Origin: Peptococcaceae bacterium BRH_c8a
GTDB lineage: Bacteria; Bacillota; Desulfotomaculia; Desulfotomaculales; Desulfallaceae
Length of the DNA stretch: 64,000 bases
Assembly: GCA_000961575.1 (NCBI GenBank)
Contig: LADP01000019.1
Coordinates: forward strand, 1 to 64,000
Direction: 5' to 3'
A program made the translations under genes and the position numbers. Shown here piece after piece: positions 1 through 64,000 of this stretch. The notes below the pieces were generated by a model. The model made no database searches. It was given only the letters and a program-made list of their open reading frames with translations, and was not told the origin of the DNA. Positions within the stretch are counted from its first letter, which is position 1; every line of letters begins with the position of its first letter.

Positions 1-2
1 TG

Positions 3-476
3 CACCGGGAAGTCGAACTCATGCGCGGTATTCAGCAATTGCAACCGGTTGTTATCGTAGATGAAGCGCATCTTTTGGACAAAGAAATGCTAGAAGAGGT
101 ACGGTTCCTATTGAACTTTAAAATGGATGCCCAAAGCCCTATGGCACTGATTTTGGTGGGCCAGAGCGAACTGTGGGATAAGTTCCAGCTTCAAGCGTAC
201 GCCGCCATCCGCCAACGGATCGACCTACAATGTAAACTGCCGCACCTGGATCGGGCCCAGGTCGGGGAATATATTAATCGGCACCTGGCTTATGCCGGTG
301 CCGAACACGATATCTTTTCAGACAATGCGATTGATGAGATTTTCCGCTATTCCAGCGGTGCGGCCAGGCTTGTGAACAAGGTTTGCACCCATTGCATGCT
401 TTATGGAGCTCAGAATGGCCGTCGGATTATTGATGATCACATGGTGAAGTTGGTTATCCAGGGAGAATTGTTATAA
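3..476 (+). CDS. ExeA/TniB-like AAA ATPase of an insertion sequence, C-terminal part
   Basis: The frame is open to the left edge, so the start lies outside the window; the first internal Met is at 21. The visible 150 residues begin just before a Walker B strand (VVIVDEAHLLD) and continue with a sensor-1 like strand (ALILVGQSEL), an arginine-rich stretch (AAIRQRIDL) and a helical lid ending in a SGAARLVNKVC motif. This is the C-terminal half of the ExeA/AAA_22 type ATPases that serve as ATP-dependent helpers to DDE transposases in some insertion sequences. The Walker A motif and the partner transposase would lie upstream. The 166 bases after the stop may contain the element's right end, but I could not define a terminal repeat. 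Confidence 0.8.
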   Translation, partial: HREVELMRGIQQLQPVVIVDEAHLLDKEMLEEVRFLLNFKMDAQSPMALILVGQSELWDKFQLQAYAAIRQRIDLQCKLPHLDRAQVGEYINRHLAYAGAEHDIFSDNAIDEIFRYSSGAARLVNKVCTHCMLYGAQNGRRIIDDHMVKLVIQGELL

Positions 477-642
477 TTCTCCCTTCCCCGGGCTGGTTTT
501 GGTCACTAAGTCCGTCAACTCGTGGACAATTAACACCGTCTATTACTGGACGTTATAGGGCGTTAGTAACAGTATTCTTCAAAAATAGACATAAGGCCCT
601 CCTAAAATTGTCTTACGTAAACCCACCAGCAACGCTATCCAC

Positions 643-1371
643 TTACGGCCGTGTCCATTCATTATCCAAAACCTTTTCAAGGACTAGCCCTTCCTTAAAA
701 CCGCCCCGGTCCTCTTCCTTTTCCGTCCGGATGCGCTCCACATCGGACATTGTTATACCGTGGACTACGGCTGACAGCGCCCGGATTACCTCAAGGATGT
801 CGGCCAGCTCCTCCTGGTTGCCGGACTCATGGTACTCAGCCACTTCCTCCCCTAGCTTGGCCACCAGTAGTTGGCCAAGCTCATCTTGGTCTGCTGCCCG
901 CCGGACAACAGGGGTTTTGCCGTGCTGCCGGATAATCTCGGGTATTTTGTCTCGGACTAGCTTGTTATAGGTAATTTCCACGTTTACTCTCCCTTCCGCC
1001 AGGTAGGGAACGAGGCTTTGCTTAATCTTTCTGACCCCGCCCCTGGGATCGGGAACGTCACCCCGGTAGCGGGGTATGATGTGAACATGAAGGTGGAAAA
1101 TTGTCTGTCCCGCCGCCCCGCCCACATTAACCCCAATGTTGTAACCGTCAGGACTTAACTTAGCCGCCAGCTTGTCCTTTACTTTAAACAATAACTCATT
1201 GACAGCCGCCAGCTCTTCCGGGGTGGCCTCAAAAAAAGACTCCACATGACGCCTGGGAATGATCAGCACATGCCCCTCATTTACCGGGTACTTGTCATAA
1301 AAGGCCAGGGCCAAATCGTTTTCGGCTACAATTTCTGTTTCCGGCCTCTTGCAAAAGTCGCAGTTTACCAT
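643..1371 (-). CDS. HIT-family hydrolase fused to a MazG-like NTP pyrophosphohydrolase
   Basis: Two-domain protein of 242 residues. Residues 1-110 are a histidine-triad (HIT) domain with the active-site motif HLHVH at 93-97 and an N-terminal CxxC pair (C4, C7). HIT enzymes hydrolyse or transfer nucleotidyl groups. Residues about 134-240 match the MazG/PRA-PH-like all-alpha pyrophosphohydrolases: a YNKLVRDKIPEII signature followed by EExxE and ELAD acidic metal-binding motifs. The fusion suggests removal of abnormal nucleotides. Its ATG overlaps the stop of the upstream helicase gene by one base (TAATG), so the two are probably translationally coupled and the nucleotide hydrolase may act with the helicase. 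The fusion is seen directly; the substrate is unknown. Confidence 0.85.
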   Translation of the reverse strand: MVNCDFCKRPETEIVAENDLALAFYDKYPVNEGHVLIIPRRHVESFFEATPEELAAVNELLFKVKDKLAAKLSPDGYNIGVNVGGAAGQTIFHLHVHIIPRYRGDVPDPRGGVRKIKQSLVPYLAEGRVNVEITYNKLVRDKIPEIIRQHGKTPVVRRAADQDELGQLLVAKLGEEVAEYHESGNQEELADILEVIRALSAVVHGITMSDVERIRTEKEEDRGGFKEGLVLEKVLDNEWTRP

Positions 1372-3644
1372 TAATCGTCCTCCCTAAACCGCTTTCTAAA
1401 GTAATCACGCCGGCGGTATTCCAGAATATCCATCACATGGCCGGCCAGTTCGCTGCCCAGGTAGGGCTCTAGTTCCTCTGACAGGTAAAACACCTGATTG
1501 ATTTCATCATAGTTAAAAAACCTGCCCTTGCTTAAAAAGTGGACGGGGTTTCTTTTGGCCAGGTCGGTAAATTCCTTTAGGCCCCAGGCCTTCCAGTTTC
1601 GGTTACTCTTGTCCCTAAGATCCTTTTGGTGTTGGGCATGGTCAGTGTAAAAAGACATAAAATATTCCCCCACCTGGGCTAGGGGAACCTGCCGGTTAAT
1701 CCGGCTACCCTCGAGCACAGCGCTGATGGTGGGAATTTTGTACGCCCTGGTCATGGGTGTTTTTTCAAGCACTTTTAGAAAATCTTCGGCGGGGGTACCG
1801 AGCCACCTCAATTCCTGAAGCTCAAGCTCACCGGCTGCCTCCAAAAAGCGCAGCCACCCGTTCTTTAGGAATTCCCTGATGGGGATGTCACTTCCTTCAA
1901 ACAAATCCACCCTGGTGGGCCTTCTGCCCAGGGAATCTTGCAGCCTGAAGTAGTCATCGGTCATCCGCTTTTTCAGGGGGTCGCTTTTGGCTAAGGCTTC
2001 AAAGAGATCCAGTACATTGAAGTCAAACTGAACCTGGCAGTTTTCCGGGTAAATGTAGTCAGAGGGCTTTCTTTGCATCACGCCCCTGGGGTGCATAGGG
2101 TTTTCTCCGGCCAGCAGGGCGGGTATGTAGTGGGCCCTTTTATAGTTGCCGATGAAGTCAAGCACTGTTAGACATTCCTTGCCTTGATCCTTCCTCAGGC
2201 CCCGGCCCAGTTGTTGTAGAAAAACTACAAAAGACTCGGTGGGTCGCAGGAACATCACCGAGTCAATGCTGGGGATGTCCACACCCTCGTTGAAGATGTC
2301 CACGGCAAAGATAACCTTGATGCGCCCAGACTCCAGGGCGCTTATTGCCGCTGTCCTATCCATCACCAGGCCTTTTTCCGCCGGACCGCTGTGGACCGCT
2401 GCCGAAGGCACATTGTGTTGGTTGAAATACTGCACCATGTAATTAGCGTGGTTTATAGATACACAAAAAGCCAGGGTTTTACCCCCGGCAAAGCGCTTGT
2501 ATTTTTCCAGCACCAGGCCGGCCCGCTCCTGCCGGGAAAGCTGCCGCTCCAGGTCGTCCACAACGTACTTGCCGCTGCGGTACTCTACCTGAGAGTAGTC
2601 GGTGTCGTCATAAATGCCGTAATATCTGAAGGGGGCTAAAAGATCTCTGTTGATGGCATCCTTCAGGTAGATTTCATAAATCACATTATCATCACATAGA
2701 GCATAAATGTCCCGGTTGTCTGTCCTGTAGGGGGTGGCGGTCAGCCCTAGAAGGAACTGGGGCCTGAAGTACTCTAGGACGCTAAGGTAGCTGTCGGCGG
2801 CGGCGTGGTGAAACTCGTCAACGATTATGTAACTGAAGAAATCCCTGGGGAAGTGCTTTAAGTTTTGCTCTCTGGCCAGGGACTGGACTGTGGCAAAGTA
2901 AATGTCGGCGTTCTCGTCTTTGGCAGCGCCGGTAAAAAAGCCTGTTTTGGCGCCGGGCCGGACATTTTTATAGGATATTTCGGCCTGCCTAAGAATTTCT
3001 TCCCGGTGGGCCAGGAAAAGGATCTGCTGATGCTCTAGGGAGTCAAAGGCAGCCAGGTAAGTCTTGCCTACGCCGGTGGCCGCAATCACCAGTCCCTTGA
3101 CCACGCCCTCCTCCCGGGCTTTTTTCAGCTCGTATAGGGCTTCGATTTGTGCCCCTCTGGGATTGATGCGGGCCTCTTCTTCCAGGTAGGATTGTTCAAT
3201 TAGTTGCTCCACCTTGACAAAGGCCGGTTTTTTCCAGCCCAGGGTGTAATCTCTAAGCACCTGATGGGTTATGACTACAGAATGATTATAGAACAGGTCG
3301 TCAAAGTTAGTGGAGAACTTTCCGTAATCCTCCGGGTGCTGGCTTTTCGCAAGCCGGTAATTCCACTCCAGTTCCCGGGTCAACGCAGAAAGAGACAGGT
3401 TGGAGGAGCCCACAAAAACCTCGGCCTCGTCGCCGTAATCAAATATGTAAGCCTTGGGGTGAAAAGAGCGCAGGTTTTCAGCGTAAAACCGTATGTCCAA
3501 CCTGCCACCCAGCTTGTCCACCAGGTAATAAATAGCCGACGGCTCGGTAACGGACATGTACCTGCCGGTGAGGATCTTCACCGGCACGCCCCGTTTAGTA
3601 GCCTCAAGGAGCAAAGGGGCTATGAGCTTAGCCCCGGACTCCAT
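1371..3644 (-). CDS. PLD-domain DEAD/DEAH helicase with DUF3427-type C-terminus, 5' end frameshifted
   Basis: 757-residue open frame. The N-terminus is a phospholipase D-like nuclease domain with an HPKAYIF (HxK) motif and VGSSNLS. An SF2 helicase core follows: Walker A AATGVGKT near residue 190, a DEFH motif (IIVDEFHHAAADS), GLTATPYRTD, and the arginine-finger motif QQLGRGLRK. The C-terminal 270 residues resemble the restriction-associated DUF3427 region. The ATG at 3644 is internal to the usual family N-terminus: the missing first 28 codons lie just upstream in another frame (3644-3730) and their TGA overlaps this ATG. The protein is either a frameshifted pseudogene or is made by reinitiation. 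A coupled HIT/pyrophosphohydrolase gene follows. A role in phage or plasmid defence is inferred. Confidence 0.8.
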   Translation of the reverse strand: MESGAKLIAPLLLEATKRGVPVKILTGRYMSVTEPSAIYYLVDKLGGRLDIRFYAENLRSFHPKAYIFDYGDEAEVFVGSSNLSLSALTRELEWNYRLAKSQHPEDYGKFSTNFDDLFYNHSVVITHQVLRDYTLGWKKPAFVKVEQLIEQSYLEEEARINPRGAQIEALYELKKAREEGVVKGLVIAATGVGKTYLAAFDSLEHQQILFLAHREEILRQAEISYKNVRPGAKTGFFTGAAKDENADIYFATVQSLAREQNLKHFPRDFFSYIIVDEFHHAAADSYLSVLEYFRPQFLLGLTATPYRTDNRDIYALCDDNVIYEIYLKDAINRDLLAPFRYYGIYDDTDYSQVEYRSGKYVVDDLERQLSRQERAGLVLEKYKRFAGGKTLAFCVSINHANYMVQYFNQHNVPSAAVHSGPAEKGLVMDRTAAISALESGRIKVIFAVDIFNEGVDIPSIDSVMFLRPTESFVVFLQQLGRGLRKDQGKECLTVLDFIGNYKRAHYIPALLAGENPMHPRGVMQRKPSDYIYPENCQVQFDFNVLDLFEALAKSDPLKKRMTDDYFRLQDSLGRRPTRVDLFEGSDIPIREFLKNGWLRFLEAAGELELQELRWLGTPAEDFLKVLEKTPMTRAYKIPTISAVLEGSRINRQVPLAQVGEYFMSFYTDHAQHQKDLRDKSNRNWKAWGLKEFTDLAKRNPVHFLSKGRFFNYDEINQVFYLSEELEPYLGSELAGHVMDILEYRRRDYFRKRFREDD

Positions 3645-3730
3645 CAGAGCCGAATTTTCTGTGCCCTAGCGATAGCCTCGGAAAGGTATGTTATAAGGTG
3701 GTCATCTTCTCCGACAATGGCATTGATCAT
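3644..3730 (-). pseudogene. Detached N-terminal codons of the PLD-helicase
   Basis: An ATG at 3730 with a good ribosome binding site (AAGGAG, spacing about 6) opens a 28-codon frame ending RAQKIRL-stop. It carries a typical start for PLD-helicases: a helix with AIARAQKI before the first beta strand. It runs into TGA exactly where the ATG of the long helicase frame begins. Relative to the family, the strand that should link AQKI to MESGAKL is missing, which suggests a small out-of-frame deletion rather than a single sequencing error. Confidence 0.65.
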
Positions 3731-3973
3731 GCTGTACTCCTTAAATATAAATATATGAAATTAGCTATTGTTCGTGTAAGCGGTTAGGACTGCTAAATTT
3801 TTTTAAGTTGATTAATCAAGGAAGTATTTATCTACTTCATTTAAGTACAACTAAAATAAGTACAACTAAAAAAGTTACCTTGTCGGGGTTCACAACTAGC
3901 TTCGATATAACCGGATTATGCGCCGCTGGTGAACAGCGTGGGAACCGTTAAAAACGATGGATAATTGCTCATC

Positions 3974-4163
3974 TTACTTAAGAATTTGAATAAGTTTATT
4001 ACGCAGTCGCGTTTTCTTTCCGCTTTCATTAGTACTTCTGCAAAATGGCATCTTTCATCTTATTTCTTTCTAACTGCTTAGGATTATTAACATGGAACGC
4101 ATATCCATCTACCTCCACCACCAGCAAAGGCATTTTGTCCATCTTGTAAAAGATGACAAAAGT
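3974..4163 (-). pseudogene. Decayed DUF2726-type C-terminal fragment (helicase/nuclease-associated)
   Basis: Reading the minus strand from about 4163 gives a stretch with PLLVVEVDGYAFH, NNPKQLERNKMKDAIL and then a stop after QKY. The next frame resumes immediately as NESGKKTRLRNKLIQILK and stops at 3974. These are the consecutive conserved blocks of DUF2726, a PD-(D/E)XK-like domain often found at the end of DNA2/NAM7-type helicases. The link between the two blocks has been deleted out of frame and nothing upstream is recognisable. The sequence is a remnant, shorter than 60 codons in each frame. The rest of the 490-base gap between 3731 and 4223 is AT-rich and shows no other gene. Confidence 0.65.
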
Positions 4164-4223
4164 TTATTAGCTTATTTAATAAACTAAAGCCGATGTTAAA
4201 CACAACCAGCTTTAACAAAATAA

Positions 4224-4934
4224 CTAGACAATGAATAATAGATGCTCTTCTTCTTCCGAAAAAATAGACTTATCTAAAGAGGGGCAACATTTTTTACTCT
4301 CCATACATATTGTCATTATTTTTTCATTAGAAGGATACACCTCTTTCCAAATATTTGGATAAACATTTCTCAATACAAAAATTACAAATTTTTGAGGAGT
4401 TAATATTTTATTTAATGCAACTCTAATTTGGTTATTATGACCAATATGTAAGTGTGATATTGGATGATGAACTGGTTGGTACATACTAAAATTATAATCA
4501 TATCTTATTGGAATAACACCGTTGTTTAATTTGGCTTCTGCAACATCTTGTTCATATTCAAGCAGTAATTCATCCCCACATTCTTCATAGGTGAAACCAA
4601 TTTCTTTTAGAAATTCCTCATAAGTTAGATATTCTCTAGGGTTTTGAAAGTAAGCGTATCTTATTGAACCTTCATTTATTTTCCCGTTTCTTAAGGAACA
4701 AGAAAACTGAAATATTGAGTCGTCTTTTAATAAATAATCAAAATCTGTATTCTTTAGTGCTGTTTTGTAAATTAATTCATATTCACTGTCTTGACACTTT
4801 TGAAAAAAATCAACAGAAAATTTATTTATATTTAATGTTATGTGTCTAGTTAAATTTTCTTGTTTAAAAATACCACACTCTTTTAGGATTATTTTTGTTT
4901 TTTTCATAGAGTTAATTAAGCTTGCTTCATTCAA
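4224..4934 (-). CDS. DUF2290-like protein, partner of the SF1 helicase
   Basis: 236 residues, no signal peptide or membrane segment. I recognise it tentatively as DUF2290 from a central HPISHLHIGHNNQIR block followed by LTPQKFVIFVLRNVYPNIW. The start codon is TTG and overlaps the TGA of the upstream helicase gene by four bases (TTGA), a strong sign of coupled translation. Base composition is clearly more AT-rich than the genes at 1-3.6 kb or 17-22 kb, as in the helicase it accompanies, suggesting that the pair arrived together. The histidine-rich block (HHPISHLHIGH) may be catalytic or metal binding. Function unknown; a role in defence is inferred from context only. Confidence 0.65.
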   Translation of the reverse strand: MNEASLINSMKKTKIILKECGIFKQENLTRHITLNINKFSVDFFQKCQDSEYELIYKTALKNTDFDYLLKDDSIFQFSCSLRNGKINEGSIRYAYFQNPREYLTYEEFLKEIGFTYEECGDELLLEYEQDVAEAKLNNGVIPIRYDYNFSMYQPVHHPISHLHIGHNNQIRVALNKILTPQKFVIFVLRNVYPNIWKEVYPSNEKIMTICMESKKCCPSLDKSIFSEEEEHLLFIV

Positions 4935-7096
4935 ACTTTATCACGCCCATTCAACTCATGATTATGATCAAAAATAGCTTCCCTAATTTCTTTATCAGAA
5001 AATCCTTTTTTCTTTAAATTATTAACCATCTCTTCATATTGCTTTCTAATACTAGCTTTCTTTTGATTAACAACTGCTAAATCTCTTTGAATTGTATGTG
5101 CTTCTTTATGAATAAAATCTAAAATAAATCCCTTTGAAATAACCATATTAATTTCTTTATTAATTGAGTGGTTTTCAATATCTATTCCACTGACCCGAAG
5201 CCACGCCTTTGCTCTAGTAAAAGCAGTAAAAACTTTATTTCTCATGCTTCTATTATTTAAATTACTATTTAATATATCACATCCAACGACAATCACCATA
5301 GCTGCCTCGTTTCCTTTAGCTTTATATACTGTTGAAAGGGTAACACAGTTATCTTCTGTAAAACCTTTTTCGTATGAACTCACGCATAAGTTATGAGTAA
5401 AAATACCTTTACTATATAAATTTTCACTTATTGCACTGCAATAACTTTTACTATATCTATCATCTAAAGAAATCACAATTATGTCATCTGGTCTTAATCC
5501 ATCAACTTTTATAGTCTCATCAATGGATTGACAAACCCAGTTGACTTCATCATCAAAGTCTTTTGCTGAATATAGTTTGATTATTTCCTCAGCTGTTTGG
5601 TATTTTGATATTGAAAGAGGACTATTCTTTTCATCCCTTTCAATAATCATATGATCTCCTGACTTGCAGTTTCCTTGTATTACTTTATAACCTAAGTCGT
5701 GCCAATGTTCATTATTTTGTAGAGACTGAATTAGTATTTCATGATAAATTCCAAACCCTAAAGCATGGGCAGTGACTAAGATTTCTTTAGGATTCCGATA
5801 GCTCTTTGATAGAACTATATCATTATCAATATCTGGATATTTTTTTTGTAATTCTCCTAAATCAATGCCTTCGGCTCCAAACTCGTTTTGGAATGTACTT
5901 ATTGTATCCTGGATATTTACATCAAATATATTCTGTAGGTCATCATACCCCCAAACCATACAATCATTATTAACTATTGCTCGGCATATTTGATAGAAAG
6001 AAGGTTTAAAGTCTTGTGCCTCGTCCATTAATACATAATCATAAGCCTTTTCTAACACACCATTCTTTCGTTTTAGCAAGTCGTTGCAAATATAGTTAAA
6101 AGCCTCTCCCCTTCCAGCTAATATCGCTGCTTGTTTAAATGTAATTGGATCTACAGAATTTCTAATGCAACAATCGTAATATACCCCTTCCACATTTGCG
6201 CCACCCCACGCATGTCTAATGTGAATAGAATCCTCAAAATCAGGAAGGTAACCATCACCTATAACTTTGTAAAACCTAGTTATTAATAATTCAATATAGT
6301 CGTAAAGACTTTTAGTCATAAAGGTATATAATATCTTTTTTTCAGGGTATTTAAGATGAAGGATAGCTGCTTTCATACATAAAATGATTGTTTTACCAGA
6401 CCCGGCTAAACCTCTAATGCGCTGGGGACCTTCAAGTTGAGATAGAGCAGCATATTTTTGTTGTCTATCAAATACTGCTATTTCTTCCTCTAAATTTTTA
6501 AGGACATAGGATTTTGAAGTCTTGTCCTCTACTTTAACCTTTCTTTCCTTAGGCTTAATAATAGCAGTTGCAGCATCTATAATAGAATAAATTTCTTTTA
6601 AAACTTCTTCTTCTATTGGTTCTTCCTTGCAATTGTCAAAAAAATCATTAATATCGAAGTGATTTGTTAATATCTTACTTTCATAATCACCTGGGTCTAT
6701 GCTTTCAGTGAAATTTGGCATAAAAAGTGCCGATGATAGGTTAAATGATAAATCCCTCTTACCTCTCTTCATCTTTTTATTTGTACTTTTTATTAATTTG
6801 GAGAATATTACATCTTCAATTCTTCTAACTTCATTGTCTAGTAAGCTTAAATTATAACCTTCGCGGACTTTACTAATACCATCACATTTAAAAACAATTA
6901 CTCCATGATTTGGGCTGATTAGCAGAATGCTAGGATATAATAGCTTCTCATTAAGTTCCCTTATAATAGGGAATTGATAATATAAACTTGCTTTATCAAA
7001 ATCTGCGATGTTACTTTCTATATAATGCACTAAGCTTTGGGAAGCAATATCATCATAAAACTCAGTTGCAAGAATATGTTTTCTGATTTTTTTCAC
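4931..7096 (-). CDS. UvrD/Rep-like SF1 helicase or ATPase of a two-gene module
   Basis: 721 residues. The N-terminal 190 residues have no motif I can name. Then come Walker A GLAGSGKTIILC (about residue 233), Walker B VLMDEAQDF (DEAQ box), motif III/IV region SKSYRNPKEILVTAH, and C-terminal TVYKAKGNEAAMVIVVGCD plus FTAFTRAKAWLRVSG, the classic motifs V and VI of UvrD/PcrA-type enzymes. The last 60 residues are a charged coiled-coil-like tail. The start is GTG with only a short upstream AAGG, so it is uncertain. It is translationally coupled to the DUF2290-like gene. The DNA is AT-rich. The pair sits between two other defence loci and is a candidate anti-phage system. Confidence 0.8.
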   Translation of the reverse strand: MKKIRKHILATEFYDDIASQSLVHYIESNIADFDKASLYYQFPIIRELNEKLLYPSILLISPNHGVIVFKCDGISKVREGYNLSLLDNEVRRIEDVIFSKLIKSTNKKMKRGKRDLSFNLSSALFMPNFTESIDPGDYESKILTNHFDINDFFDNCKEEPIEEEVLKEIYSIIDAATAIIKPKERKVKVEDKTSKSYVLKNLEEEIAVFDRQQKYAALSQLEGPQRIRGLAGSGKTIILCMKAAILHLKYPEKKILYTFMTKSLYDYIELLITRFYKVIGDGYLPDFEDSIHIRHAWGGANVEGVYYDCCIRNSVDPITFKQAAILAGRGEAFNYICNDLLKRKNGVLEKAYDYVLMDEAQDFKPSFYQICRAIVNNDCMVWGYDDLQNIFDVNIQDTISTFQNEFGAEGIDLGELQKKYPDIDNDIVLSKSYRNPKEILVTAHALGFGIYHEILIQSLQNNEHWHDLGYKVIQGNCKSGDHMIIERDEKNSPLSISKYQTAEEIIKLYSAKDFDDEVNWVCQSIDETIKVDGLRPDDIIVISLDDRYSKSYCSAISENLYSKGIFTHNLCVSSYEKGFTEDNCVTLSTVYKAKGNEAAMVIVVGCDILNSNLNNRSMRNKVFTAFTRAKAWLRVSGIDIENHSINKEINMVISKGFILDFIHKEAHTIQRDLAVVNQKKASIRKQYEEMVNNLKKKGFSDKEIREAIFDHNHELNGRDKV

Positions 7097-7176
7097 CCCT
7101 TATTGTTTTCTTACTTTTTCGGCAAATTGCCATTTTTCCTGTTAATTAAAAATTACTTTATTGCTATTATTGAAAT

Positions 7177-7220
7177 AAGGTGTCAGGTGGGGGTTAATGA
7201 CACCCCCCACCTGACACCTT
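7177..7220. repeat. Strong palindrome, 17-bp perfect arms
   Basis: Arms at 7177-7193 and 7204-7220 (AAGGTGTCAGGTGGGGG and its complement) flank a 10-base loop. It lies 80 bases upstream of the helicase start. It lacks a long T-run on either strand and resembles the REP-like palindromes seen elsewhere in the window rather than an ordinary terminator. Confidence 0.8.
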
Positions 7221-7277
7221 AGCAGCAGGAAATGCATTGCTTGGACACAAACAAGCAATCTGGGAAGGCGCTTGTTT

Positions 7278-7308
7278 GGTAACCGGGAAAGAAATTTTAC
7301 CGGTTACC
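7278..7308. terminator. Inverted repeat downstream of hsdS
   Basis: GGTAACCGG at 7278-7286 is the exact complement of CCGGTTACC at 7300-7308, with a 13-base spacer. It is 150 bases beyond the hsdS stop on the minus strand. There is no clean T-run, so the terminator call is weak. The remaining sequence between 7097 and 7463 shows no coding signal. Confidence 0.35.
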
Positions 7309-7463
7309 ATAAGTGAAAACCGCTTGTTGCGAAAGGCTTTATGGAACTAGTTGGTTACGTCAACCGCAGTTCGCCAAAGCCGCAAATAACCTGAGGGTGA
7401 CAGTAACCCCGTACTCGTGAACCCTATAAATCTTTGTTAGTAAACTCTGATTTGGTTTCTACA

Positions 7464-8750
7464 TCAACTCCCTGCCATTTTAATATTTTCTACTTTTTTT
7501 TCGATTTCGTAAACCACCGGAACCTTGCTCAAATCCAATTCCCCCTTAAATGCTCGTTGACTGAGTGAACCGTAGAGGTTTTCCAGTTCACCAAGGCTTT
7601 GGTTGTATTTTGCTTTGAGTAAATCGACTTTTTCAACGATGGCGGCGAATTGGTTTTGAAGTTCTATTGGAGGGCATGCGAAAGTAAGGGTGTCTAAAAC
7701 ACGAGTGCTCATATGTGTAAATGCGCCATCGGGGCCTGTTTTCAATCGGCCAACTCGGCCTTTACAATAATTCATTAAAGAAACAAAATATAGAGGTAAA
7801 AGTTTGTTTCCAAATCTAACTCTTATTAAATTTGTGCTAATTATTGATTTTTCATCATGAGCCATCCTAGCTACACACATCTTACCTACAGTACCAGCAC
7901 GAGAGATTATAACATCGCCATTAAGTACGGAATAAGCTTCTAATGCACGATATTTTTCTAGTGATATCCACATTCGTAAGGGCATGACCATTTGACCCGA
8001 TTTAGAGATGTTGTCCATGTTCCAAACAGGTATCCCGTTATTAACGAATTCTTCTTTTTTTAATACACTGCCAAACGGACCACATTTAGTACCATTCTTT
8101 GAATCAATGTATAATTCATGAAGCTCAACGAGAGGAAAGTCCTTGGGGTTAATTTGCGGATCCCCAAACATCTCAAGAAAAGTACTCTTCAATAGTTCAT
8201 CCAACGCTTTGATGCTCTCTTTGCGTTTGGAAATCAATTTTTCCACCCGAGTTAGAACAGCGGCAATGCGAATTTGGTCGTCGAGGGGAGGAAGGGGGAT
8301 TTTACTTCTCAGATAGTTCTCTAACCGTAAATTAATTATTCCAGTAGTTTTATTTTGGAACCGAAGTGTTCTTTTGGTTAAATGATTATAAAAAAGTATA
8401 TAAAAAAGGTATTTAGGAAAAACAATGGATTTGTTTGGCCTTAATGCTGTTGTAAAATTATTACATAAATATATTGAATTATCCGGGTTTTCAAAATAGA
8501 CCACTCTGCCTACCGGTTGCGCTGGACTACCTCCTGATTTCTCAATAATAACATCACATGAAATAAGCTTCTTTTGTTCTATTTTTTTAGATTCAATCTT
8601 TCTTAAAACAATGTTTGAAAAATCAATAACACCCAAATTCGTAAAATTAGCAGTTCGAATAACCTTTACACCATAATCACCTTCCGGTTCTACACCCCAT
8701 TCGCCAGATATTTTATCAGATAAGACTTCATTAATTGGAGTATATTTCAT
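7464..8750 (-). CDS. hsdS: Type I restriction-modification specificity subunit HsdS
   Basis: 428 residues with the two-fold layout of HsdS: a first target recognition domain (residues about 1-150), a conserved helix (PPLDDQIRIAAVLTRVEKLISKRKESIKALDELLKS), a second target recognition domain (about 205-360) and a second conserved helix (PPIELQNQFAAIVEKVDLLKAKYNQSLGELENLYGSL). Each recognition domain reads one half of a bipartite DNA site, so the system should have an asymmetric bipartite target. The start ATG overlaps the hsdM stop by four bases and has GAGGGG upstream. The second domain begins with the familiar KNGTKCGPFGS motif. The site recognised cannot be read from sequence. Confidence 0.93.
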   Translation of the reverse strand: MKYTPINEVLSDKISGEWGVEPEGDYGVKVIRTANFTNLGVIDFSNIVLRKIESKKIEQKKLISCDVIIEKSGGSPAQPVGRVVYFENPDNSIYLCNNFTTALRPNKSIVFPKYLFYILFYNHLTKRTLRFQNKTTGIINLRLENYLRSKIPLPPLDDQIRIAAVLTRVEKLISKRKESIKALDELLKSTFLEMFGDPQINPKDFPLVELHELYIDSKNGTKCGPFGSVLKKEEFVNNGIPVWNMDNISKSGQMVMPLRMWISLEKYRALEAYSVLNGDVIISRAGTVGKMCVARMAHDEKSIISTNLIRVRFGNKLLPLYFVSLMNYCKGRVGRLKTGPDGAFTHMSTRVLDTLTFACPPIELQNQFAAIVEKVDLLKAKYNQSLGELENLYGSLSQRAFKGELDLSKVPVVYEIEKKVENIKMAGS

Positions 8751-10312
8751 CTTAACATCCCCTCAAGCTCAATCAACTCTGCATTAATCTCATTCTCCAC
8801 AGTTTTAAGCTTATCAAGAATCGTCGTAGGCTTCTCATGCACAACCTCTTCAAACACATCCTCTTTGTACCTACTTATAGACAGATTATACTTTTCTGCG
8901 ACAATCTCATCCTTGGGGACAAAGAAAAACTTTTTTTTACGGTCGCTCTCTTTACTATTGTCACGCTTTTTATACTGCGTCACAATATCCTGCAGGTCGC
9001 CATATCCTTCAAGTTTTGTCCGCTTGTCGTCCAGGGTATAACCATCGCTTTGAATATCGTAAAACCAAACATTCTCGGTTTCACCGCTTTTTGTGAAAAT
9101 CAAAATAGCGGTACTGACTCCGGCGTAGGGTTTAAATACTCCACTGGGCATAGTGATAATGGCTTTAAGTTCGCATTTTTCAACGAGTATCTTTCGCGCT
9201 TCAACAAACGCTTTACCACTGCTGAACAAAACACCCTGCGGCACAATCACGCCCGCAGTCCCACCCATTTTAAGTAGATTAAAAATGTTTTCCACAAACA
9301 ATAGTTCAGTTTTTGTGGTTTTTAATTGTAAAGATTCGTTGATATCCCCCTTGTCAATGCTGCCAGTAAAGGGCGGGTTAGCCATAACAATTTGATATTG
9401 ATTTGACTCGGTAAATCCTTTGCTTAATGTGTCTTGGTAATCAATGTGCGGCGTGTCCACGCCGTGCATCATCAAGTTCATCAGCGCCAACCGTACCATA
9501 GTCACATCGATATCATAACCATACAGGCTATCATTCAGGATATCGCTCACATCTTTAGTCAAAAGACCGCTTACCGAATTGCGGATAAAACCATCTTCGT
9601 CGGGCTGAATATTCTTCTTGTTTTTATCAAGCTGAGTCACCATATACTGATAAGCGCCAAGGAGAAAGCCGCCGGTTCCGCAAGCAGGGTCGGCAATCCG
9701 GTTGCCCAGTTGTGGTTCAACCAATTCGACAATAAGCTTGACAATATGTCGCGGTGTTCTGAACTGTCCGTTTTTACCCGCTGTGGCAATTTCAGAAAGG
9801 AGCATTTCATATACATCCCCCTGAATATCCTGAAACGCTTGTCCACCCTCGTTGGCATCCTTTTCAATCTCTGCAAAAATCTCTTCGATGGTGGACATTG
9901 CTTCTACCAGCAAAGCAGGCTTAGAAATAATAAAAACCGCATTCTTCATGTGATGGCTAAAGGGAGATTCAGCCCCATTGAGTAGTTTCAAAAAAGGGAA
10001 TACTTTAATCTGCACATGTGAAAGCATCTCTTCGGCCGACATATGTTTAAAATGGCTCCAGCGAAGAGTCTGTTTATCCACTTTCTGTTCGATGTCGGGA
10101 AGCGTTAACTCGCCATCAAATTTGGAAGTATACTTTTCCCCCGTAAATTCGGCATCGGATATCCGCTTCAGATCAAGATCATCCAACCGTTTCATAAAAA
10201 GCAGGTATGTAATCTGTTCAATGGCAGTAAGTGGATTGGAAATACCGCCGCTCCAGAATTTGTCCCATAGTTGAGCAATTTTATTTTTAATTGCAGAGTT
10301 GTTTTGCAACAT
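8747..10312 (-). CDS. hsdM: Type I restriction-modification DNA methyltransferase HsdM
   Basis: 521 residues, full length for the family. It contains the HsdM N-terminal helical domain (NKIAQLWDKFWSGGISNPLTAIEQITYLLFMKRLDD), the AdoMet-binding motif I (DPACGTGGFLLGAYQYM) and the catalytic motif IV NPPF (VMANPPFTGS), typical of N6-adenine methylation. The C-terminal tail (LDKLKTVENEINAELIELEGMLR) is the helix that packs on HsdS. The start ATG sits one base after the end of hsdR with GAGGTGG upstream. It forms the modification enzyme with HsdS, and the restriction complex with HsdR. Confidence 0.95.
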   Translation of the reverse strand: MLQNNSAIKNKIAQLWDKFWSGGISNPLTAIEQITYLLFMKRLDDLDLKRISDAEFTGEKYTSKFDGELTLPDIEQKVDKQTLRWSHFKHMSAEEMLSHVQIKVFPFLKLLNGAESPFSHHMKNAVFIISKPALLVEAMSTIEEIFAEIEKDANEGGQAFQDIQGDVYEMLLSEIATAGKNGQFRTPRHIVKLIVELVEPQLGNRIADPACGTGGFLLGAYQYMVTQLDKNKKNIQPDEDGFIRNSVSGLLTKDVSDILNDSLYGYDIDVTMVRLALMNLMMHGVDTPHIDYQDTLSKGFTESNQYQIVMANPPFTGSIDKGDINESLQLKTTKTELLFVENIFNLLKMGGTAGVIVPQGVLFSSGKAFVEARKILVEKCELKAIITMPSGVFKPYAGVSTAILIFTKSGETENVWFYDIQSDGYTLDDKRTKLEGYGDLQDIVTQYKKRDNSKESDRKKKFFFVPKDEIVAEKYNLSISRYKEDVFEEVVHEKPTTILDKLKTVENEINAELIELEGMLR

Positions 10313-10313
10313 A

Positions 10314-13112
10314 TTATGCCGCCACCTCTTTTGTCAGTTCTAATATGTCGTTGATTTCCGCAGGGGTAAACAAGCCACGGATTCCCTGCGGGTGCAATAC
10401 CGTAAAGGGTGATTCTATCAGATCGCGCTTTTTTACGGTCTCCTTTTCCAAAATAAATTCTTTCAGTAGATTTAAAAAATCCAGTTGCCTGGAACTTAGA
10501 TTCGTATGGCTAAGGATAAACTGATCAAATGCCTTGGTGACTGTTTCAGGGAAACTTTCCAGTATTTCAAGTCCCAGAATATGCCTAATGAACTGAATGA
10601 ACTTGGCTTTTCGGTTTTTATATACATTTTTAAGTAAATCTTCGGTGATATGAGGATGCTCATCGTGTAACTGGGTGGCAAGTTCTTGTGCCTCAGCTTC
10701 GGTAATCTCTTTTCCCTCTTTAATCTTTTGTAAAATTGAGTTACTCTCTGTAAGTTCCATGATGAGCTTCTCTACCATTTCGCGATACTTAGAAACACTC
10801 ACCGCCGAATGTTCGGGCCCAAACTCCACCATTTCTTTTGTTTTTATCAAATCGGTAAAGTCAAACTGAGCAGGGCCCGGTGGTTGAACATTACCATCCC
10901 GGTATTTCATAAGTGCAGATAACTTTTCGGCAAGTTCATCAAATGTTTCGTCCGTTGCCTTTGCCCAATAGTTATTTGTTTGAGCTAGTCTAATAATAGT
11001 CTCTTCCCTGGCAACAATATTGACTGATAGCGGTAGTTCACCAATCAGCTCGACGATATTATCCTTTAGTGTTTCGAATTTCTTGTGTTCATTAGCCAAC
11101 TTCGCCAATGATGTTTCAAGCAGATCTTTCTGAAATCGCATTGCTTTAAAATCAGTTTGTGAAACCGTTCTGAAAAGCGGTTTTATGGTAGCGCGTAAAA
11201 ATTCAATTTTTTCATGGGTCAATCTTGTCCAGAAATTGTCATCTTGAATCTTTTGTAAGTCTGTTGCGGACTCTTGGATAACTACCGAGTTTAGCGGGAG
11301 TTCCTGAATCTGTTGTCGAAGCTTACTAATCTCTTTTTCGGCAATGGCATCGTTTTGAGTGTCGATTGCCTTTTCTATTTTATCAAGCCTGATGCCGACA
11401 AAACGCACAGGCAGAGGAATTTGAACAGTAGTTTCTTTGCCTTTGGGTTTGAGCTTAAAATATTCAAAGTTATCCCAGCAATCCAGAATAAGAAATTTGT
11501 CTTTTTCGGTACACCAGGGCTTTATTTTATGGGGTTCCAAAAGTCGTGTGCCACGACCAATCATTTGCCAAAACTTAGTGTAAGAATACACAGGTTTAGC
11601 AAAAACAAGATTCACCAGTTCTCTAATGTCAATTCCGGTATCCAGCATATCGACACTAAGGGCAATACGCGGCATATCGTTGTTAGTAAACTGATCCAAC
11701 AGCCCGCCCTTGCCATAAACCCGCGGATCGTCCGAAACCAGAACTTTAGCCAGTTCCCCCCTATATTCAGGATAAAGGGAATCAAAAATCTGTTCGATTC
11801 TTCGCGCATGGGACATTGAGGAGCAGAAAAATATTGTTTTACCAGGAAGAACACCATTTGAATCTTTTATTGATTCTTCCATGAACTCCTTGACGATGAG
11901 CGCATTGGTTCCCTTATTGATAACGGTTTTCTCCAGCTCGGTGCCTTCAAAATTGATCTCTTCTACTTTTTTACCCTCAAGAATCAAGCGTTTTTGGTCT
12001 TCCAGTGAGATAGTTCGCTTGCTGATACCTTCATTCTGAAACTTAGTGTGTATTTTCATCACCTGAAAGTTACACAAATAGGGCGGTATGTTATTAACTG
12101 CTTCCTCGTATGTGTAGGCGAAAGTTGGAAGACCATCCTCACAGTTAAAAAGCTTAAAAGTGTTGTGGTCAATGATATCAGTTGGGGTTGCAGTTAATCC
12201 CAAACTAATCGTTTTAAAATAATCAAGTACTTCTCCGTAGGTGTTATATATGGAGCGATGGCTTTCATCAATCACAATCAGATCAAAAAAGTGGGGTGAA
12301 AGGGTGTTACCTTCTTCCCTGATAATATTGAGCATTGTGGGATAGGTTGAAATATAGATACGGCGATCTTTAGCAATGAGCTTTTCACCGAGCTTTGGCC
12401 AACGGGGTTCATTGGGTAAATGTTCTTTGAAGGCTAATAGTCCCTGTTCCCGTAATGCAATTCTGTCCACCAAAAATAACATCCGCTCTGCATGGCCTGC
12501 ACGCATGAGTGCATCAACAAGGGCAATACATGTTCTTGTTTTTCCCGTTCCTGTGGCCATCACTAGAAGAAAATTTCGCTTTTTCTTTTCAATTCCTTCC
12601 ATAACCGAACGGATTGCCCGAATTTGATAGTCTCTTCCGGCAATTTTAGTATTTATTAGCTCATCAGCAAGTCGTTTTCTATGTTCTCGAATATATTGAA
12701 ACCGCTCTAAATCATCTCGTGTTGGATAGCCGACTACTTTTCGGGGCGGGTAATTTTCTAAGTCCCAAAAGTAAATCTCAAGGCCGTTAGTATAAAAACA
12801 GAAAGGGAGTTTACCGCCTAATTGTTTTTGAATGTTGTAACAATACTGTTTCGCCTGCTCCCGGCCGATTGCAGCGTCTTTGGAACTCTTTTTAGCTTCA
12901 ACAACAGCCAGCGGTTTCCCGTCTCTCCCCAACAGAACATAATCACTATATTGATGACCTTCATAAGGTGTTCGTGGTTCTGCCAAGCCATCTGGTAAGG
13001 GCACAGAAATATCAAACTCTTGTGAAACCTGGGTAAGGTTATTTACATCCCAGCCTGCAGCATAGAGTTTTTGATCAATTAGTTCTTTTCGTGTTTCTGC
13101 TTCAGTTTTCAT
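10314..13112 (-). CDS. hsdR: Type I restriction endonuclease/translocase subunit HsdR
   Basis: 932 residues from the preferred ATG at 13112, which has GGTAGGAG nine bases upstream; the ATG ten codons earlier lacks one. An N-terminal nuclease domain carries the PD-(D/E)XK core AVVEAKKS. The helicase/translocase core has Walker A VMATGTGKTRT, a DEAH-like box VIDESHRS, GLTATP and the QMIGRGTRL motif. The last 150 residues match the EcoEI-type HsdR C-terminal domain (GIRGLFTPAEINDI). Gene order is R-M-S in one tight operon. The enzyme translocates DNA and cuts at a distance from unmethylated HsdS sites. Confidence 0.94.
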   Translation of the reverse strand: MKTEAETRKELIDQKLYAAGWDVNNLTQVSQEFDISVPLPDGLAEPRTPYEGHQYSDYVLLGRDGKPLAVVEAKKSSKDAAIGREQAKQYCYNIQKQLGGKLPFCFYTNGLEIYFWDLENYPPRKVVGYPTRDDLERFQYIREHRKRLADELINTKIAGRDYQIRAIRSVMEGIEKKKRNFLLVMATGTGKTRTCIALVDALMRAGHAERMLFLVDRIALREQGLLAFKEHLPNEPRWPKLGEKLIAKDRRIYISTYPTMLNIIREEGNTLSPHFFDLIVIDESHRSIYNTYGEVLDYFKTISLGLTATPTDIIDHNTFKLFNCEDGLPTFAYTYEEAVNNIPPYLCNFQVMKIHTKFQNEGISKRTISLEDQKRLILEGKKVEEINFEGTELEKTVINKGTNALIVKEFMEESIKDSNGVLPGKTIFFCSSMSHARRIEQIFDSLYPEYRGELAKVLVSDDPRVYGKGGLLDQFTNNDMPRIALSVDMLDTGIDIRELVNLVFAKPVYSYTKFWQMIGRGTRLLEPHKIKPWCTEKDKFLILDCWDNFEYFKLKPKGKETTVQIPLPVRFVGIRLDKIEKAIDTQNDAIAEKEISKLRQQIQELPLNSVVIQESATDLQKIQDDNFWTRLTHEKIEFLRATIKPLFRTVSQTDFKAMRFQKDLLETSLAKLANEHKKFETLKDNIVELIGELPLSVNIVAREETIIRLAQTNNYWAKATDETFDELAEKLSALMKYRDGNVQPPGPAQFDFTDLIKTKEMVEFGPEHSAVSVSKYREMVEKLIMELTESNSILQKIKEGKEITEAEAQELATQLHDEHPHITEDLLKNVYKNRKAKFIQFIRHILGLEILESFPETVTKAFDQFILSHTNLSSRQLDFLNLLKEFILEKETVKKRDLIESPFTVLHPQGIRGLFTPAEINDILELTKEVAA

Positions 13113-13313
13113 CGTTTCTCCTACCTTAATTGTGCCTGGCAAGGATGCCTGGCAACTAGGGCGCGAGGGTTTATAAGCTATAGGTGTGTATATTTTTGCT
13201 TCTTATCTTTCTATGCGCAGTATTTATGCATGCCTACTAGATGATTCGATAATTAGTTCGTTTTAATGCCGGCTTGCATTCTATTTACAATAATTTAGGA
13301 AATTTATAATTTA

Positions 13314-13772
13314 TCAAATAAACAAAGAAGATCCGTCATTCCCTAAGAGCTTTTCAAACTCTTTCATAATTACCTTAGAAATAAGCTTCCGCCGTTCCAT
13401 AAGGAATCCAGGGTAATCCATGTTTTCCCAACCGTTGGGTAATGCATGCCATTCCATCATCTTAAGTAATTCATCCGGATCAAAACGCTGGGCATACAAA
13501 GGGAAATATTCCGATGGTGCTTTATCTGATATGCTGATATTATCATCCCACTCAACAAGTGCATAATTAGCTACCTGGTTTGTTTCTCTTACCTCTGTAA
13601 TCCCTAATGTTTTTAAATAGACTTTGGGAAATAGGTGATGGCGTTCAGTGGCTGATTTTTTGGCTTTAAGAGCCGGATCCAATAACTCAGAACCGCCCCC
13701 TTGCATAATTTGCTCTTGCATACTTTGCAGTTGTTTATTACTTGTAAAAAAATGCGTCCACAATATCATCAT
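13314..13772 (-). pseudogene. C-terminal HNH fragment of a DUF262/GmrSD-type protein
   Basis: 152-codon frame whose residues from about 30 on carry a DUF1524-like HNH signature: a RHHLFPKVYL motif followed by NYALVEWDDNISISDKAPSEYF. That arrangement is typical of the C-terminus of DUF262/DUF1524 restriction proteins, which are normally 500 residues or more. No N-terminal DUF262 domain is present, and the first 12 codons overlap the end of the neighbouring FRG gene, so this is a truncated remnant joined to foreign sequence. No convincing ribosome binding site precedes it. Confidence 0.65.
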
Positions 13773-14622
13773 ATGACATTTTATAATAGGCAGTTATATA
13801 TCGACCAACCCCATCGATCCCTGGAAAAAGATTTTTTTCGTTTATTCCACAAGTATCAAGCTGTTTTATTATTTCTCTCTTGCAATTGCCCAAGATTGTA
13901 ATTTTAAACAAGAATCTTACATCTGGCGAACATTCTATACGCATACCGTTCTTATTAATTTCCATATAATTGCAAGGTTGAACTATGCTTTCTAATGGCT
14001 TACTATTGGATCCCCAAATTAGAAATCTACTCCCCTGAGCTATCATGCGCTGATCAATGTAGTATGGTATATAACTACACGGATATTCTATACAAGGATC
14101 ATAAGTCTTTAAGTTCTGAATGATATCTTCCAATATTTGTTTTTTATTATAGTGCTTCTTTGCTTTTAAATATTCAGACTTATGGTTAAGAAATTGTTGA
14201 TAATTTTTCTCGTTTAAAACCCATATTACACCGTCTGTTTCCTGGTTTTCTTTACAACAGAAATACAGTGCCACTAATGGATTAGAAGTGAAATCCAAGA
14301 GGCGAGTGGGCGCTCCAAAATGTTGTGCATATTCCAACCAAGATAAATAATTGTCTTTGTCTATACGACTGATATAGCAACTAGCTTCTTTTATGAAATG
14401 ACTTAATATTTCATTTTCTGATGTTAGGAAAATCCTATTTGTAGTGTTTGTAAATTCATTTGTGGTTTTACGATATATATTGGGAATAAGCTTATATGTA
14501 GAATCGCATAAACCACGGTAAGAAAAATCCATTCCCATCTTGCTGTGAGAAAACTGAGCCTTCAGTTCATCTATGATTTTAATGAATTCTTGTAAAGTGC
14601 CAATTATTTCTTTATAGATCAT
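13738..14622 (-). CDS. FRG-domain protein of the defence island
   Basis: 294 residues from the ATG at 14622, preferred over 14736 because AAAAGGAT precedes it and the upstream 38 residues look unconserved. The FRG domain is clear: FSYRGLCDSTYKLIPNIYR, then WLEYAQHFGAPTRLLDFTSNPLVALYFCC, then a GVIWVLN strand. FRG proteins are common in defence islands and toxin-antitoxin settings but their chemistry is not settled. Base composition is AT-rich. The gene stands alone between the HNH remnant and the AvcD-like gene. A role in abortive infection is an inference. Confidence 0.85.
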   Translation of the reverse strand: MIYKEIIGTLQEFIKIIDELKAQFSHSKMGMDFSYRGLCDSTYKLIPNIYRKTTNEFTNTTNRIFLTSENEILSHFIKEASCYISRIDKDNYLSWLEYAQHFGAPTRLLDFTSNPLVALYFCCKENQETDGVIWVLNEKNYQQFLNHKSEYLKAKKHYNKKQILEDIIQNLKTYDPCIEYPCSYIPYYIDQRMIAQGSRFLIWGSNSKPLESIVQPCNYMEINKNGMRIECSPDVRFLFKITILGNCKREIIKQLDTCGINEKNLFPGIDGVGRYITAYYKMSYDDIVDAFFYK

Positions 14623-14777
14623 TTTTTGTATCCTTTTTATACTAAACTGAGCTTCCTCGGAGAAATAGACAGAACAAATGGTGAGTTTTCTGCTGTTTTC
14701 ATAGAATTGATTAAAGATAATTAAGGAAGCAGTCATCGTCCCTGATACCCACTCGTGCGTGGTTTAAATTGACTAGC

Positions 14778-14820
14778 GACGGGGCGGCTCCAGGAAACAT
14801 GTATTTGATATTGCCCCGTC
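14778..14820. terminator. Hairpin between avcD-like gene and FRG gene
   Basis: GACGGGGC at 14778-14785 pairs with GCCCCGTC at 14813-14820 across a 27-base loop. It lies in the 455-base gap downstream of the AvcD-like gene and upstream of the FRG gene, both on the minus strand. It may stop read-through or belong to a small RNA. No T-run is evident, and nothing else in 14623-15077 is recognisable. Confidence 0.4.
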
Positions 14821-15077
14821 CGTTTTATATCATACCAAGCCCGGGAACCCCGACTGTCAAGACTATACAAGCGAGTGATTTTCTCAAGTAGCTGCTTTAG
14901 TACGTCCTTGACTTTTTTATTTTTAGCAACCCAAATATTCTGTTTTCCGGATAGATATAAGCGACAGTGCTAATGAGTACGTAAATACCATGTTAAATAT
15001 TAAAACCGCTTCATATGGGTAGTAGAAAGTAGATTTGGACAAAAATCCTTTGCAGGATCCAGTATTATACGCCGTGC

Positions 15078-16823
15078 TCAAGTAAATTTAGTTAAATCTA
15101 TGTCTAGTAACATATATAACTCATCTTTATAAGGGATTATTGGCATATACAACTGATAATAAGCACTACCAATTGCGCCATAGAATAAGCGCATCTCTGG
15201 AATGTTTTTGCCACACTTTAAGATGTGATCATTAGATATACCAGGGTAAGGATCTATATAGTAAATCTTTTTCATGCCAATTTGATACGCTTTTTTTGAA
15301 CATAACTCACACGGACTTGCTGTTGTAAAAAGGTATCCATTTTTTAAACTTACCCCACCATATTTGGCTATTTGCAAAAAAGCATTCTCCTCAGCATGCA
15401 ATGAACGAGTGTGAACTTGGTTTTTCTTTTTCTCAAAAGAATTATAAGTATCTTTAAAACAATAGGCAAAGCATCTACCGTTTAAATTCTTTTCATCATT
15501 TATTTTTTCTTTAAATTTTAAAATATATTTGTAATACTCCTCATCATTAAATTCAAAGAAACTAAATGCCTGTTGATCATCCTTTCTTAATAAGGAAGAT
15601 AAATTTCTTAAGTTACATGGAACCTGCCCCTCTGCCGTATTGTTCCATCCAACTGACTTAATTGAATAATCCGCATCACAAACAACAGCACCAACTTGCC
15701 TTGAAAGGCAACCAGAATTCAATTTTGCATTAAAGGCAATTTGCATACACCTTTCTTCATGAGTTGGCGTTACCAATCCCGGATGCATTATTAAGCTGAT
15801 GTATTTAATTAATAGCTTTTTCAAAAAAGAGTGATTACTATTTCCAAAAGTGGGATTGTTTAAGTGCACATCAGCTAGCTCAATACATTTTTGTATATTC
15901 TGTGAAACGAATTTATCTTTACCTAGTTGTTTTAAAGGATACTCTTGTTCATCTAACCTCTTGATTTCTTCTATATCCAAGCCTTTTTCAATTAGCCTTT
16001 TTATCCTTGTCTCATCTTCGGTATTTACAGAAAACAAATAGAACGAAGAATATCTGTCTTTAAAAAAGGTTGCCTCATAAGGGTTTCTAAACGCATCAAT
16101 TACGGCCAAAACTCTCCCTTTTTTTTCAAGATTTCTCCGCCTCAAAATCTTAATTAACTTGTTTATCCTTTGTGATAACCTAAAAATATTTTTTGGCTTA
16201 AATTGAGAATCATAAGGACTACCAGATATTCTTATATTATTGCCGAAGGCTTGAAATAAACGAGTATATATATCCCCATGTTTTTTTAAAGTTTCTTCAA
16301 AATCATTTATAAACGCAGGAAGATCAATAAAATAGTACTTGTATATATCTTCTTCTTTTAAAGCTCTCTCATCGCCTTCAACTCTAGATTTAATATGTAC
16401 CCTTTTTGTATGCAAATCATTAAATTTTATTTTTATATTTTCATCTAATTCAGTTTTCACTATTTGTAAAAGATGCTGATCTTCTATAATAATTGTTTCG
16501 ATAAAAGACATAAAGGTTTTAAAGTCGTTCTCTAGAAGAAACGATAAAATGATGTTTTTTACCTCAATTATAGTAAAATATTCCCAATTACTCCTTGCAT
16601 ATCTGTATAAAGTTTGATATTTTCTTTCCTCGTTATTTTTAAAATCATTTTCTTTGGGTTTTGGTGGAGCAAAATTTGCAAATGACATATTTAGAAGCTT
16701 TGCAACGGTAGAACAACCTGACCCAGTTCTACCGGTTAGTCCGATAATGATGAAGTCCTTTCGCTCACTATAAAGCATTTCTGTTGCGCTAGAGACATCC
16801 TCTTGATTACTCAAACTATCCAT
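15078..16823 (-). CDS. AvcD-type anti-phage dCTP/dCMP deaminase with N-terminal P-loop domain
   Basis: 581 residues in two parts. Residues 1-330 form a P-loop, nucleoside-kinase-like domain (GLTGRTGSGCST near 28-39, VIDAFRNPYEATFF). Residues about 350-570 are a zinc deaminase with H476-A-E478 and P504-C505-x-x-C508, the metal and proton-relay residues of the cytidine/deoxycytidylate deaminase family. This layout matches AvcD, which depletes deoxycytidine nucleotides during phage infection and is held inactive by the RNA AvcI. The Walker A lysine is replaced by Cys37. ATG start with AAGGAG five bases upstream. A strongly structured region lies upstream where the RNA would be expected. Confidence 0.85.
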   Translation of the reverse strand: MDSLSNQEDVSSATEMLYSERKDFIIIGLTGRTGSGCSTVAKLLNMSFANFAPPKPKENDFKNNEERKYQTLYRYARSNWEYFTIIEVKNIILSFLLENDFKTFMSFIETIIIEDQHLLQIVKTELDENIKIKFNDLHTKRVHIKSRVEGDERALKEEDIYKYYFIDLPAFINDFEETLKKHGDIYTRLFQAFGNNIRISGSPYDSQFKPKNIFRLSQRINKLIKILRRRNLEKKGRVLAVIDAFRNPYEATFFKDRYSSFYLFSVNTEDETRIKRLIEKGLDIEEIKRLDEQEYPLKQLGKDKFVSQNIQKCIELADVHLNNPTFGNSNHSFLKKLLIKYISLIMHPGLVTPTHEERCMQIAFNAKLNSGCLSRQVGAVVCDADYSIKSVGWNNTAEGQVPCNLRNLSSLLRKDDQQAFSFFEFNDEEYYKYILKFKEKINDEKNLNGRCFAYCFKDTYNSFEKKKNQVHTRSLHAEENAFLQIAKYGGVSLKNGYLFTTASPCELCSKKAYQIGMKKIYYIDPYPGISNDHILKCGKNIPEMRLFYGAIGSAYYQLYMPIIPYKDELYMLLDIDLTKFT

Positions 16824-16867
16824 CTCCTTATAATAAGCATAGGGTACTTCCCAGCGGTCATAACACG

Positions 16868-16956
16868 AAAGGAATTCCTTTATTTGCTTTTCGCAATGCT
16901 AATGACCAGGCTAATAATCTGATTAAAGAATGTAGGAACTGCATTCCTTTAATCAG
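16868..16956 (-). ncRNA. Candidate AvcI-like structured RNA upstream of avcD
   Basis: The 373-base gap upstream of the deaminase has no ORF but contains two strong palindromes: AAAGGAATTCCTTT at 16868-16881, and a hairpin whose arms CTGATTAAAGAATG (16919-16932) and CATTCCTTTAATCAG (16942-16956) pair with one bulge. In AvcID systems a non-coding RNA is encoded directly upstream of the deaminase gene. Position and structure fit, but I see no sequence homology I can vouch for and the ends are guesses. Confidence 0.35.
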
Positions 16957-17025
16957 TAAATATTAGTTAAAATAGCTATTTTTGATTTATTTCTGTATAT
17001 TAATGTTAAATCCTTTTTATATCGC

Positions 17026-17070
17026 TAATAATCTAGTAAATAGTACCTGTATTAGTGGACAGAAGTTTGC
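17026..17070. repeat. Dispersed repeat, copy 1 of 2
   Basis: The stretch containing TAGTAAATAGTACCTGT, then GGACAGAAGT, closely matches 37159-37203 (TAGTAAATAATACCTGT, then GGACAGGAGT). Both lie outside genes. The second copy continues into a GGACAGG/CCTGTCC palindrome that the first has lost. Confidence 0.5.
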
Positions 17071-17119
17071 CTTCAGCATAAAAACCGTCTCTGATTCAAC
17101 AATCTTATTTTGTCACCAG

Positions 17120-17155
17120 CAATACAAAAAATAAAAGCTCGCTACAAAGCGAGAC
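17120..17155 (-). terminator. Intrinsic terminator of the amidase cassette
   Basis: On the minus strand CTCGCT-TTGT-AGCGAG (17138-17153) is followed by CTTTTATTTTTTG. It lies about 40 bases beyond the amidase stop and should end the six-gene transcript. Confidence 0.8.
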
Positions 17156-17196
17156 TTATAACCATTCAGGTAGTATTACTCTAAAAATTATTCTAT

Positions 17197-17784
17197 TTAG
17201 TTATCTTTTTTCATAACCAAAGCCCCTATACCCTGTTCCCTAAGCTTTTGTGCATACTGTTCCGCCCGTTCCCTGCTAGAAAAAGCCCCAACTTGAACGA
17301 TCCATAGCCCGGTGCTGGTTTTGAGCAAGATTTGCTCCGAATCGCCCAACGACGCTTCAACGGCGTTGTTTTGGTTTTTTAGCATTTTTCCCCGCACATC
17401 TTCCAGCGGCAAATACCTGCCTGGGCACACAGTGGCCGCCCCCGGCACCTCTCGGTGACCCAGCACGTTCTCCACCGGAATCTGGTACTCCAACATCAAC
17501 CGCCCCAGCAGCCCAACCAGGGCATCCACCTGCTCCGTTGTGGGCGGGTGTTCCTCCAAATTGCCAATCAACGCAAAACCGATCCCCCTGGTGTTCATAC
17601 CGCCCGCCCGGCAGTGGGCCCCGGGTATCTCCAAGGATCTGCCCGGGGCTACCAAACCGCTTTTCTCGATCACATAGTTATACCCGATATCCCGCCACCC
17701 CAGGCTGCGGTGGTAGCGCCTGACCTGCTCGGTGTCTTGCTCTTCGGCGCCGGTGTGGTGGATGATTAAATACTCCCAGTTCAC
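17197..17784 (-). CDS. N-acetylmuramoyl-L-alanine amidase with C-terminal SPOR domain
   Basis: 195 residues. The PGRP/Amidase_2 fold spans residues 1-130: IIHHTG (zinc ligand near H9/H10), WRDIGYNYVIEKSG, AHCRAG, GIGFALIGNL and the second zinc ligand region LGHREVPGAATVCPG. Residues about 155-192 form a SPOR repeat (GLWIVQVGAFSSRERAEQYAQKLREQGIGALVM), which binds denuded glycan strands. No signal peptide is visible, so export or spore-related action must use another route, as in phage-type or holin-assisted amidases. It is the last gene of the cassette and overlaps yvrJ by four bases. Confidence 0.9.
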   Translation of the reverse strand: MNWEYLIIHHTGAEEQDTEQVRRYHRSLGWRDIGYNYVIEKSGLVAPGRSLEIPGAHCRAGGMNTRGIGFALIGNLEEHPPTTEQVDALVGLLGRLMLEYQIPVENVLGHREVPGAATVCPGRYLPLEDVRGKMLKNQNNAVEASLGDSEQILLKTSTGLWIVQVGAFSSRERAEQYAQKLREQGIGALVMKKDN

Positions 17785-17981
17785 TTGCCGCCACCCTGCC
17801 CCTCAATTAGCTGCCGCGCCTCTTGGTAATCCATGCCGCCCTGCCGGGCCACCACCACGGTAAGCAGGGTGATGGACTTCTGCAGCTCCTTAATCAGCGG
17901 CTCCAGGCGCACCAGCAGGTAGCCCGCCACTACCATCGGAAAGCCGTAGTTGGCCGCCAATTTCATATATTCCTCCATCAA
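17781..17981 (-). CDS. YvrJ-family small membrane protein
   Basis: 66 residues: a short acidic N-terminus, one hydrophobic helix (GFPMVVAGYLLVRLEPLI) and an amphipathic tail (KELQKSITLLTVVVARQGG). This matches YvrJ-family peptides, which look holin-like and typically sit next to DUF1659/DUF2922 genes and a cell-wall hydrolase. The overlap with the amidase start suggests the two act together. Whether it really makes pores is unproven. Confidence 0.8.
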   Translation of the reverse strand: MMEEYMKLAANYGFPMVVAGYLLVRLEPLIKELQKSITLLTVVVARQGGMDYQEARQLIEGQGGGK

Positions 17982-18008
17982 ACGAGCCTCCTTTCTTTAA
18001 TTTAGTAG

Positions 18009-18227
18009 TTAGCTGACGTTGTACCACACATATTCCCGCTCCACTATCCGGGCCTCCACCTTGGCTACCAGGTCTCCGCCCGGGCTGGTGAAAATGTTCT
18101 GGCCCATGATCGTATCCATCGCGGCCTCTACCTCGCCGGCCGTCAGGTCGGGGCGGGGGTCAATGACGCTGATTACCACCAGGTAGCCGGCCTGGTTGCG
18201 GAAAACCAGTTCCAAATAGGCAACCAT
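18009..18227 (-). CDS. DUF2922-family protein, copy 2
   Basis: 72 residues, matching DUF2922: an N-terminal LELVFRNQAGYLVVISVIDPRPDLT strand pair, then AEVEAAMDTIMGQNIF-type helix and a GGDLVAKVEARIVER end. It is a paralogue of the gene at 18539-18763, sharing the T-x-x-EV-x-AAMD-x-I-x-x-N-x-F core. Function unknown. It lies between DUF1659 and YvrJ genes on one transcript. Confidence 0.85.
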   Translation of the reverse strand: MVAYLELVFRNQAGYLVVISVIDPRPDLTAGEVEAAMDTIMGQNIFTSPGGDLVAKVEARIVEREYVWYNVS

Positions 18228-18241
18228 CTATATCACCACCT

Positions 18242-18469
18242 TTAAACCGTGGCCAGGCTCAGGTCGTCCTGGCGGGTAATGTCTACCAGCGGGTGCTGCT
18301 GCAGCCCGGCGATGGCCTGGCCCACATCATAAACGGCTTCGTGGGTGGCCTCGGGTTTGACTCGAGTGTAACGCCTGAGCCGGACGATGGGCGCGCCGGT
18401 GCCCGGGTCGGTGCCGGTTTGCACTTTTAATACCAGGTCGCTGTCATACTTAGTGGCGTTTACCGCCAT
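18242..18469 (-). CDS. DUF1659-family protein, copy 2
   Basis: 75 residues with the DUF1659 pattern: LVLKVQTGTDPGTGAPIVRLRRYTRVKPEAT, then VYDVGQAIAGLQQHPLVDITRQDDLSL. It is a clear paralogue of 18810-19037 (same QTG-x-D...G-x-P...A...FDV-x-QA-x-x-LQ frame). Function unknown. DUF1659 and DUF2922 proteins nearly always occur side by side in Firmicutes, which suggests that they form a complex. Confidence 0.85.
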   Translation of the reverse strand: MAVNATKYDSDLVLKVQTGTDPGTGAPIVRLRRYTRVKPEATHEAVYDVGQAIAGLQQHPLVDITRQDDLSLATV

Positions 18470-18538
18470 TGTTGTTCACCTCCGTAAAAATAGCAAAGGT
18501 GGGGTTTTGTGCCCCCCACCCACTGCCCATGCCTATCA

Positions 18539-18763
18539 CTAGGCCTCGTAGATGACATTGACGGTTCGGTCGATAATCTGCGCGCTGTCTTTGCCCACTA
18601 GGTCGCCGCCGCTGGCGGTAAATACGTTGGCCGCGATAATTTGGTCCATTGCCGCGGTTACTTCAGCTTCGGTGAGGGTATCTTTGGGGTTGTCCAGCGA
18701 GATGGTTACCCGGCTGCCCGCCTGGGTAATAAAACGCATTTGCAGAGTTTGCGTAGTAGCCAT
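18539..18763 (-). CDS. DUF2922-family protein, copy 1
   Basis: 74 residues. An N-terminal strand (TLQMRFITQAGSRVTISLDNPKDTLTEAEV) leads into AAMDQIIAANVFTASGGDLVGKDSAQIIDRTVNVIYEA. It pairs with the DUF1659 gene just upstream; the two pairs show that the cassette arose by duplication of a DUF1659-DUF2922 unit. Function unknown. Confidence 0.85.
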   Translation of the reverse strand: MATTQTLQMRFITQAGSRVTISLDNPKDTLTEAEVTAAMDQIIAANVFTASGGDLVGKDSAQIIDRTVNVIYEA

Positions 18764-18809
18764 AGGTTAAGCCTCCTTTCTTTAGTGTTTTGTCAGTCGA
18801 TTAGTGGTG

Positions 18810-19037
18810 TTAAACTGCTTCTTCCAGCCTGGCGCTGTCAATGCGCAGTACGCTTTCCAGGATATGTTCCTGCAGTAGAGCCAGGGCCTGGGCGACGTCA
18901 AAAACGTTCTGGTCTAGCGCGTCGGCTTTGACGTTGGACAGGCTTTTGTTGCGGATAACCGGGTCGCCATTGCCATCAACGCCAGTTTGCAGCTGCAGCC
19001 GCAGTACCGATCCGACGGGTACGTTGTTAACTGCCAT
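18810..19037 (-). CDS. DUF1659-family protein, copy 1, first gene of the cassette
   Basis: 75 residues (LRLQLQTGVDGNGDPVIRNKSLSNVKADALDQNVFDVAQALALLQEHILESVLRIDSARL), a standard DUF1659 protein. It has a good AAGGAGGG ribosome binding site. The operon reads DUF1659, DUF2922, DUF1659, DUF2922, YvrJ, amidase. A leader terminator lies 85 bases upstream. Function unknown. Confidence 0.85.
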   Translation of the reverse strand: MAVNNVPVGSVLRLQLQTGVDGNGDPVIRNKSLSNVKADALDQNVFDVAQALALLQEHILESVLRIDSARLEEAV

Positions 19038-19121
19038 GCTTGTTCCCTCCTTTCTTAACCGTATTTGTGAGGCTGGTTTTTTATTTTATTGGGGGCGGAG
19101 CGGCCGGGCCCCGCCAGCCAA

Positions 19122-19150
19122 TAAAAAAGGCCGGATTTTTCCCTCCGGCC
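19122..19150 (-). terminator. Leader terminator/attenuator of the DUF1659 cassette
   Basis: On the minus strand GGCCGGA (19150-19144) pairs with TCCGGCC (19135-19129) and is followed by six T residues. It sits between the divergent start of the YkvI gene and the first cassette gene, so no minus-strand gene lies upstream for it to end. It could therefore act as an attenuator for the cassette. Confidence 0.6.
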
Positions 19151-19266
19151 ACCTTCAAATTAGCATAGGTGATTACAACGTTCAACTAAAATAAGCAAAT
19201 TTGATTGGTTTTGTCTCTCTTGACATTGTTGGGATAGAAATTTAGAGCAATGCTTACAATAAGTTT

Positions 19267-20358
19267 ATGAAAATAGCAGTCCAAAACATTACTACCTTCA
19301 AAGTTGCTGCAGTATACATTGGCACCGTCGTGGGAGCTGGTTTTGCAACGGGGCAGGAAGTGCTGCAGTTTTTTAGCTTCTTTGGCCTGACGGGTTTCAT
19401 AGCCCTCTTGCTGGCCACAACACTGTTTGTTTTTTTCGGCATGATTATACTTGAATTGGGGCGCAGGCTGGGAGCGGATTCGCACCGGGAAATAATCCAG
19501 TATGCTGCTGGACCCTGGCTGGGCAAGGTGATTGACGGCATAATAACCTTTTTCCTTTTTGGTGCGCTTACTGCAATGGCGGCGGGAGCCGGGGCTATTT
19601 TCACCGAACAGTTCGGTCTGCCGCATTTGATGGGCAGTTTGGTTCTGGTGGTGGCCACGCTTATAACTGTGCTAATCGGTATTTCAGGTGTTATTTCGGC
19701 CATCAGCTATGTTGTTCCGGTACTGCTGCTGGCGGTTTTCGGTATCGCCTGGGCCACCCTGACCGCCACCCCACTAGACATGGGAGAGGTTAACCGCTGG
19801 GCTGGTGCTTCCCGCCCCGCCGTACCGTTTTGGTTTCTGTCGGCGGTAGTCTACGTCTCCTATAACCTGGTGTTGGGGGTTGCGGTACTGGCACCTATGG
19901 GCAAGCACATCCGGGACGCCAAAGTAATTAGAAAAGGCGCTCTGTATGGCGGTATAGGCCTCGGGCTGGGCGCTTTGGCGATTAACCTGACTTTGCTGGC
20001 CAACGTGCCCCAGGTTTCAGGTTTTGAGGTACCGATGGTTTTTATTGCCGCCGGGATTTCGCCTTTGGTACAGGTGGTTTACAGTATTGTGCTCCTGGCT
20101 GAAGTGTACACCACGGCGGTTGGCAGCCTTTATGGATTTGTAGAGCGAATCACCGACCAGGGGAAACCAATGTTTCTGTGGCTGGTCATAGGCACCGGGG
20201 CGGCGGCCTTTGCGGCAGGACAACTGGGATTTTCCACCCTTGTGCGGGTGCTTTACCCGGCTGTGGGGTATGCCGGCCTGCTGATGCTGGGCGGCTTGTT
20301 TTACGGTTACGTTAAGGAAAGGATGGTGCCTTCCCCGGCGTTCAAGCCCAGGGAATAG
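19267..20358 (+). CDS. YkvI-family membrane transporter
   Basis: 363 residues with about 10 hydrophobic helices. The first helix region holds VYIGTVVGAGFATGQEVLQFF, the unwound glycine-rich segment typical of APC-superfamily transporters of the YkvI type. Substrate unknown, probably an amino acid or organic acid by superfamily. It is transcribed alone, divergently from the DUF1659 cassette. ATG start; the upstream ribosome binding site is weak (AATAAGTTT). Confidence 0.85.
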   Translation: MKIAVQNITTFKVAAVYIGTVVGAGFATGQEVLQFFSFFGLTGFIALLLATTLFVFFGMIILELGRRLGADSHREIIQYAAGPWLGKVIDGIITFFLFGALTAMAAGAGAIFTEQFGLPHLMGSLVLVVATLITVLIGISGVISAISYVVPVLLLAVFGIAWATLTATPLDMGEVNRWAGASRPAVPFWFLSAVVYVSYNLVLGVAVLAPMGKHIRDAKVIRKGALYGGIGLGLGALAINLTLLANVPQVSGFEVPMVFIAAGISPLVQVVYSIVLLAEVYTTAVGSLYGFVERITDQGKPMFLWLVIGTGAAAFAAGQLGFSTLVRVLYPAVGYAGLLMLGGLFYGYVKERMVPSPAFKPRE

Positions 20359-20432
20359 GAGAAGAGGTCGGTGCCGGTCTGGGCCTAGCAAGGTTTATAA
20401 AAACACGTGATCAAGGTTTCTTTACATTACCA

Positions 20433-20461
20433 TTGACAAAATAAACAAGTTATGGTTTAGT
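20433..20461 (+). promoter_or_regulatory. Probable promoter of RNA element A and the DUF2294 gene
   Basis: TTGACA at 20433-20438, a 17-base spacer and TTTAGT at 20456-20461. The start would fall about 10-15 bases before the structured element A. Confidence 0.5.
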
Positions 20462-20478
20462 AAGATAAATAAATACTA

Positions 20479-20570
20479 ATTGGTTGATTCAAAAAGGGCA
20501 TAATCGTCAGTTTTCGAGTAAACCAACTCTTCAATGTTGCTTCGAGGGGTAGGTTTATTTATTTTTTAAT
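20479..20570 (+). ncRNA. Switch-like leader RNA, copy A, upstream of DUF2294
   Basis: About 90 bases nearly matching copy B at 21102-21186. TTGGTT (20480-20485) can pair with AACCAA (20521-20526), enclosing a core with AAAAGGGCAT and GTCAGTTT. The same AACCAACTCTTCA can pair instead with the downstream TTCGAGGGGTAGGTT to make a terminator followed by a T-rich tail. Two mutually exclusive helices are the hallmark of a transcriptional riboswitch or attenuator. I cannot match it to a family I know. It ends about 155 bases before the DUF2294 start. Confidence 0.6.
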
Positions 20571-20726
20571 ATGCAATTTTAATGTTTCAAATACCATAAA
20601 CTAACCAGCTTTGGCAGGCGATTACTTGACTCAGAAATGTAGCATACTAAACTTGCTAACTTTTATTTAACTGTATTGCCTTTTGCCTTTTTCAAAGTTT
20701 TAAATATAAAATTTAGGAGAATAGAT

Positions 20727-21110
20727 TTGACAAAAAAACCGGTTAAGTTGATGCATAACGTAACAAAGGGGCAATTGGAAGATCAAATCTCTAAAAAGTT
20801 CATGCAATTCGAGCGTGAATTTCTGGGTCGGGGACCGGTTAACGTAAAGACTGATATAATACGGGACATGATACTAATCAGGCTTGAAGGGGTCCTAACC
20901 AGGGCAGAAATTGAACTTGCCAAAGATTTGGACGGCATAATAATGGTCAAGTCCATGCGTTCCAAGCTTTTAGAAAACGGCAGAGATTATTTAAAACAAA
21001 TTGTATTCGATGTTACCGGGTGCGATATCGTTAGCATCCACACGGATATAAGCACTAAAATCGGTGACCGGGTAATTCTAATTACTGTGGATAAGCTTTT
21101 GTTTGGTTGA
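20727..21110 (+). CDS. DUF2294-family protein
   Basis: 127 residues from a TTG start at 20727, chosen because TAGGAGA precedes it; the ATG at 20676 has no ribosome binding site. The sequence fits DUF2294: ISKKFMQFEREFLGRGPVNVKTDIIRDMILIRLEGVLTRAE, then GRDYLKQIVFDVTGCDIVSIHTDISTKIGDRVILITVD. Cytoplasmic, no membrane segments. Function unknown. Its last codons form the start of RNA element B. Lying between two copies of the same RNA element, it probably shares regulation with the carbonic-anhydrase-like gene that follows. Confidence 0.85.
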   Translation: MTKKPVKLMHNVTKGQLEDQISKKFMQFEREFLGRGPVNVKTDIIRDMILIRLEGVLTRAEIELAKDLDGIIMVKSMRSKLLENGRDYLKQIVFDVTGCDIVSIHTDISTKIGDRVILITVDKLLFG

Positions 21111-21186
21111 TTCTTAAAAGGGCATGTTAATGTCAGTTTGGAATAAACCAACTCTTCATTATTTTTGAAGGGTTGGTTTTTTTATT
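21102..21186 (+). ncRNA. Switch-like leader RNA, copy B, upstream of the carbonic-anhydrase-like gene
   Basis: TTTGGTT (21102-21108) can pair with AACCAA (21146-21151) around a core holding AAAAGGGCAT and ATGTCAGTTT; GGCAT and ATGTC can form an inner stem. AACCAACTCTTCA (21146-21158) pairs almost perfectly with TGAAGGGTTGGTT (21166-21178), followed by TTTTTTATTA. The terminator ends 27 bases before the next start codon. Copy A shares the core, the spacing and the two competing helices. Confidence 0.65.
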
Positions 21187-21212
21187 ACCAAAAAATAAAA
21201 CGAGGTGGGAAA

Positions 21213-21629
21213 ATGGTAAATTGTAATAACTTAGTCATCATGTGTATGGATTACCGATTTCAATCTACTACGCATACATGGTTAAGGCATCGGGGGGTTG
21301 AAGGCAAGTATGATGTTATATCACTTGCCGGTTCCTCTTTAAGTATGCTAAACGACACAGAGACCAGAACCATCGTAGTCAACCAAATTGACCTTGCTCG
21401 CAAGAAACATAGCGTTAAAAGAATTATAATCTTTCATCATGAAGATTGTGCTGCCCTGAAAGATTGCCCAAAGGACACAAGAGAACAGTTGAAAATACAT
21501 CATAAAAAAATGTCACTGGCAAGGAATGTGATATTAAACTATTTTCCTGAATTAATTGTTGAAGAGTATTTTATCAGTCTTAAGGGAGTTTTCTACCCTG
21601 CGGGATTTAAAGACGTGGCAACGGTGTAA
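21213..21629 (+). CDS. Carbonic-anhydrase-like protein
   Basis: 138 residues from the ATG at 21213, which has CGAGGTGGG upstream; the earlier in-frame ATG at 21165 lies inside the terminator. It carries the beta-carbonic anhydrase metal motifs C11-x-D13-x-R15 (MCMDYRF) and H76-x-x-C79 (IIIFHHEDC) on a Rossmann-like strand. It is shorter than true enzymes (about 180-220) and lacks part of the usual C-terminus, so activity is uncertain. Preceded by RNA element B. Confidence 0.8.
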   Translation: MVNCNNLVIMCMDYRFQSTTHTWLRHRGVEGKYDVISLAGSSLSMLNDTETRTIVVNQIDLARKKHSVKRIIIFHHEDCAALKDCPKDTREQLKIHHKKMSLARNVILNYFPELIVEEYFISLKGVFYPAGFKDVATV

Positions 21630-21708
21630 AATAATTTGTTCAAAAGAATTGCCATAATGATTAATGGTGGGCTCATGAATAAACCGATGTGACTTAAACC
21701 CTTGTTAA

Positions 21709-21855
21709 ATGCAAGATGAGCTTAAAATTGGGTTGCCCGGCCGTTTCGATAAAGGCTCAGGTAGCCACGGCAATGCCGTTGCATGTACCGGGTGTGAACT
21801 TTGTGTACAGGTCTGCGGCAGTGAAGCAATGAAAGGAGGGTTAAACGATGCTTGA
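21709..21855 (+). pseudogene. C-terminal ferredoxin-like remnant of iorA
   Basis: An in-frame stretch of 48 codons (ATG at 21709, no ribosome binding site) contains ACTGCELCVQVCGSEAM, a CxxCxxCxxxC cluster motif like the one that closes the alpha subunit of indolepyruvate ferredoxin oxidoreductase. Its TGA overlaps the iorB ATG by eight bases (ATGCTTGA), the coupling expected of an iorA-iorB operon. The thiamine-diphosphate domains of IorA are absent, so most of the gene was deleted. Confidence 0.65.
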
Positions 21856-22444
21856 ACCGGTAAATATTTTAATGGTGGGCGCTGGCGGTCAGGGGACCAT
21901 CCTGGCCAGCAAGGTCTTGGCAGCTGCCGCGCGGGCGGTAGGGTATGAGGTCAAGGTATCCGAGATGCACGGCATGGCCCAGCGGGGCGGCAGCTTGGTA
22001 ACCCAGGTTCGCCTGGGGGAAAAGGTTTATTCTCCGCACATAGCTGAGGGTGAAGCCGATTACATTATGGCGTTTGAACAGTTGGAGGCGCTGCACTGGC
22101 TGTTATATTTAAAGCCCGGCGGTACCATATATATAAACAACCAACAGATTGACCCGGTGCCTGTTTCAGCTGGCGTGACCGAATACCCCAAGGGAATAAT
22201 TGAGTTTATCAAGGAACGGGTAAAAAATGTAGTGGTGCTGGAAGCTTTCAGGCACGCCAAAGAACCGGGCAGCGAAAAAGCGGTAAACGTGGTAATGCTC
22301 GGCGCATTGGCGCCAAAACTCCAAATAGAAGAGGCGCATTGGCGCAAGGCCATTGCCGATAATGTTCCCGCCCGCTTCCTGGAAATAAATAATACCGCCT
22401 TTGACGCCGGCCTAAATGCCGTTTACCCCGGTTTTAATAATTAA
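21848..22444 (+). CDS. iorB: Indolepyruvate ferredoxin oxidoreductase beta subunit (IorB)
   Basis: 198 residues of the pyruvate:ferredoxin oxidoreductase gamma-domain fold: NILMVGAGGQGTILASKVLA, SEMHGMAQRGGSLVTQVRLG, YSPHIAEGEADYIMAFEQLEAL and VNVVMLGALA are typical IorB motifs. With IorA it oxidises aryl pyruvates to aryl-CoA and reduces ferredoxin during amino acid fermentation. Strong AAAGGAGGG site. The alpha subunit is missing here except for a 48-codon tail, so this beta subunit is an orphan unless an alpha gene lies elsewhere. Confidence 0.9.
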   Translation: MLEPVNILMVGAGGQGTILASKVLAAAARAVGYEVKVSEMHGMAQRGGSLVTQVRLGEKVYSPHIAEGEADYIMAFEQLEALHWLLYLKPGGTIYINNQQIDPVPVSAGVTEYPKGIIEFIKERVKNVVVLEAFRHAKEPGSEKAVNVVMLGALAPKLQIEEAHWRKAIADNVPARFLEINNTAFDAGLNAVYPGFNN

Positions 22445-22454
22445 CTAACGGTAA

Positions 22455-22507
22455 GTCATTCTGAACGGAGTGAAGAATCTAAGATCCTTCGCTGCGCTCA
22501 GGATGAC
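22455..22507. repeat. Interspersed palindrome of the CATTCTGA...AGGATGAC family
   Basis: GTCATTCTGAACGGAGTGAA at the left and CTGCGCTCAGGATGAC at the right form an imperfect hairpin (GTCAT/ATGAC, CTGA/TCAG, with GAAG/CTTC inside). This is a well-known REP-like repeat in many bacteria. Here it lies between the convergent iorB and wHTH genes. Confidence 0.75.
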
Positions 22508-22522
22508 AACTGTGGCATGCGG

Positions 22523-23032
22523 TTACTCATCTTCCGGTAGCAGGCTTAGCTGTCGGCTGAACCGGTGCTGGGCTATTTTTTCCAGTGCCCGGGCCCGGCG
22601 GAAGATGGCCTGCGCCCGGGGTATCAGGTGTCTGGTGGCCACCTCCAGGTCGTCCTCGCCCTGGATGATGAAGTAGCCGCCGGAGTCGGATTCGGTGCTG
22701 CTGCCGATGGGGATGCCCCGGTGGACTACCAGGTCGTAAATAATCTCCCTGACGTCCCGCTCAGTCAGGCCGGACAGCCGGGCCAGTATAGCTTTGCGGA
22801 TGGCTTGTTTGTGGCCGGCGGGGATTAACCCCAGCACCAGGTTCTGTTTTTCACTGAGACTGTTCATCTGCTCCAGTCCTTCCCGCCGGTTGGCAAGCCT
22901 TTTGGAAACAATGCTCATAGCTGTAAGCACGCCAACCATTTCCTGCATTTCTTGCTCTGTTTCTTTGGCGTTGGTATTCATATCGTCTTTAGCCACCCTC
23001 CATCTTCTGATAATAGAAAAAAACCCCTTCAC
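22523..23032 (-). CDS. Winged-helix-like DNA-binding protein, unknown role
   Basis: 169 residues from GTG at 23032. No good ribosome binding site precedes that start; GGAGG lies 15 bases before the ATG at 22981 (MNTNAKE), so the true start is uncertain. A basic N-terminus and charged helix lead to ARLSGLTERDVREIIYDLVVHRGIPIGSSTESDSGGYFIIQGEDDLEVATRHL, a helix-turn-helix plus wing layout reminiscent of phage and mobile-element regulators. No neighbours share its strand. A repeat with a strong hairpin lies just upstream. Confidence 0.65.
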   Translation of the reverse strand: MKGFFSIIRRWRVAKDDMNTNAKETEQEMQEMVGVLTAMSIVSKRLANRREGLEQMNSLSEKQNLVLGLIPAGHKQAIRKAILARLSGLTERDVREIIYDLVVHRGIPIGSSTESDSGGYFIIQGEDDLEVATRHLIPRAQAIFRRARALEKIAQHRFSRQLSLLPEDE

Positions 23033-23094
23033 TTATTAGCCAACGGGAAAGGTACTTTGTTAACCAAATTTATAAAATAAATTTTTTATAATAT

Positions 23095-23173
23095 CAAAAA
23101 AGACAAAAAAGCCGGGTAACTGCTGAGTGCTATTGCTCAGCAATTACCCGGTCTGGGTAACTCATTTGATTAT
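23095..23173. repeat. Dispersed hairpin repeat, copy 1 of 2
   Basis: GCCGGGTAACTGCTGAG pairs with CTCAGCAATTACCCGG (23111-23152) with one mismatch. The hairpin and its flanks (AAAAAAGACAAAAAA on one side, CTGGGTAACTCATTTGATT on the other) recur at 31789-31865. On the minus strand it reads as a hairpin followed by T-runs. The remaining sequence of the 340-base gap is AT-rich promoter sequence for the DUF3231 gene. Confidence 0.75.
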
Positions 23174-23372
23174 TCGTTCAGGATAATACTAAAAGTTATA
23201 CCACCTTTATGTCCAAAATTAACGATCCTCATTGTTTGCATAGTAGTATCATATAATCTTCTGTTTCTTCCATTTCCAATATCTCTGCCTAGCGTGGTAA
23301 AATCAATGTTTAATGAATATTATTCTTTTCTTTTTATAAAACTAATTTAAGATTGTATAAGGAGGTCTTGCC

Positions 23373-24344
23373 ATGCTAGGATTTTTAAAGAAGAACAATC
23401 CAACACAAGTTGATTGCCAGGAAGCATATAACCTTTGGGATGCTCTTACATCACGGTATAATACAATTCAGCAGGTGCAAATTTGGCATAACTTTGTTCA
23501 CGATAAGGACTTTAGCCTGTTAGTAAAACATGCTTATATGGAATTAATGGATAAGCAAGCGAATAAACTTGAGCAAACAATGAATAACTATCAACTAGCT
23601 CTACCCAAAAGACCTCCACAGAACATCCACACCCCTACTAATGTAGAAGCCTATGAGGATAGATTTTTGGCCTCAATTGCAATAAACATGATTCAGGAGA
23701 ATATAACACAGCAAATAAGGTTTATCCGTACAACTTTAACCAGCGAACCAATTCGAAAAATATTTATCGATTTTCTTGGTGAAGGGGCTGATTTATATGA
23801 TACTGCTATAAAGTATGTTAAATTAAAAGGATGGTTGAGTATACCTCCCCTGTATAAACAAGTACCTCCGGAGAACACGGAATATCTTGATTCAGGGGAA
23901 GCCTATCAACTATGGGATCACCTATCTGCAAGATATGACACCATTGAAAAAACCCAGAGGTATCAAAACTTTGCCCATGACGTTGATTTTAAGGCATTAC
24001 TTGTAGTAGGTCTTCAAATTGTTTTAGAAAAGCAGGCTAACATACTGGAAAAGGAATGTAGTAAATTTGGCATAACCCTACCCTCAAGACCTCCGAAGAC
24101 TATTAGCACAAATGAAGGCATGGAACTTTATGATGATGAATTAATATTCCGGGATATCTTTACAGGAATGCAATTCATCATGGAATTGCATTCCACAGCA
24201 TTGAAACAAACCACAACCAATGATAGATTAAGAAGTATGTATAGGAAATTTTTAAATCAAGAATTAAGCGCTTTAGACAACTGGATAAATTATGGAAAAA
24301 TGAAGGGTTGGCTTAGACCAATTCCAATGTATAAGCTTAAGTAA
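23373..24344 (+). CDS. DUF3231-family protein with two tandem domains
   Basis: 323 residues built from two halves of about 155. Each half starts with an EAYNLWDALTSRYNTIQ / EAYQLWDHLSARYDTIE motif and has HNFVHDKDF / QNFAHDVDF, LEQTMNNYQLALPKRPP / LEKECSKFGITLPSRPP, and ends in KLKGWLSIPPLYK / KMKGWLRPIPMYK. DUF3231 proteins are predicted ferritin-like four-helix bundles found in Bacillus and Clostridia, some linked to spores or stress. Strong AAGGAGG site. Monocistronic; a palindromic terminator-like repeat follows at 24373. Confidence 0.85.
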   Translation: MLGFLKKNNPTQVDCQEAYNLWDALTSRYNTIQQVQIWHNFVHDKDFSLLVKHAYMELMDKQANKLEQTMNNYQLALPKRPPQNIHTPTNVEAYEDRFLASIAINMIQENITQQIRFIRTTLTSEPIRKIFIDFLGEGADLYDTAIKYVKLKGWLSIPPLYKQVPPENTEYLDSGEAYQLWDHLSARYDTIEKTQRYQNFAHDVDFKALLVVGLQIVLEKQANILEKECSKFGITLPSRPPKTISTNEGMELYDDELIFRDIFTGMQFIMELHSTALKQTTTNDRLRSMYRKFLNQELSALDNWINYGKMKGWLRPIPMYKLK

Positions 24345-24372
24345 ACCTACGAATGTAAATACCATTAGCGGA

Positions 24373-24400
24373 GCAGACAAGGGGACAGGGACTTGTCTGC
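24373..24400 (+). terminator. REP-type palindrome acting as terminator after DUF3231
   Basis: GCAGACAAG (24373-24381) and CTTGTCTGC (24392-24400) flank GGGACAGGGA, followed by TTTTT. It is a member of the AGACAAG...CTTGTCT palindrome family found throughout the right half of the window, here in a terminator position. Confidence 0.75.
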
Positions 24401-24401
24401 T

Positions 24402-24477
24402 TTTTACTTAAAAACCAGTAACACCAAAAGCCCAAACCAATGTACTAACCAGTGGTTTGGGCCTTTTAGGTATTACT
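24402..24477. repeat. Dispersed hairpin repeat, copy 1 of 2 (near-identical to 61804-61879)
   Basis: About 76 bases that match 61804-61879 at all but a few positions. The core AAAAGCCCAAACCA...TGGTTTGGGCCTTTT (24426-24467) makes a hairpin with one bulge and A/T runs on both sides, so it could terminate in both directions. Confidence 0.85.
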
Positions 24478-24554
24478 AAGGTGTAAGAACATGAAGCAGT
24501 AAAAGTGCATAGGTAATATCAGTGGCCATTAATTAGGGTAATATGCTTCTTGGA

Positions 24555-25094
24555 CTAGAAAGAAGGTGGGGTAATGGCCGTTATCGCAACATATAAGTCC
24601 GGCCCGGGATTGTAAGTTCGGTGCGCAATTCTTTTGGGAATATAAATGCTATCCCCTGTTTCAAGTGTCACCGTACCATTTTCAAATTCAAAAAGGCACT
24701 TTCCCGAAATGACGAAGGTGCATTCTTCGCCAACATGTGATAAAAGTTCAGGCGAACTATATTCACCTGCTTCAACTTCCCAATAAATCATTTCTAATTG
24801 ACCACTGACATCGGGTGTCAATAACTGCAAGCTAATTGCGGTTTCAGAAGCTTTGATAGTTTTACGGTCGTCTTTTCTGATCACATTATTCTTAAAATCT
24901 CTTTCTTCTATTAAAAATGAAAAAACAGGTCGATCCAAAGCGTTGCTAATCTTACGCAGCGCCGTCAGGGAAGGTTCAATCTTGCCCAGTTCAACCTGGC
25001 TTAAGTAACTTATCGAAAGCCCTGTTATATCGGCTAATTCTTTTAATTTTAATTTTTTATTTTTTCTTACTTTGCGTATATTACTCCCCAGCAT
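24555..25094 (-). CDS. XRE-family regulator with cupin domain
   Basis: 179 residues: an N-terminal helix-turn-helix (IRKVRKNKKLKLKELADITGLSISYLSQVELGKIEPSLTALRKI) and a C-terminal cupin (about residues 110-175: SHVGEECTFVISGKCLFEFENGTVTLETGDSIYIPKRIAHR). Regulators of this design sense a small ligand in the cupin barrel. It lies downstream of the 5-oxoprolinase-type operon on the same strand but behind a terminator (25272-25308), so it has its own promoter in 25095-25270; control of the pxp operon is an inference from adjacency. Confidence 0.88.
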   Translation of the reverse strand: MLGSNIRKVRKNKKLKLKELADITGLSISYLSQVELGKIEPSLTALRKISNALDRPVFSFLIEERDFKNNVIRKDDRKTIKASETAISLQLLTPDVSGQLEMIYWEVEAGEYSSPELLSHVGEECTFVISGKCLFEFENGTVTLETGDSIYIPKRIAHRTYNPGPDLYVAITAITPPSF

Positions 25095-25271
25095 ATCCTC
25101 AGCCTCAACCTTTTCTTATAAATTATATTAATTCACTGCATCGATATTAAATCAAATGTTGCAACAGAGAGTTGATCTATAATTTAAAATACGACATATT
25201 TATTGAAGTTCCTTCAATATTTTAGGTATTAACTAAATATAGTGTAACATTGCTATAATTCCCAGACAGTA

Positions 25272-25308
25272 CTTTAAAAATTAAGAGGACCCATTTTAAA
25301 AGGTCCTC
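25272..25308 (-). terminator. Terminator of the pxp-type operon
   Basis: On the minus strand GAGGACC (25308-25302) pairs with GGTCCTC (25291-25285), followed by TTAATTTTT. It ends the transcript that finishes with the DUF1097 gene. Confidence 0.8.
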
Positions 25309-25346
25309 GTTTACCACAGGTTTATAGCTAACGCATTTAGATTAAG

Positions 25347-25874
25347 TTACATCCCCACATCCTTGGCTTTCTTTTCTTCCTGCTGGGGGAAAGTGAAGTA
25401 GATACTTAAGTAGCCAAACACCGGCCCAATTAGATTAGCTATGATACTAAACGCAAAAGCCATCAAAATGTCCATTTCGGCAGAACCGGTTTGACGGAAA
25501 AACCCTCCATAGTAGGTAGCAAAAACGCAGGAATAACCATTAAAGGCCGCCAGACCGCAGCTGGTTACGGGCAGCTTCATTACTAACATCAGTAACAATA
25601 CCGAAATAAATACAGCTAACATCATCGCCGGCATGAAAGGCATAAAAGCGACAAATATACTAATTAACCAGATGCACGCCGCAGCCAAGACCGCGCCCGC
25701 GAATGCTGCGGGGTAAACCATCTTAAATACCGCCGGGGAGGCACCGAGGTTAAAATACCAGGCCCAGGCAATAAATAACGCCCAAACCGGCAAACCGATC
25801 TGCGGTAAAGCAACCAAACAAGATAACGCTGCCAGTACCGCCACCACAATCTCTATGGGTATTCGGGTTTTCAT
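25347..25874 (-). CDS. DUF1097-family membrane protein
   Basis: 175 residues, five to six hydrophobic helices and a charged C-terminal tail (QQEEKKAKDVGM). The pattern, including LFIAWAWYFNLGASP and FNGYSCVFATYYGGFF, fits DUF1097 inner-membrane proteins, whose function is unknown. As the last gene of an operon for a biotin-dependent enzyme it may be the transporter for the substrate; this is a guess from position. GAGGGG site seven bases before ATG. Confidence 0.75.
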   Translation of the reverse strand: MKTRIPIEIVVAVLAALSCLVALPQIGLPVWALFIAWAWYFNLGASPAVFKMVYPAAFAGAVLAAACIWLISIFVAFMPFMPAMMLAVFISVLLLMLVMKLPVTSCGLAAFNGYSCVFATYYGGFFRQTGSAEMDILMAFAFSIIANLIGPVFGYLSIYFTFPQQEEKKAKDVGM

Positions 25875-25889
25875 ATAAACAACCCCTCA

Positions 25890-27242
25890 TTATTTTTTTT
25901 GCATCTCTTCAATAAACGAGGTATCGAAAGTTCCGGCCAGGAATTTGGCGTTGCTGATAATATCCAGGTTGACCGGAATTGTGGTCTTAACTCCTTCAAT
26001 GACAAAGCCTGCCAGTCCATCTTTGAGCCGCTGGATTGATTCTGAACGGGAAGTGCCCCAGGCAATTACCTTGGCCAGCAGAGGATCATAATAAGGTGGG
26101 ACGACTCCGCCTTCATCTAGAGCGTGGTCAATTCTCAGCCGACCATCATCCATGGAAGGAAAACGCAGTTTGGTAATTCGCCCTGGCGAAGGGAAAAATG
26201 TTACCGGGTCTTCAGCATAAACCCTGGCTTCAACAGCATGCCCGTTTAGTTGAATGTCACTTTGTTTAAGCTCAAGTTGGCCGCCGGATGCAATCTGCAA
26301 CTGCCATTTAACAATGTCCAAACCAGTTACATATTCAGTTACCGGGTGTTCAACTTGCAACCTGGCATTAACTTCCATAAAATAATATTTTCCGGCGTCA
26401 GACCTTAAATACTCCACGGTACCGGCGCCCTGGTAATGCATGGCCTGAATCAGCCTGGCAGTGTATTGATAAAGGTTTTCTCGGTCGTTTTCCGTTACCA
26501 CGGCTGAGGGTGATTCCTCAATAATTTTCTGGTAGCGGCGTTGGATAGAACACTCCCGTTCACCCAAACAAACAATATTTCCGTAATCATCGGCTATGAA
26601 TTGAATTTCGATATGCCGCGGCTTGTTGACCTTGACTTCGATATAACAGTCGGAAGAGGCAAAAGCCAGTTGACCAATGCGCGACAACCTTTCAAAAGCC
26701 TGCTTGACCTGCCCCTGCCCTTGGGCGCTGATAATCTCAATGCCTTTGCCGCCCCCGCCTTTGTCCAGCTTAAGAATAATTGGGAATCCAAACTGGAAAC
26801 CAAAGCGGCGTATTTCATCGGGGTCTTGCACTGGCTTAACGGTTCCCGGTACCACCGGAACGTCAACCTGGGTGGCCAATTCCCGGCAATAACATTTGGA
26901 CTCAATGGACTTTAGTACCGCAGGCGCAGGCCCTACCCAGGTCATGCCGTTGGCGGTGACAGCTGCGGCAAACGCTGCGTTCTCCGACAAAAAACCGTAT
27001 CCCGGGTGCACGGCGTCGGCGCCCGATTTTTTAGCCGCCTCAATAATGGCGTCAATGTTGAGGTAGCTTTTTAGTGGGTTCGCGGGACCGATCAGGTAGG
27101 CTTCGTCAGCTTGCTCTAAATAAAAAGCGTTTTTATCGGCCTCAGAGTAAACAGCGATAGTTGCAATGCCCAGTTCACGGCACGCCTTAATTATCCTGGG
27201 CACGATCTCTCCCCGGTTGGCTATAAGTAATTTTTTAATCAT
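25890..27242 (-). CDS. accC: Biotin carboxylase subunit (AccC-like)
   Basis: 450 residues from the ATG at 27242 (AGAGGGACAA upstream), the normal length. Motifs of biotin carboxylase are complete: KLLIANRGEI at the N-terminus, ATP-grasp KLDKGGGGKGIEI, GERECSIQRRYQKIIEESPS, EVNARLQVEHPVTEYVTGLD and a GHAVEARVYAEDP lid. It carboxylates biotin on the neighbouring carrier protein using bicarbonate and ATP. It lies in an operon with pxp genes instead of acetyl-CoA carboxylase transferase genes, so its acceptor substrate is probably not acetyl-CoA. Confidence 0.92.
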   Translation of the reverse strand: MIKKLLIANRGEIVPRIIKACRELGIATIAVYSEADKNAFYLEQADEAYLIGPANPLKSYLNIDAIIEAAKKSGADAVHPGYGFLSENAAFAAAVTANGMTWVGPAPAVLKSIESKCYCRELATQVDVPVVPGTVKPVQDPDEIRRFGFQFGFPIILKLDKGGGGKGIEIISAQGQGQVKQAFERLSRIGQLAFASSDCYIEVKVNKPRHIEIQFIADDYGNIVCLGERECSIQRRYQKIIEESPSAVVTENDRENLYQYTARLIQAMHYQGAGTVEYLRSDAGKYYFMEVNARLQVEHPVTEYVTGLDIVKWQLQIASGGQLELKQSDIQLNGHAVEARVYAEDPVTFFPSPGRITKLRFPSMDDGRLRIDHALDEGGVVPPYYDPLLAKVIAWGTSRSESIQRLKDGLAGFVIEGVKTTIPVNLDIISNAKFLAGTFDTSFIEEMQKK

Positions 27243-27250
27243 TTGTCCCT

Positions 27251-27472
27251 CTACTCGCATTCTAAAATGATCATGGGCATATCCACTTCAACCTCATCCC
27301 ACTCGGCAACCATGATTTTCTTGACGGTGCCGTCATATGGAGAGAGAACAGAAAGTTCATTTTTCATGCAGTTAATTACGGCCACCTCCTGTCCCTGGGT
27401 AACCTTTGCACCTTCATTAACAACCACCCGGGCCACCAAACCAGGCATATGCGCATTGACCGCTTTTTCCAT
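27251..27472 (-). CDS. Biotinyl carrier protein with unusual biotinylation motif
   Basis: 73 residues, essentially a free biotinyl domain: HMPGLVARVVVNEGAKVTQGQEVAVI, then the hairpin turn, then SPYDGTVKKIMVAEWDEVEVDMPMIILE. The turn reads C35-M36-K37-N38 instead of the usual AMKM, with Lys37 as the biotin site. It lies between biotin carboxylase and pxpA genes and should shuttle carboxybiotin to the PxpB/PxpC transferase-like subunits. AAGGGAGG site upstream. Confidence 0.85.
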   Translation of the reverse strand: MEKAVNAHMPGLVARVVVNEGAKVTQGQEVAVINCMKNELSVLSPYDGTVKKIMVAEWDEVEVDMPMIILECE

Positions 27473-27497
27473 CTTACAGTCCTCCCTTAATTGTTTA

Positions 27498-28253
27498 CTA
27501 GTTTTGTAATTTGCTGATTTGGGCTAACGGGATGCCCAAACGTTCAAATTCCTCTTTTATCTTGCTGACGACTTCCGCCGCGTTTGATGAATCACCGTGG
27601 CAGCAGATAGTGTCGGCCTCGGCACTGATTTTAATGCCACTGATGGTAGTAATTTGCCCATCTCTGGCTACCATCACGGCCCGCTCGGCAACCTCTTGGG
27701 GGGAGCGGGGCTTCTTTTTGCGCTCCAGAACCCAGTTGCCTTGATCATCATAACTAAGGTCCACCAGAATTTCGGCAGCCATCTTTAGGCCCATCTTCTT
27801 CCCGCGGGCCCAGATTAACGTGTTTCGCTGCACAAAAAGATAAAGATCCGGGTTGAACCGGGAAACCGCCTGTAAATAAGATTCAGCATATCTCTCGTCT
27901 TCGGCCACCATCCGGTAAAGGATCCCGTGCGGCTTCACATGCTGCATTTCCATGTTGTTGGCCCGAAGAAAGGCATCCAGCGCGCCAAGTTGGTATAGTG
28001 TGTCCGCCCTAAGTTCTTCCGGGGTGATATCCATTCTTCGGCGCCCGAACCCCTGCTTATCGGGTAGACCGGTATGGGCGCCCACGGCAACCCCGTACTT
28101 TTTGGCAAGCAGTACGGTTTCATTCATTACCAGCGGGTCGCCGGCGTGAAAGCCGCAGGCTATATTAGCCGAAGTGATATATTTCATCACTTCCCCATCG
28201 TTGCCCAGGTTATAACGGCCAAAGCTTTCCCCCATATCCACGTTAATATCCAA
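27498..28253 (-). CDS. pxpA: LamB/YcsF-family protein, 5-oxoprolinase subunit A (PxpA)
   Basis: 251 residues from a TTG start preceded by GGGAGGG. Typical PxpA motifs: MDINVDMGESFGRYNLGNDGEVMKYITSANIACGFHAGDP, then VGAHTGLPDKQGFGRRRMDIT, QHVKPHGILYRMV and ICCHGDSSNAAEVV; the histidines and acids at the barrel mouth are present. PxpA acts with PxpB and PxpC in ATP-dependent opening of 5-oxoproline. Here the three are joined by biotin carboxylase and carrier genes. It is reasonable to expect a biotin-dependent carboxylation step, but this is inference. Confidence 0.9.
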   Translation of the reverse strand: MDINVDMGESFGRYNLGNDGEVMKYITSANIACGFHAGDPLVMNETVLLAKKYGVAVGAHTGLPDKQGFGRRRMDITPEELRADTLYQLGALDAFLRANNMEMQHVKPHGILYRMVAEDERYAESYLQAVSRFNPDLYLFVQRNTLIWARGKKMGLKMAAEILVDLSYDDQGNWVLERKKKPRSPQEVAERAVMVARDGQITTISGIKISAEADTICCHGDSSNAAEVVSKIKEEFERLGIPLAQISKLQN

Positions 28254-28277
28254 TTTTAGTTACCCTCCCAACGCATT

Positions 28278-29261
28278 TTATGCCAAAGACTTTTCGTCAA
28301 ATAAAGCCCTTTGTGCCCTGCGCGCCTCCACGGCCTCATCCTGGCTGCATACCGCAAACCTGATAAAATCCCGGGAGGGCGTACCCTGGCCAACTTTCCA
28401 GAGATCGGCGTTAATTACCGACAGCACGCACATGTAACCGCCCAGGGTGGGCCCATCCCCAATTAAAAGCACCGGGGTGTTACCGCAAATATTTAATGAA
28501 CCGCGCATGGCGTAGGCATGATCCACAATATTGGACGGGTGGCTGCCGCCCACACCGCCGTCTTCCCGGGCAAAGAAACCTTCTTTTAGTTCTTGCAAGC
28601 GGTAGGCAGAACGGTTGGAGCTATGTGAAATCTTAAAGGCAGTGTTAAAAAGATAATCCATGCCCTCTTCGGTGACGTAGTCCGAGCACGTATTCGGTCC
28701 TGGAACAGCCCTCAATACCCATTCACGGGCGTACTGGGGAATAACATCTTGCTTTAGCTTCCGGCCTCTTAGGCTATCAAGCTCCAGAGTGGGGTGCCCA
28801 AAATCAACAATGTCCCCGGCCTGCAGTTTTCTACCCTGGTAACCGCCATAACTGCCAAAGATGCAAGTGGATTTGCTGCCCAAGTAGACCGGCACATCAA
28901 TACCACCGGCGACGGCCATGTAGGTCCTAAAACCAAAAGTTCCAAAATGGTTGAACTTAATTTTATCTCCCTTGCTCACCTTAAGGGACTCCCATATGGG
29001 AATGGGCTGGCCGTTGATGGTGGGCTGCATATCTGTACCAGTGATGCTGATGACTGTGTCCGCGCCGAATTCTGCTTCAAAATAGCCTCCGGCAATTTCT
29101 ATACCAGCCTCGCCCTTTGGGTTGCCCACCAGCAGGTTGGCCAATCCCAAGGCAACATTATCCATAGCTGCGGAAGGGGCCATCCCTTTGCCCAGGTATC
29201 CCAAGCGGCCCGGCCAATCTTCAACAATAACCTCGATTCCGGGGTTTATAACCTTTAACAT
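28278..29261 (-). CDS. pxpC: Biotin-dependent carboxyltransferase-like subunit, 5-oxoprolinase subunit C (PxpC)
   Basis: 327 residues from the ATG at 29261 (GGGAGGAAAG upstream; the Met five codons earlier is unlikely). Family motifs: VEDWPGRLGYLGKGMAPSAAMD, NPKGEAGIEIA, FGFRTYMAVAGGIDVP, LGSKSTCIFGSYGGYQGRKL and ILLIGDGPTLGGYMC. PxpC is homologous to the carboxyltransferase half-domain of urea carboxylase (KipA). It should form a complex with PxpB. Confidence 0.92.
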   Translation of the reverse strand: MLKVINPGIEVIVEDWPGRLGYLGKGMAPSAAMDNVALGLANLLVGNPKGEAGIEIAGGYFEAEFGADTVISITGTDMQPTINGQPIPIWESLKVSKGDKIKFNHFGTFGFRTYMAVAGGIDVPVYLGSKSTCIFGSYGGYQGRKLQAGDIVDFGHPTLELDSLRGRKLKQDVIPQYAREWVLRAVPGPNTCSDYVTEEGMDYLFNTAFKISHSSNRSAYRLQELKEGFFAREDGGVGGSHPSNIVDHAYAMRGSLNICGNTPVLLIGDGPTLGGYMCVLSVINADLWKVGQGTPSRDFIRFAVCSQDEAVEARRAQRALFDEKSLA

Positions 29262-29296
29262 GTTCTTTCCTCCCATCTTAGATAATTGAATAATCT

Positions 29297-30283
29297 TTAA
29301 AGCCTGGGCGCCTTCTTGGTGCCTTCCCTTTGCTTGGCCTGGAATTCCCGGGCACCCCTTTGAACTGCTTCGGAATTATAGAATTCCATGTACTCCTTGA
29401 CCACGATTTGGCCTTCTTCAATTTGATACTGGTAATCCGTCTTGTCGTGCACGTGTTCGAAAATGTGCAGTATTTCCTGTTCCGTAACCTCGTGAAAGCG
29501 GATCCGGTCCGCGGATTTATATAAGAACGGGCTATCTTTAAACAAGGGGTGCTTTTGGCTGAACTGGAAAGTGGGTATGGTTCTGCCGAACACTTGGTAC
29601 CCGCCGCCCGTGGGGGTGGTGTATGTGAACACGCAGGGCCCGCCGATGCCAACCGTACCTTCTGGTGTCCAGGTTCTGGGCGGGTTATACTTGGGAACCA
29701 CAATGGCGCACCTGGGATCTACCGGCCAGAAAAATCCTCCACCGGGCCAGAAGCCGCCCCCGCTGTTATACCATTCAGTGCTCAGCAGCATCTTTTTCAC
29801 TTCTTCCACCGTAACGCCGTTACACATAGCAATGTACTCCAAATTGTAACCGTCAATCACGTTGGGCGCGTCCGGCCTTACTTCCTTTACATATTTCGCC
29901 ACAGCCTTTTTGGTTTCACTATCCTCAAAAGCGATGGGTAGGTGAATTAGCCTTGAATCAACCACAATATCTTCAATGGACTTTACGGATTCTTCGGCTT
30001 CCTTAATGGTATCAATAAGACTTTGAACCGAAAGGGCTTCCGGGTCGAAATGAAACAAGTTGGTCCGGATGCCGGGAACAGTTTCAATTAAACCCGGCAA
30101 GTTTTTAGATAAAATTATTTCGTTAATCACCTGAGTCCGGAATGAGTCCTGCAGGTTGGCTCGCTGCGCCCGCCCATACTCAACCTGAATAAAACCATCG
30201 CCTGCCTGTCTAAACAGCACTTCCAACCTGGATTCGGTGGCCGGTAAAGTGTCAAGAATAACGTCGTAAAATGATTGTGCCAT
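29297..30283 (-). CDS. pxpB: 5-oxoprolinase subunit B-like protein, long form (PxpB)
   Basis: 328 residues, compared with about 240 for typical PxpB/KipI. It has the N-terminal GDGFIQVEYG... and the cyclophilin-like core with a glycine-rich proline loop (WNSGGGFWPGGGFFWPV-like region, PVDPRCAIVVPKYNPPRTWTPEGTVGIGGPCVFTYTTPTGGGYQVFGRT). The last 100 residues extend beyond the usual end (FHEVTEQEILHIFEHV, then a basic tail) and resemble the extra segment in allophanate/urea carboxylase-type carboxyltransferases. AGGAGG site. First gene of the operon. Confidence 0.88.
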   Translation of the reverse strand: MAQSFYDVILDTLPATESRLEVLFRQAGDGFIQVEYGRAQRANLQDSFRTQVINEIILSKNLPGLIETVPGIRTNLFHFDPEALSVQSLIDTIKEAEESVKSIEDIVVDSRLIHLPIAFEDSETKKAVAKYVKEVRPDAPNVIDGYNLEYIAMCNGVTVEEVKKMLLSTEWYNSGGGFWPGGGFFWPVDPRCAIVVPKYNPPRTWTPEGTVGIGGPCVFTYTTPTGGGYQVFGRTIPTFQFSQKHPLFKDSPFLYKSADRIRFHEVTEQEILHIFEHVHDKTDYQYQIEEGQIVVKEYMEFYNSEAVQRGAREFQAKQREGTKKAPRL

Positions 30284-30406
30284 ATTATAACCTCCTATTC
30301 TAAATCAGACTTAGAGTCATCATACCTTAAAAATTTACAGTTGCTTTGACGATAAACTTCCGCTTCACCCCGCTTTGCTTTAGTTTATTTTGCTTTTCCT
30401 ATGCAA

Positions 30407-31477
30407 CTACTTGCAAAATTCCACACATTTAACTGGTTCGTTGGCTATACCAAGTAGACATTTATTGCACGAAATGCACCTGGCGGTTACTTGTTTCGAG
30501 ACTGCCTGAAACTTGTCTGGCAAGTCGGGCTCACAAATTAAAGGGCGACAGATACCTAAAAGATCCAACCCATCGTTTAATAATTCTTCCATAATTGGCA
30601 GCGACCTGATACCGCCGGTAACAGCCAGGGCTTTGGCACCAATGGCTTGCTTAAAAGGTTTTACGGCAAACCTAAAGTAGGCTTCGCCGGGGCCGGCCTG
30701 TTGTTTAAGCTTGGCGCGCAGTCTTATCTGATCCTTAACCCCTCCACTTACTTCGATCAGATCCACCCCTGACTCCGCAATTACAAAGGCTGCCTGCAAA
30801 TATTCATCAATGCCCTGTCCACCTTCAATGTAATCGTCGCAATTGATTTTCCAGAGCAGCGGCATTGGGGCACCAATTTTTTCTTTAATGGCATAACAAA
30901 CCTCAATGGCAAAACGAAGCCTGTTGCTAAGGGTACCACCCCAGTGGTCGGTGCGATTATTGGTTACCGGGGACATGAACTGGCTAATCAGGTATCCATG
31001 CGCGCCGTGTACCGCAACGGCGTCAAAGCCCGCCTTTTTAATTCTAAGCGCCCCGTCACCAAAGGTTTTAATGATGCTTTTAATTTCCGCTGTTGTTAAA
31101 TCACTTAACGAAAAACCGGAGTTCTTACCGCCATAAGAATAACCAAATCCAGCTAACCCACCGTGATGTAACTGCACTGCACACTTACAATCTTTACCGG
31201 ATCGGTGTATGGCTGTGGCGATGCGCTCTAAGCCGTTTATGTACTGATCATCCCAGGCGGCCATTTGACGGTTCCATACCTGGCCATTTTTTTCGACCGC
31301 ACAGGCGCCGGTAATAATTAACCCGGTTCCACCAGCGGCCAGATCTGAGTATAGTTTGATAATTTGATCAGTTACAAAACCGTCTTCGTCCGCCATGTTT
31401 TCCATAGTAGCCGAGCGCATGATACGATTTTTAACGGTCATATGCTTAATTGATAAAGGAGTAAAAGATTTAAGCAT
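30407..31477 (-). CDS. NADH:flavin oxidoreductase, old yellow enzyme family, single-domain form
   Basis: 356 residues from the ATG at 31477 (TAGGTG upstream). FMN-barrel motifs: TPLSIKHMTVKNRIMRSAT, AVQLHHGG, GFDAVAVHGAHGYLISQFMSP, NNRTDHWGGTLSNRLRF. The end has RCISCNKCLLGIANEPVKC, the cysteine motif for a 4Fe-4S cluster as in 2,4-dienoyl-CoA reductase, but the C-terminal FAD domain of those enzymes is absent. The gene is on the same strand as the pxp operon, 120 bases upstream of pxpB, and may be its first gene. Confidence 0.88.
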   Translation of the reverse strand: MLKSFTPLSIKHMTVKNRIMRSATMENMADEDGFVTDQIIKLYSDLAAGGTGLIITGACAVEKNGQVWNRQMAAWDDQYINGLERIATAIHRSGKDCKCAVQLHHGGLAGFGYSYGGKNSGFSLSDLTTAEIKSIIKTFGDGALRIKKAGFDAVAVHGAHGYLISQFMSPVTNNRTDHWGGTLSNRLRFAIEVCYAIKEKIGAPMPLLWKINCDDYIEGGQGIDEYLQAAFVIAESGVDLIEVSGGVKDQIRLRAKLKQQAGPGEAYFRFAVKPFKQAIGAKALAVTGGIRSLPIMEELLNDGLDLLGICRPLICEPDLPDKFQAVSKQVTARCISCNKCLLGIANEPVKCVEFCK

Positions 31478-31546
31478 GTTACACCTACTTTGCGTGACAT
31501 AATTATCCAACTAAGTATTGGTCTAATATTTAGCCAATTCTGACTT

Positions 31547-31563
31547 TTGTATACAGGATACAA
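31547..31563. promoter_or_regulatory. Possible operator upstream of the OYE gene
   Basis: TTGTATACAGGATACAA is a perfect inverted repeat (6-base arms TTGTAT/ATACAA, 5-base centre) about 70 bases upstream of the OYE start codon. It suits a dimeric regulator, perhaps the XRE-cupin protein, but no second copy was found near other genes here. Confidence 0.45.
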
Positions 31564-31788
31564 ATTATCCTATTTCCTAAAGTTCGTTAATTCAATAGTT
31601 GTTGCCCCGTCTTTCTCTAATAATTTAGTGTGAATGTAAAAAATCATACGGTTATTTTATTATAACTAAAATTTATTAATTAACAAGACCAAAATTACAT
31701 TATTAGTATAATAGTAGTTAAGTATACATAATACTTTTACGGTTTTATGACTCCCCCTTGGATTTTTACGAGGGGAAGTCGAAGCATC

Positions 31789-31865
31789 AAAAAAGACAAA
31801 AAAAGGCCGGATAATTGCTGAATGCAACTGCTCAGCAATTATCCGGCCTGGGTAATTCATTTGAT
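31789..31865 (-). terminator. Hairpin repeat copy 2, terminator after the ABC permease
   Basis: On the minus strand AGGCCGGATAATTGCTGA and its complement (31804-31849) make a near-perfect hairpin followed by TTTTTTTGTCTTTTTT. It matches the repeat at 23095-23173 including flanks. The rest of the 455-base gap between the OYE and permease genes is AT-rich and has no convincing gene. Confidence 0.8.
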
Positions 31866-31932
31866 TGATATCAAAATTACTCATCATGGCATCATGTATC
31901 TTGCCATAGTTAATATTTTTTATTGGATGCCC

Positions 31933-34533
31933 CTAGATGCTCTCCTGCTTTAAGGCATCAATAATGTTTTCTTTTTTAACTTTGGCGCTGGAGTATAGCA
32001 TTGCTGAACTAACAATAACAAACACCGCAGCCACTACATATAGAATACTAATCCAAGGTATTGCGAATCCATAGCTAAAGCTGTTCATCAATGACCGGTG
32101 GATTAAATACATTACGAGTATGCTGATTGGAAGTCCGTAGCACAACGACTTGAGGCCGTAAAAAATACTTTCATAGTTGATCATTTTGTTAAAGCCTTTG
32201 GGGGTCATCCCAACTGATTTTAGCATCGCAAATTCCCGTTTGCGTAAGGAAATGCTCGTCGAGATGGTATTGAAAATGTTGGCCATCGAGATCGCGGTAA
32301 TTAACACGATAAACCCATAAGTAAACACCGACATTAACAGGATGATCTGCTCCTCTTGTTGTCTAGCCTGGTACAAATTGAATACATTGCTCTCATGCAT
32401 TTCCTCAATTTGGTGCTGGGTGGCCATTGGGTCAGTACTCTTCAGTAATAGTTTGGTTGTTTGAAAATCGGCAACATTCTTAGTACCAATCAATTGCTCC
32501 AGAACCTGGGCGGAGACAATGATATTTAACCCGCCTACCCCGGCTGGTAAAACACCCATCGGATATTGGTCTGTCAAGGCGCCGATGGCTAATTTTTGCA
32601 AATAGGTCTCTTCTTCTGTTTCCTCATCCGTATAGAATAAATCAATGTCTTGACCAATTGCTGCATTGATAGCCTTTGTTTCGACATATTTCTCTGCTTC
32701 GCGATCCTGATAAGTTATGGTATCTATCACAATGCCAGTTAAATGCTCTGGATTTAGTAACTGTTCGTAATCTGTACCAACTTCCTTGGCGTAAGCTTGC
32801 AGATTCGCCTCATCTAAAGCATGGATATTAACATAGTAAGGAAATTTTCCGTGCTCAAGGATATTCTGATCCTGCTTTACCTGCCCTTGCAATTCTTTAG
32901 CGATTGCTTCCTCGCTGACCCAGGCGTTCACCCTTAATTCTTGCAATACACTATAGGCCGTTACATCATCAAGGGCAGCAATTGATTCGACCAGCCGCTC
33001 ATCTGCTGTAGTATACGGACTGTCCATTGATACTTGAATATCATAATTCACCCCATGCTGTGAGAGTTCAACGGCTTTTATTAAATTGGCGGTAAAATAT
33101 GATACGGCTAAAAACAGAACGATGCTAATCACCAGTGAAAATACCGTTGCTTGGTACCTGCGTTTGTTCCTTTTTAAATTTTTTAAGCCAATTTCGGCTT
33201 CCATGCCAAATAGCTGGCGCATGAACTTAGATGTTTTTACTGCTTTACCGGTCAGCTTAACATCGGTGGTTTGCCGAATCGCATCAATAGCCGAGATTTT
33301 AGATGCTTTTAGGGCCGGCAGATACGTTGAAATAAAGATTGTGAACATTGAAACGGCGCAGGCAATTAAGATGGATAACGGGGTGACGGACACCGTTAAT
33401 CTTTCAGTCACGCCTAATACTCCTTGGATCATCGGGTTAATGAACCAAAAGGTAATGCCGATGCCGGCCAGGCCACAAATGATGCCAATGGGGATACTGA
33501 TTAAACCAATGATAGCGCCCTCAAAAAACACCGAGTTTCGCTTCTGCCTTTTCGTGGCCCCCACACTGGAGAGCATCCCTAAATGACGGGAACGTTCCGA
33601 GACCGATATCGCAAAAGCGTTATAGATTAATGAAACTGAGCCGACCACAATAACTGCCATAATGATGGCCGATAATGAAAACAGCGTGCTGCGCAGGTTA
33701 TCATTATTGGTGACGCCATAATAACGCAGTAAATTATTATTAAATTGCACCGTTTCTATTTGGTTTTGCTTGGCTAATTCTTCGGCATGGGTGTACAATG
33801 CGCTGTTAACTTTATTTAATACCACCGTGGCATTAACTGTATCATCTTTGCTAATCATGTCTTCATCTACATAGCTAATGATTGTATACCCCGGCGCCCA
33901 GGTGGGTTCCCAGGTGGGTCGTTCGATGAACCCTACAACGGTGTAGCTGCGGGTGGTTTTGTTGATTAAGGTTTCGGCAATGGCACCATCTTCCATTTGT
34001 AATGCATTAAATTGCTGCAATGCTGCACCACTACCCTCGCCATCAGTCAGGTATCGTTCGCCAATATCAAGTGTTATGCGGTCGCCAATTTGGTAGGCTA
34101 CTTTGGCGTTATCAGCAATTTCTTCCGAGACCACAATTTCACTACCTGCTTGCGGCAGCCGCCCTTTACTCAAGACAATTGGAAACTGTTCAAAACCTTG
34201 GGCATTATACTCCCTGATAAACAAATAGGGCTTGTTTTCATTTTGCCCCCCCTCTAAGGGGGCATAGCCACGGTCTCTGGAAAGCACCAGTGCTTTGGTG
34301 GCGGCATCGTTTTTAACCGCTGCCAGCTGCGCTTTGTTCACATCCTGGTAAAGGACATGCCATTCCCCTTCACTGGCGATCGTCTGCCGCTGCATTAATT
34401 CTAAAAAGGAGCCGCCCAGAGTTGCCACAGCCGTCACCATAGCAACTGAAATAATCACTCCCATGATGGTAACCAGCGTGCGTCTTTTGTTTTGCTGCAG
34501 ATGTCTTACCGTTAGCTTATTGACAATGTTCAT
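31933..34533 (-). CDS. FtsX-family ABC transporter permease
   Basis: 866 residues with the layout of MacB/FtsX-type permeases: a helix at about 20-40, a large extracellular domain, three helices in the middle (AIIMAVIVVGSVSLIYNAFAISVSERSRHLGMLSSVGATKRQK), a duplicated second half with another extracellular domain and the repeated motif MANIFNTISTSISLRKREFAMLKSVGMTPKGF. These transporters export peptides or confer resistance to antimicrobial peptides. Start overlaps the ATPase stop by four bases (ATGA). Part of a four-gene set with a two-component system. Confidence 0.9.
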   Translation of the reverse strand: MNIVNKLTVRHLQQNKRRTLVTIMGVIISVAMVTAVATLGGSFLELMQRQTIASEGEWHVLYQDVNKAQLAAVKNDAATKALVLSRDRGYAPLEGGQNENKPYLFIREYNAQGFEQFPIVLSKGRLPQAGSEIVVSEEIADNAKVAYQIGDRITLDIGERYLTDGEGSGAALQQFNALQMEDGAIAETLINKTTRSYTVVGFIERPTWEPTWAPGYTIISYVDEDMISKDDTVNATVVLNKVNSALYTHAEELAKQNQIETVQFNNNLLRYYGVTNNDNLRSTLFSLSAIIMAVIVVGSVSLIYNAFAISVSERSRHLGMLSSVGATKRQKRNSVFFEGAIIGLISIPIGIICGLAGIGITFWFINPMIQGVLGVTERLTVSVTPLSILIACAVSMFTIFISTYLPALKASKISAIDAIRQTTDVKLTGKAVKTSKFMRQLFGMEAEIGLKNLKRNKRRYQATVFSLVISIVLFLAVSYFTANLIKAVELSQHGVNYDIQVSMDSPYTTADERLVESIAALDDVTAYSVLQELRVNAWVSEEAIAKELQGQVKQDQNILEHGKFPYYVNIHALDEANLQAYAKEVGTDYEQLLNPEHLTGIVIDTITYQDREAEKYVETKAINAAIGQDIDLFYTDEETEEETYLQKLAIGALTDQYPMGVLPAGVGGLNIIVSAQVLEQLIGTKNVADFQTTKLLLKSTDPMATQHQIEEMHESNVFNLYQARQQEEQIILLMSVFTYGFIVLITAISMANIFNTISTSISLRKREFAMLKSVGMTPKGFNKMINYESIFYGLKSLCYGLPISILVMYLIHRSLMNSFSYGFAIPWISILYVVAAVFVIVSSAMLYSSAKVKKENIIDALKQESI

Positions 34534-35213
34534 GGGCGAATCACCTCATCTTTGGCAATTCTCCCATCTTCAATCGCAATCACCCGGTCGGCTTGCAAGG
34601 CAATTCGTTCATCATGGGTAATAATGATTAGGGTTTGATGATAGGTTTTATTAAACATTTTTAATAAGTCGATGATTTCACTACTATTTTTACTATCCAA
34701 ATTTCCGGTTGGTTCGTCTGCCAGCATAATGGCCGGATGACTAATCAGTGCTCTACCGATGGAGACCCTTTGCTGCTGCCCGCCGGAAAGCTGATTGGGC
34801 AGATAGTTTAAGCGGTCTTGCAGATTTAAGATGTTGATGATCTCAGCAAACTGTTTCTTATTCACCTGATGTTGATCAAGCAACAAGGGCAGCGTAATAT
34901 TCTCTTCAACCGTTAGAACCGGAATAAGGTTGTAAAATTGATAAATTAGACCAATTTGTCTGCGTCTGAAGATGGCTAGTTGGGTTTCATCAAGTTTATA
35001 AATGTCTGTGTTATCGACCAATACTCGGCCAGCTGTCGGTAAGTCCACTCCGCCAAGCATGTGCAGAAGCGTCGATTTGCCTGATCCGGACGGGCCGATA
35101 ATAGCGATAAACTCACCTTTATTTACTGCCAAAGAGACATCATCAAGTGCCTTTACCGCGGTTTCGCCTTTGCCATACATTTTAGACAGATGTTCGGTGC
35201 GTAGAATTTCCAA
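34530..35213 (-). CDS. ABC transporter ATP-binding protein
   Basis: 227 residues from a TTG at 35213, preferred because GGAGG stands seven bases before it; the ATG at 35228 has none. Walker A IGPSGSGKSTLLHMLGG, signature LSGGQQQRVSIGRALI, Walker B IMLADEPTGNLDS, and the H-loop IITHDERIA are complete. It is the LolD/MacB-like partner of the adjacent permease. Confidence 0.95.
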   Translation of the reverse strand: MEILRTEHLSKMYGKGETAVKALDDVSLAVNKGEFIAIIGPSGSGKSTLLHMLGGVDLPTAGRVLVDNTDIYKLDETQLAIFRRRQIGLIYQFYNLIPVLTVEENITLPLLLDQHQVNKKQFAEIINILNLQDRLNYLPNQLSGGQQQRVSIGRALISHPAIMLADEPTGNLDSKNSSEIIDLLKMFNKTYHQTLIIITHDERIALQADRVIAIEDGRIAKDEVIRP

Positions 35214-35317
35214 TTGTAAAACCTCCATGATGTTGGTGATGGGTTTTAGTATAGCTGTCTAAAATGACTTTTAAGTGACTGTTAAGTGACAATCTAGTCA
35301 CTTTGTGTACGATTTAA

Positions 35318-36319
35318 TCAAATGATCTGTTTGTAAAACTTAATCCGAAACTGGGTGCCTTTTGCTTGCTCACTTTGCACATCGATGTCGCCATTTTGGC
35401 TGGTTATAATGCTGTGCGCCATAGCCAGGCCAATACCAATGCTATCTTCGTTGGCATTCTTGCCTTTATAAAAACGTTTAAAAATGTAGGGCCTATCTTC
35501 CTTGGCGATGCCCTGCCCGTTATCAGCTATCATAATTTCTGTAAACAGCGCGTTTTCGGCAAAGGAAATAGCAATTTCGCCACCTGCAGCAGTGTGTTCC
35601 ACACAGTTTTTTAAAATATTGATTAAGGCTTCGGCGGTCCAATTAAAATCACCAATCAAAGAGACGGTATCTGCACCTTTTATCGACACGGTTTGGGATT
35701 TAATGTCCATCGGAATCAAAACCGGCTCGAGCGCTTTTTGCAGCAGCTTATCCACTGCTACTTGATCTTTTTTGAATTGGATAGCGCCGGCATCAATTTT
35801 CGCGAGCTTTAATAATGAAGCAACAAGCCATTCAATCCGTTCCAGCTGAATACGAATATTGCGTGTGAATTCCGTTCTTTTTGTTACCGTCAATTTAGCA
35901 TCACTTAACAAATCCGCCATTACCATCATAGAGGTCAGCGGGGTTTTAAGCTGATGCGAAATATCAGAAATAGCATCGGTGAGCCGGATTTTATCTTGCT
36001 GCAATTGTGAGCTCTGCTCCGACAGCATTAGCGTTACTTTATAAATATCGTTCTTTAGAATACTGAGCTCACCTTCACGATTATCACGCACATCAAGCGC
36101 ATAATCACCACCACTAATTTGACGCAAATAGCCGGAAAGTTTGGCTAGTTCGCGATATCTCCAGCTCGTCAATAACAAGCTGCAGCCAATTAACAAAACA
36201 GAAGTAATGCCAATGAGCACCGCGGCCGCGAGCGAAAAAAAAGCCGCTATAGCTATAGCCACTAAACTAATCGCGCACATCGTTAGTAATAGCATTTGGA
36301 TCTCTCTATTACGCAGCAT
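35318..36319 (-). CDS. Sensor histidine kinase
   Basis: About 333 residues from the ATG at 36319; a TTG/GTG four codons earlier overlaps the regulator gene. Two N-terminal membrane helices (residues 8-50), a HAMP-like linker, HisKA with AISDISHQLKTPLTSMMVMADLL (phospho-accepting His), then NILKNCVEHTA (N box), IADNGQGIAKED (G1) and KGKNANEDSIGIGLAMAHSII (G2). It should sense membrane or antimicrobial stress and control the ABC transporter next door. Confidence 0.92.
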   Translation of the reverse strand: MLRNREIQMLLLTMCAISLVAIAIAAFFSLAAAVLIGITSVLLIGCSLLLTSWRYRELAKLSGYLRQISGGDYALDVRDNREGELSILKNDIYKVTLMLSEQSSQLQQDKIRLTDAISDISHQLKTPLTSMMVMADLLSDAKLTVTKRTEFTRNIRIQLERIEWLVASLLKLAKIDAGAIQFKKDQVAVDKLLQKALEPVLIPMDIKSQTVSIKGADTVSLIGDFNWTAEALINILKNCVEHTAAGGEIAISFAENALFTEIMIADNGQGIAKEDRPYIFKRFYKGKNANEDSIGIGLAMAHSIITSQNGDIDVQSEQAKGTQFRIKFYKQII

Positions 36320-36320
36320 G

Positions 36321-37004
36321 CTAATCACCAACCTTATAGCCTAAACCGCGCACCGTTTTGATAAGCGTCGGATTTTGCGGCTGGTCCTCTAACTTTTCGC
36401 GTAATCTTTTTATGTAAACAGTTAATGTATTATCATTAACAAAGTCCCCGGCCACATCCCATATCCGCTCTAAAAGCTGATTGCGGGAGAGAACTTGTCC
36501 GATATGGTTGGCGAAAATAAGTAATAAGCGGTACTCTAAAGCAGTCAGGATAATTTCAACCCCATTTTTATAAACCTTTCCCTCCAGCGTATTAATCCGG
36601 ACATTTTCTATTTCAAGTATCTCCTTTGGCTGAGTGTGCTTATGGTATCTCCGTAAAACCGATTTGATCCGCGAAAGAAGCTCACGAATGCGAAAGGGTT
36701 TGGTAATATAATCATCTGCTCCCATGTCAAGACCCATCACGACATTAACCTCATCATCAATGGCCGTTAAAAAAATGACGGGCATATCGCTTCGCTCTTT
36801 CACTATCCGACACAATTCATAGCCGCTGCCATCGGGCAGTGATAAATCGAACAAGCATAAAGCGAATTGATTTAATTCTTCTGCCAACACCTTTTTAGCA
36901 GATTCAACATCAAGGCAGTGAACCGTGGCAAAGTGATCTTGCTGCAGCGAATATTCAAGTCCGGAGGCGATTGTTTTATCATCTTCCACCAGTAAAATTT
37001 TCAT
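36321..37004 (-). CDS. OmpR/PhoB-type response regulator
   Basis: 227 residues. Receiver domain with KILLVEDDKTI (acidic pocket), phosphorylation Asp in CLFDLSLPDGSGYEL and the lysine strand DYITKPFRIRELLSRI. The winged-helix domain follows from about 130: ILTALEYRLLLIFANHIGQVLSRNQLLERIWD and VYIKRLREKLED...IKTVRGLGYKV. Start has AGGATG upstream. The stop overlaps the kinase region, one operon. Confidence 0.95.
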   Translation of the reverse strand: MKILLVEDDKTIASGLEYSLQQDHFATVHCLDVESAKKVLAEELNQFALCLFDLSLPDGSGYELCRIVKERSDMPVIFLTAIDDEVNVVMGLDMGADDYITKPFRIRELLSRIKSVLRRYHKHTQPKEILEIENVRINTLEGKVYKNGVEIILTALEYRLLLIFANHIGQVLSRNQLLERIWDVAGDFVNDNTLTVYIKRLREKLEDQPQNPTLIKTVRGLGYKVGD

Positions 37005-37158
37005 TTTAATGAGTCATCCTAACTTTATTTTACTTTAGAAAACTAATCAGACAGATTACCGGTTATGCGATTATATTACCATACCTCAACTATAATTTAA
37101 GCATGTGAGTTCACACCAGTAATATTACCACGTGTCCAGGCTGATTTATGCCGGGGTT

Positions 37159-37214
37159 GCTAATTAATTAGTAAATAATACCTGTAAAACAGGACAGGAG
37201 TGTGTCCCCTGTCC
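37159..37214. repeat. Dispersed repeat, copy 2, with GGACAGG palindrome
   Basis: Matches 17026-17070 in its first 45 bases, then GGACAGG (37192-...) and CCTGTCC form a palindrome around AGTGTGTCC. The core recalls the AGACAAG repeat family (GGACAGGGA). Confidence 0.5.
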
Positions 37215-37224
37215 ACTTGTCGAA

Positions 37225-37262
37225 GGTAATAAAATACACCGGAATTTATCCGGTGTATTAAA
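37225..37262 (-). terminator. Terminator after the sigma-factor remnant
   Basis: AATACACCGGA (37233-37243) and TCCGGTGTATT (37249-37259) form a perfect 11-bp stem; on the minus strand TTTTATTACC follows. Confidence 0.7.
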
Positions 37263-37295
37263 CCTGAAAAAATAACACTGTTTCCGAGTCAATAG

Positions 37296-37650
37296 TCAGG
37301 ATGGTTTTAATAAATCCAAAGCTTTGTAGATTTCATTAATGCGTTCTTTGCTTACCATTTGATCTTCTAAACTTTCAGCAGCAAAAAGCTTCATATTTGG
37401 TAAGGCATCAATATACTCACTACTTCGTTTCTTTTTGCTATATAGATTATAATAACTATTAATCGCAACCTTAAAAAGCCATGCTTGAATTTTATCTTGA
37501 TGGTATGGAATCAATATTATTTACCGCTTTATATAAGGTTTCTTGGACTATATCTTCAGCATCTTCTTTTGATGCACCCATTTTAAATAGGTATTTAAAA
37601 ACTACCTTGACTTCATCTAGAAGGAGTTGCTCTAAGGTTTCATCCTCCAT
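37296..37650 (-). pseudogene. Broken ECF-type sigma factor
   Basis: The first frame (ATG 37650) reads through a sigma region 2 start (FKYLFKMGASKEDAEDIVQETLYKAVNNID) and stops at 37506. The continuation is in another frame: YHQDKIQAWLFKVAINSYYNLYSKKKR, the classic end of region 2. That frame ends at 37296 before region 4, the part needed for -35 recognition. So the gene has one frameshift and a truncated 3' end. Spacing of both parts is as in ECF factors. Confidence 0.75.
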
Positions 37651-37872
37651 AGTTTACCGCCTTTACGCAGCATTCTAAACCGGCCAGTTGCCACAAGTTT
37701 TAGCAGCATACATTTATATAACAACTAAACTTTAAAAAAGTATACACCGTGTAGTTAAAAATTTTTAGCGCAGTCACCAGTTGGTGCTGTGCTACATTTT
37801 GTTTGATGGCATTAGATGTGCTTCCCATTCACTCTATGGTAAAACGATAAAATCACCGGATTACTTTCTTAA

Positions 37873-38055
37873 GACAATAGTCAGAGTTTTAAAACAAGTT
37901 ATCCCGGTGAAGTTGTCAAAGGTGAGTTTTATTACAACGGAGTAATCTACCGGTGTGCCCCGGACGGTTCAGGGTTGGCGCCTTTTGCAGATGGATTCAG
38001 AAACCCCTTCGGGCTGGGTTTTTCACCCGCCGGGAATTCTTGTTCTCTTGTATAG
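37873..38055 (+). pseudogene. Remnant of a sorbosone/glucose dehydrogenase-like beta-propeller protein
   Basis: A 60-codon plus-strand reading frame contains SYPGEVVKGEFYYNGVIYRC, APDGSGLAPFADGFRNPFGL and GFSPAGN. The DGSGL...GFRNPFGLGFSP pattern is typical of the PQQ-dependent sorbosone dehydrogenase-like repeats. There is no start and the frame is short, so it is a fragment. It is antisense to the last 36 codons of the DUF2935 gene. Confidence 0.55.
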
Positions 38056-39131
38056 CACGGGTCACCGTGTAATTTTTTTTGGTCGTCGGGTTTAAACTCG
38101 CAAGGGGGAGGAAGTAGTCTCTCGAGCATTGTCAGGTCCTCAACTGCACGTACGGCCTCTCTGAACACGTGATCGGCTAAAAGTGGTGATATAATGCTTA
38201 ATACTCTGCATCTTTCAATTAATTCACGTGCTGTTTGCTTAAAATCACGCAACTCCGCAGTAGCTGCAATGGCCTCTTCAGTAAACCGATCAAGAGAGCC
38301 TATGGAAAAGGGTTCAGGTAAACCTTCACCAAATACCCCGGGACGTAAAACAACAGGGTCTGTATCATCAAGAAGTGAATTTTCAAACGTTTGGGGTACA
38401 AGCATAGACTCAAAATCCCTGGCGTGCAGACGCAGTTGGTCAAACAAGTCGCTAAATTCCCTTGCGATGCCTATAAAACGTCGTTCAGAAGGGTCAAGTA
38501 AGTGCAGGATGAACTTACTGTGATCCGCCATGATACGCAACCAGAAAAGTTGGGACTGGATTAGCTCTTCCACTGACCCGACTGTAAGGCCTTCCTGAAG
38601 TCTGACCAGCGATGCACGGAAGAAAATAGCCTCGCGACGGATATGATCTATCAAGAGCGGCAGGTTGAATCCGGTAACGATATCACAGCAGATAATTAGT
38701 TGCAAAACACGGCTTTTAAAGTCAATAATAGCCGTTGTCAGGTTAATGGCCTCTCGGTTTAGCCTAAACACTTCATTTTTTGTCGGGTTTTCAGCTATCT
38801 GCTGGGCTTCATCAAGTAAGCGGGCAAATTCTTTCTGCAATTGCTCGGCTTCTAAACGTAAAGCCACTTCTTCACAGGGCAAGCCCAGCCGTATAAATAA
38901 AGCATGCTCACTCATTATCCGCAACCAGAAAAGGTTTAACCGTAAAGATTCTTCTATAAAACCCGGAGTGGATGGTTTTTTCCCATGATGAAAACGATCG
39001 ACCACGGCGTTTTCTGTTGAACTGCTCGGTGGGTAATCTTTACCCGCCCCCGTTTTTTCATAGTGCTGCTTTATATGTTTATGAGAATCATCCGCAGTTT
39101 TAAATGACTTATTCTTGCCATCGTTAACCAT
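37947..39131 (-). CDS. DUF2935 protein, two ferritin-like domains
   Basis: 394 residues. Two repeats of a helical bundle, each beginning NLFWLRIMSEHALFIRLGL or QLFWLRIMADHSKFILHLL and containing HIRREAIFFRASL / HVFREAVRAVEDL. DUF2935 is linked to spore coat and Firmicute stress proteins. Ferritin-like His/Glu pairs may bind metal. The last 35 residues (from about GDPCYTREQE) are unlike the family and are encoded by antisense of the sorbosone-type fragment, so the natural C-terminus may have been replaced. Confidence 0.85.
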   Translation of the reverse strand: MVNDGKNKSFKTADDSHKHIKQHYEKTGAGKDYPPSSSTENAVVDRFHHGKKPSTPGFIEESLRLNLFWLRIMSEHALFIRLGLPCEEVALRLEAEQLQKEFARLLDEAQQIAENPTKNEVFRLNREAINLTTAIIDFKSRVLQLIICCDIVTGFNLPLLIDHIRREAIFFRASLVRLQEGLTVGSVEELIQSQLFWLRIMADHSKFILHLLDPSERRFIGIAREFSDLFDQLRLHARDFESMLVPQTFENSLLDDTDPVVLRPGVFGEGLPEPFSIGSLDRFTEEAIAATAELRDFKQTARELIERCRVLSIISPLLADHVFREAVRAVEDLTMLERLLPPPCEFKPDDQKKLHGDPCYTREQEFPAGEKPSPKGFLNPSAKGANPEPSGAHR

Positions 39132-39260
39132 TTTATACTTAATTTCTCCTTTTTGTTTATTAATATGTAATTATTATCCATTTGGTGATTTAGCAAGTGT
39201 AAACATCTATATTGAATTGATGTCTCCATTTTACGCCAGGGAAAATGTATAAAGTACCTA

Positions 39261-39304
39261 CTGAAAAACGCGCTCAGAAGGAACTAAATGAGAGCGCTTT
39301 TCAG
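39261..39304. terminator. Hairpin between divergent DUF2935 and TerD genes
   Basis: CTGAAAAACGCGCTC (39261-39275) pairs with GAGAGCGCTTTTCAG (39290-39304). It sits between two genes that both start facing away from it, so ordinary termination is unlikely. A leader function is possible. No other feature is visible in the 306-base gap. Confidence 0.5.
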
Positions 39305-39437
39305 CCGGATGTTAATTTAAAGCGTATATTGGAATGGATAATTTGTAATTTAATAAAGGATTAACCGTTTTTGTGTTGTATTTAATCAGATATTTAACTA
39401 AGATTTTTAGTTCGTATCTGGAAGGTAGGTAATAAAG

Positions 39438-40832
39438 TTGGCAATCAATCTTAGCAAGGGACAAAAAATAGATTTAACCAAAACAAACCCGGGTTTAAGG
39501 AAAATTATTGTGGGGCTGGGCTGGAGCATCGGCCAATCTACCGGCGGGCAGAGTTTAGACCTGGATGCCTCGGTTTTTTTACTGGGCGCTTCCGGTAAGG
39601 TTGAAAGTGAAAATGATTTTGTTTTTTATAATAATCCCAACGGTGGTGCCAACTCCGTAGTGTATAGCGGAGATAACCGCAGGGGCGGACTTGACGGTGA
39701 TGCCGAGAAAATAAGTATTGATTTAAATAATGTGCCTGCCCATATAGCCAGAATAGATTTTGCAATTACCATCTTTGACGCCGAGGCCCGCCGACAAAAC
39801 TTTGGTCAGGTATCCAGCGCTTATGTACGCATTCTTAACGGAGATACCGGGGATGTACTGCTGCAATACAATTTAGGTGAACATTTCTCTGTTGAGACAG
39901 CCATTGTTGTGGCTGAACTATACCGCCATCAAACAGAATGGAAATTTAGCGCCATCGGCAGCGGATTTAAGGGGGGACTGGGCGCTTTATGCCACAACTT
40001 TGGACTTAATGTGGAAGGCGAGAATTCGGCGACACCACCGCCTAGCCCATTGCCTGGCCCATCGCCATCATACGGCTCTCAGGGAACTTCGCCCAGTAGC
40101 GCACCCCCGTCCTATGGCTCACCGGGGGCTCCGTATGGCAACGCGCAGCCTGGCAACGCTCAGCCGCCGTACTCACCGGGGAACAATGGCGCACAGCAAT
40201 CGGGACTGCGCTGCCCACACTGTCAATCCGACCGGATCACCGCCGGGAAAAAAGGTTTTGGCTTCGGCAAAGCTATTGTTGGGGGTATATTACTTGGCCC
40301 GGTGGGTTTACTGGGTGGTTTTATTGGCAGTAAAAAGATGGAATTTGCCTGCATCAGCTGCGGCCGACGCTGGTCGCCGGATAGTAACCAAAACTATGCC
40401 CGCTGGTTTGAAGAGCAGCGGCGTAAAACCAAGGACGTAATAAGCAAGTATATGGGGCAGGATTTACTTGAAGCTGTTGTAGCCGGCTGCGCATTGGTAG
40501 CAATGGCTGACGGTCATGTGGATAATGCGGAGCGGGAAAAGGTTATAAGCTACTTTAGCAGCAGCGAAGAGTTACGGGCATTTGATATAAGTCAGGTGAA
40601 TTCCCGTTTTAGCCACCATGTTCAACAGCTAGAGCGTGACCATATGATTGGCCGCGCCGAGGCGCTAAGGGCTGTGGGCAAGCTGGGTCAGAAGCCGGAA
40701 GCGGCCCGGTTGCTGGTACGCATCTGTTGTGCCATAGGCTATGCCGATGGTGAATTCAGTGCTGTTGAAAAGCGTGTGGTTGCTGATATATGCCAGGAAC
40801 TTCATTTAAACTCATCAGAATTTATAGCCTAG
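39438..40832 (+). CDS. TerD-domain protein with zinc-ribbon and TerB-like C-terminus
   Basis: 464 residues from a TTG start (GGAAGGTAGG upstream). Residues 1-190 are a TerD domain with calcium-binding acids: GLGWSIGQSTGGQSLDLDASVFLL, NPNGGANSVVYSGDNRRGG, DGDAEKISIDL. A Pro/Gly/Ser linker follows (195-250), then a zinc ribbon with CPHC (255-) and CISC spacers, around a glycine-rich hydrophobic hairpin (FGFGKAIVGGILLGPVGLLGGFIG). The end (about 335-464) is a TerB-like helical domain (GCALVAMADGHVDNAEREKV, CAIGYADGEFSAVEKRVV). Fusing TerD and TerB in one chain is unusual; role in stress or phage response is inferred. Confidence 0.85.
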   Translation: MAINLSKGQKIDLTKTNPGLRKIIVGLGWSIGQSTGGQSLDLDASVFLLGASGKVESENDFVFYNNPNGGANSVVYSGDNRRGGLDGDAEKISIDLNNVPAHIARIDFAITIFDAEARRQNFGQVSSAYVRILNGDTGDVLLQYNLGEHFSVETAIVVAELYRHQTEWKFSAIGSGFKGGLGALCHNFGLNVEGENSATPPPSPLPGPSPSYGSQGTSPSSAPPSYGSPGAPYGNAQPGNAQPPYSPGNNGAQQSGLRCPHCQSDRITAGKKGFGFGKAIVGGILLGPVGLLGGFIGSKKMEFACISCGRRWSPDSNQNYARWFEEQRRKTKDVISKYMGQDLLEAVVAGCALVAMADGHVDNAEREKVISYFSSSEELRAFDISQVNSRFSHHVQQLERDHMIGRAEALRAVGKLGQKPEAARLLVRICCAIGYADGEFSAVEKRVVADICQELHLNSSEFIA

Positions 40833-40861
40833 CTACAGTCCTAATTTTTTTATTGTGCTCG

Positions 40862-40913
40862 TCGAAGGGAGTCCCTCCGGACCCTGTCCGGGGGACGTAC
40901 CCTCTCCCTTCGA
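40862..40913. terminator. Hairpin after the TerD gene
   Basis: TCGAAGGGAG (40862-40871) pairs with CTCCCTTCGA (40904-40913), with an inner TCCGGAC/GTCCGGGGGA stem. It lies between the convergent TerD and thiD genes and may terminate both; no clear T-run. The sequence is palindrome-rich as in the other repeats. Confidence 0.55.
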
Positions 40914-40987
40914 GCTCTAAGACCCCACCTTCCTCCATTATGCCTCCCGTCCAAAGGGTGCCGATGTGAGAAAATAGTAATTCTATA

Positions 40988-41791
40988 TTAATTGCTTATG
41001 TCAAACCAGTGATTAACTGGTCCATGTCCAATGCCGATGGGCACGGCAGTTCTAATCGCGCCATTAAGAAATGCTTCTGCCCGGTGAACTGCCCCGGGCA
41101 CATCCATTCCTAACGCCAGGCAGGCGGCAATAGCTGCGGAAAGGGTGCAGCCGGTACCATGCGTACAAGTGGTAGCAATTCTAGGGTTTCGTAATTCCTG
41201 ATAATAATCACCGTTCGTCAGCAGGTCTACTGCAAACTTATCCTCTCCGGCAAACTGCCTGTGCCCCCCCTTTAACAGCACCCATCTGGCCCCCATGTCC
41301 AACATACGCAGAGCCGTGTCTTTTAAACTTTCCACAGTATCAATTTTATATCCGGTGATTATTTCAGCTTCGTAAAGGTTCGGAGTAACCACCAGGCTTA
41401 AAGGAAATAGCTCTTTAATATAAGCATGAATAGCGTCTTCCTGCAGCAGCCTGTGGCCGCTTGTTGACACCATTACCGGGTCTACCACCAGATTTATAAT
41501 CCTATGCGCAGTAACCCTGTCTGCCACTGTTTGCACAACTTCCCGGCTGCCGAGCATGCCTGTTTTGACAGCATCAGTGCCGATGTCTTCGATCACCGCG
41601 TCAATCTGGGCGGCCACCAAATCGGGGGAAAGGGTTTGTACGTTGTTTACCCCCAGGGTGTTCTGGGCAGTAATGGCGGTAATAGACGAGGTTCCATAGA
41701 CCTTAAAATTCATAAAGGTTTTTAAATCTGCCTGTATTCCTGCTCCGCCTCCTGAATCGGATCCGGCTATGGTCATGGCGCTATATAACAT
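40988..41791 (-). CDS. thiD: Hydroxymethylpyrimidine/phosphomethylpyrimidine kinase ThiD
   Basis: 267 residues of the ribokinase fold: [72 protein letters not shown] and the active-site [16 protein letters not shown]. Phosphorylates HMP to HMP-PP for thiamine. Start ATG lies inside the end of thiC (11-base overlap) and the ribosome binding site is weak, consistent with coupling. Confidence 0.95.
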
Positions 41792-43076
41792 TGTATTTGC
41801 CTAAAGCTTTGTTCATATTGCGCATAGCACACATCTTACCGCACATGGTACAGGAATCTTCAGCTTCAGGCTGGGACTCGGCCCTGTAGCGGCGGGCCTT
41901 TTCAGGGTCAATAGCTAGTTCAAACATTTTAGCCCAATCAAGATTGCGCCTGGCTTCACTCATTTGGTCATCCCACTGCCGCGCCCCCGGTATGCCCTTG
42001 GCCAGGTCGGCCGCATGGGCGGCAATGCGCGAAGCAATAATGCCTTCCTTCATATCCTCCAGGGTAGGCAGCCGCAGGTGCTCAGCAGGAGTGACATAAC
42101 AAAGAAAATCAGCACCGTTGGCAGCGGCAATGGCGCCTCCGATAGCGCTGGTGATATGATCATAACCTGGCGCAATATCGGTAACCAGTGGTCCCAGAAC
42201 ATAAAACGGCGCGCCGTGGCAGAGTCTTTTTTCCAGCAGCATATTGGCGGCTATCTCATTGAGGGCCATATGCCCCGGGCCTTCAATCATTACCTGGATA
42301 TTCTTTTCCCAGGCCCTTTGGGTCAACTCGCCCAGCACGATCAATTCCTGCACCTGCGAAGCGTCAGTGGCGTCTTTAATACAGCCCGGACGGCAGGCGT
42401 CTCCCAGGCTGATGGTTACATCATAGCGGCTGCAGATCTCCAGCAGATCGTCAAAGTATTCATAAAAGGGATTTTCCCTGTTGTTTATCTCCATCCAGGC
42501 AAAGAGCAGCGCGCCACCCCTGGAAACGATGTTGGTCAGACGGGGATTATTTTTAAGCCTTTGCGCTGTTTCCCGGTTAATACCGGCATGGATCGTCATA
42601 AAGTCCACACCATCACGGGCATGTTTTTCTGCTACTCCAAGGAACTCTTCCGCGCTAATGTCTTCAAGTTCTTTGTCATAAAACCCTACCGCGTCATATA
42701 CCGGAACCGTGCCGACAGCAGCAGGGGAGAACTGAATCAGCTGCTGCCGGAAATTTTCTGTCTTGCCGAAACAACTTAAGTCCATTATGGCGTCAGCCTT
42801 CATTTCCACTGCCAGGCGAACTTTTTCCATCTCGGCGACCAAATCACAGCAGTCTTTGGAAACCCCCAGATTAACATTTACTTTAGTTTTAAGTCCCTGG
42901 CCAATGCCGCAAGGCTCCAGGGAGGTATGCTTAATGTTGGCTGGAATAACAACCTTACCCCGGGCCACCAGATCACGGAGCTTTTCAACAGCAACGCCTT
43001 CCTTACCGGCGACAGCTTCCATTTCTTTGGTCACTACACCCTGCCGGGCCGCCCCCATCTGGGTATTGTAAGACAT
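41781..43076 (-). CDS. thiC: Phosphomethylpyrimidine synthase ThiC
   Basis: 431 residues, the short anaerobe-type ThiC. Radical SAM enzyme that rearranges AIR to HMP-P. C-terminal cluster CTMCGKMC is CxxCxxxC. Other motifs: [75 protein letters not shown]. Strong GGAGG site. Second-to-last gene of the thi operon. Confidence 0.96.
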
Positions 43077-43121
43077 ATAATTCTCCTCCTTTTAAACTGC
43101 AGATACTATTTTACTAAGTAG

Positions 43122-43784
43122 TTAGAGTTTAAGGCCAGCTGGTCTTTCCTTTACAATGGCGAGCAGTTCTGCTGCGGCTAATGCCACATCCGGGGCCGAG
43201 ATCACGGCTGAAACCACGGCTACGCCGGCTGCTCCGGCTGCTATTATCTGCATGGCATTAGACTTGTTGATCCCGCCTATGCCCACCACAGGTATACTAA
43301 CGGCGCGGCAAATAGATTCCAGGCCATTAAGGCCAATAGCCCCGGCATCAGTTTTGGTGGGCGTGGCAAAAACCGCGCTGGCTCCCAGGTAATCAGCGCC
43401 GTCAGCCTCCGCCCGTAAGGCCTCTTCAACATTTCCTACCGATACACCGATTATTTTTTCGGTGCCCAAAATGCGCCTGGCCACAACTGCAGGCAGATCG
43501 TCCTGCCCCAGGTGCACACCGTCCGCTCCTACTGCCAGGGCCACGTCCAGCCTGTCGTTGACAATAAAGAGGGCTTTTTCTGCAAGTTCTTTTTTAATGG
43601 CCAGGGCTTTTTCATACAAGATGTGGGTAGATGCCTGCTTTGCCCTGAGCTGTATCACTCCGGCACCCCCGGCAGCCGCTAGGCCTGCTAACACCTGGTC
43701 CGGCCTGCCCAGGGAAAGCTTTTCATCGGTAACCACGTATAAGGACAAAAGTTCTTTAAGTTTATCTTTGCTGATTTCTTTCAT
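43122..43784 (-). CDS. thiE: Thiamine-phosphate synthase ThiE
   Basis: 220 residues, TIM barrel: VTDEKLSLGRPDQVLAGLAAAGGAGVIQLRAKQ, FIVNDRLDVALAVGADGVHLGQDDLPA, GVSVGNVEEALRAEADGADYLGASAVFATPTKTDAG, IPVVGIGGI, GAAGVAVVSAV. Joins HMP-PP and thiazole phosphate. GAGGG upstream of ATG. Follows thiM by 3 bases. Confidence 0.96.
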   Translation of the reverse strand: MKEISKDKLKELLSLYVVTDEKLSLGRPDQVLAGLAAAGGAGVIQLRAKQASTHILYEKALAIKKELAEKALFIVNDRLDVALAVGADGVHLGQDDLPAVVARRILGTEKIIGVSVGNVEEALRAEADGADYLGASAVFATPTKTDAGAIGLNGLESICRAVSIPVVGIGGINKSNAMQIIAAGAAGVAVVSAVISAPDVALAAAELLAIVKERPAGLKL

Positions 43785-43787
43785 CAG

Positions 43788-44606
43788 CTAACCCTCTTTA
43801 ATGGTTACCCTGGCACCGGAGATAATTTTCTCCGGGGTAAGGTCATAGACTTGGTCGAACAAGGCCACCTTGTAGGAACCAGGCCGCAGGGGTTCTCCCG
43901 ACGCGGCTGTTTCACCGGCAATACCGAAGGAAATTAGGGCACCTGCGGCAGCGGTCAGCGGATCCGGGCTAACAGCGGAAAAGGCGCCCGAAAGGGCGGT
44001 GGACATGCAGCCAGTTCCGGTAAGTCCGCCCATCATCTGGTGTCCGTTTTCAATCAAAATAGTACGCCTGCCGTCGGAAACAGCATCAATTTTACCGGTA
44101 ATGGCTACGGTCAAACCAAATTTTTCAGCCACCAGCCGGGCGATTTCTCCGCTTTCGGCTGATACCCCGGCAGCGTCCACACCCTTAACGGTGGCATCCA
44201 GCCCACCTAAAATGGCTATTTCAGCAGCGTTGCCGCGTAATATGGTTACACTTATCTCATTGAGAATACGCAGTGAACTTTGGGTTCTGAAGCGGGTAGC
44301 GCCTGCCCCTACAGGGTCCAGCACCACGGGGATACCCAGCTGATTGGCCTTCTTTCCGGCAATAAGCATACTCTCCACCAGTTCTGGTGTTAAGGTGCCG
44401 ATATTTAAAACCAGGGCTCCGGACAGGGCCACCATTTCCTCAACTTCTTCCCGGGCATGGGCCATCACCGGGGAGGCGCCAATGTGAAGCAAGATATTGG
44501 CGGTATCATTCATTACCACCATGTTGGTAATGTTGTGTATCAGGGGCTTGTTTTCTCTTATTTTAATTAAACAATCAGCAATATCTCTTAGTATTTTTTC
44601 AGTCAT
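43788..44606 (-). CDS. thiM: Hydroxyethylthiazole kinase ThiM
   Basis: 272 residues: PLIHNITNMVVMNDTANILLHIGASPVMAHAREEVEEM, VLDPVGAGATRFR, ILRGNAAEIAIL, TGKIDAVSDG, GLTGTGCMSTALSGAFSAV. Salvages the thiazole half of thiamine. First gene of the thi operon, behind a TPP riboswitch and terminator. No thiazole synthesis genes (thiG, thiH, thiF, thiS) are in this window. Confidence 0.96.
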   Translation of the reverse strand: MTEKILRDIADCLIKIRENKPLIHNITNMVVMNDTANILLHIGASPVMAHAREEVEEMVALSGALVLNIGTLTPELVESMLIAGKKANQLGIPVVLDPVGAGATRFRTQSSLRILNEISVTILRGNAAEIAILGGLDATVKGVDAAGVSAESGEIARLVAEKFGLTVAITGKIDAVSDGRRTILIENGHQMMGGLTGTGCMSTALSGAFSAVSPDPLTAAAGALISFGIAGETAASGEPLRPGSYKVALFDQVYDLTPEKIISGARVTIKEG

Positions 44607-44650
44607 CAGTATTCTTCCCTTCGTAATTTAATTTTCCGTTATGTTGGAGG

Positions 44651-44688
44651 CTTAAAATAAAAACCGCATTCTCAAAGAGAATGCGGTT
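44651..44688 (-). terminator. Riboswitch-controlled terminator of the thi operon
   Basis: On the minus strand AACCGCATTCTC pairs with GAGAATGCGGTT (44662-44688), three-base loop, followed by TTTTTATTTT. It lies 20 bases beyond the TPP aptamer and 45 bases before thiM. Confidence 0.9.
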
Positions 44689-44707
44689 AAATACAAAATA
44701 TTTATAT

Positions 44708-44830
44708 CACATCCCTCCGCTGGTATTATCCAGTACCTGCACCATGCAGGCAGCGCCAAATTAGCGCTCAGGTTCCAGGGTCAGCGGGTCTTTCCCGCAC
44801 TCTCAGCTCCGCACCAGAAGCTCCCCTTGT
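44708..44830 (-). promoter_or_regulatory. TPP riboswitch (THI element)
   Basis: Minus-strand sequence carries the conserved THI blocks: GGGGAGC at the 5' end, CTGAGAGTGCGGG, ACCCGCTGACCCT, GAACCTGA and TGGATAATACCAGCGGAGGGA. TPP binding should favour the terminator that follows and shut the thi operon. There is one variable arm (GCGCTAATTTGGCGC and a CTGCATGGTGCAG hairpin) between the core blocks. Confidence 0.95.
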
Positions 44831-44855
44831 GCATGTATTTAATTTTTCCAAATCA

Positions 44856-44884
44856 AGAATACCACAGTAATATACCTATGGCAA
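44856..44884 (-). promoter_or_regulatory. Promoter of the thi operon
   Basis: On the minus strand TTGCCA (44884-44879), a 17-base spacer and TATTCT (44861-44856), leading to the riboswitch about 20 bases later. Confidence 0.65.
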
Positions 44885-44935
44885 CAATGTTTTTCGTAAG
44901 GATGGCTTTCTTATTGCTTATCCTTCTGTTTTTTG

Positions 44936-45050
44936 CTAACCGTTAATGCCGCTGATTGTAACTTGCTTGGTTTGTGCGTTATATTCCACCTGCGAACCCA
45001 GGGTTTCGCTGACAAACCGCAGTGGCACAAAGGTGCGGCCGGGCGGCAGC
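44936..45050 (-). pseudogene. Remnant of a copper amine oxidase N-domain protein
   Basis: Minus-strand reading gives RTFVPLRFVSETLGSQVEY, then QTKQVTISGING and a stop. This is the Cu-amine-oxidase N-terminal-type repeat common in Firmicute surface proteins. The upstream part is cut off exactly where the MITE-like repeat begins (45052), so the gene was broken or left with only its 3' end. Confidence 0.6.
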
Positions 45051-45051
45051 A

Positions 45052-45196
45052 AGACAAGGGGACAGGGACTTGTCTGTTTTGCTTTTTTTCAACCATAAAC
45101 TTGCTTACCCCTGTTACTCTGATTATACTCCGACAAGTTGTCTTATTGTAATACGTTTATTGCCTTTAAACAAGACAAGTCCCTGTCCCCTTGTCT
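45052..45196. mobile_element. MITE-like element, short form (145 bp)
   Basis: A palindromic end unit AGACAAGGGGACAGGGACT... at 45052-45075 and its complement at 45173-45196 bound an internal block that begins GTTTTGCTTTTTTTCAACC and includes ACTTGCTTACCCCTGTTAC and CGACAAGTTGTCTTATTG. The same block is found at 53710-53909 and 57027-57228. This copy lacks about 60 bases of the right internal part. No ORF inside, so it would need help in trans to move. Confidence 0.8.
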
Positions 45197-45252
45197 GCTC
45201 ATGTGATAAAATTATTGCGAAGGAAAAATTTTGGGAAAGGTTGTTGCGTGAA

Positions 45253-45795
45253 ATGTTAACCAAAATTTGGGGCTGGGTAGGCACTTGTGGGATAGCATTT
45301 GCCCTTACTTTGTTCATTAGTATTTTTATATTCCAACCTTACAAGGTTGAAGGGCATTCTATGGATCCAACGTTGCACGATCAGGAACGCATATATGTGT
45401 CTAAACTTCAACGCACCTTTTCTTGCATCCCGGAATATGGGGATATTGTTATTATTGATAGCCGGGTTAACCGGGAGCGTTCTATTAAGGATGATTTTTT
45501 GGAGTTTCCTGTTATTCTTTCTGTACTGGGCAAAACAGATCATATTTACTACATCAAGAGGGTCATCGGCAAACCTGGTGACGTTTTAGAGTTTAAAGAT
45601 GACATATTTTATCGCAACGGCGTGGCGTTAAATGAGCCTTATATCAAAGAGGCCATGAACGATTCGCGAGAAGAAAAGTGGGTTGTTCCGGAAAATCATA
45701 TATTTGTCATGGGAGATAACCGTAATGCCAGCCGTGACAGTAGAGCAATCGGTTTTATACCCCTTGATCACAACATCGGTAAGATGATTTTTTAA
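45253..45795 (+). CDS. lepB: Type I signal peptidase
   Basis: 180 residues from the ATG at 45253. One N-terminal membrane anchor (about 8-28), catalytic Ser36 in GHSMDPTL, general base Lys102 in YYIKRVIG, and box E GDNRNASRDSR at 154-164. The start may be one of the codons just upstream (TTG at 45241, close to GGGAAAGG). It follows directly on the MITE-like element. Removes signal peptides at the outer face of the membrane. Confidence 0.93.
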   Translation: MLTKIWGWVGTCGIAFALTLFISIFIFQPYKVEGHSMDPTLHDQERIYVSKLQRTFSCIPEYGDIVIIDSRVNRERSIKDDFLEFPVILSVLGKTDHIYYIKRVIGKPGDVLEFKDDIFYRNGVALNEPYIKEAMNDSREEKWVVPENHIFVMGDNRNASRDSRAIGFIPLDHNIGKMIF

Positions 45796-45820
45796 ATAAT
45801 ACACGGAGGTGCTTTTAAAT

Positions 45821-45850
45821 ATGAATAGTCAACTGGTTAATGCTTTATAG
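45821..45850 (+). CDS. Nine-codon ORF with excellent ribosome binding site
   Basis: ATG AAT AGT CAA CTG GTT AAT GCT TTA TAG follows CGGAGGTG eleven bases earlier. It may be a short peptide or the remains of a gene after lepB whose body was lost. No function can be given. Confidence 0.3.
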   Translation: MNSQLVNAL

Positions 45851-45964
45851 TTTGTCTACATCCTTAATATTTGTTGGGCATCAACTAACGCATTGCTATA
45901 CCTTTAACCTGGCATGATTCCGGGGCGACCTTGAAGCGTCAACATCGTTGCTGTCAGGGGGACA

Positions 45965-45988
45965 AGACAAGTCCCTGTCCCCTTGTCT
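45965..45988. repeat. Single palindromic unit of the AGACAAG family
   Basis: A 24-base AGACAAG...CTTGTCT palindrome with TCCCTGTCCC in the centre lies just downstream of the hybrid kinase gene, between it and lepB. Solo unit without the internal MITE part. Confidence 0.85.
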
Positions 45989-46005
45989 GCTATAGCCGCT
46001 TATCC

Positions 46006-47940
46006 CTACCTATCCGGCAACTGGGCCAGTATTCGATCCAACTCATCCAGGTCCACCGGTTTTGCTAAGTGACGATCAAAACCAGCATCAGCAGCCCGCT
46101 GCAAATCTTCCGGTAAAGCATAACCGGTTAAAGCCACAAGGAGTATACTATTTAGATCTTTATCCTCGCGAAAAGCCTTTGCGATGTCATAGCCGTTCAT
46201 GATGGGCAACCCGATGTCGCACAGCAAAATCTCAGGACCAAATTCCCGAGCCTTGTTTAACCCTTCAGGACCGTTGTAAGCAACTGCGACTTCGTGTTCA
46301 CTAAGTTCGAGCAACTCACGCAGGGTCTCAGCTACATCCTTATTATCTTCGATAATGAGCACCCGCCTGCTGTAGTGGAGAATGTCCGGGAGTGGGGCTT
46401 GCGGCTCTTTAGTCGAGATTCCTTCCAGAGGGAGATATACAACGAACTCCGATCCTTTGCCAAGCCCAGCACTATAAGCGCTCATGTCGCCACCGTGCAT
46501 CTTAACAATTCCCATACTCAGCGCCAGCCCAAGCCCAAGCCCACCGCGGCTCCGGTCAAGGGTTGTTTCCGCTTGCATAAAAGGCTGGAAAAGGCGGGAT
46601 ATTAGCTCGGGCGCTATACCAATACCGGTGTCGGTCACTCGGATGATGGCTCGCTGCCGCGGCGCATCGCTTTCTATGGACACTTTTACGTTTCCGTCAC
46701 ATCTTGTGAACTTGACCGCATTTTGGAGCAGGTTCCCAACCACCTGCACCAGGCGGGCCCCATCAGCGTTTAAAAACATCTCAAATTGAGCGAGCTCGCT
46801 CTCCAAACGAATGCCGTTTTTCTCGAAAAGCGGCCGGTAGTCTTCTACCGTCCGGCGCACGAGTTCGTTGATATTAAGCCGCTGCAGGTGAAACTGGATC
46901 TTGTTCTGTTTGATGCGCGTGATATCGAGCAAGTCGTCGACCAAACGTGAAAGCTGCCCCACCTGCCGCTCAATGATATTTTTGGCTCGATAAGCTAGAT
47001 CCCTGCCGGGTGTGGCACGGTCGAGGATTGCCAGGCTGTTTCGGATGGAAGCGAGTGGGTTACGCAGCTCATGCGATAGCACAGCCATGAACTCGTCTTT
47101 ATGACGGTGGGATTCGCGGAGCTCTTCCGCAAGGGCGCGGTAGCGTTCTTCACTCTCACGCAACGCCTTTTCAGCTTGCTCGCGCTCTGTTATATCGTGG
47201 AATACCAAAACCACACCAGTAATGTTACCCTTGTCATCTTTGATAGGTGCGGCGCTGTCATCTATCGGTATTTCTTTTCCGTCTTTTGAGATTAATAGCG
47301 TATGGTTTGCCAGACCTACGGTTACGCCTTCCTGTAATACCCTTGCCACCGGATTTTCTGCGGGCTGACATGTCTTGCTGTTGATGATGTTGAACACTGC
47401 TATTAATTTCTTGTTTAAGGCTTCCTTCGTCTTCCAGCCAGTCAAGTTTTCGGCAACCGGATTCATGAATGTGACCAGACCGTTATTATCGGTGGCTATC
47501 ACAGCGTCACCGATACTCCTGAGCGTTGTTGCTAACCATTTTTCGCTCTCTTTTAATTTCCCTTCCATTTTGTGCTTGTACAAAGCCATATCGATGGCGA
47601 TGTGCAATTCTCTTTCTTTGAAGGGTTTGACGATATAACCATAAGGTTCGGTTATCTTGGCGCGCTGCAGTGTATTTTTATCGGCATAAGCAGTTAAATA
47701 AATAATCGGAATATCGAAACGGGCATTGATTTGCTCGGCGGCTGCCACACCGTCTATTTCGCCAGGCAGCATTATATCCATCAACACCAGATCAGGAGAG
47801 ATTTCCTCTGCTTTTTTAACCGCTTCTTCTCCGGTAAATGCAATATCAGGAACACAGTATCCCAAGCCTTGCAGTCTATATTGTAAGTCAAGGGCTTCAA
47901 TACCTTCGTCTTCAATAATCAGTATCCTTGCTCCAGACAT
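46006..47940 (-). CDS. Receiver-PAS-histidine kinase-receiver hybrid protein
   Basis: 644 residues from the ATG at 47940 (GGGAG nine bases upstream; the 48000 start would overlap the upstream gene). Domains: receiver (1-120, ILIIEDEGIEALDLQYRL, DLVLMDIMLPGEIDG, YIVKPFKERE), PAS (about 130-255), HisKA with FMAVLSHELRNPLASIRNSL, HATPase (NLLQNAVKFTR, VTDTGIGIAPELISRLF, GGLGLGLALSMGIVKMHGG), and a second receiver (VLIIEDNKDVAETL, LLCDIGLPIMNGYDIAK). No membrane segment. It follows the giant kinase gene by five bases and probably takes its phosphoryl group. Confidence 0.92.
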   Translation of the reverse strand: MSGARILIIEDEGIEALDLQYRLQGLGYCVPDIAFTGEEAVKKAEEISPDLVLMDIMLPGEIDGVAAAEQINARFDIPIIYLTAYADKNTLQRAKITEPYGYIVKPFKERELHIAIDMALYKHKMEGKLKESEKWLATTLRSIGDAVIATDNNGLVTFMNPVAENLTGWKTKEALNKKLIAVFNIINSKTCQPAENPVARVLQEGVTVGLANHTLLISKDGKEIPIDDSAAPIKDDKGNITGVVLVFHDITEREQAEKALRESEERYRALAEELRESHRHKDEFMAVLSHELRNPLASIRNSLAILDRATPGRDLAYRAKNIIERQVGQLSRLVDDLLDITRIKQNKIQFHLQRLNINELVRRTVEDYRPLFEKNGIRLESELAQFEMFLNADGARLVQVVGNLLQNAVKFTRCDGNVKVSIESDAPRQRAIIRVTDTGIGIAPELISRLFQPFMQAETTLDRSRGGLGLGLALSMGIVKMHGGDMSAYSAGLGKGSEFVVYLPLEGISTKEPQAPLPDILHYSRRVLIIEDNKDVAETLRELLELSEHEVAVAYNGPEGLNKAREFGPEILLCDIGLPIMNGYDIAKAFREDKDLNSILLVALTGYALPEDLQRAADAGFDRHLAKPVDLDELDRILAQLPDR

Positions 47941-47944
47941 TATG

Positions 47945-50900
47945 TCATGCTCCCTTCTTTTTAAATTCTGTAAATGTAATCGTAAATTCTGTTCTGCCAC
48001 TTGTATTCAGGTGAATGGAGCCCCTGAGTTGTTTTACCAGCACGCTTACTAATTCCAGCCCCAGTGATTTACAGTTCTGAATATCGAAGCCCTGCGGCAG
48101 GCCGACACCATTGTCATTGACGGTTAATATGAATTCATTGCCGGTGCCATAGCGCAGATCGATGCAGATTTCATTCTTTTGGCCTGCTCGTCCGGAATAA
48201 TTTTTAAAGGCATGCTTCAGCGAATTTGAAACGAGTTCATTAATAATTAAAACGCAGGGGATTACCGTATCAATATTAAGCATAAGATTTTCAACATCTA
48301 TTTTCGGTGTAATGGCTTTTTCGCTCACCCCGTAAGAAAGGAACAGATTGGCTATCAGGCTTTGAATATATCCAGCAAGGTTTATTTCTGCCAGCGACTC
48401 GGACTGATATAATTTTTCATGGATCAGGGCCATCGAGTAAACCCGGTTCTGGCTTTCCTTGAACAGCTCGATGGCCTGATTGTCTTTAATATAAGGCAGT
48501 TGAAGATTTAGCAGGCTGTAAATAATTTGGAGGTTGTTTTTAACACGGTGGTGTATCTCTTTGAGCAGCACCTCTTTTTCATGCAGGGCAACCCGCAGGC
48601 GCGCCTCACTGGCATGCAGTTCCTCGTAGGCGATCGTCAGCTGGATTGTACGTTCGTTAACGCGCTGTTCCAACTCCCGGTTAAGTTTTTGAATTTCTTC
48701 TTCAGCCTTTTTGCGGTCGGTAATGTCGATGCCCATCTCCAGGATGAGAGCGGAACCGTCCACGTCGGTAAAGGGGAAGTCGAAGATATGGTAATTGCGA
48801 CTGTCCGGGCCGGTCCATTCCCACTCATGGGGCTCTAAGGTTTTCAGGACGTTAGCAGTTTCGCAAATCTTGCAAGGTTCGCTGCGCTCAAACAGATATT
48901 CAAAACAGCGCCGGCCGTGAGACTCGCCGAAGCGCTTACGGAAAAAGCGATTGGCAAAGGGTACATGATAATCCGGCGTCAATAGTATCAAGTAAGCCGG
49001 CAGTATCTCCAGAACAGTATTGAACCGATGTCGTTCCGCCTGTACCGCCTCCTCGGCCTGCTTGCGCCTGACAATATCCCTTTCAAGGAGTTCGTTGGCT
49101 CTGGCCAGTTCCGCGGTTCTCTCCCGCACTCGTAGCTCCAATTCGCCTTTTGTACCGCGCAGCCTCTCCTCCGCCTTCTTCATTTCCTCCACCAACCGGG
49201 CATTATCAAGGGAAATTGCCGCCTGCGATGTCAGCAATTCAGTCATCTGCGTCTTTTCTGATGTAAATACTGCATTCGACAAACGGTTTTCCAGGTATAT
49301 GATCCCTATCATTCTTGATTGCTTAATCACTGGCAGACACATGACGGAGCGCAACTGCATCTTCTCGACTTCAGGATTGCCTTTGAACATACCCTCATGC
49401 GAAGCGTCGTTAAGGATCAACTTCTTTCCAGTTCTGTATACATACCGGACAATGGCTTTGCAGATATCTTCAGCGTCAATCAGTTTTTGATTAACTCTAT
49501 GGACTACTTGCTTCACCGTGACATGACTTGCCGCACGGATAAACAAGTTACCCTCTTCTTCGATCAGCAGATAGCCGTGCTGAGCCCCCGAGCTCTCGAT
49601 AACCATGTTCATGATCTTTTTCATCAGGGCATCCTGCTCTATTTCGGCGGAAATGGCATGGGATGACTTCATGAGGTACTTGATATCAAGGTCGGGAAGG
49701 ATCCGGGAAGGATACTCCGCATCAAGGGATGGGTAAGAAGCTTTTTCTTCCCCAAAATACTCAGGATATTTACCGATGAGATTGATTTTTTTTCGTTCTG
49801 CCCGGCATTTCTTATACAAACGCGTTGCCTCGGCAAAATATACCCTTTCGGAACACTGACCGGATTGCAACAGAAGTTCCCCCAGACATTCGTTAAGATG
49901 ACCTTCCAAAAACGTATACTTATGTTTATGTGCGGCATCTATAGCGTCGAGGTATAGACTCCTGGCATCCTTAAATTTGCCGGTGATTCTTTCCAGTTCG
50001 GCATCAATAAAGGACAGATAGGGTTTCAATAACGGTCCCAGCGCGGCCCATTTTTTAATCTTCTGAATAATTGGCTGGATTTCTACCATTAATTCATGTT
50101 CATTTTTGAAATGTAAGCGCTTTTCATACAGCTTGATCGCGTTTAAAACCAGAAAAACATGCCACTGTCTTTTCAGTACGTTATTGGAAAGACCTGACAG
50201 GTATCTCTGGCCATCCGTTAGGCATACTTGTGCCTTTTCATACTCTTCAAAATAATAGTGCGTTAGTGCTCTGTGGATATGGTAACTTCCTAGAGAAGCG
50301 ATGTGGTTATTCTGCTCCCATGCCTTAATTTTTTCTTCCATAAATACAGGTGAATATTCTTTCTTCATCGGCTCGATCCAACCTGCTTGCATAGCTTCGG
50401 CAATACCCCTGGAAAAGGAAAGATTATACCTGTTGGAAAATTGCAGGCATTCTTTAGCGTAATCTTCGATAGCAGACATGTCCGCTCCCTGAACCTGAAG
50501 GTTCCACAACAGGGGACCGTAAGAAAGGCCGGCATTATTAAGGTCACCGCAGCTTTTTCCACACTGTAATGCCTTAAGACAATAGCCCACGATATCCTTC
50601 GGGTGACTTCTTGAGTGCATTAGGGCAAATGCGATACCGGTCATGCATTTTGTCGCGACGAAGGTATGCGGGTATTTTGCGGCCATATCTCGAGTAAGGT
50701 CTTCGTATATGAACGACTGGTCGAAATCTTCCTGTTCTGCAAAATAAATCCCCATGGCAACGAAAGCGTATATTACGGATTCATCCATCCCGGCTGACAG
50801 GCAGTGCAGGGTTGCCTGTGCCGCCATGAGATACATCTGCGGCACAAATCCGGACATATACTGGGCAGAAATAAGCTCGCTGTAAAATGCGTGCTCGACC

Positions 50901-53575
50901 TTGTTCTTCCTGTCTGTAGCAAAAGGCATGTTCAGAATCGTTTTCCGGATGTCGAGATCCATGGAGGCGATTTCAGCCATCAACTCTTTCCTTCTTTTAT
51001 CCAATTCATCCGCATTTTCCGGGATGGATTTTCCGAAATAGCTCAAACCTCGGTTGGCTGTCTCTATAGCTTTAATGAAATTTCCGATGGATGACAGCGA
51101 AATTGTCTGTTTTGCCAGACATTCCACCCTGTCCAGGTCGGTTTTGACGTGGTCAAGTAACTCGTTAAGTAGTCTTTCTGATTTTTTATAACTGCCGCAC
51201 ATTAGTTCTGTTTTGGCCGTTTTCTGAAATATCCTGAAAGTGCGCTCATAATGACTGTCCGCCCAGCAGTCATCCGGTAAAAGTACCCTGCTAAGATTGA
51301 AGTACTCATTTGCCGCTTCAGTGGCCAGAGAATCAATTGCTTTATTGCCGGCATGGTAGTTGAGGTCGGACAATAAATACGCTGTGTTTACGTCTAGATT
51401 ATCTTCTCTGCCAAGATTGAGGTGAGAAACAATGGTGACCAGGTTTTCGAGCTTTTCAATGCCCTCAGTGCCCTCCGGAATAGCAGCAAGGAGGCGATTT
51501 CCGATCTGCCAGTGAATCTTACGACGTCTTTCAATACTAATCGCGGATAACGCTGCTTCTTGAACCTTGTCGTGGATGAATTGCAACTGGTTCTTGCTTT
51601 CTATCAGCAGTCCTTGCCCGAGAGCCGGTTTCAGGATCTCGAAAGTATCCAGCAGGGTCATTCCCCTAATCGCCGATAAATCGGCAGGTGAGAAGGTATT
51701 ACCCATGCAGGCGCAATATTCAAGCAGGGTTATCAGATCCGGTGGGAGCTTGTGAATCTTTGAACTAAAAAGGGCGACTATGCTGGTTGGCATGCGAGAC
51801 TGGTGGATCTTATCAAGGTCCCATCGCCATTGCCTGTCTTGATCAAGAAAAAGAAGGTCTTCATGATGAAGATATGACAGGCTCTCACTGACAAAGAGGG
51901 GGTTCCCTTCACTGAGCGCGCTTATGAAATCTGACAATGACTTTGTCCACGCAAGAGGAGAGTCGAGAATATATGATACCATTTCATGGCAGTGCTCGGG
52001 CTCTAAGGGTCCCAGCCTGATTTCCTTCAATGGCTGGCTGCCTTTTTCCGCACGCCGGATGAGCTTGAACAGGGGATGGCTTGAGTCCACCTCGTTATAG
52101 CGATAGGCACCCAGGAAGAAAAGGTATGGATGTTCCAGGTAATTGGCTAATATGTTGTTCAGAAAGTCGAAAGATGCTGTATCACACCATTGGAGATCAT
52201 CTATGAATATGGTCAGAGGATTCTTATCGCTCACCAGAGAGCTTAAAAACCGGTCAATAAGGTCATTAAACCTGTTCAGTGATTCTGCAGGAGGAATTTT
52301 TTTGACCTCTGGTTGCGGGCCGATCAGGAGCTCCAATTCCGGGATTACATCCGTCAGGATCTTCCCATTTTGGCCCACCGCTTTTATTATCCTGTTTTCC
52401 CACAGCGCAACCCTTTCGTCGTTTTCGGTAAGAAAGGTTCGTATCAAATTTCTGAAAGCCTGCATAAGCGAACTGTAAGGGATATTTTTTTGATATACGT
52501 CGAATTTCCCTGATGTGAAATAGCCCCTGTGTTGCACAATCGGCTTTTGCAGTTCATGTATCAGTCGGGTCTTTCCAATTCCTGACAACCCGGAAATGAA
52601 CAGCGAGCGAAATGCCCCCCGGGTTACCTGATCGTATTCCCTAAGGATCATTTCGGATTCCCTATTGCGTCCGACCATCTTAGAAATGAAGGTAACCGTG
52701 TGGGAGTATACATGGCTCTCCAGAGGGAATTCGCGTATCGTACCGGTCGTTGAATATTCATCCCGGCACCTTACGAGGTCGGCAAAGAGCCCGTTGCTGC
52801 TCTGGTAGCGTTTCTCGGGCTCTTTAAGCATTAATTTAGCGGTAATTTTACTTAAAGCAGGGGGGATGTCCGGTTTTAATTCATGGACCTCAGGTGCTTC
52901 TTCGGCAAGATGGGAATGGATCAATTCAAGAGGATCATATGATATAAAAGGTAGACGGCGGGTCAGCATCTCGTAGAATACGACTCCAAGAGAATAGAGA
53001 TCCGAAGCAAAAACCACCCTGTGGCTGATGCGACCGGTTTGTTCCGGGGATGTATAGGACAGGGTTTCTCTAACAAAAGAACGGTCGTAAATGAAATGAC
53101 TGACATCTCTAACATCAACTATGCTGATGAAGTCTATCAGGCGGATATCGAGAGTGACGGGGTTGACAAGTATATTGTGCGGTTTGATGCCGCCATGAAT
53201 AATTCCTGCTTCGTGAACTTTATCCAGAACCCGTGCGAGCTGACAAGCTATAGTTAAAAAAAAGTTTAAATCAATGCTGGAATACGATTCAGTCAGCTTA
53301 TTGAGCGGCACTCCATCAAAATAGTCTTGGGTTATAAAAAAGGTTTTGTCTTTCGCGCTGAATTCGATGGGTGTGATAATCAGCGGATCGTTTAAAACCC
53401 GAAGGTGTTCGATTTTGTGTTTAAATTGGGCTTTCTTATATTCTGATAAGAAGGTTGTTTTCAGAATTTTGAGCACAAGCAGTCGGTTTGGGTTATTTCT
53501 GTGGTATGCTTTTAAAATTGTAGCTTGTTGACTTTCGGCTATCTTTTTAATTATTTCATAATTCTGGAGTATCAT
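47945..53575 (-). CDS. Giant kinase-like/AAA-ATPase/GAF/PAS/histidine kinase signalling protein
   Basis: 1876 residues. Protein-kinase fold (1-270) with catalytic-loop HGGIKPHN at 127-134 and DFI at 148-150, where active kinases have HRD and DFG; so it is probably inactive as a kinase. An AAA ATPase follows (Walker A SGLSGIGKT near 335) with a helical TPR-rich middle (about 650-1250), a GAF domain (about 1270-1440), a coiled coil, PAS (about 1480-1600) and a HisKA_2-type kinase with IHHRVKNNLQIIYSLLNLQL and HATPase motifs. GGAGG site. Large sensors of this layout occur in cyanobacteria and anaerobes; ligand unknown. Confidence 0.9.
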   Translation of the reverse strand: MILQNYEIIKKIAESQQATILKAYHRNNPNRLLVLKILKTTFLSEYKKAQFKHKIEHLRVLNDPLIITPIEFSAKDKTFFITQDYFDGVPLNKLTESYSSIDLNFFLTIACQLARVLDKVHEAGIIHGGIKPHNILVNPVTLDIRLIDFISIVDVRDVSHFIYDRSFVRETLSYTSPEQTGRISHRVVFASDLYSLGVVFYEMLTRRLPFISYDPLELIHSHLAEEAPEVHELKPDIPPALSKITAKLMLKEPEKRYQSSNGLFADLVRCRDEYSTTGTIREFPLESHVYSHTVTFISKMVGRNRESEMILREYDQVTRGAFRSLFISGLSGIGKTRLIHELQKPIVQHRGYFTSGKFDVYQKNIPYSSLMQAFRNLIRTFLTENDERVALWENRIIKAVGQNGKILTDVIPELELLIGPQPEVKKIPPAESLNRFNDLIDRFLSSLVSDKNPLTIFIDDLQWCDTASFDFLNNILANYLEHPYLFFLGAYRYNEVDSSHPLFKLIRRAEKGSQPLKEIRLGPLEPEHCHEMVSYILDSPLAWTKSLSDFISALSEGNPLFVSESLSYLHHEDLLFLDQDRQWRWDLDKIHQSRMPTSIVALFSSKIHKLPPDLITLLEYCACMGNTFSPADLSAIRGMTLLDTFEILKPALGQGLLIESKNQLQFIHDKVQEAALSAISIERRRKIHWQIGNRLLAAIPEGTEGIEKLENLVTIVSHLNLGREDNLDVNTAYLLSDLNYHAGNKAIDSLATEAANEYFNLSRVLLPDDCWADSHYERTFRIFQKTAKTELMCGSYKKSERLLNELLDHVKTDLDRVECLAKQTISLSSIGNFIKAIETANRGLSYFGKSIPENADELDKRRKELMAEIASMDLDIRKTILNMPFATDRKNKVEHAFYSELISAQYMSGFVPQMYLMAAQATLHCLSAGMDESVIYAFVAMGIYFAEQEDFDQSFIYEDLTRDMAAKYPHTFVATKCMTGIAFALMHSRSHPKDIVGYCLKALQCGKSCGDLNNAGLSYGPLLWNLQVQGADMSAIEDYAKECLQFSNRYNLSFSRGIAEAMQAGWIEPMKKEYSPVFMEEKIKAWEQNNHIASLGSYHIHRALTHYYFEEYEKAQVCLTDGQRYLSGLSNNVLKRQWHVFLVLNAIKLYEKRLHFKNEHELMVEIQPIIQKIKKWAALGPLLKPYLSFIDAELERITGKFKDARSLYLDAIDAAHKHKYTFLEGHLNECLGELLLQSGQCSERVYFAEATRLYKKCRAERKKINLIGKYPEYFGEEKASYPSLDAEYPSRILPDLDIKYLMKSSHAISAEIEQDALMKKIMNMVIESSGAQHGYLLIEEEGNLFIRAASHVTVKQVVHRVNQKLIDAEDICKAIVRYVYRTGKKLILNDASHEGMFKGNPEVEKMQLRSVMCLPVIKQSRMIGIIYLENRLSNAVFTSEKTQMTELLTSQAAISLDNARLVEEMKKAEERLRGTKGELELRVRERTAELARANELLERDIVRRKQAEEAVQAERHRFNTVLEILPAYLILLTPDYHVPFANRFFRKRFGESHGRRCFEYLFERSEPCKICETANVLKTLEPHEWEWTGPDSRNYHIFDFPFTDVDGSALILEMGIDITDRKKAEEEIQKLNRELEQRVNERTIQLTIAYEELHASEARLRVALHEKEVLLKEIHHRVKNNLQIIYSLLNLQLPYIKDNQAIELFKESQNRVYSMALIHEKLYQSESLAEINLAGYIQSLIANLFLSYGVSEKAITPKIDVENLMLNIDTVIPCVLIINELVSNSLKHAFKNYSGRAGQKNEICIDLRYGTGNEFILTVNDNGVGLPQGFDIQNCKSLGLELVSVLVKQLRGSIHLNTSGRTEFTITFTEFKKKGA

Positions 53576-53709
53576 AATTATTTTGCCTCCATTGTACCGT
53601 CGGCAATATACGTCGGCAAAATTATACTATGATTAACAACATTATACAACTATATTTAAATCGTCTTAATCGTAATTAAGAGTGAGTATATCCCCCCTAA
53701 TGTTAAAAC

Positions 53710-53909
53710 AGACAAGGGGACAGGGACTTGTCTGTTTTGCTTTTTCAACCAAAAACTTGCTTACCCCTGTTACTCCGATTACTCCGATAAGTTGTCCTAT
53801 TATAATACCGTTTATTGGCAATTTTTTTTATCAGGTCCCTTATCTCACATCCTAAATAAATGAGAAAAGCCTTTTTAATTAACCCAGACAAGTCCCTGTC
53901 CCCTTGTCT
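53710..53909. mobile_element. MITE-like element, full form (200 bp)
   Basis: Ends at 53710-53733 and 53886-53909 are complementary palindromic units. The inner part carries TTTTTCAACC, ACTTGCTTACCCCTG, CTAAATAAATGAG and CCTTTTTAATTAACC. It lies in the gap between the giant kinase and the DUF881 gene. No ORF. The only other sequence in 53576-53962 is the kinase promoter region, with CGTCGGCAA repeated twice (53598-53620). Confidence 0.85.
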
Positions 53910-53962
53910 GCTACAACATCCTTGGTATAGGATTAGTGCTACGTTTATCATAGTAAAGTGGC

Positions 53963-54733
53963 TTATGGTTTTGCGGGCTTAGCGTACTTGAAAATCAGGG
54001 GACCGGAATACGCCGGGATGATTAATTCATCTACCTGTTTAATACTAACCTGAATACCATATGGTTGAAGGGAATCCACTACCCCTTCTTTCATTTTCAG
54101 GGAATTCTCTAACGTTTCCGGGTTACCCAAGGCATAAATGACAAATGGAGGGCTCAAACGCTGGTTCTTGTTCAACAGTATCGTCGGGCCGATACAGCGT
54201 ACCTCAGTAGAGAATATAATGCGCTGCCCGTTAATGGAAATATCTGTTGCCCCGGCTGCTTTAAGCTCGTTTAAAACGCTTAGCACATCTTCATCATGAA
54301 GGATGAAAATATTGGGGTTTTGCCCTGGCTGAAGTGCGTTGGGGCTGTCCTTTAGCGTTACCTCCACTCCCGGGCCCCTGACTTCCGTCAGACCAGCCAG
54401 TCCGCGTACCCGATCCAGTTCTTCTTTAAGCATGGCTAATTCTGGCCCTACCAACGCTTCATCTAGGGAATCACGCAGTTCGTACACGCGAAGCTGTAGT
54501 TTTTCCCTTTCTTTTATGTTCTCTTCCAGCTCTTGCGACAGTATTTTAGACCTTTCTTGCGAAGGTGTGTCTTTTGTAATTTCTTTGGTTACTCGAAATT
54601 GCATCGCTAAAATGACACCCATAAGCAAACCGACAGCTAGTAGTAGGAAGTAATAGTATTTAAACCTCACAATAGCCCTCCATCTTAGTAACCTGTTCGG
54701 GGGAATTGTTTTGGAACCTGATCCATCATACAC
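53963..54733 (-). CDS. DUF881-family membrane-anchored protein
   Basis: 256 residues. A basic N-terminus, one membrane helix (KYYYFLLLAVGLLMGVILAMQF), a coiled coil (about 57-105), then the DUF881 domain (GPGVEVTLKDSPNA, VLNELKAAGATDISINGQRI, GPTILLNKNQRLSPPFVIYALGNPETLENSL). The family often sits by sporulation and division genes; no such context here. The GTG start has AAGAAAGAG directly before it, so the start is a little uncertain. Confidence 0.88.
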   Translation of the reverse strand: MYDGSGSKTIPPNRLLRWRAIVRFKYYYFLLLAVGLLMGVILAMQFRVTKEITKDTPSQERSKILSQELEENIKEREKLQLRVYELRDSLDEALVGPELAMLKEELDRVRGLAGLTEVRGPGVEVTLKDSPNALQPGQNPNIFILHDEDVLSVLNELKAAGATDISINGQRIIFSTEVRCIGPTILLNKNQRLSPPFVIYALGNPETLENSLKMKEGVVDSLQPYGIQVSIKQVDELIIPAYSGPLIFKYAKPAKP

Positions 54734-54824
54734 CTCTTTCTTTTTATTGTACTATATTTGACATAAATATCCTTTCACCTTTTTTGCATTTTGGGTCGCG
54801 AAAAGGGCATTTGGGGGAAATAGG

Positions 54825-54913
54825 CTCCGACAAGTTGTTATTCCCTATCGCACAGCCTAAATAAATGAGCAAAGCCTTTTTAATTAACCAGACAAGTCCC
54901 TGTCCCCTTGTCT
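54825..54913. mobile_element. MITE-like element, right-half fragment
   Basis: Matches the right half of the elements at 53710 and 57027: CTCCGACAAGTTGTTA, then CACAGCCTAAATAAATGAGC, AAAGCCTTTTTAATTAACC and the palindromic end (54890-54913). The left end is missing. The CheB/CheR-type remnant begins right after it. Confidence 0.8.
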
Positions 54914-54933
54914 GTTATCTGCAAAATACCTAT

Positions 54934-55892
54934 ATGTCCAACCTGGCGTTCAACGAGATTGCGGCGATGGGGTTGGAAACGGGTGTCAACGTCAGTGTAA
55001 AACGGGATCCTGCGGCGGCGGCCTTTGACCTGCAAAAAGCGGCTGACGACTTGGTCTTGGATAAGTTTGCTCCCGCCGGGGTCATTATCAACAGTAATTT
55101 AGAAGTAATAAATTTTCGCGGCCGAACCGGAGCCTACCTTGAGCACTTTGCCGGGCCGCCCAGCCTTAAATATTATAAAAATGGCGCGTACTGATCTGGC
55201 CCCGGGGCTGAGTGTCGCCATCAGCCGGGCCATAAAGGAAAACGCCCCCGTCTTAAAAGAAGGCCTGCGCGTTGTTGCCAATGGCCAGAAAAGGTATGTT
55301 AATGTCAATGTCATCCCCATTAAGGGTGCCGCTGGCCATGATTATTACTATCTGGTTGTGTTTGAGGAGGCGACACTGACTAGTTCTGACAAGGGGGAAA
55401 GCCCGCACTGCGATAAAATCGTTGGGGAGCGGGAGGAACAGCCGGAAATGGAGCAAGAGCTGGCTGCCACCAAGGAGTATCTGCATTCCGTGGTTGAACA
55501 GTACGAGTCGGCCAACGAAGAGCTCCGCACGGCGAACGAGGAAATCCAATCCAGTAACGAAGAACTGCAAAGCATGAATGAATATGACCCTAAGGACGGC
55601 CAACAGGGCTTTTTATGAGACTTTTCAGGTCACTACCGATGAGTCGGTAAAACAAAATCTTTTTGAGCTAGGTAATGGACAGTGGGATATCCCCGCGCTA
55701 AAACTGCTGCTGGAAGACATTCTGTACCGGGATTCTTCTTTTAAGGATTTTAAAGTCAATCATGACTTTCCCCATATCGGCCGCCGGGTCATGCTGATTA
55801 ATGCCCGTCGCATCCCGTCAAGCAGCAAGAGCAAGTTGATTCTAATGTCCATCGAAGATATCACCGAACGCATGGCATCATCGTTATTGTAG
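54934..55892 (+). pseudogene. Degraded CheB/CheR/PAS-type sensor
   Basis: Three consecutive frames encode pieces of one protein. First a LDKFAPAGVIINSNLEVINFRGRTGAYLEHFAGPPS block, then LAPGLSVAISRAIKENAPVLKEGLRV plus a coiled coil (ESANEELRTANEEIQSSNEELQSMNE), then ANRAFYETFQVTTDES and HDFPHIGRRVMLINARRIPSS. This series is typical of the region after CheR in large CheB-CheR-PAS-kinase proteins. There are frameshifts near 55170 and 55585, a deletion in the PAS domain and no CheB or CheR domain. It starts at the end of a MITE fragment. Confidence 0.75.
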
Positions 55893-55998
55893 AGCCAGCT
55901 ATGCTTGGTTTTTCAGGGGGAACTGCTTATAGGAAAATAAAATAAAGTGGGACCAGGTGCCTGTACCCTTGGCCCAGGTTAAAGAGAGTAGGGATGAT

Positions 55999-57071
55999 AT
56001 GTTGAAGCGAAATGCTGCAGCAAAGCCCGAAGATACTAAATCCGCAAACTCTCTACAACTTACCGATAGCATAAATGCGGAAGAAGAAGCGCACCTCCCA
56101 ACGGAGGAACAGCAAAACTATCGAGATGACTTGGAAGCGCGATACCAGGTGCTGCTTGAGAACCAGGCCGAACTGGAATATTCCAGGAACCATTATGCGA
56201 TGCTTATGACGCTGCCCCGGTGGGCTGTACGGAAATGGGTTTAGTTACTCAGGGCGGCCAAGTGGTACAGATTCAATTGATTACTGCACCGCTAAATTGT
56301 AACGGGGTTCACCCTCCCTGCTATGTAACGGCAATTTTGGATATCACGGAACGCAAACAACTAGACCATGAGTTGCCCCGCTTGGACCGGCTAAATACCA
56401 TCGGGGAAATGGCAGCAGGCATTGCTCATGAGGTTAGAAATCCCATGACTACGATACGTGGCTTTTTACAGTTATTTAGTGCTAAGGATGACTTCAGTCC
56501 TTATGAAGAACAACTTAATCTAATGATTGATGAACTAGACAGAGCTAACGCAATTATTACCAAGTTTCTTTCCTTGGCTAGAAGCAGACCCCTAAAATTA
56601 ACCAGCCAGAATTTAAATGACGAAATTGAATCCCTGGGCCCAATGTTACAGGCTGATGCCCTGCTGGCGAATAACCAGGTCAAATTTACACTTGGCCAAT
56701 TACCAAACTTCCCTATGAACAAGGATGAAATACGCCAGCTTATTCTTAATTTAGTCAGAAATGGTTTGCAGTCCATGTCTGGCGGAAACCTGGCCATTAA
56801 TACTTATGCCCTGGGTAATGAAGTAATTATGGCCGTATGTGACCAGGGGAAAGGTATTGACCCGGAAGTGCAAAAAAGGTTGGGCACACCATTTTTCACA
56901 ACTAAAGAGCAGGGTACGGGTATTGGTTTGGCGGTTTGCTATAAAATAGCTGCCATGCACAACGCCGTGATCGATTTTGAAACTAGTCCCGCGGGCACTA
57001 CGTTTTACGTACGGTTCAGACTGACAAGACAAGGGGACAGGGACCTGTCTGGTTTGCTTTTTCAACCATAA
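55999..57071 (+). pseudogene. Frameshifted PAS-histidine kinase whose end lies in a repeat
   Basis: The first frame (ATG 55999, TAGGGATG upstream) encodes a charged linker and the start of a PAS domain, and is lost near 56210. The second frame resumes as AAPVGCTEMGLV..., covers a short PAS end (CYVTAILDITERK), HisKA (MAAGIAHEVRNPMTTIRGFLQLF) and HATPase (NLVRNGLQSMSGG, VCDQGKGIDPEVQKRLGTPFFTTKEQGTGIGLAVC). The last 16 codons and the stop lie in the MITE-like element (57027 on). The kinase core is intact but its sensor is broken, so activity is doubtful. Confidence 0.75.
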
Positions 57072-57228
57072 ACTTGCTTTCCCCTGTTACTTTGATTACT
57101 CCGACAAGTTGTCTTATTGTAATACCGTTTATGGCCTTTAAATTTTTTTCATCAGATTCCTATCGCACAGCCTAAATAAATGAGCAAAGCTTTTTTAATT
57201 AACCAGACAAGTCCCTGTCCCCTTGTCT
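57027..57228. mobile_element. MITE-like element, full form (202 bp)
   Basis: Palindromic ends at 57027-57050 and 57205-57228. The internal part closely follows 53710-53909 (TTTTTCAACCATAAACTTGC, CCCCTGTTACTTTGATTACTC, CTAAATAAATGAGC). It lies between the kinase remnant and the convergent SDR gene and supplies the kinase stop codon. Confidence 0.85.
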
Positions 57229-57240
57229 GTTCTTAATAGA

Positions 57241-57984
57241 CTAATATTTGGCTGTTGAGCCACCGTCGATAACAAATTCTGAACCGGTAGAAAAACTGGA
57301 TTCATTCGAAGCCAGGAATACGACGAGGTTAGAGGCCTCCTCGGGTTTACCGATTCTCTTTAAGGGGATTGAATTAGCTAGTTCAACCACTAAGTCCTTC
57401 GTATCCTCCTGGACTACCATAGGGGTTTCAATTATTCCCGGATGAACGGAATTTACCCGAATGCCATAGGGGGCAAGCTCGATGGCTGCGCTTTTGGTCA
57501 TTCCTCTCACCGCAAATTTCGAAGCATCGTAGGCGATGGTATTAGCGCTGCCTCTAAGACCATTAATCGATGAGATATTTACTATCGAGCCGCCGGTGGT
57601 TTTTTTCATGGAGGGCAGAACGGCTTTCATCCCTAAAAATACAGAAACCTGATTGATATCGATGACTCTGCGGTATTCTTCTTCGGTATAGCTTTCAATC
57701 GGTTTGGCGATTACGATGCCTGCATTATTAACTAAAATGCTGACCGGGCCAAAGGTCTTTTCTGTCTCGGTAACAACCTGTTCCCAATCGGTTGCGTTGG
57801 TTACATCATGGCGAATGAATTTGGCGTTTTCACCCAGCTCTTGGGCTAAAGCTTCCCCTTCATTGACCAGGATATCGGTAAAAACTACTTTAGCGCCTTC
57901 TTTAACAAACCTGCGCGCGTGCGATGCGCCCATTCCGCGAGCCCCGCCTGTGATAATGGCAACTTTACCTGCCAGCCTTCCCAT
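57241..57984 (-). CDS. Short-chain dehydrogenase/reductase
   Basis: 247 residues from the ATG at 57984 (TAGGAG upstream). Classical SDR: NAD(P) motif TGGARGMG, NNAG, catalytic Ser in VNISSINGL, YxxxK (YDASKFAVRG), and PG motif VNSVHPGIIETPM. Asp at the end of strand 2 (VVFTDI) favours NAD over NADP. Substrate unknown; related to 3-alpha/20-beta-hydroxysteroid and glucose-type SDRs. Alone on its strand. Confidence 0.9.
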   Translation of the reverse strand: MGRLAGKVAIITGGARGMGASHARRFVKEGAKVVFTDILVNEGEALAQELGENAKFIRHDVTNATDWEQVVTETEKTFGPVSILVNNAGIVIAKPIESYTEEEYRRVIDINQVSVFLGMKAVLPSMKKTTGGSIVNISSINGLRGSANTIAYDASKFAVRGMTKSAAIELAPYGIRVNSVHPGIIETPMVVQEDTKDLVVELANSIPLKRIGKPEEASNLVVFLASNESSFSTGSEFVIDGGSTAKY

Positions 57985-58080
57985 ACTTATCACTCCTATT
58001 ATTTAATTTATGATCTAAAATAACTTCTCTGAGATGTATTTTTACCTGTTATATCTGATATAAAACACCAGACAATGGGG

Positions 58081-58129
58081 ACCAGACAAGGGGACAGGAC
58101 CAGACAGGTCCCTGTCCCCTTGTCTGGTC
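58081..58129. repeat. Nested AGACAAG-family palindrome
   Basis: ACCAGACAAGGGGACAGGA followed by CCAGACAGGTCCCTGTCCCC and TTGTCTGGT: two palindromic units arranged head to head without the internal MITE part. It lies between the divergent SDR and GntR-operon promoters. Confidence 0.8.
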
Positions 58130-58147
58130 AATTTAAATTAAAAAGAC

Positions 58148-58186
58148 TTGACATATTATCCAAAGTGTATTAAATTATTAATACAC
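58148..58186 (+). promoter_or_regulatory. Promoter and probable GntR operator
   Basis: TTGACA (58148-58153), 17-base spacer, TAAATT (58171-58176). GTGTATT (58165-58171) and AATACAC (58180-58186) form a perfect inverted repeat over the -10 box, in the style of YtrA-type GntR operators. The GntR gene in the same operon is the likely binder. Confidence 0.75.
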
Positions 58187-58215
58187 CAATACAATAATAC
58201 AGAGGAGGTAGTACA

Positions 58216-59004
58216 GTGAGTGCATGGGTAAGTTTGTTGAAAAAAGAAATAAACTCGACGAAGTCAAGAGTATTATGGGGGCTTGTTATTGTTATTGCGA
58301 TAGGTTTGCTGGACGTCTACCTGGCCAACTATTATGGCCGACCAGGGATGGCAACTATATTAGCCGTTATAGCCATTGTTTTTCATATGTTTTATTTGGC
58401 CATTTATATGCTAAAAAGCCTGTCTAATGAATGGAGCAATGCGCATTTATGGCTTCATTTACCCAGCTCGGGGTGGGCGTTAATTTCGGCTAAGTTGGCC
58501 AGTGGTTTAATTGCCATGCTTGTATCGTTTGGCATAACTTGTATCTTTGCTTTTTGGGTGGTGTCGATAGAACTTAAGAATTTAGCGCAGTTTTTTGACC
58601 CCCAAAAAATAGAAATAATCTCGTCGGCCCTGCTTAGTTACAGCTGGTTAATCGCGTTAATGCTTATTGTGGGTGCTATTTATAATGGCCTGTGGGCGAT
58701 GATGATTTCCGTGGCTATGGCATCAACCCGAAACGTGATTAAAAAAGGCCGTTTTTTCATCGGGGTTGGGGTCTTTCTAATCCCTACCTGGCTTATGGGC
58801 TTATTTTCCAATAGCCACGTTTATGACGCGCTTGTTAATTGGGGTACGGTTAATTTACCGTTAAATTTGACAGCACTTGACAGTATGGAGAACGTAAATA
58901 TCCAACAAACGTTCTATGCTGGCGAAATTTTATTCTATACTCTGGTCATGGCAGCTGTATTCTACCTGTGCGGCTGGCTTTTAGACAATAAAGTTGAGGT
59001 GTAG
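58216..59004 (+). CDS. ABC-2-type permease of a GntR-regulated exporter
   Basis: 262 residues, six hydrophobic helices, GTG start with GAGGAGG upstream. No ATP motif. It is the first gene of the operon and pairs with the ATPase at 59386-60090, as in YtrA-type Bacillus operons. No substrate can be assigned. Confidence 0.85.
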   Translation: MSAWVSLLKKEINSTKSRVLWGLVIVIAIGLLDVYLANYYGRPGMATILAVIAIVFHMFYLAIYMLKSLSNEWSNAHLWLHLPSSGWALISAKLASGLIAMLVSFGITCIFAFWVVSIELKNLAQFFDPQKIEIISSALLSYSWLIALMLIVGAIYNGLWAMMISVAMASTRNVIKKGRFFIGVGVFLIPTWLMGLFSNSHVYDALVNWGTVNLPLNLTALDSMENVNIQQTFYAGEILFYTLVMAAVFYLCGWLLDNKVEV

Positions 59005-59006
59005 TT

Positions 59007-59399
59007 ATGACTGGATTTAATGAAACTCAACCAATATACTACCAGCTAGTCCAGAAGGTAATTCTGCAAATTGTGCGGGGTGACTTAAAAGCCGGGGATA
59101 AACTGCCGTCGGTTAGAGAAATGGGTGGGCAATTTAAAGTCAATCCCAACACTGTACAGCGGGCCTATGCCGACCTGGAACGTTTAACGGTGGTTGAAAC
59201 CAGGCGGGGACTTGGTACTTTCGTAACCGAGGACAGAGCCCGCTTAACCCAGCTGCGTGAACAATTAAAACACGAAAAAATTGATACCTTCATTAAAGAT
59301 ATGCAACAAATGGGTTTTAACAACCAAGAAATTAAAGACGGGTTAGATGAACATCTGGGCGATAGTCCAAATAAGGAGGACAAAAATGTCAATTGTTAA
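59007..59399 (+). CDS. GntR-family regulator, YtrA type
   Basis: 130 residues: a GntR wHTH (IYYQLVQKVILQIVRGDLKAGDKLPSVREMGGQFKVNPNTVQRAYADLERLTVVETRRGLGTFV) and a short C-terminal helical dimerisation region, the YtrA subtype layout. Sits between permease and ATPase genes and overlaps the latter by 14 bases. Likely represses its own operon at 58165-58186. Confidence 0.93.
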   Translation: MTGFNETQPIYYQLVQKVILQIVRGDLKAGDKLPSVREMGGQFKVNPNTVQRAYADLERLTVVETRRGLGTFVTEDRARLTQLREQLKHEKIDTFIKDMQQMGFNNQEIKDGLDEHLGDSPNKEDKNVNC

Positions 59400-60090
59400 G
59401 TTTGCCAATGTAACCAAAAAATATTACGGTAAAGTTGCTCTTGATAACGTAAACTTTGAACTTCCCGCCGGGAAGGTAGTAGGTTTAATCGGGCCCAACG
59501 GGAGCGGTAAGTCAACAGCGCTAAAGCTTATGGCCGGGTTAATTAGAGCCAATAGGGGCGCGGTGACTGTATGCGGTAAACCGGCCGGCCGGCGAATCAG
59601 TGATGAAGTGGCCTTTCTTTCCGAACTGGATACCTTTTATTCCTTCTTTACGGTTAAGGAATCCATAAACTTTTACCACGGCCAGTATAAAGATTTTGAC
59701 TTGGCTAAAGCTGAGCAAATGCTAAAATTTATGCAGTTAAAACCAGAGGCGCGGGTTAAGGATCTTTCCAAAGGAAACCGGGGCCGCTTAAAAATAGCCT
59801 TGACTTTGGCCCGGCGGGCTAAACTTATTTTAATGGATGAACCTTTATCCGGGCTTGACCCGATAGTGCGCGAATTGATCATCAAGAGTTTGGCTTCTTT
59901 TATCGATTTGGAACAACAGACTGTAATTATGACAACCCACGAAGTAGCTGAAATTGAACCGCTGCTGGATATGGTTGTGGCCATTAGAGACGGTAATGTA
60001 CTAAAGATAGAGGAAATAGATAATATACGAGAGGAATACAATATCAGCCTGGTTGAGTGGATGAAAAAAGTTATTGGCCACCTTGACTAA
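59386..60090 (+). CDS. ABC transporter ATP-binding protein of the GntR operon
   Basis: 234 residues from the ATG at 59386 (AAGGAGG seven bases before it). Walker A GLIGPNGSGKSTALKLMAG, signature LSKGNRGRLKIALTLARRAK (variant of LSGGQ), Walker B LILMDEPLSGLDP and H-loop TTHEVAEIE. Short form typical of YtrB/EcsA-like exporters. Start lies inside the GntR gene. Confidence 0.93.
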   Translation: MSIVKFANVTKKYYGKVALDNVNFELPAGKVVGLIGPNGSGKSTALKLMAGLIRANRGAVTVCGKPAGRRISDEVAFLSELDTFYSFFTVKESINFYHGQYKDFDLAKAEQMLKFMQLKPEARVKDLSKGNRGRLKIALTLARRAKLILMDEPLSGLDPIVRELIIKSLASFIDLEQQTVIMTTHEVAEIEPLLDMVVAIRDGNVLKIEEIDNIREEYNISLVEWMKKVIGHLD

Positions 60091-60100
60091 GACAGGGAGA

Positions 60101-60166
60101 GACCAGACAGGGGGACAGGGACTTGTCTGGTTGCGACCAGACAAGTCCCTGTCCCCCTGTCTGGTC
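60101..60166. terminator. 31-bp perfect inverted repeat between convergent genes
   Basis: Arms 60101-60131 and 60136-60166 are exact complements with a four-base loop TGCG. Each arm is itself an AGACAAG-type palindromic unit. The site separates the ABC operon (plus) from the esterase gene (minus) and could terminate both. Confidence 0.85.
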
Positions 60167-60168
60167 CG

Positions 60169-61086
60169 TTACTTGTTTATAAAGGAACAAATTTCATTCT
60201 TTGCTTGGGTGGCTTCTGGAAAAAGGGGCGCCATAGCCGGATAACAATGGAACATACCCTTGCCAATCCTTAAAGTGACGTCAACACCGGCATCTTTTGC
60301 TTTGGCCGCAAACCGAACTGCGTCATCGCAAAGCGTTTCATCCTCGCCGGCACAGATAAGCAAGGGTGGAAGTCCGTGCAGATCCCCATAAAGAGGCGAT
60401 ATATACGGCAAACCAGGATCCTTATCGCCGGCGTAATGCTTGGCCAGCGCGGGCGCCATCCCCTCAGGGGATAGACAAACCTTAGCTTTAGTGCGATAGG
60501 AATCCCCGGTACACTTATAATCTGTTACCGGCGAGTAAGCCACTGCTGCGGCCGGCAGCGGAGTGCCTTGATCGCGCAGTGCCAGTAAAGTGGCCAAACA
60601 TAAACCTCCACCAGCGGAATCTCCCAAAAATACTATCTTTAAAGGGTCTATTCCCTGCTCCAATAACCAGTGATAGGCGGCCAAAGAGTCCTCCAGGGCT
60701 GCGGGATAAGGTTGTTCGGGGGCCAATCGATACTCAAAGAGCAGTGCACCTATGTTACTACCTTTAACAAACTTGGCCGTAATTGAACGATGGGAATTAC
60801 ACGTACCAGACACGTATCCGCCACCATGAAAATAAAGCATTATTTTATCTTTGGTTGATTGAGCAGGTAATATCCATTCGGCATAGAGGCCATCTATGTT
60901 AACAGGTACTACGCTAATACCCTCCGGCAACTTGCCAAATTTTCCGGCCCCCTCTTCCACCTGTTTTCGAAAATTGAGGATTGATTCATATTTATTCCAA
61001 TCGATAATTTCCTTTTTAAATTTAAAACTGAATAAATGACGGTTTTGCAATAAACATTTGAAAATGCGACCTCGCAAACTGAGCAT
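60169..61086 (-). CDS. Alpha/beta hydrolase, hormone-sensitive lipase type
   Basis: 305 residues. HSL motifs: oxyanion HGGGYVSGT, nucleophile GDSAGGG, then Asp in ICAGEDETLCDDAV and His in GMFHCYPAMAPLFPEA. Probably an esterase or lipase acting on acyl esters. GAGGG site. It follows the TetR gene by 39 bases on the same strand, so it is likely TetR-controlled. Confidence 0.93.
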   Translation of the reverse strand: MLSLRGRIFKCLLQNRHLFSFKFKKEIIDWNKYESILNFRKQVEEGAGKFGKLPEGISVVPVNIDGLYAEWILPAQSTKDKIMLYFHGGGYVSGTCNSHRSITAKFVKGSNIGALLFEYRLAPEQPYPAALEDSLAAYHWLLEQGIDPLKIVFLGDSAGGGLCLATLLALRDQGTPLPAAAVAYSPVTDYKCTGDSYRTKAKVCLSPEGMAPALAKHYAGDKDPGLPYISPLYGDLHGLPPLLICAGEDETLCDDAVRFAAKAKDAGVDVTLRIGKGMFHCYPAMAPLFPEATQAKNEICSFINK

Positions 61087-61124
61087 ATTTCATCCCTCTT
61101 TAGTTTTTTATGGTTCACCAAGTG

Positions 61125-61730
61125 TTATTCCTTAAAAAACATGCTGGTAAGTATATTTGCATTAGGGGCCTTGAATTTTGCTCCGTGGACTGCCTTATAA
61201 ATAGCCAGACCATTAATTGATGTCCAAAACACCAGCGCTAGTTCCTGGGCATCATGTTTCTTAATTGAACCATCCTTTTGACCGGCAGTGATAATCCGGG
61301 CTATTACTTCATATGGAAATGTGTTTTCTTTTTTTATTATTTCTTTAGCCTCATCCGGAATGGCTTCCGATGCAGTAGCCTGCGCGATAAGCAAATGATA
61401 CCGGGCCGCATGTTCGTCTTGTTCCAGAAGTTTAAGCAGTTCTTTAATCGCAAATTTAATCTTTTCCTTTGGTGCTAGGGGTTGGCTTTCCAGCCAACGG
61501 CACGCTACATTAAGCCGGGCAAAGGCAGTTCCGATTAATTCAACAAATACTTCTTCCTTAGACCTGTAATAGTGGTATATCAGCCCCTGGGAGATCCCCG
61601 AAGCTGAAGATATATCGGTTATCTTAGTAGCCGACAGACCTTTTTTGGCATAGAGCATTAGTGCGTTTGATAATATCTGCTCTCGGCGTTCATCCTTAAT
61701 CTTTTGATTTAGTTCTTTATTCCTAGCCAA
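61125..61730 (-). CDS. TetR/AcrR-family regulator
   Basis: 201 residues from a TTG start (GGAGAGA upstream). N-terminal HTH: RREQILSNALMLYAKKGLSATKITDISSASGISQGLIYHYYRSKEEVFVELI. The C-terminal helical domain is unlike named subfamilies. Likely represses itself and the esterase, possibly in response to an acyl compound; an inverted repeat lies 18 bases upstream. Confidence 0.93.
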   Translation of the reverse strand: MARNKELNQKIKDERREQILSNALMLYAKKGLSATKITDISSASGISQGLIYHYYRSKEEVFVELIGTAFARLNVACRWLESQPLAPKEKIKFAIKELLKLLEQDEHAARYHLLIAQATASEAIPDEAKEIIKKENTFPYEVIARIITAGQKDGSIKKHDAQELALVFWTSINGLAIYKAVHGAKFKAPNANILTSMFFKE

Positions 61731-61747
61731 AAGCTTCTCTCCTATTG

Positions 61748-61765
61748 ATTGAAATTTTATTCAAT
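61748..61765. promoter_or_regulatory. Probable TetR operator
   Basis: ATTGAA-ATTTTA-TTCAAT, a perfect inverted repeat 18 bases upstream of the TetR start codon. Confidence 0.65.
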
Positions 61766-61803
61766 GAAATTGTACCATAATATAATACTTTTGCAAGCCT
61801 AAA

Positions 61804-61879
61804 TTTTACTTGAAAACCAGTAACAGCAAAAGCCCAAACCAATGTACTAACCAGTGGTTTGGGCCTTTTAGGCATTACT
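61804..61879. repeat. Dispersed hairpin repeat, copy 2 of 2
   Basis: Almost identical to 24402-24477. Core hairpin AAAAGCCCAAACCA...TGGTTTGGGCCTTTT with flanking A/T runs. It lies between the GNAT and TetR genes, a likely terminator for the minus-strand GNAT's upstream neighbour or a solo repeat. Confidence 0.85.
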
Positions 61880-61937
61880 GGGCTCCAACACATTTAGCTT
61901 CTCTTCATCAATTGCAATGTTTTAACCAAACTTAAAT

Positions 61938-62447
61938 TTAACAACAAGTAGTTGTTCCGCTAATGCCATACAAGGCACCCGGAACTAATTCACACGCCAT
62001 GACGTATTCATCAGGAATATTGTGGGTATGTTTAATGCCGAAATTAACAGCGGCTTTAAAACCAAATCTATGGTAATACGCAGGATCACCAACAAGAAGA
62101 ATGGACGTGTATCCCATATCGTTTGCCAATTTAAAACTCTCCTTGATTAGTTTAGAGCCTATTCCTTGATTACGATACTCTAAAACAACTGAAATAGGTG
62201 CCAAAAGAAGTGTTTCATATTTATTACCATTGTTGATAATATAAGTCTTTGTTAACATTAGATGTCCAATTAATTTACTGTTCTCTTCGGCAACCAAAGC
62301 CAGTTCCGGAATATAATTGCCGTTGCTGCGCAGCTGATTGACAAAATCCTGTTCTTGACCGTTTGTAACTTTTGCTGTTTGAAAAGCAACTTTAACTAGA
62401 TCATAGATCTGAGAAAATTCTTCCGGTTTTTCTCTTCTAATAACCAT
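61938..62447 (-). CDS. GNAT-family N-acetyltransferase
   Basis: 169 residues. GNAT signature: SVVLEYRNQGIGSKLIKESFKLANDMGYTSILLVGDPAYYHRFGFKAA, with the acetyl-CoA loop QGIGS. Ends in CC. It resembles YhbS-type acetyltransferases. Substrate unknown. GGAAGG site. Next to FxsA on the same strand. Confidence 0.92.
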   Translation of the reverse strand: MVIRREKPEEFSQIYDLVKVAFQTAKVTNGQEQDFVNQLRSNGNYIPELALVAEENSKLIGHLMLTKTYIINNGNKYETLLLAPISVVLEYRNQGIGSKLIKESFKLANDMGYTSILLVGDPAYYHRFGFKAAVNFGIKHTHNIPDEYVMACELVPGALYGISGTTTCC

Positions 62448-62473
62448 CTTTATGATCCTTCCTTTATCTATAA

Positions 62474-62866
62474 TTAACGCTGCCAGATATAGACTGTGCC
62501 ACTATCCAATATTCGCTGCATGTAGTGCCGGGCGGCGCTTTTTAACCATTCTCTGGTAAGCGGTACCAGCAAAGACAATCCGAAAAGGTCTGTTAATAAG
62601 CCCGGGGTGATTAAAAAAGCGCCGCCTAACAAGATAAAAACCCCATCAATTAGCTTATTGCCGGGAAGAATCCCCTGTTGAATGTCCTGCTTCATTCGAT
62701 TGAGCACGTTTAAACCCTGCGATTTTGCCAATAAGACTCCGACAAATCCGGTAGAAGCCACGATTAGAATGGCTGGCAACGTTCCAATCAATCCGCCCAA
62801 TTTGATTAGAATCCATAACTCCAGCAGGGGAACCAAGGTAAATAGTAAGAATAGTTTAATCAACAT
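62474..62866 (-). CDS. fxsA: FxsA-family membrane protein
   Basis: 130 residues from the ATG at 62866 (AAGGGAG upstream; first Met seven codons earlier). LIKLFLLFTLVPLLELWILIKLGGLIGTLPAILIVASTGFVGVLLAKSQG, then GAFLITPGLLTDLFGLSLLVP. FxsA is a cytoplasmic-membrane protein known in E. coli for relieving phage T7 exclusion by F. Cell function unclear. Confidence 0.93.
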   Translation of the reverse strand: MLIKLFLLFTLVPLLELWILIKLGGLIGTLPAILIVASTGFVGVLLAKSQGLNVLNRMKQDIQQGILPGNKLIDGVFILLGGAFLITPGLLTDLFGLSLLVPLTREWLKSAARHYMQRILDSGTVYIWQR

Positions 62867-63032
62867 GAATGTATCTCCCTTCACCATAGTTATTTGCTGA
62901 TGAGCGGAAATTGAATCTAATTGGCTTAAAGACTGCTCCCAGAAGGGACGTTCTGTTTAGTTAATTAAATTGTACTACGCTTAACATTATTTGGCTATAA
63001 AAACCCGAAATTCGTTTACAAACGTATTCTAA

Positions 63033-64000
63033 TTATTCACCTTTAGAGGCTTCTTCAATAATATGGTCGGCCGTCCTAGCCGCGATGGCCATAACCGTTT
63101 CCGTGGGATTGCCCCCGCCCGAGGTTACAAAAGCAGCGGCACTGCATATATACAGGTTTGGGATATCGTGACTGCGGCAAAAACCGTCTACCACCGAGGT
63201 GGACGGATCATTACCCATCCGGCAGGTACCCATCAGGTGGCCGGTATCCGGTATTACAAAAGCAGGTTTACCACCGGCCGCTTCCAATATGTCATTAGCC
63301 TTGGCCACCGCGTGGGCAATTAGTTTGTTGTCGTTTACACTATAACCGAATGTCACCAGTGGCCTGGGCATCCCGTACTCGTCCTTTTCGTCGCTTAAGG
63401 TAACCGAGTTGTTGACATTGGGCAGCACTTCACCCACCATTGTAATCTGGGCGAAAAAGTTATAATCACGCATGATGTCGTACAGCTTTTGGCCCCAAAT
63501 GCCGGCCTTGGCGACCAGGTTTTTAGCCAGTCCCAGCGGTCTGGAGCCGTGGGCATTGAAGGTATAGCCCCTGACAAAGCCCCGGGACTGGTCGGTTTCG
63601 TAAAAATCCTGCGATACCGCCAGCACGGGAGTTCCTTTGTAGATGCGTACTTCGTCGTGGAACTTGGCAAAGATATCGTGCGCGCTGTGGGTCATCAGTT
63701 CCTTGCCCACCATGCCGCTGCTGTTGGCCAGGCCGTCGGGGAATTGCGGGCAGGCCGAGTGCAGCAAAAGGCGGGGTGTTTCGATGCAGAAAGCTGAAAT
63801 AATGGTGATTTTGGCCTTTTGGAAATACTCCTTGTCGTCATGGACGAAGGTTACCCCTGTAACCAGGCCGGTTTTGTCCACGTCCACGTGAGTGACCATG
63901 CAGTCGCTAAGCACTTCGGCCCCGTGTTTAATAGCCTTGGGGATGTGGTGGATTAGGGTGCTAAACTTAGCGTTTGGCAGGCACCCCTGGTTGCAAAACC
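63033..64000 (-). CDS. GMC-type oxidoreductase, C-terminal part (5' end outside window)
   Basis: The minus-strand frame is open to the right edge; the visible 322 residues begin CNQGCLPNAKFSTLIHHIPKAIKHGAE. Later motifs: SAFCIETPRLLLHSACPQFPDG, the C-terminal HLMGTCRMGNDPSTSVVDGFCRSHDIPNLYICSAAAFVTSGGGNPTETVMAIAARTADHI with the active-site region and FAD-binding end. Flavin-dependent sugar-acid or alcohol dehydrogenases look like this; a small subunit and cytochrome partner often follow. The N-terminal FAD motif lies outside. Confidence 0.9.
   Translation of the reverse strand, partial: FCNQGCLPNAKFSTLIHHIPKAIKHGAEVLSDCMVTHVDVDKTGLVTGVTFVHDDKEYFQKAKITIISAFCIETPRLLLHSACPQFPDGLANSSGMVGKELMTHSAHDIFAKFHDEVRIYKGTPVLAVSQDFYETDQSRGFVRGYTFNAHGSRPLGLAKNLVAKAGIWGQKLYDIMRDYNFFAQITMVGEVLPNVNNSVTLSDEKDEYGMPRPLVTFGYSVNDNKLIAHAVAKANDILEAAGGKPAFVIPDTGHLMGTCRMGNDPSTSVVDGFCRSHDIPNLYICSAAAFVTSGGGNPTETVMAIAARTADHIIEEASKGE

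Follow-up and report, generated by a model that had tools for sequence, protein, structure and literature searches.

In the hutP-hutH, glcT-ptsG, and licT-bglS systems, the gene of a regulator is followed by a hairpin with a terminator and then by the target gene; in the case of bglG and pyrR, sites flank the regulator gene. HutP is induced by histidine together with Mg2+, the binding of PyrR favours termination, and ANTAR RNAs consist of two hairpins with conserved hexaloops. HutP, the regulator of the hut operon in Bacillus subtilis, is an inducer-dependent antiterminator (PMC12456014). The closest described counterpart by family name and bicarbonate context is MpsC (PF10057) of the mpsABC locus in Staphylococcus aureus, for which no regulatory role has been reported. 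In this bacterium, a weak terminator precedes mpsC (PMC6689103) and separates it from mpsB (PMC6689103; PMC8552792), the deletion of mpsC causes no growth defect, MpsAB works without MpsC, and the mRNA of mpsA drops in 5% CO2 (PMC6689103).

The locus described here is located in a 64,000-nucleotide stretch of the genome of Peptococcaceae bacterium BRH_c8a (the window), where mpsC (DUF2294, PF10057; positions 20727..21110, 127 amino acids, TTG start) lies between two copies of an RNA element that are, like all features of the locus, encoded on the forward strand. Copies A (20479-20570) and B (21102-21188) are homologous. As proposed in the original prediction, they share a core (AAAAGGGCAT..GTCAGTTT) and each combine a TTGGTT/AACCAA helix (P1) with a competing, T-tailed terminator; within the 4.17-Mb genome, the core is confined to these two sites. 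In copy A, the antiterminator hairpin and the start of the terminator arm (20479..20533) comprise P1 (TTGGTT, 20480-20485; AACCAA, 20521-20526) and an inner stem (GGC, 20497-20499; GTC, 20506-20508). Its terminator (20517..20570; arms 20517-20532 and 20544-20559, followed by a T-rich tail), which excludes P1, is imperfect: the 3' arm reads GAGGGGTAGGTT, and the sequence downstream of the arms is TATTTTTT. A promoter had also been suggested for copy A (20433..20461); a TTGACA is indeed present at 20433-20438, but the -10 hexamer (TTTAGT, 20456-20461) is poor and a consensus promoter scan reported no site at the TTGACA, so that any promoter read from the sequence at this position must be weak.

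In the terminator of copy B (21145..21188), which again excludes P1, a stem (21145-21179) is followed by a T run; it is the only terminator-like site detected by a scan of positions 20360-21260 (0.5 expected). Its antiterminator hairpin (21102..21158) consists of P1 (21103-21108/21146-21151), the 5' strand of which overlaps the last codons and the stop codon of mpsC (TTT GGT TGA), and an inner stem (21121-21125/21130-21134). The putative target of copy B is a beta-type carbonic-anhydrase-like gene (21213..21629, 138 amino acids), whose product matches a family of putative carbonic anhydrases in Pfam (Pro_CA_2, PF20393; E 2.6e-22) and retains, as read in its translation, the beta-carbonic-anhydrase signatures CxDxR (CMDYR) and HxxC (HHEDC). 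Folded on their own, the P1 hairpins are more stable than shuffled sequences (copy A, z -3.4; copy B, z -2.9), as is the entire copy B (z -5.0). The hairpins of copies A and B reach -12.3 and -15.3 kcal/mol, compared with -15.8 and -19.8 kcal/mol for the respective terminator duplexes before loop cost, so that a factor stabilising the hairpin could shift the equilibrium.

The element had not been assigned to any known class, and searches of the Rfam library returned no match at gathering score for the window; in 16 homologous loci, a single tRNA was the only match at threshold, and the best sub-threshold matches look like chance. The similarities to the described systems concern layout. With HutP, the locus would have in common a small regulator encoded first, an RNA site with a terminator before the target, and antitermination; however, the sequence of the hut RNA is unlike that of the element, and the protein encoded next to the element matches only PF10057 in Pfam and no HutP family. 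The RNA antiterminators (RATs) of BglG, LicT, and GlcT are likewise irregular hairpins with two internal loops that overlap a terminator, and they either flank the regulator gene (bgl operon) or sit between regulator and target (glcT-ptsG, licT-bglS), but they are shorter (about 30 versus about 48 nucleotides) and differ in sequence; moreover, the adjacent protein matches only MpsC and lacks the domains of the BglG family (CAT_RBD/PRD), and the targets belong to other families. PyrR (RF00515) likewise has attenuators on either side of its own gene and further ones inside the operon, but it controls other genes, and its model scores only 19.8 bits here against a gathering score of 54. ANTAR RNAs share the principle of a protein-stabilised hairpin that excludes a terminator, whereas the element consists of only a single hairpin, the tip of which varies. 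Attenuation is a known kind of control, but this RNA class seems to be new, as do its regulon and the proposed partner; the open-licence papers that were searched contained no report of such an element, of a riboswitch for bicarbonate or CO2, or of a role of MpsC in RNA biology.

Orthologues of copy B are located directly after mpsC in three additional genomes from the same order (G005, G008, and G042), among them that of an uncultured Peptococcaceae bacterium (G005, the contig of locus L066). The carbonic-anhydrase-like gene follows the element in G005 and G042, the contig of G008 stops after the element, and a relative of this gene in a further genome (G043) is preceded only by a plain terminator. 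A covariance model built from five close copies (R1) gave weak matches in distant Bacillota at one particular spot, just 3' of mpsC, and models R2 and R3 were built stepwise from the R1 matches; copy A, itself a member of the models, scored 65.1 bits with R1, 52.6 with R2, and 46.6 with R3. The copies collected with R2 and R3 (43 overall, 37 of them in alignment A8) are diverged and distributed across many families of Bacillota. Weaker R2 matches away from mpsC or a gene related to inorganic carbon (Ci) were left out (L245-L249), and two R1 matches (G444:C1:498639 and one in G334; E 0.02-0.09) were judged to be chance, given that they lie away from mpsC and that R2 prefers an mpsC-linked site in G444. 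A scan of the genome contigs for the exact core yielded 119 stretches, of which only that in L066 is real; the others are chance occurrences without flanking stems and mostly intragenic. Plasmids, phages, and viral contigs that were searched contained no element.

The covariance-model search, which had been suggested together with the prediction, produced more copies with compensatory changes in P1, mostly 3' of mpsC. In A8, 93.6% of the cells are paired (74.2% after shuffling), 134 pair cells are double changes, i.e., compensatory (shuffled mean, 42), and 16 of the 18 pairs contain such changes; since A8 was fitted to the model, these pair counts lean towards the structure, but the margins are wide even so. 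The covariation score was 0.515 versus 0.220 for shuffled alignments, all slid versions fared far worse, and another alignment (A5) had the same outcome. Variants of P1 include UUGGU/ACCAA, UUGGC/GCCAA, and UUGGA/UCCAA, and those of the inner stem GGCAU/AUGUC, GGCCAA/UUGGCC, and GGUAU/AUACC. By contrast, several purines outside the variable stems are nearly invariant among the 37 sequences (G8 and A97, each 36/37; A18 and G83, each 33), and the non-canonical positions next to P1 (AGA/UAR) and beneath the inner stem (A(G/A)/AG) rank with the best-conserved ones.

It had been conceded at the outset that homologues might fail to covary, or that the two copies might merely be recently duplicated terminators. 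Each copy does have a terminator at its end, and the two are alike; however, the presence of diverged homologues across Bacillota, the compensatory changes in their stems, and the nearly invariant unpaired bases that precede the terminator contradict an origin as ordinary or recently duplicated terminators devoid of regulatory function and make this explanation hardly credible. Instead, copies A and B are members of a conserved family of transcriptional on/off switches in anaerobic Firmicutes that is apparently new to the literature.

The element is a single irregular hairpin of about 48 nucleotides. From the base upwards, P1 is followed by an internal loop rich in purines (AGA/UAR), another stem, another purine-rich loop (AR/AG), and a tip that varies in length and sequence. 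In 41 of 43 copies, pairing between the 3' strand of P1 and the downstream DNA exceeds the 5% limit of shuffled DNA (mean -20.0 kcal/mol versus -8.4 kcal/mol for shuffled downstream DNA), and the pairing downstream arm is generally followed by a T run; the remaining two copies have no terminator that uses the 3' strand of P1. The terminator arms change along with P1 between lineages, so that three strands covary. Because P1 and the terminator have this strand in common, they exclude each other, and the folded element should represent the ON state: formation of P1 would consume the 5' arm of the terminator and allow transcription to continue, whereas the intrinsic terminator would form in its absence (OFF). 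The original reading of the layout as a transcriptional attenuator is therefore well supported by the sequences of the homologues, in which diverged copies have compensatory changes in both helices, a conserved overlapping terminator, and mutually exclusive structures.

Some copies depart from this anatomy. In G285 (L176, 1870-2088), two tandem elements follow one mpsC; a terminator that draws on P1 is present in the second but not in the first. In G008 (L151; G008:C69:34239-34288), a copy-A-like element that has lost the 5' strand of P1 and has a TATAAT just upstream precedes a gene for a Na/Ca exchanger, near a carbonic-anhydrase gene on the other strand.

The association of the element with mpsC was assessed by an unbiased R2 search across 398 genomes from the phylum, in which mpsC was not used. 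Among the 24 matches below a cut-off of E<1e-3, 21 are directly 3' of mpsC and one is copy A, located 5' of the gene; another is situated in a 63% complete genome (G364) with masked sequence upstream. The last one (G186:C65) is directed away from what is left of a frameshifted mpsC, on its 3' side, and intact mpsC is present elsewhere in that genome; at this locus (L237, 1400-1900), the element, which precedes an oxidoreductase operon, has outlived the local mpsC. Some further copies precede mpsC itself (L162, L165) or operons that include it (L253, minus strand). Beside the elements, no gene other than mpsC recurs to this extent. Conversely, no element was detected in about half of the mpsC loci that were fetched, where MpsC may have another role, and the adjacency of gene and element could reflect co-inheritance alone. 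Subtypes of MpsC and of the element (A9-U96 versus G9-C96) were compared by eye, and no link is claimed, given that neighbouring genes have a common ancestry.

The genes downstream of the elements, named by Pfam and NCBIfam or, where indicated, only by reading their translation, include many for proteins of bicarbonate and CO2 metabolism. They comprise archaeal-type phosphoenolpyruvate (PEP) carboxylase (L155, L184, L185, and, by translation, L199), PurE and PurK (L155, L164, L239, L179), the Na+-dependent bicarbonate transporter SbtA (L190, L174, L166), the biotin carboxylase AccC behind mpsC (L165), PEP carboxykinase (L206), proteins with CO_dh and POR domains of 2-oxoacid:ferredoxin oxidoreductase (L169, L237), the carbonic-anhydrase-like gene of the window, and a NuoE-like subunit (L252, L266; translation only). 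A P-II/SbtB-like gene is part of an operon with several elements (L244/L255). Up to three elements occur in the same operon, with three in L255 and two in L259; three lie near each other in L253, and a single gene cluster of G469 contains three. Another contig of the same genome as the window (C31:1-12000; L263) carries the order mpsC, element, PEP carboxylase, PurE, PurK, SbtA, a second and diverged mpsC, an SbtB-like gene, and 2-oxoacid:ferredoxin oxidoreductase, with several of the names assigned by reading. Other targets have no clear role in Ci metabolism (DUF4914, DASS/CitMHS permeases, Na/Ca exchanger, an OFA-type MFS transporter, and a GNAT protein). Nevertheless, an inorganic-carbon regulon with bicarbonate/CO2 as the common denominator is well supported by the gene content downstream of the elements, which gives substance to a link to CO2 or bicarbonate that had originally been offered as speculation.

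Such a coherent Ci regulon would also be expected of a true riboswitch, in which the hairpin binds a small ligand, either bicarbonate/CO2 or a metabolite that tracks it (e.g., PEP or a purine intermediate), and MpsC is merely another gene of the regulon. The covarying structure, the near-invariant purines in two internal loops, the overlapping terminator, and the copy that persists beside a dead mpsC all agree with this possibility, although the genome with the decayed gene has another, intact mpsC. However, riboswitches are normally located 5' of all genes of their regulon, whereas the element is mostly 3' of mpsC and leaves the gene beyond its control, as expected for a regulator rather than a riboswitch target. 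Single short hairpins without a pseudoknot or junction, such as this element, are rare among riboswitches. Moreover, an ON state of the ligand-bound form would make sense for carboxylases when bicarbonate is high, but not for SbtA or for carbonic anhydrase, which should be upregulated at low Ci. Direct sensing by the RNA, with MpsC as a mere member of the regulon, is the main rival explanation, although less likely than control by MpsC.

Of the two possibilities originally raised, riboswitch or protein-controlled attenuator, the gene layout favours the latter, with MpsC as the likely protein. The order of regulator gene, hairpin with terminator, and target, together with the data on mpsC of S. 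aureus, is the basis for proposing MpsC as a Ci-responsive, RNA-binding antiterminator. The most plausible interpretation is a new antiterminator RNA for genes of Ci uptake and use, whose hairpin is probably stabilised by MpsC. As a small, soluble protein that would act like HutP, GlcT/LicT, or BglG, MpsC would report the supply of CO2 or bicarbonate, probably switching its targets on when supply is low; it would control its own mRNA via copy A and the carbonic-anhydrase-like gene via copy B. Binding of the hairpin by MpsC is inferred, as are the signal and the supply level at which the targets are switched on.

The anatomy of the RNA would also be compatible with a binder other than MpsC, such as a PII/SbtB-like or an unlinked protein, and some of the operons do carry SbtB-like PII genes. 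These are absent from most loci, including the surroundings of the element in the window, and mpsC recurs beside the elements like no other gene, which renders a different binder quite improbable. The MpsC of the window matches PF10057 (115.5 bits, E 1.6e-33; gathering score, 23) and no other Pfam family; speaking rather against RNA binding, the median pI of MpsC (7.8) is not strikingly basic. An AlphaFold2 model has a confident alpha-beta fold (mean pLDDT 93), but structure searches retrieved nothing beyond widespread alpha/beta arrangements (FtsK domain, TRAPP/Bet3, phage tail terminators; best Z 7.0), with no convincing solved relative, and searches by sequence yielded no relative with a solved structure. 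These matches, all with a Z of 7 or less, prove nothing, and the absence of HutP and other known antiterminators among them is uninformative. The predicted fold neither supports nor excludes RNA binding.

Ci sensing in non-photosynthetic bacteria is largely open, even though CO2 and bicarbonate feed central carboxylations, and a sensor would be new whichever form it takes, RNA-binding protein or riboswitch. On balance, the element probably represents the first class of RNA to report on CO2/bicarbonate status, be it by direct binding or via MpsC/DUF2294 as a new family of Ci-responsive, RNA-binding antiterminators, and to coordinate genes of uptake, hydration, and carboxylation across anaerobic Bacillota.

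Two further observations concern proteins encoded near the elements. In L188 (1839-2264), a 141-amino-acid protein without a Pfam match is encoded between the element and the DUF4914 gene and is conserved in a genus with many genomes of few contigs. SbtB-like PII genes are located beside SbtA in non-photosynthetic Bacillota (L255, 9241-9573; L263, 5170-5487) and, occurring outside cyanobacteria, are of interest as sensors of Ci or energy.
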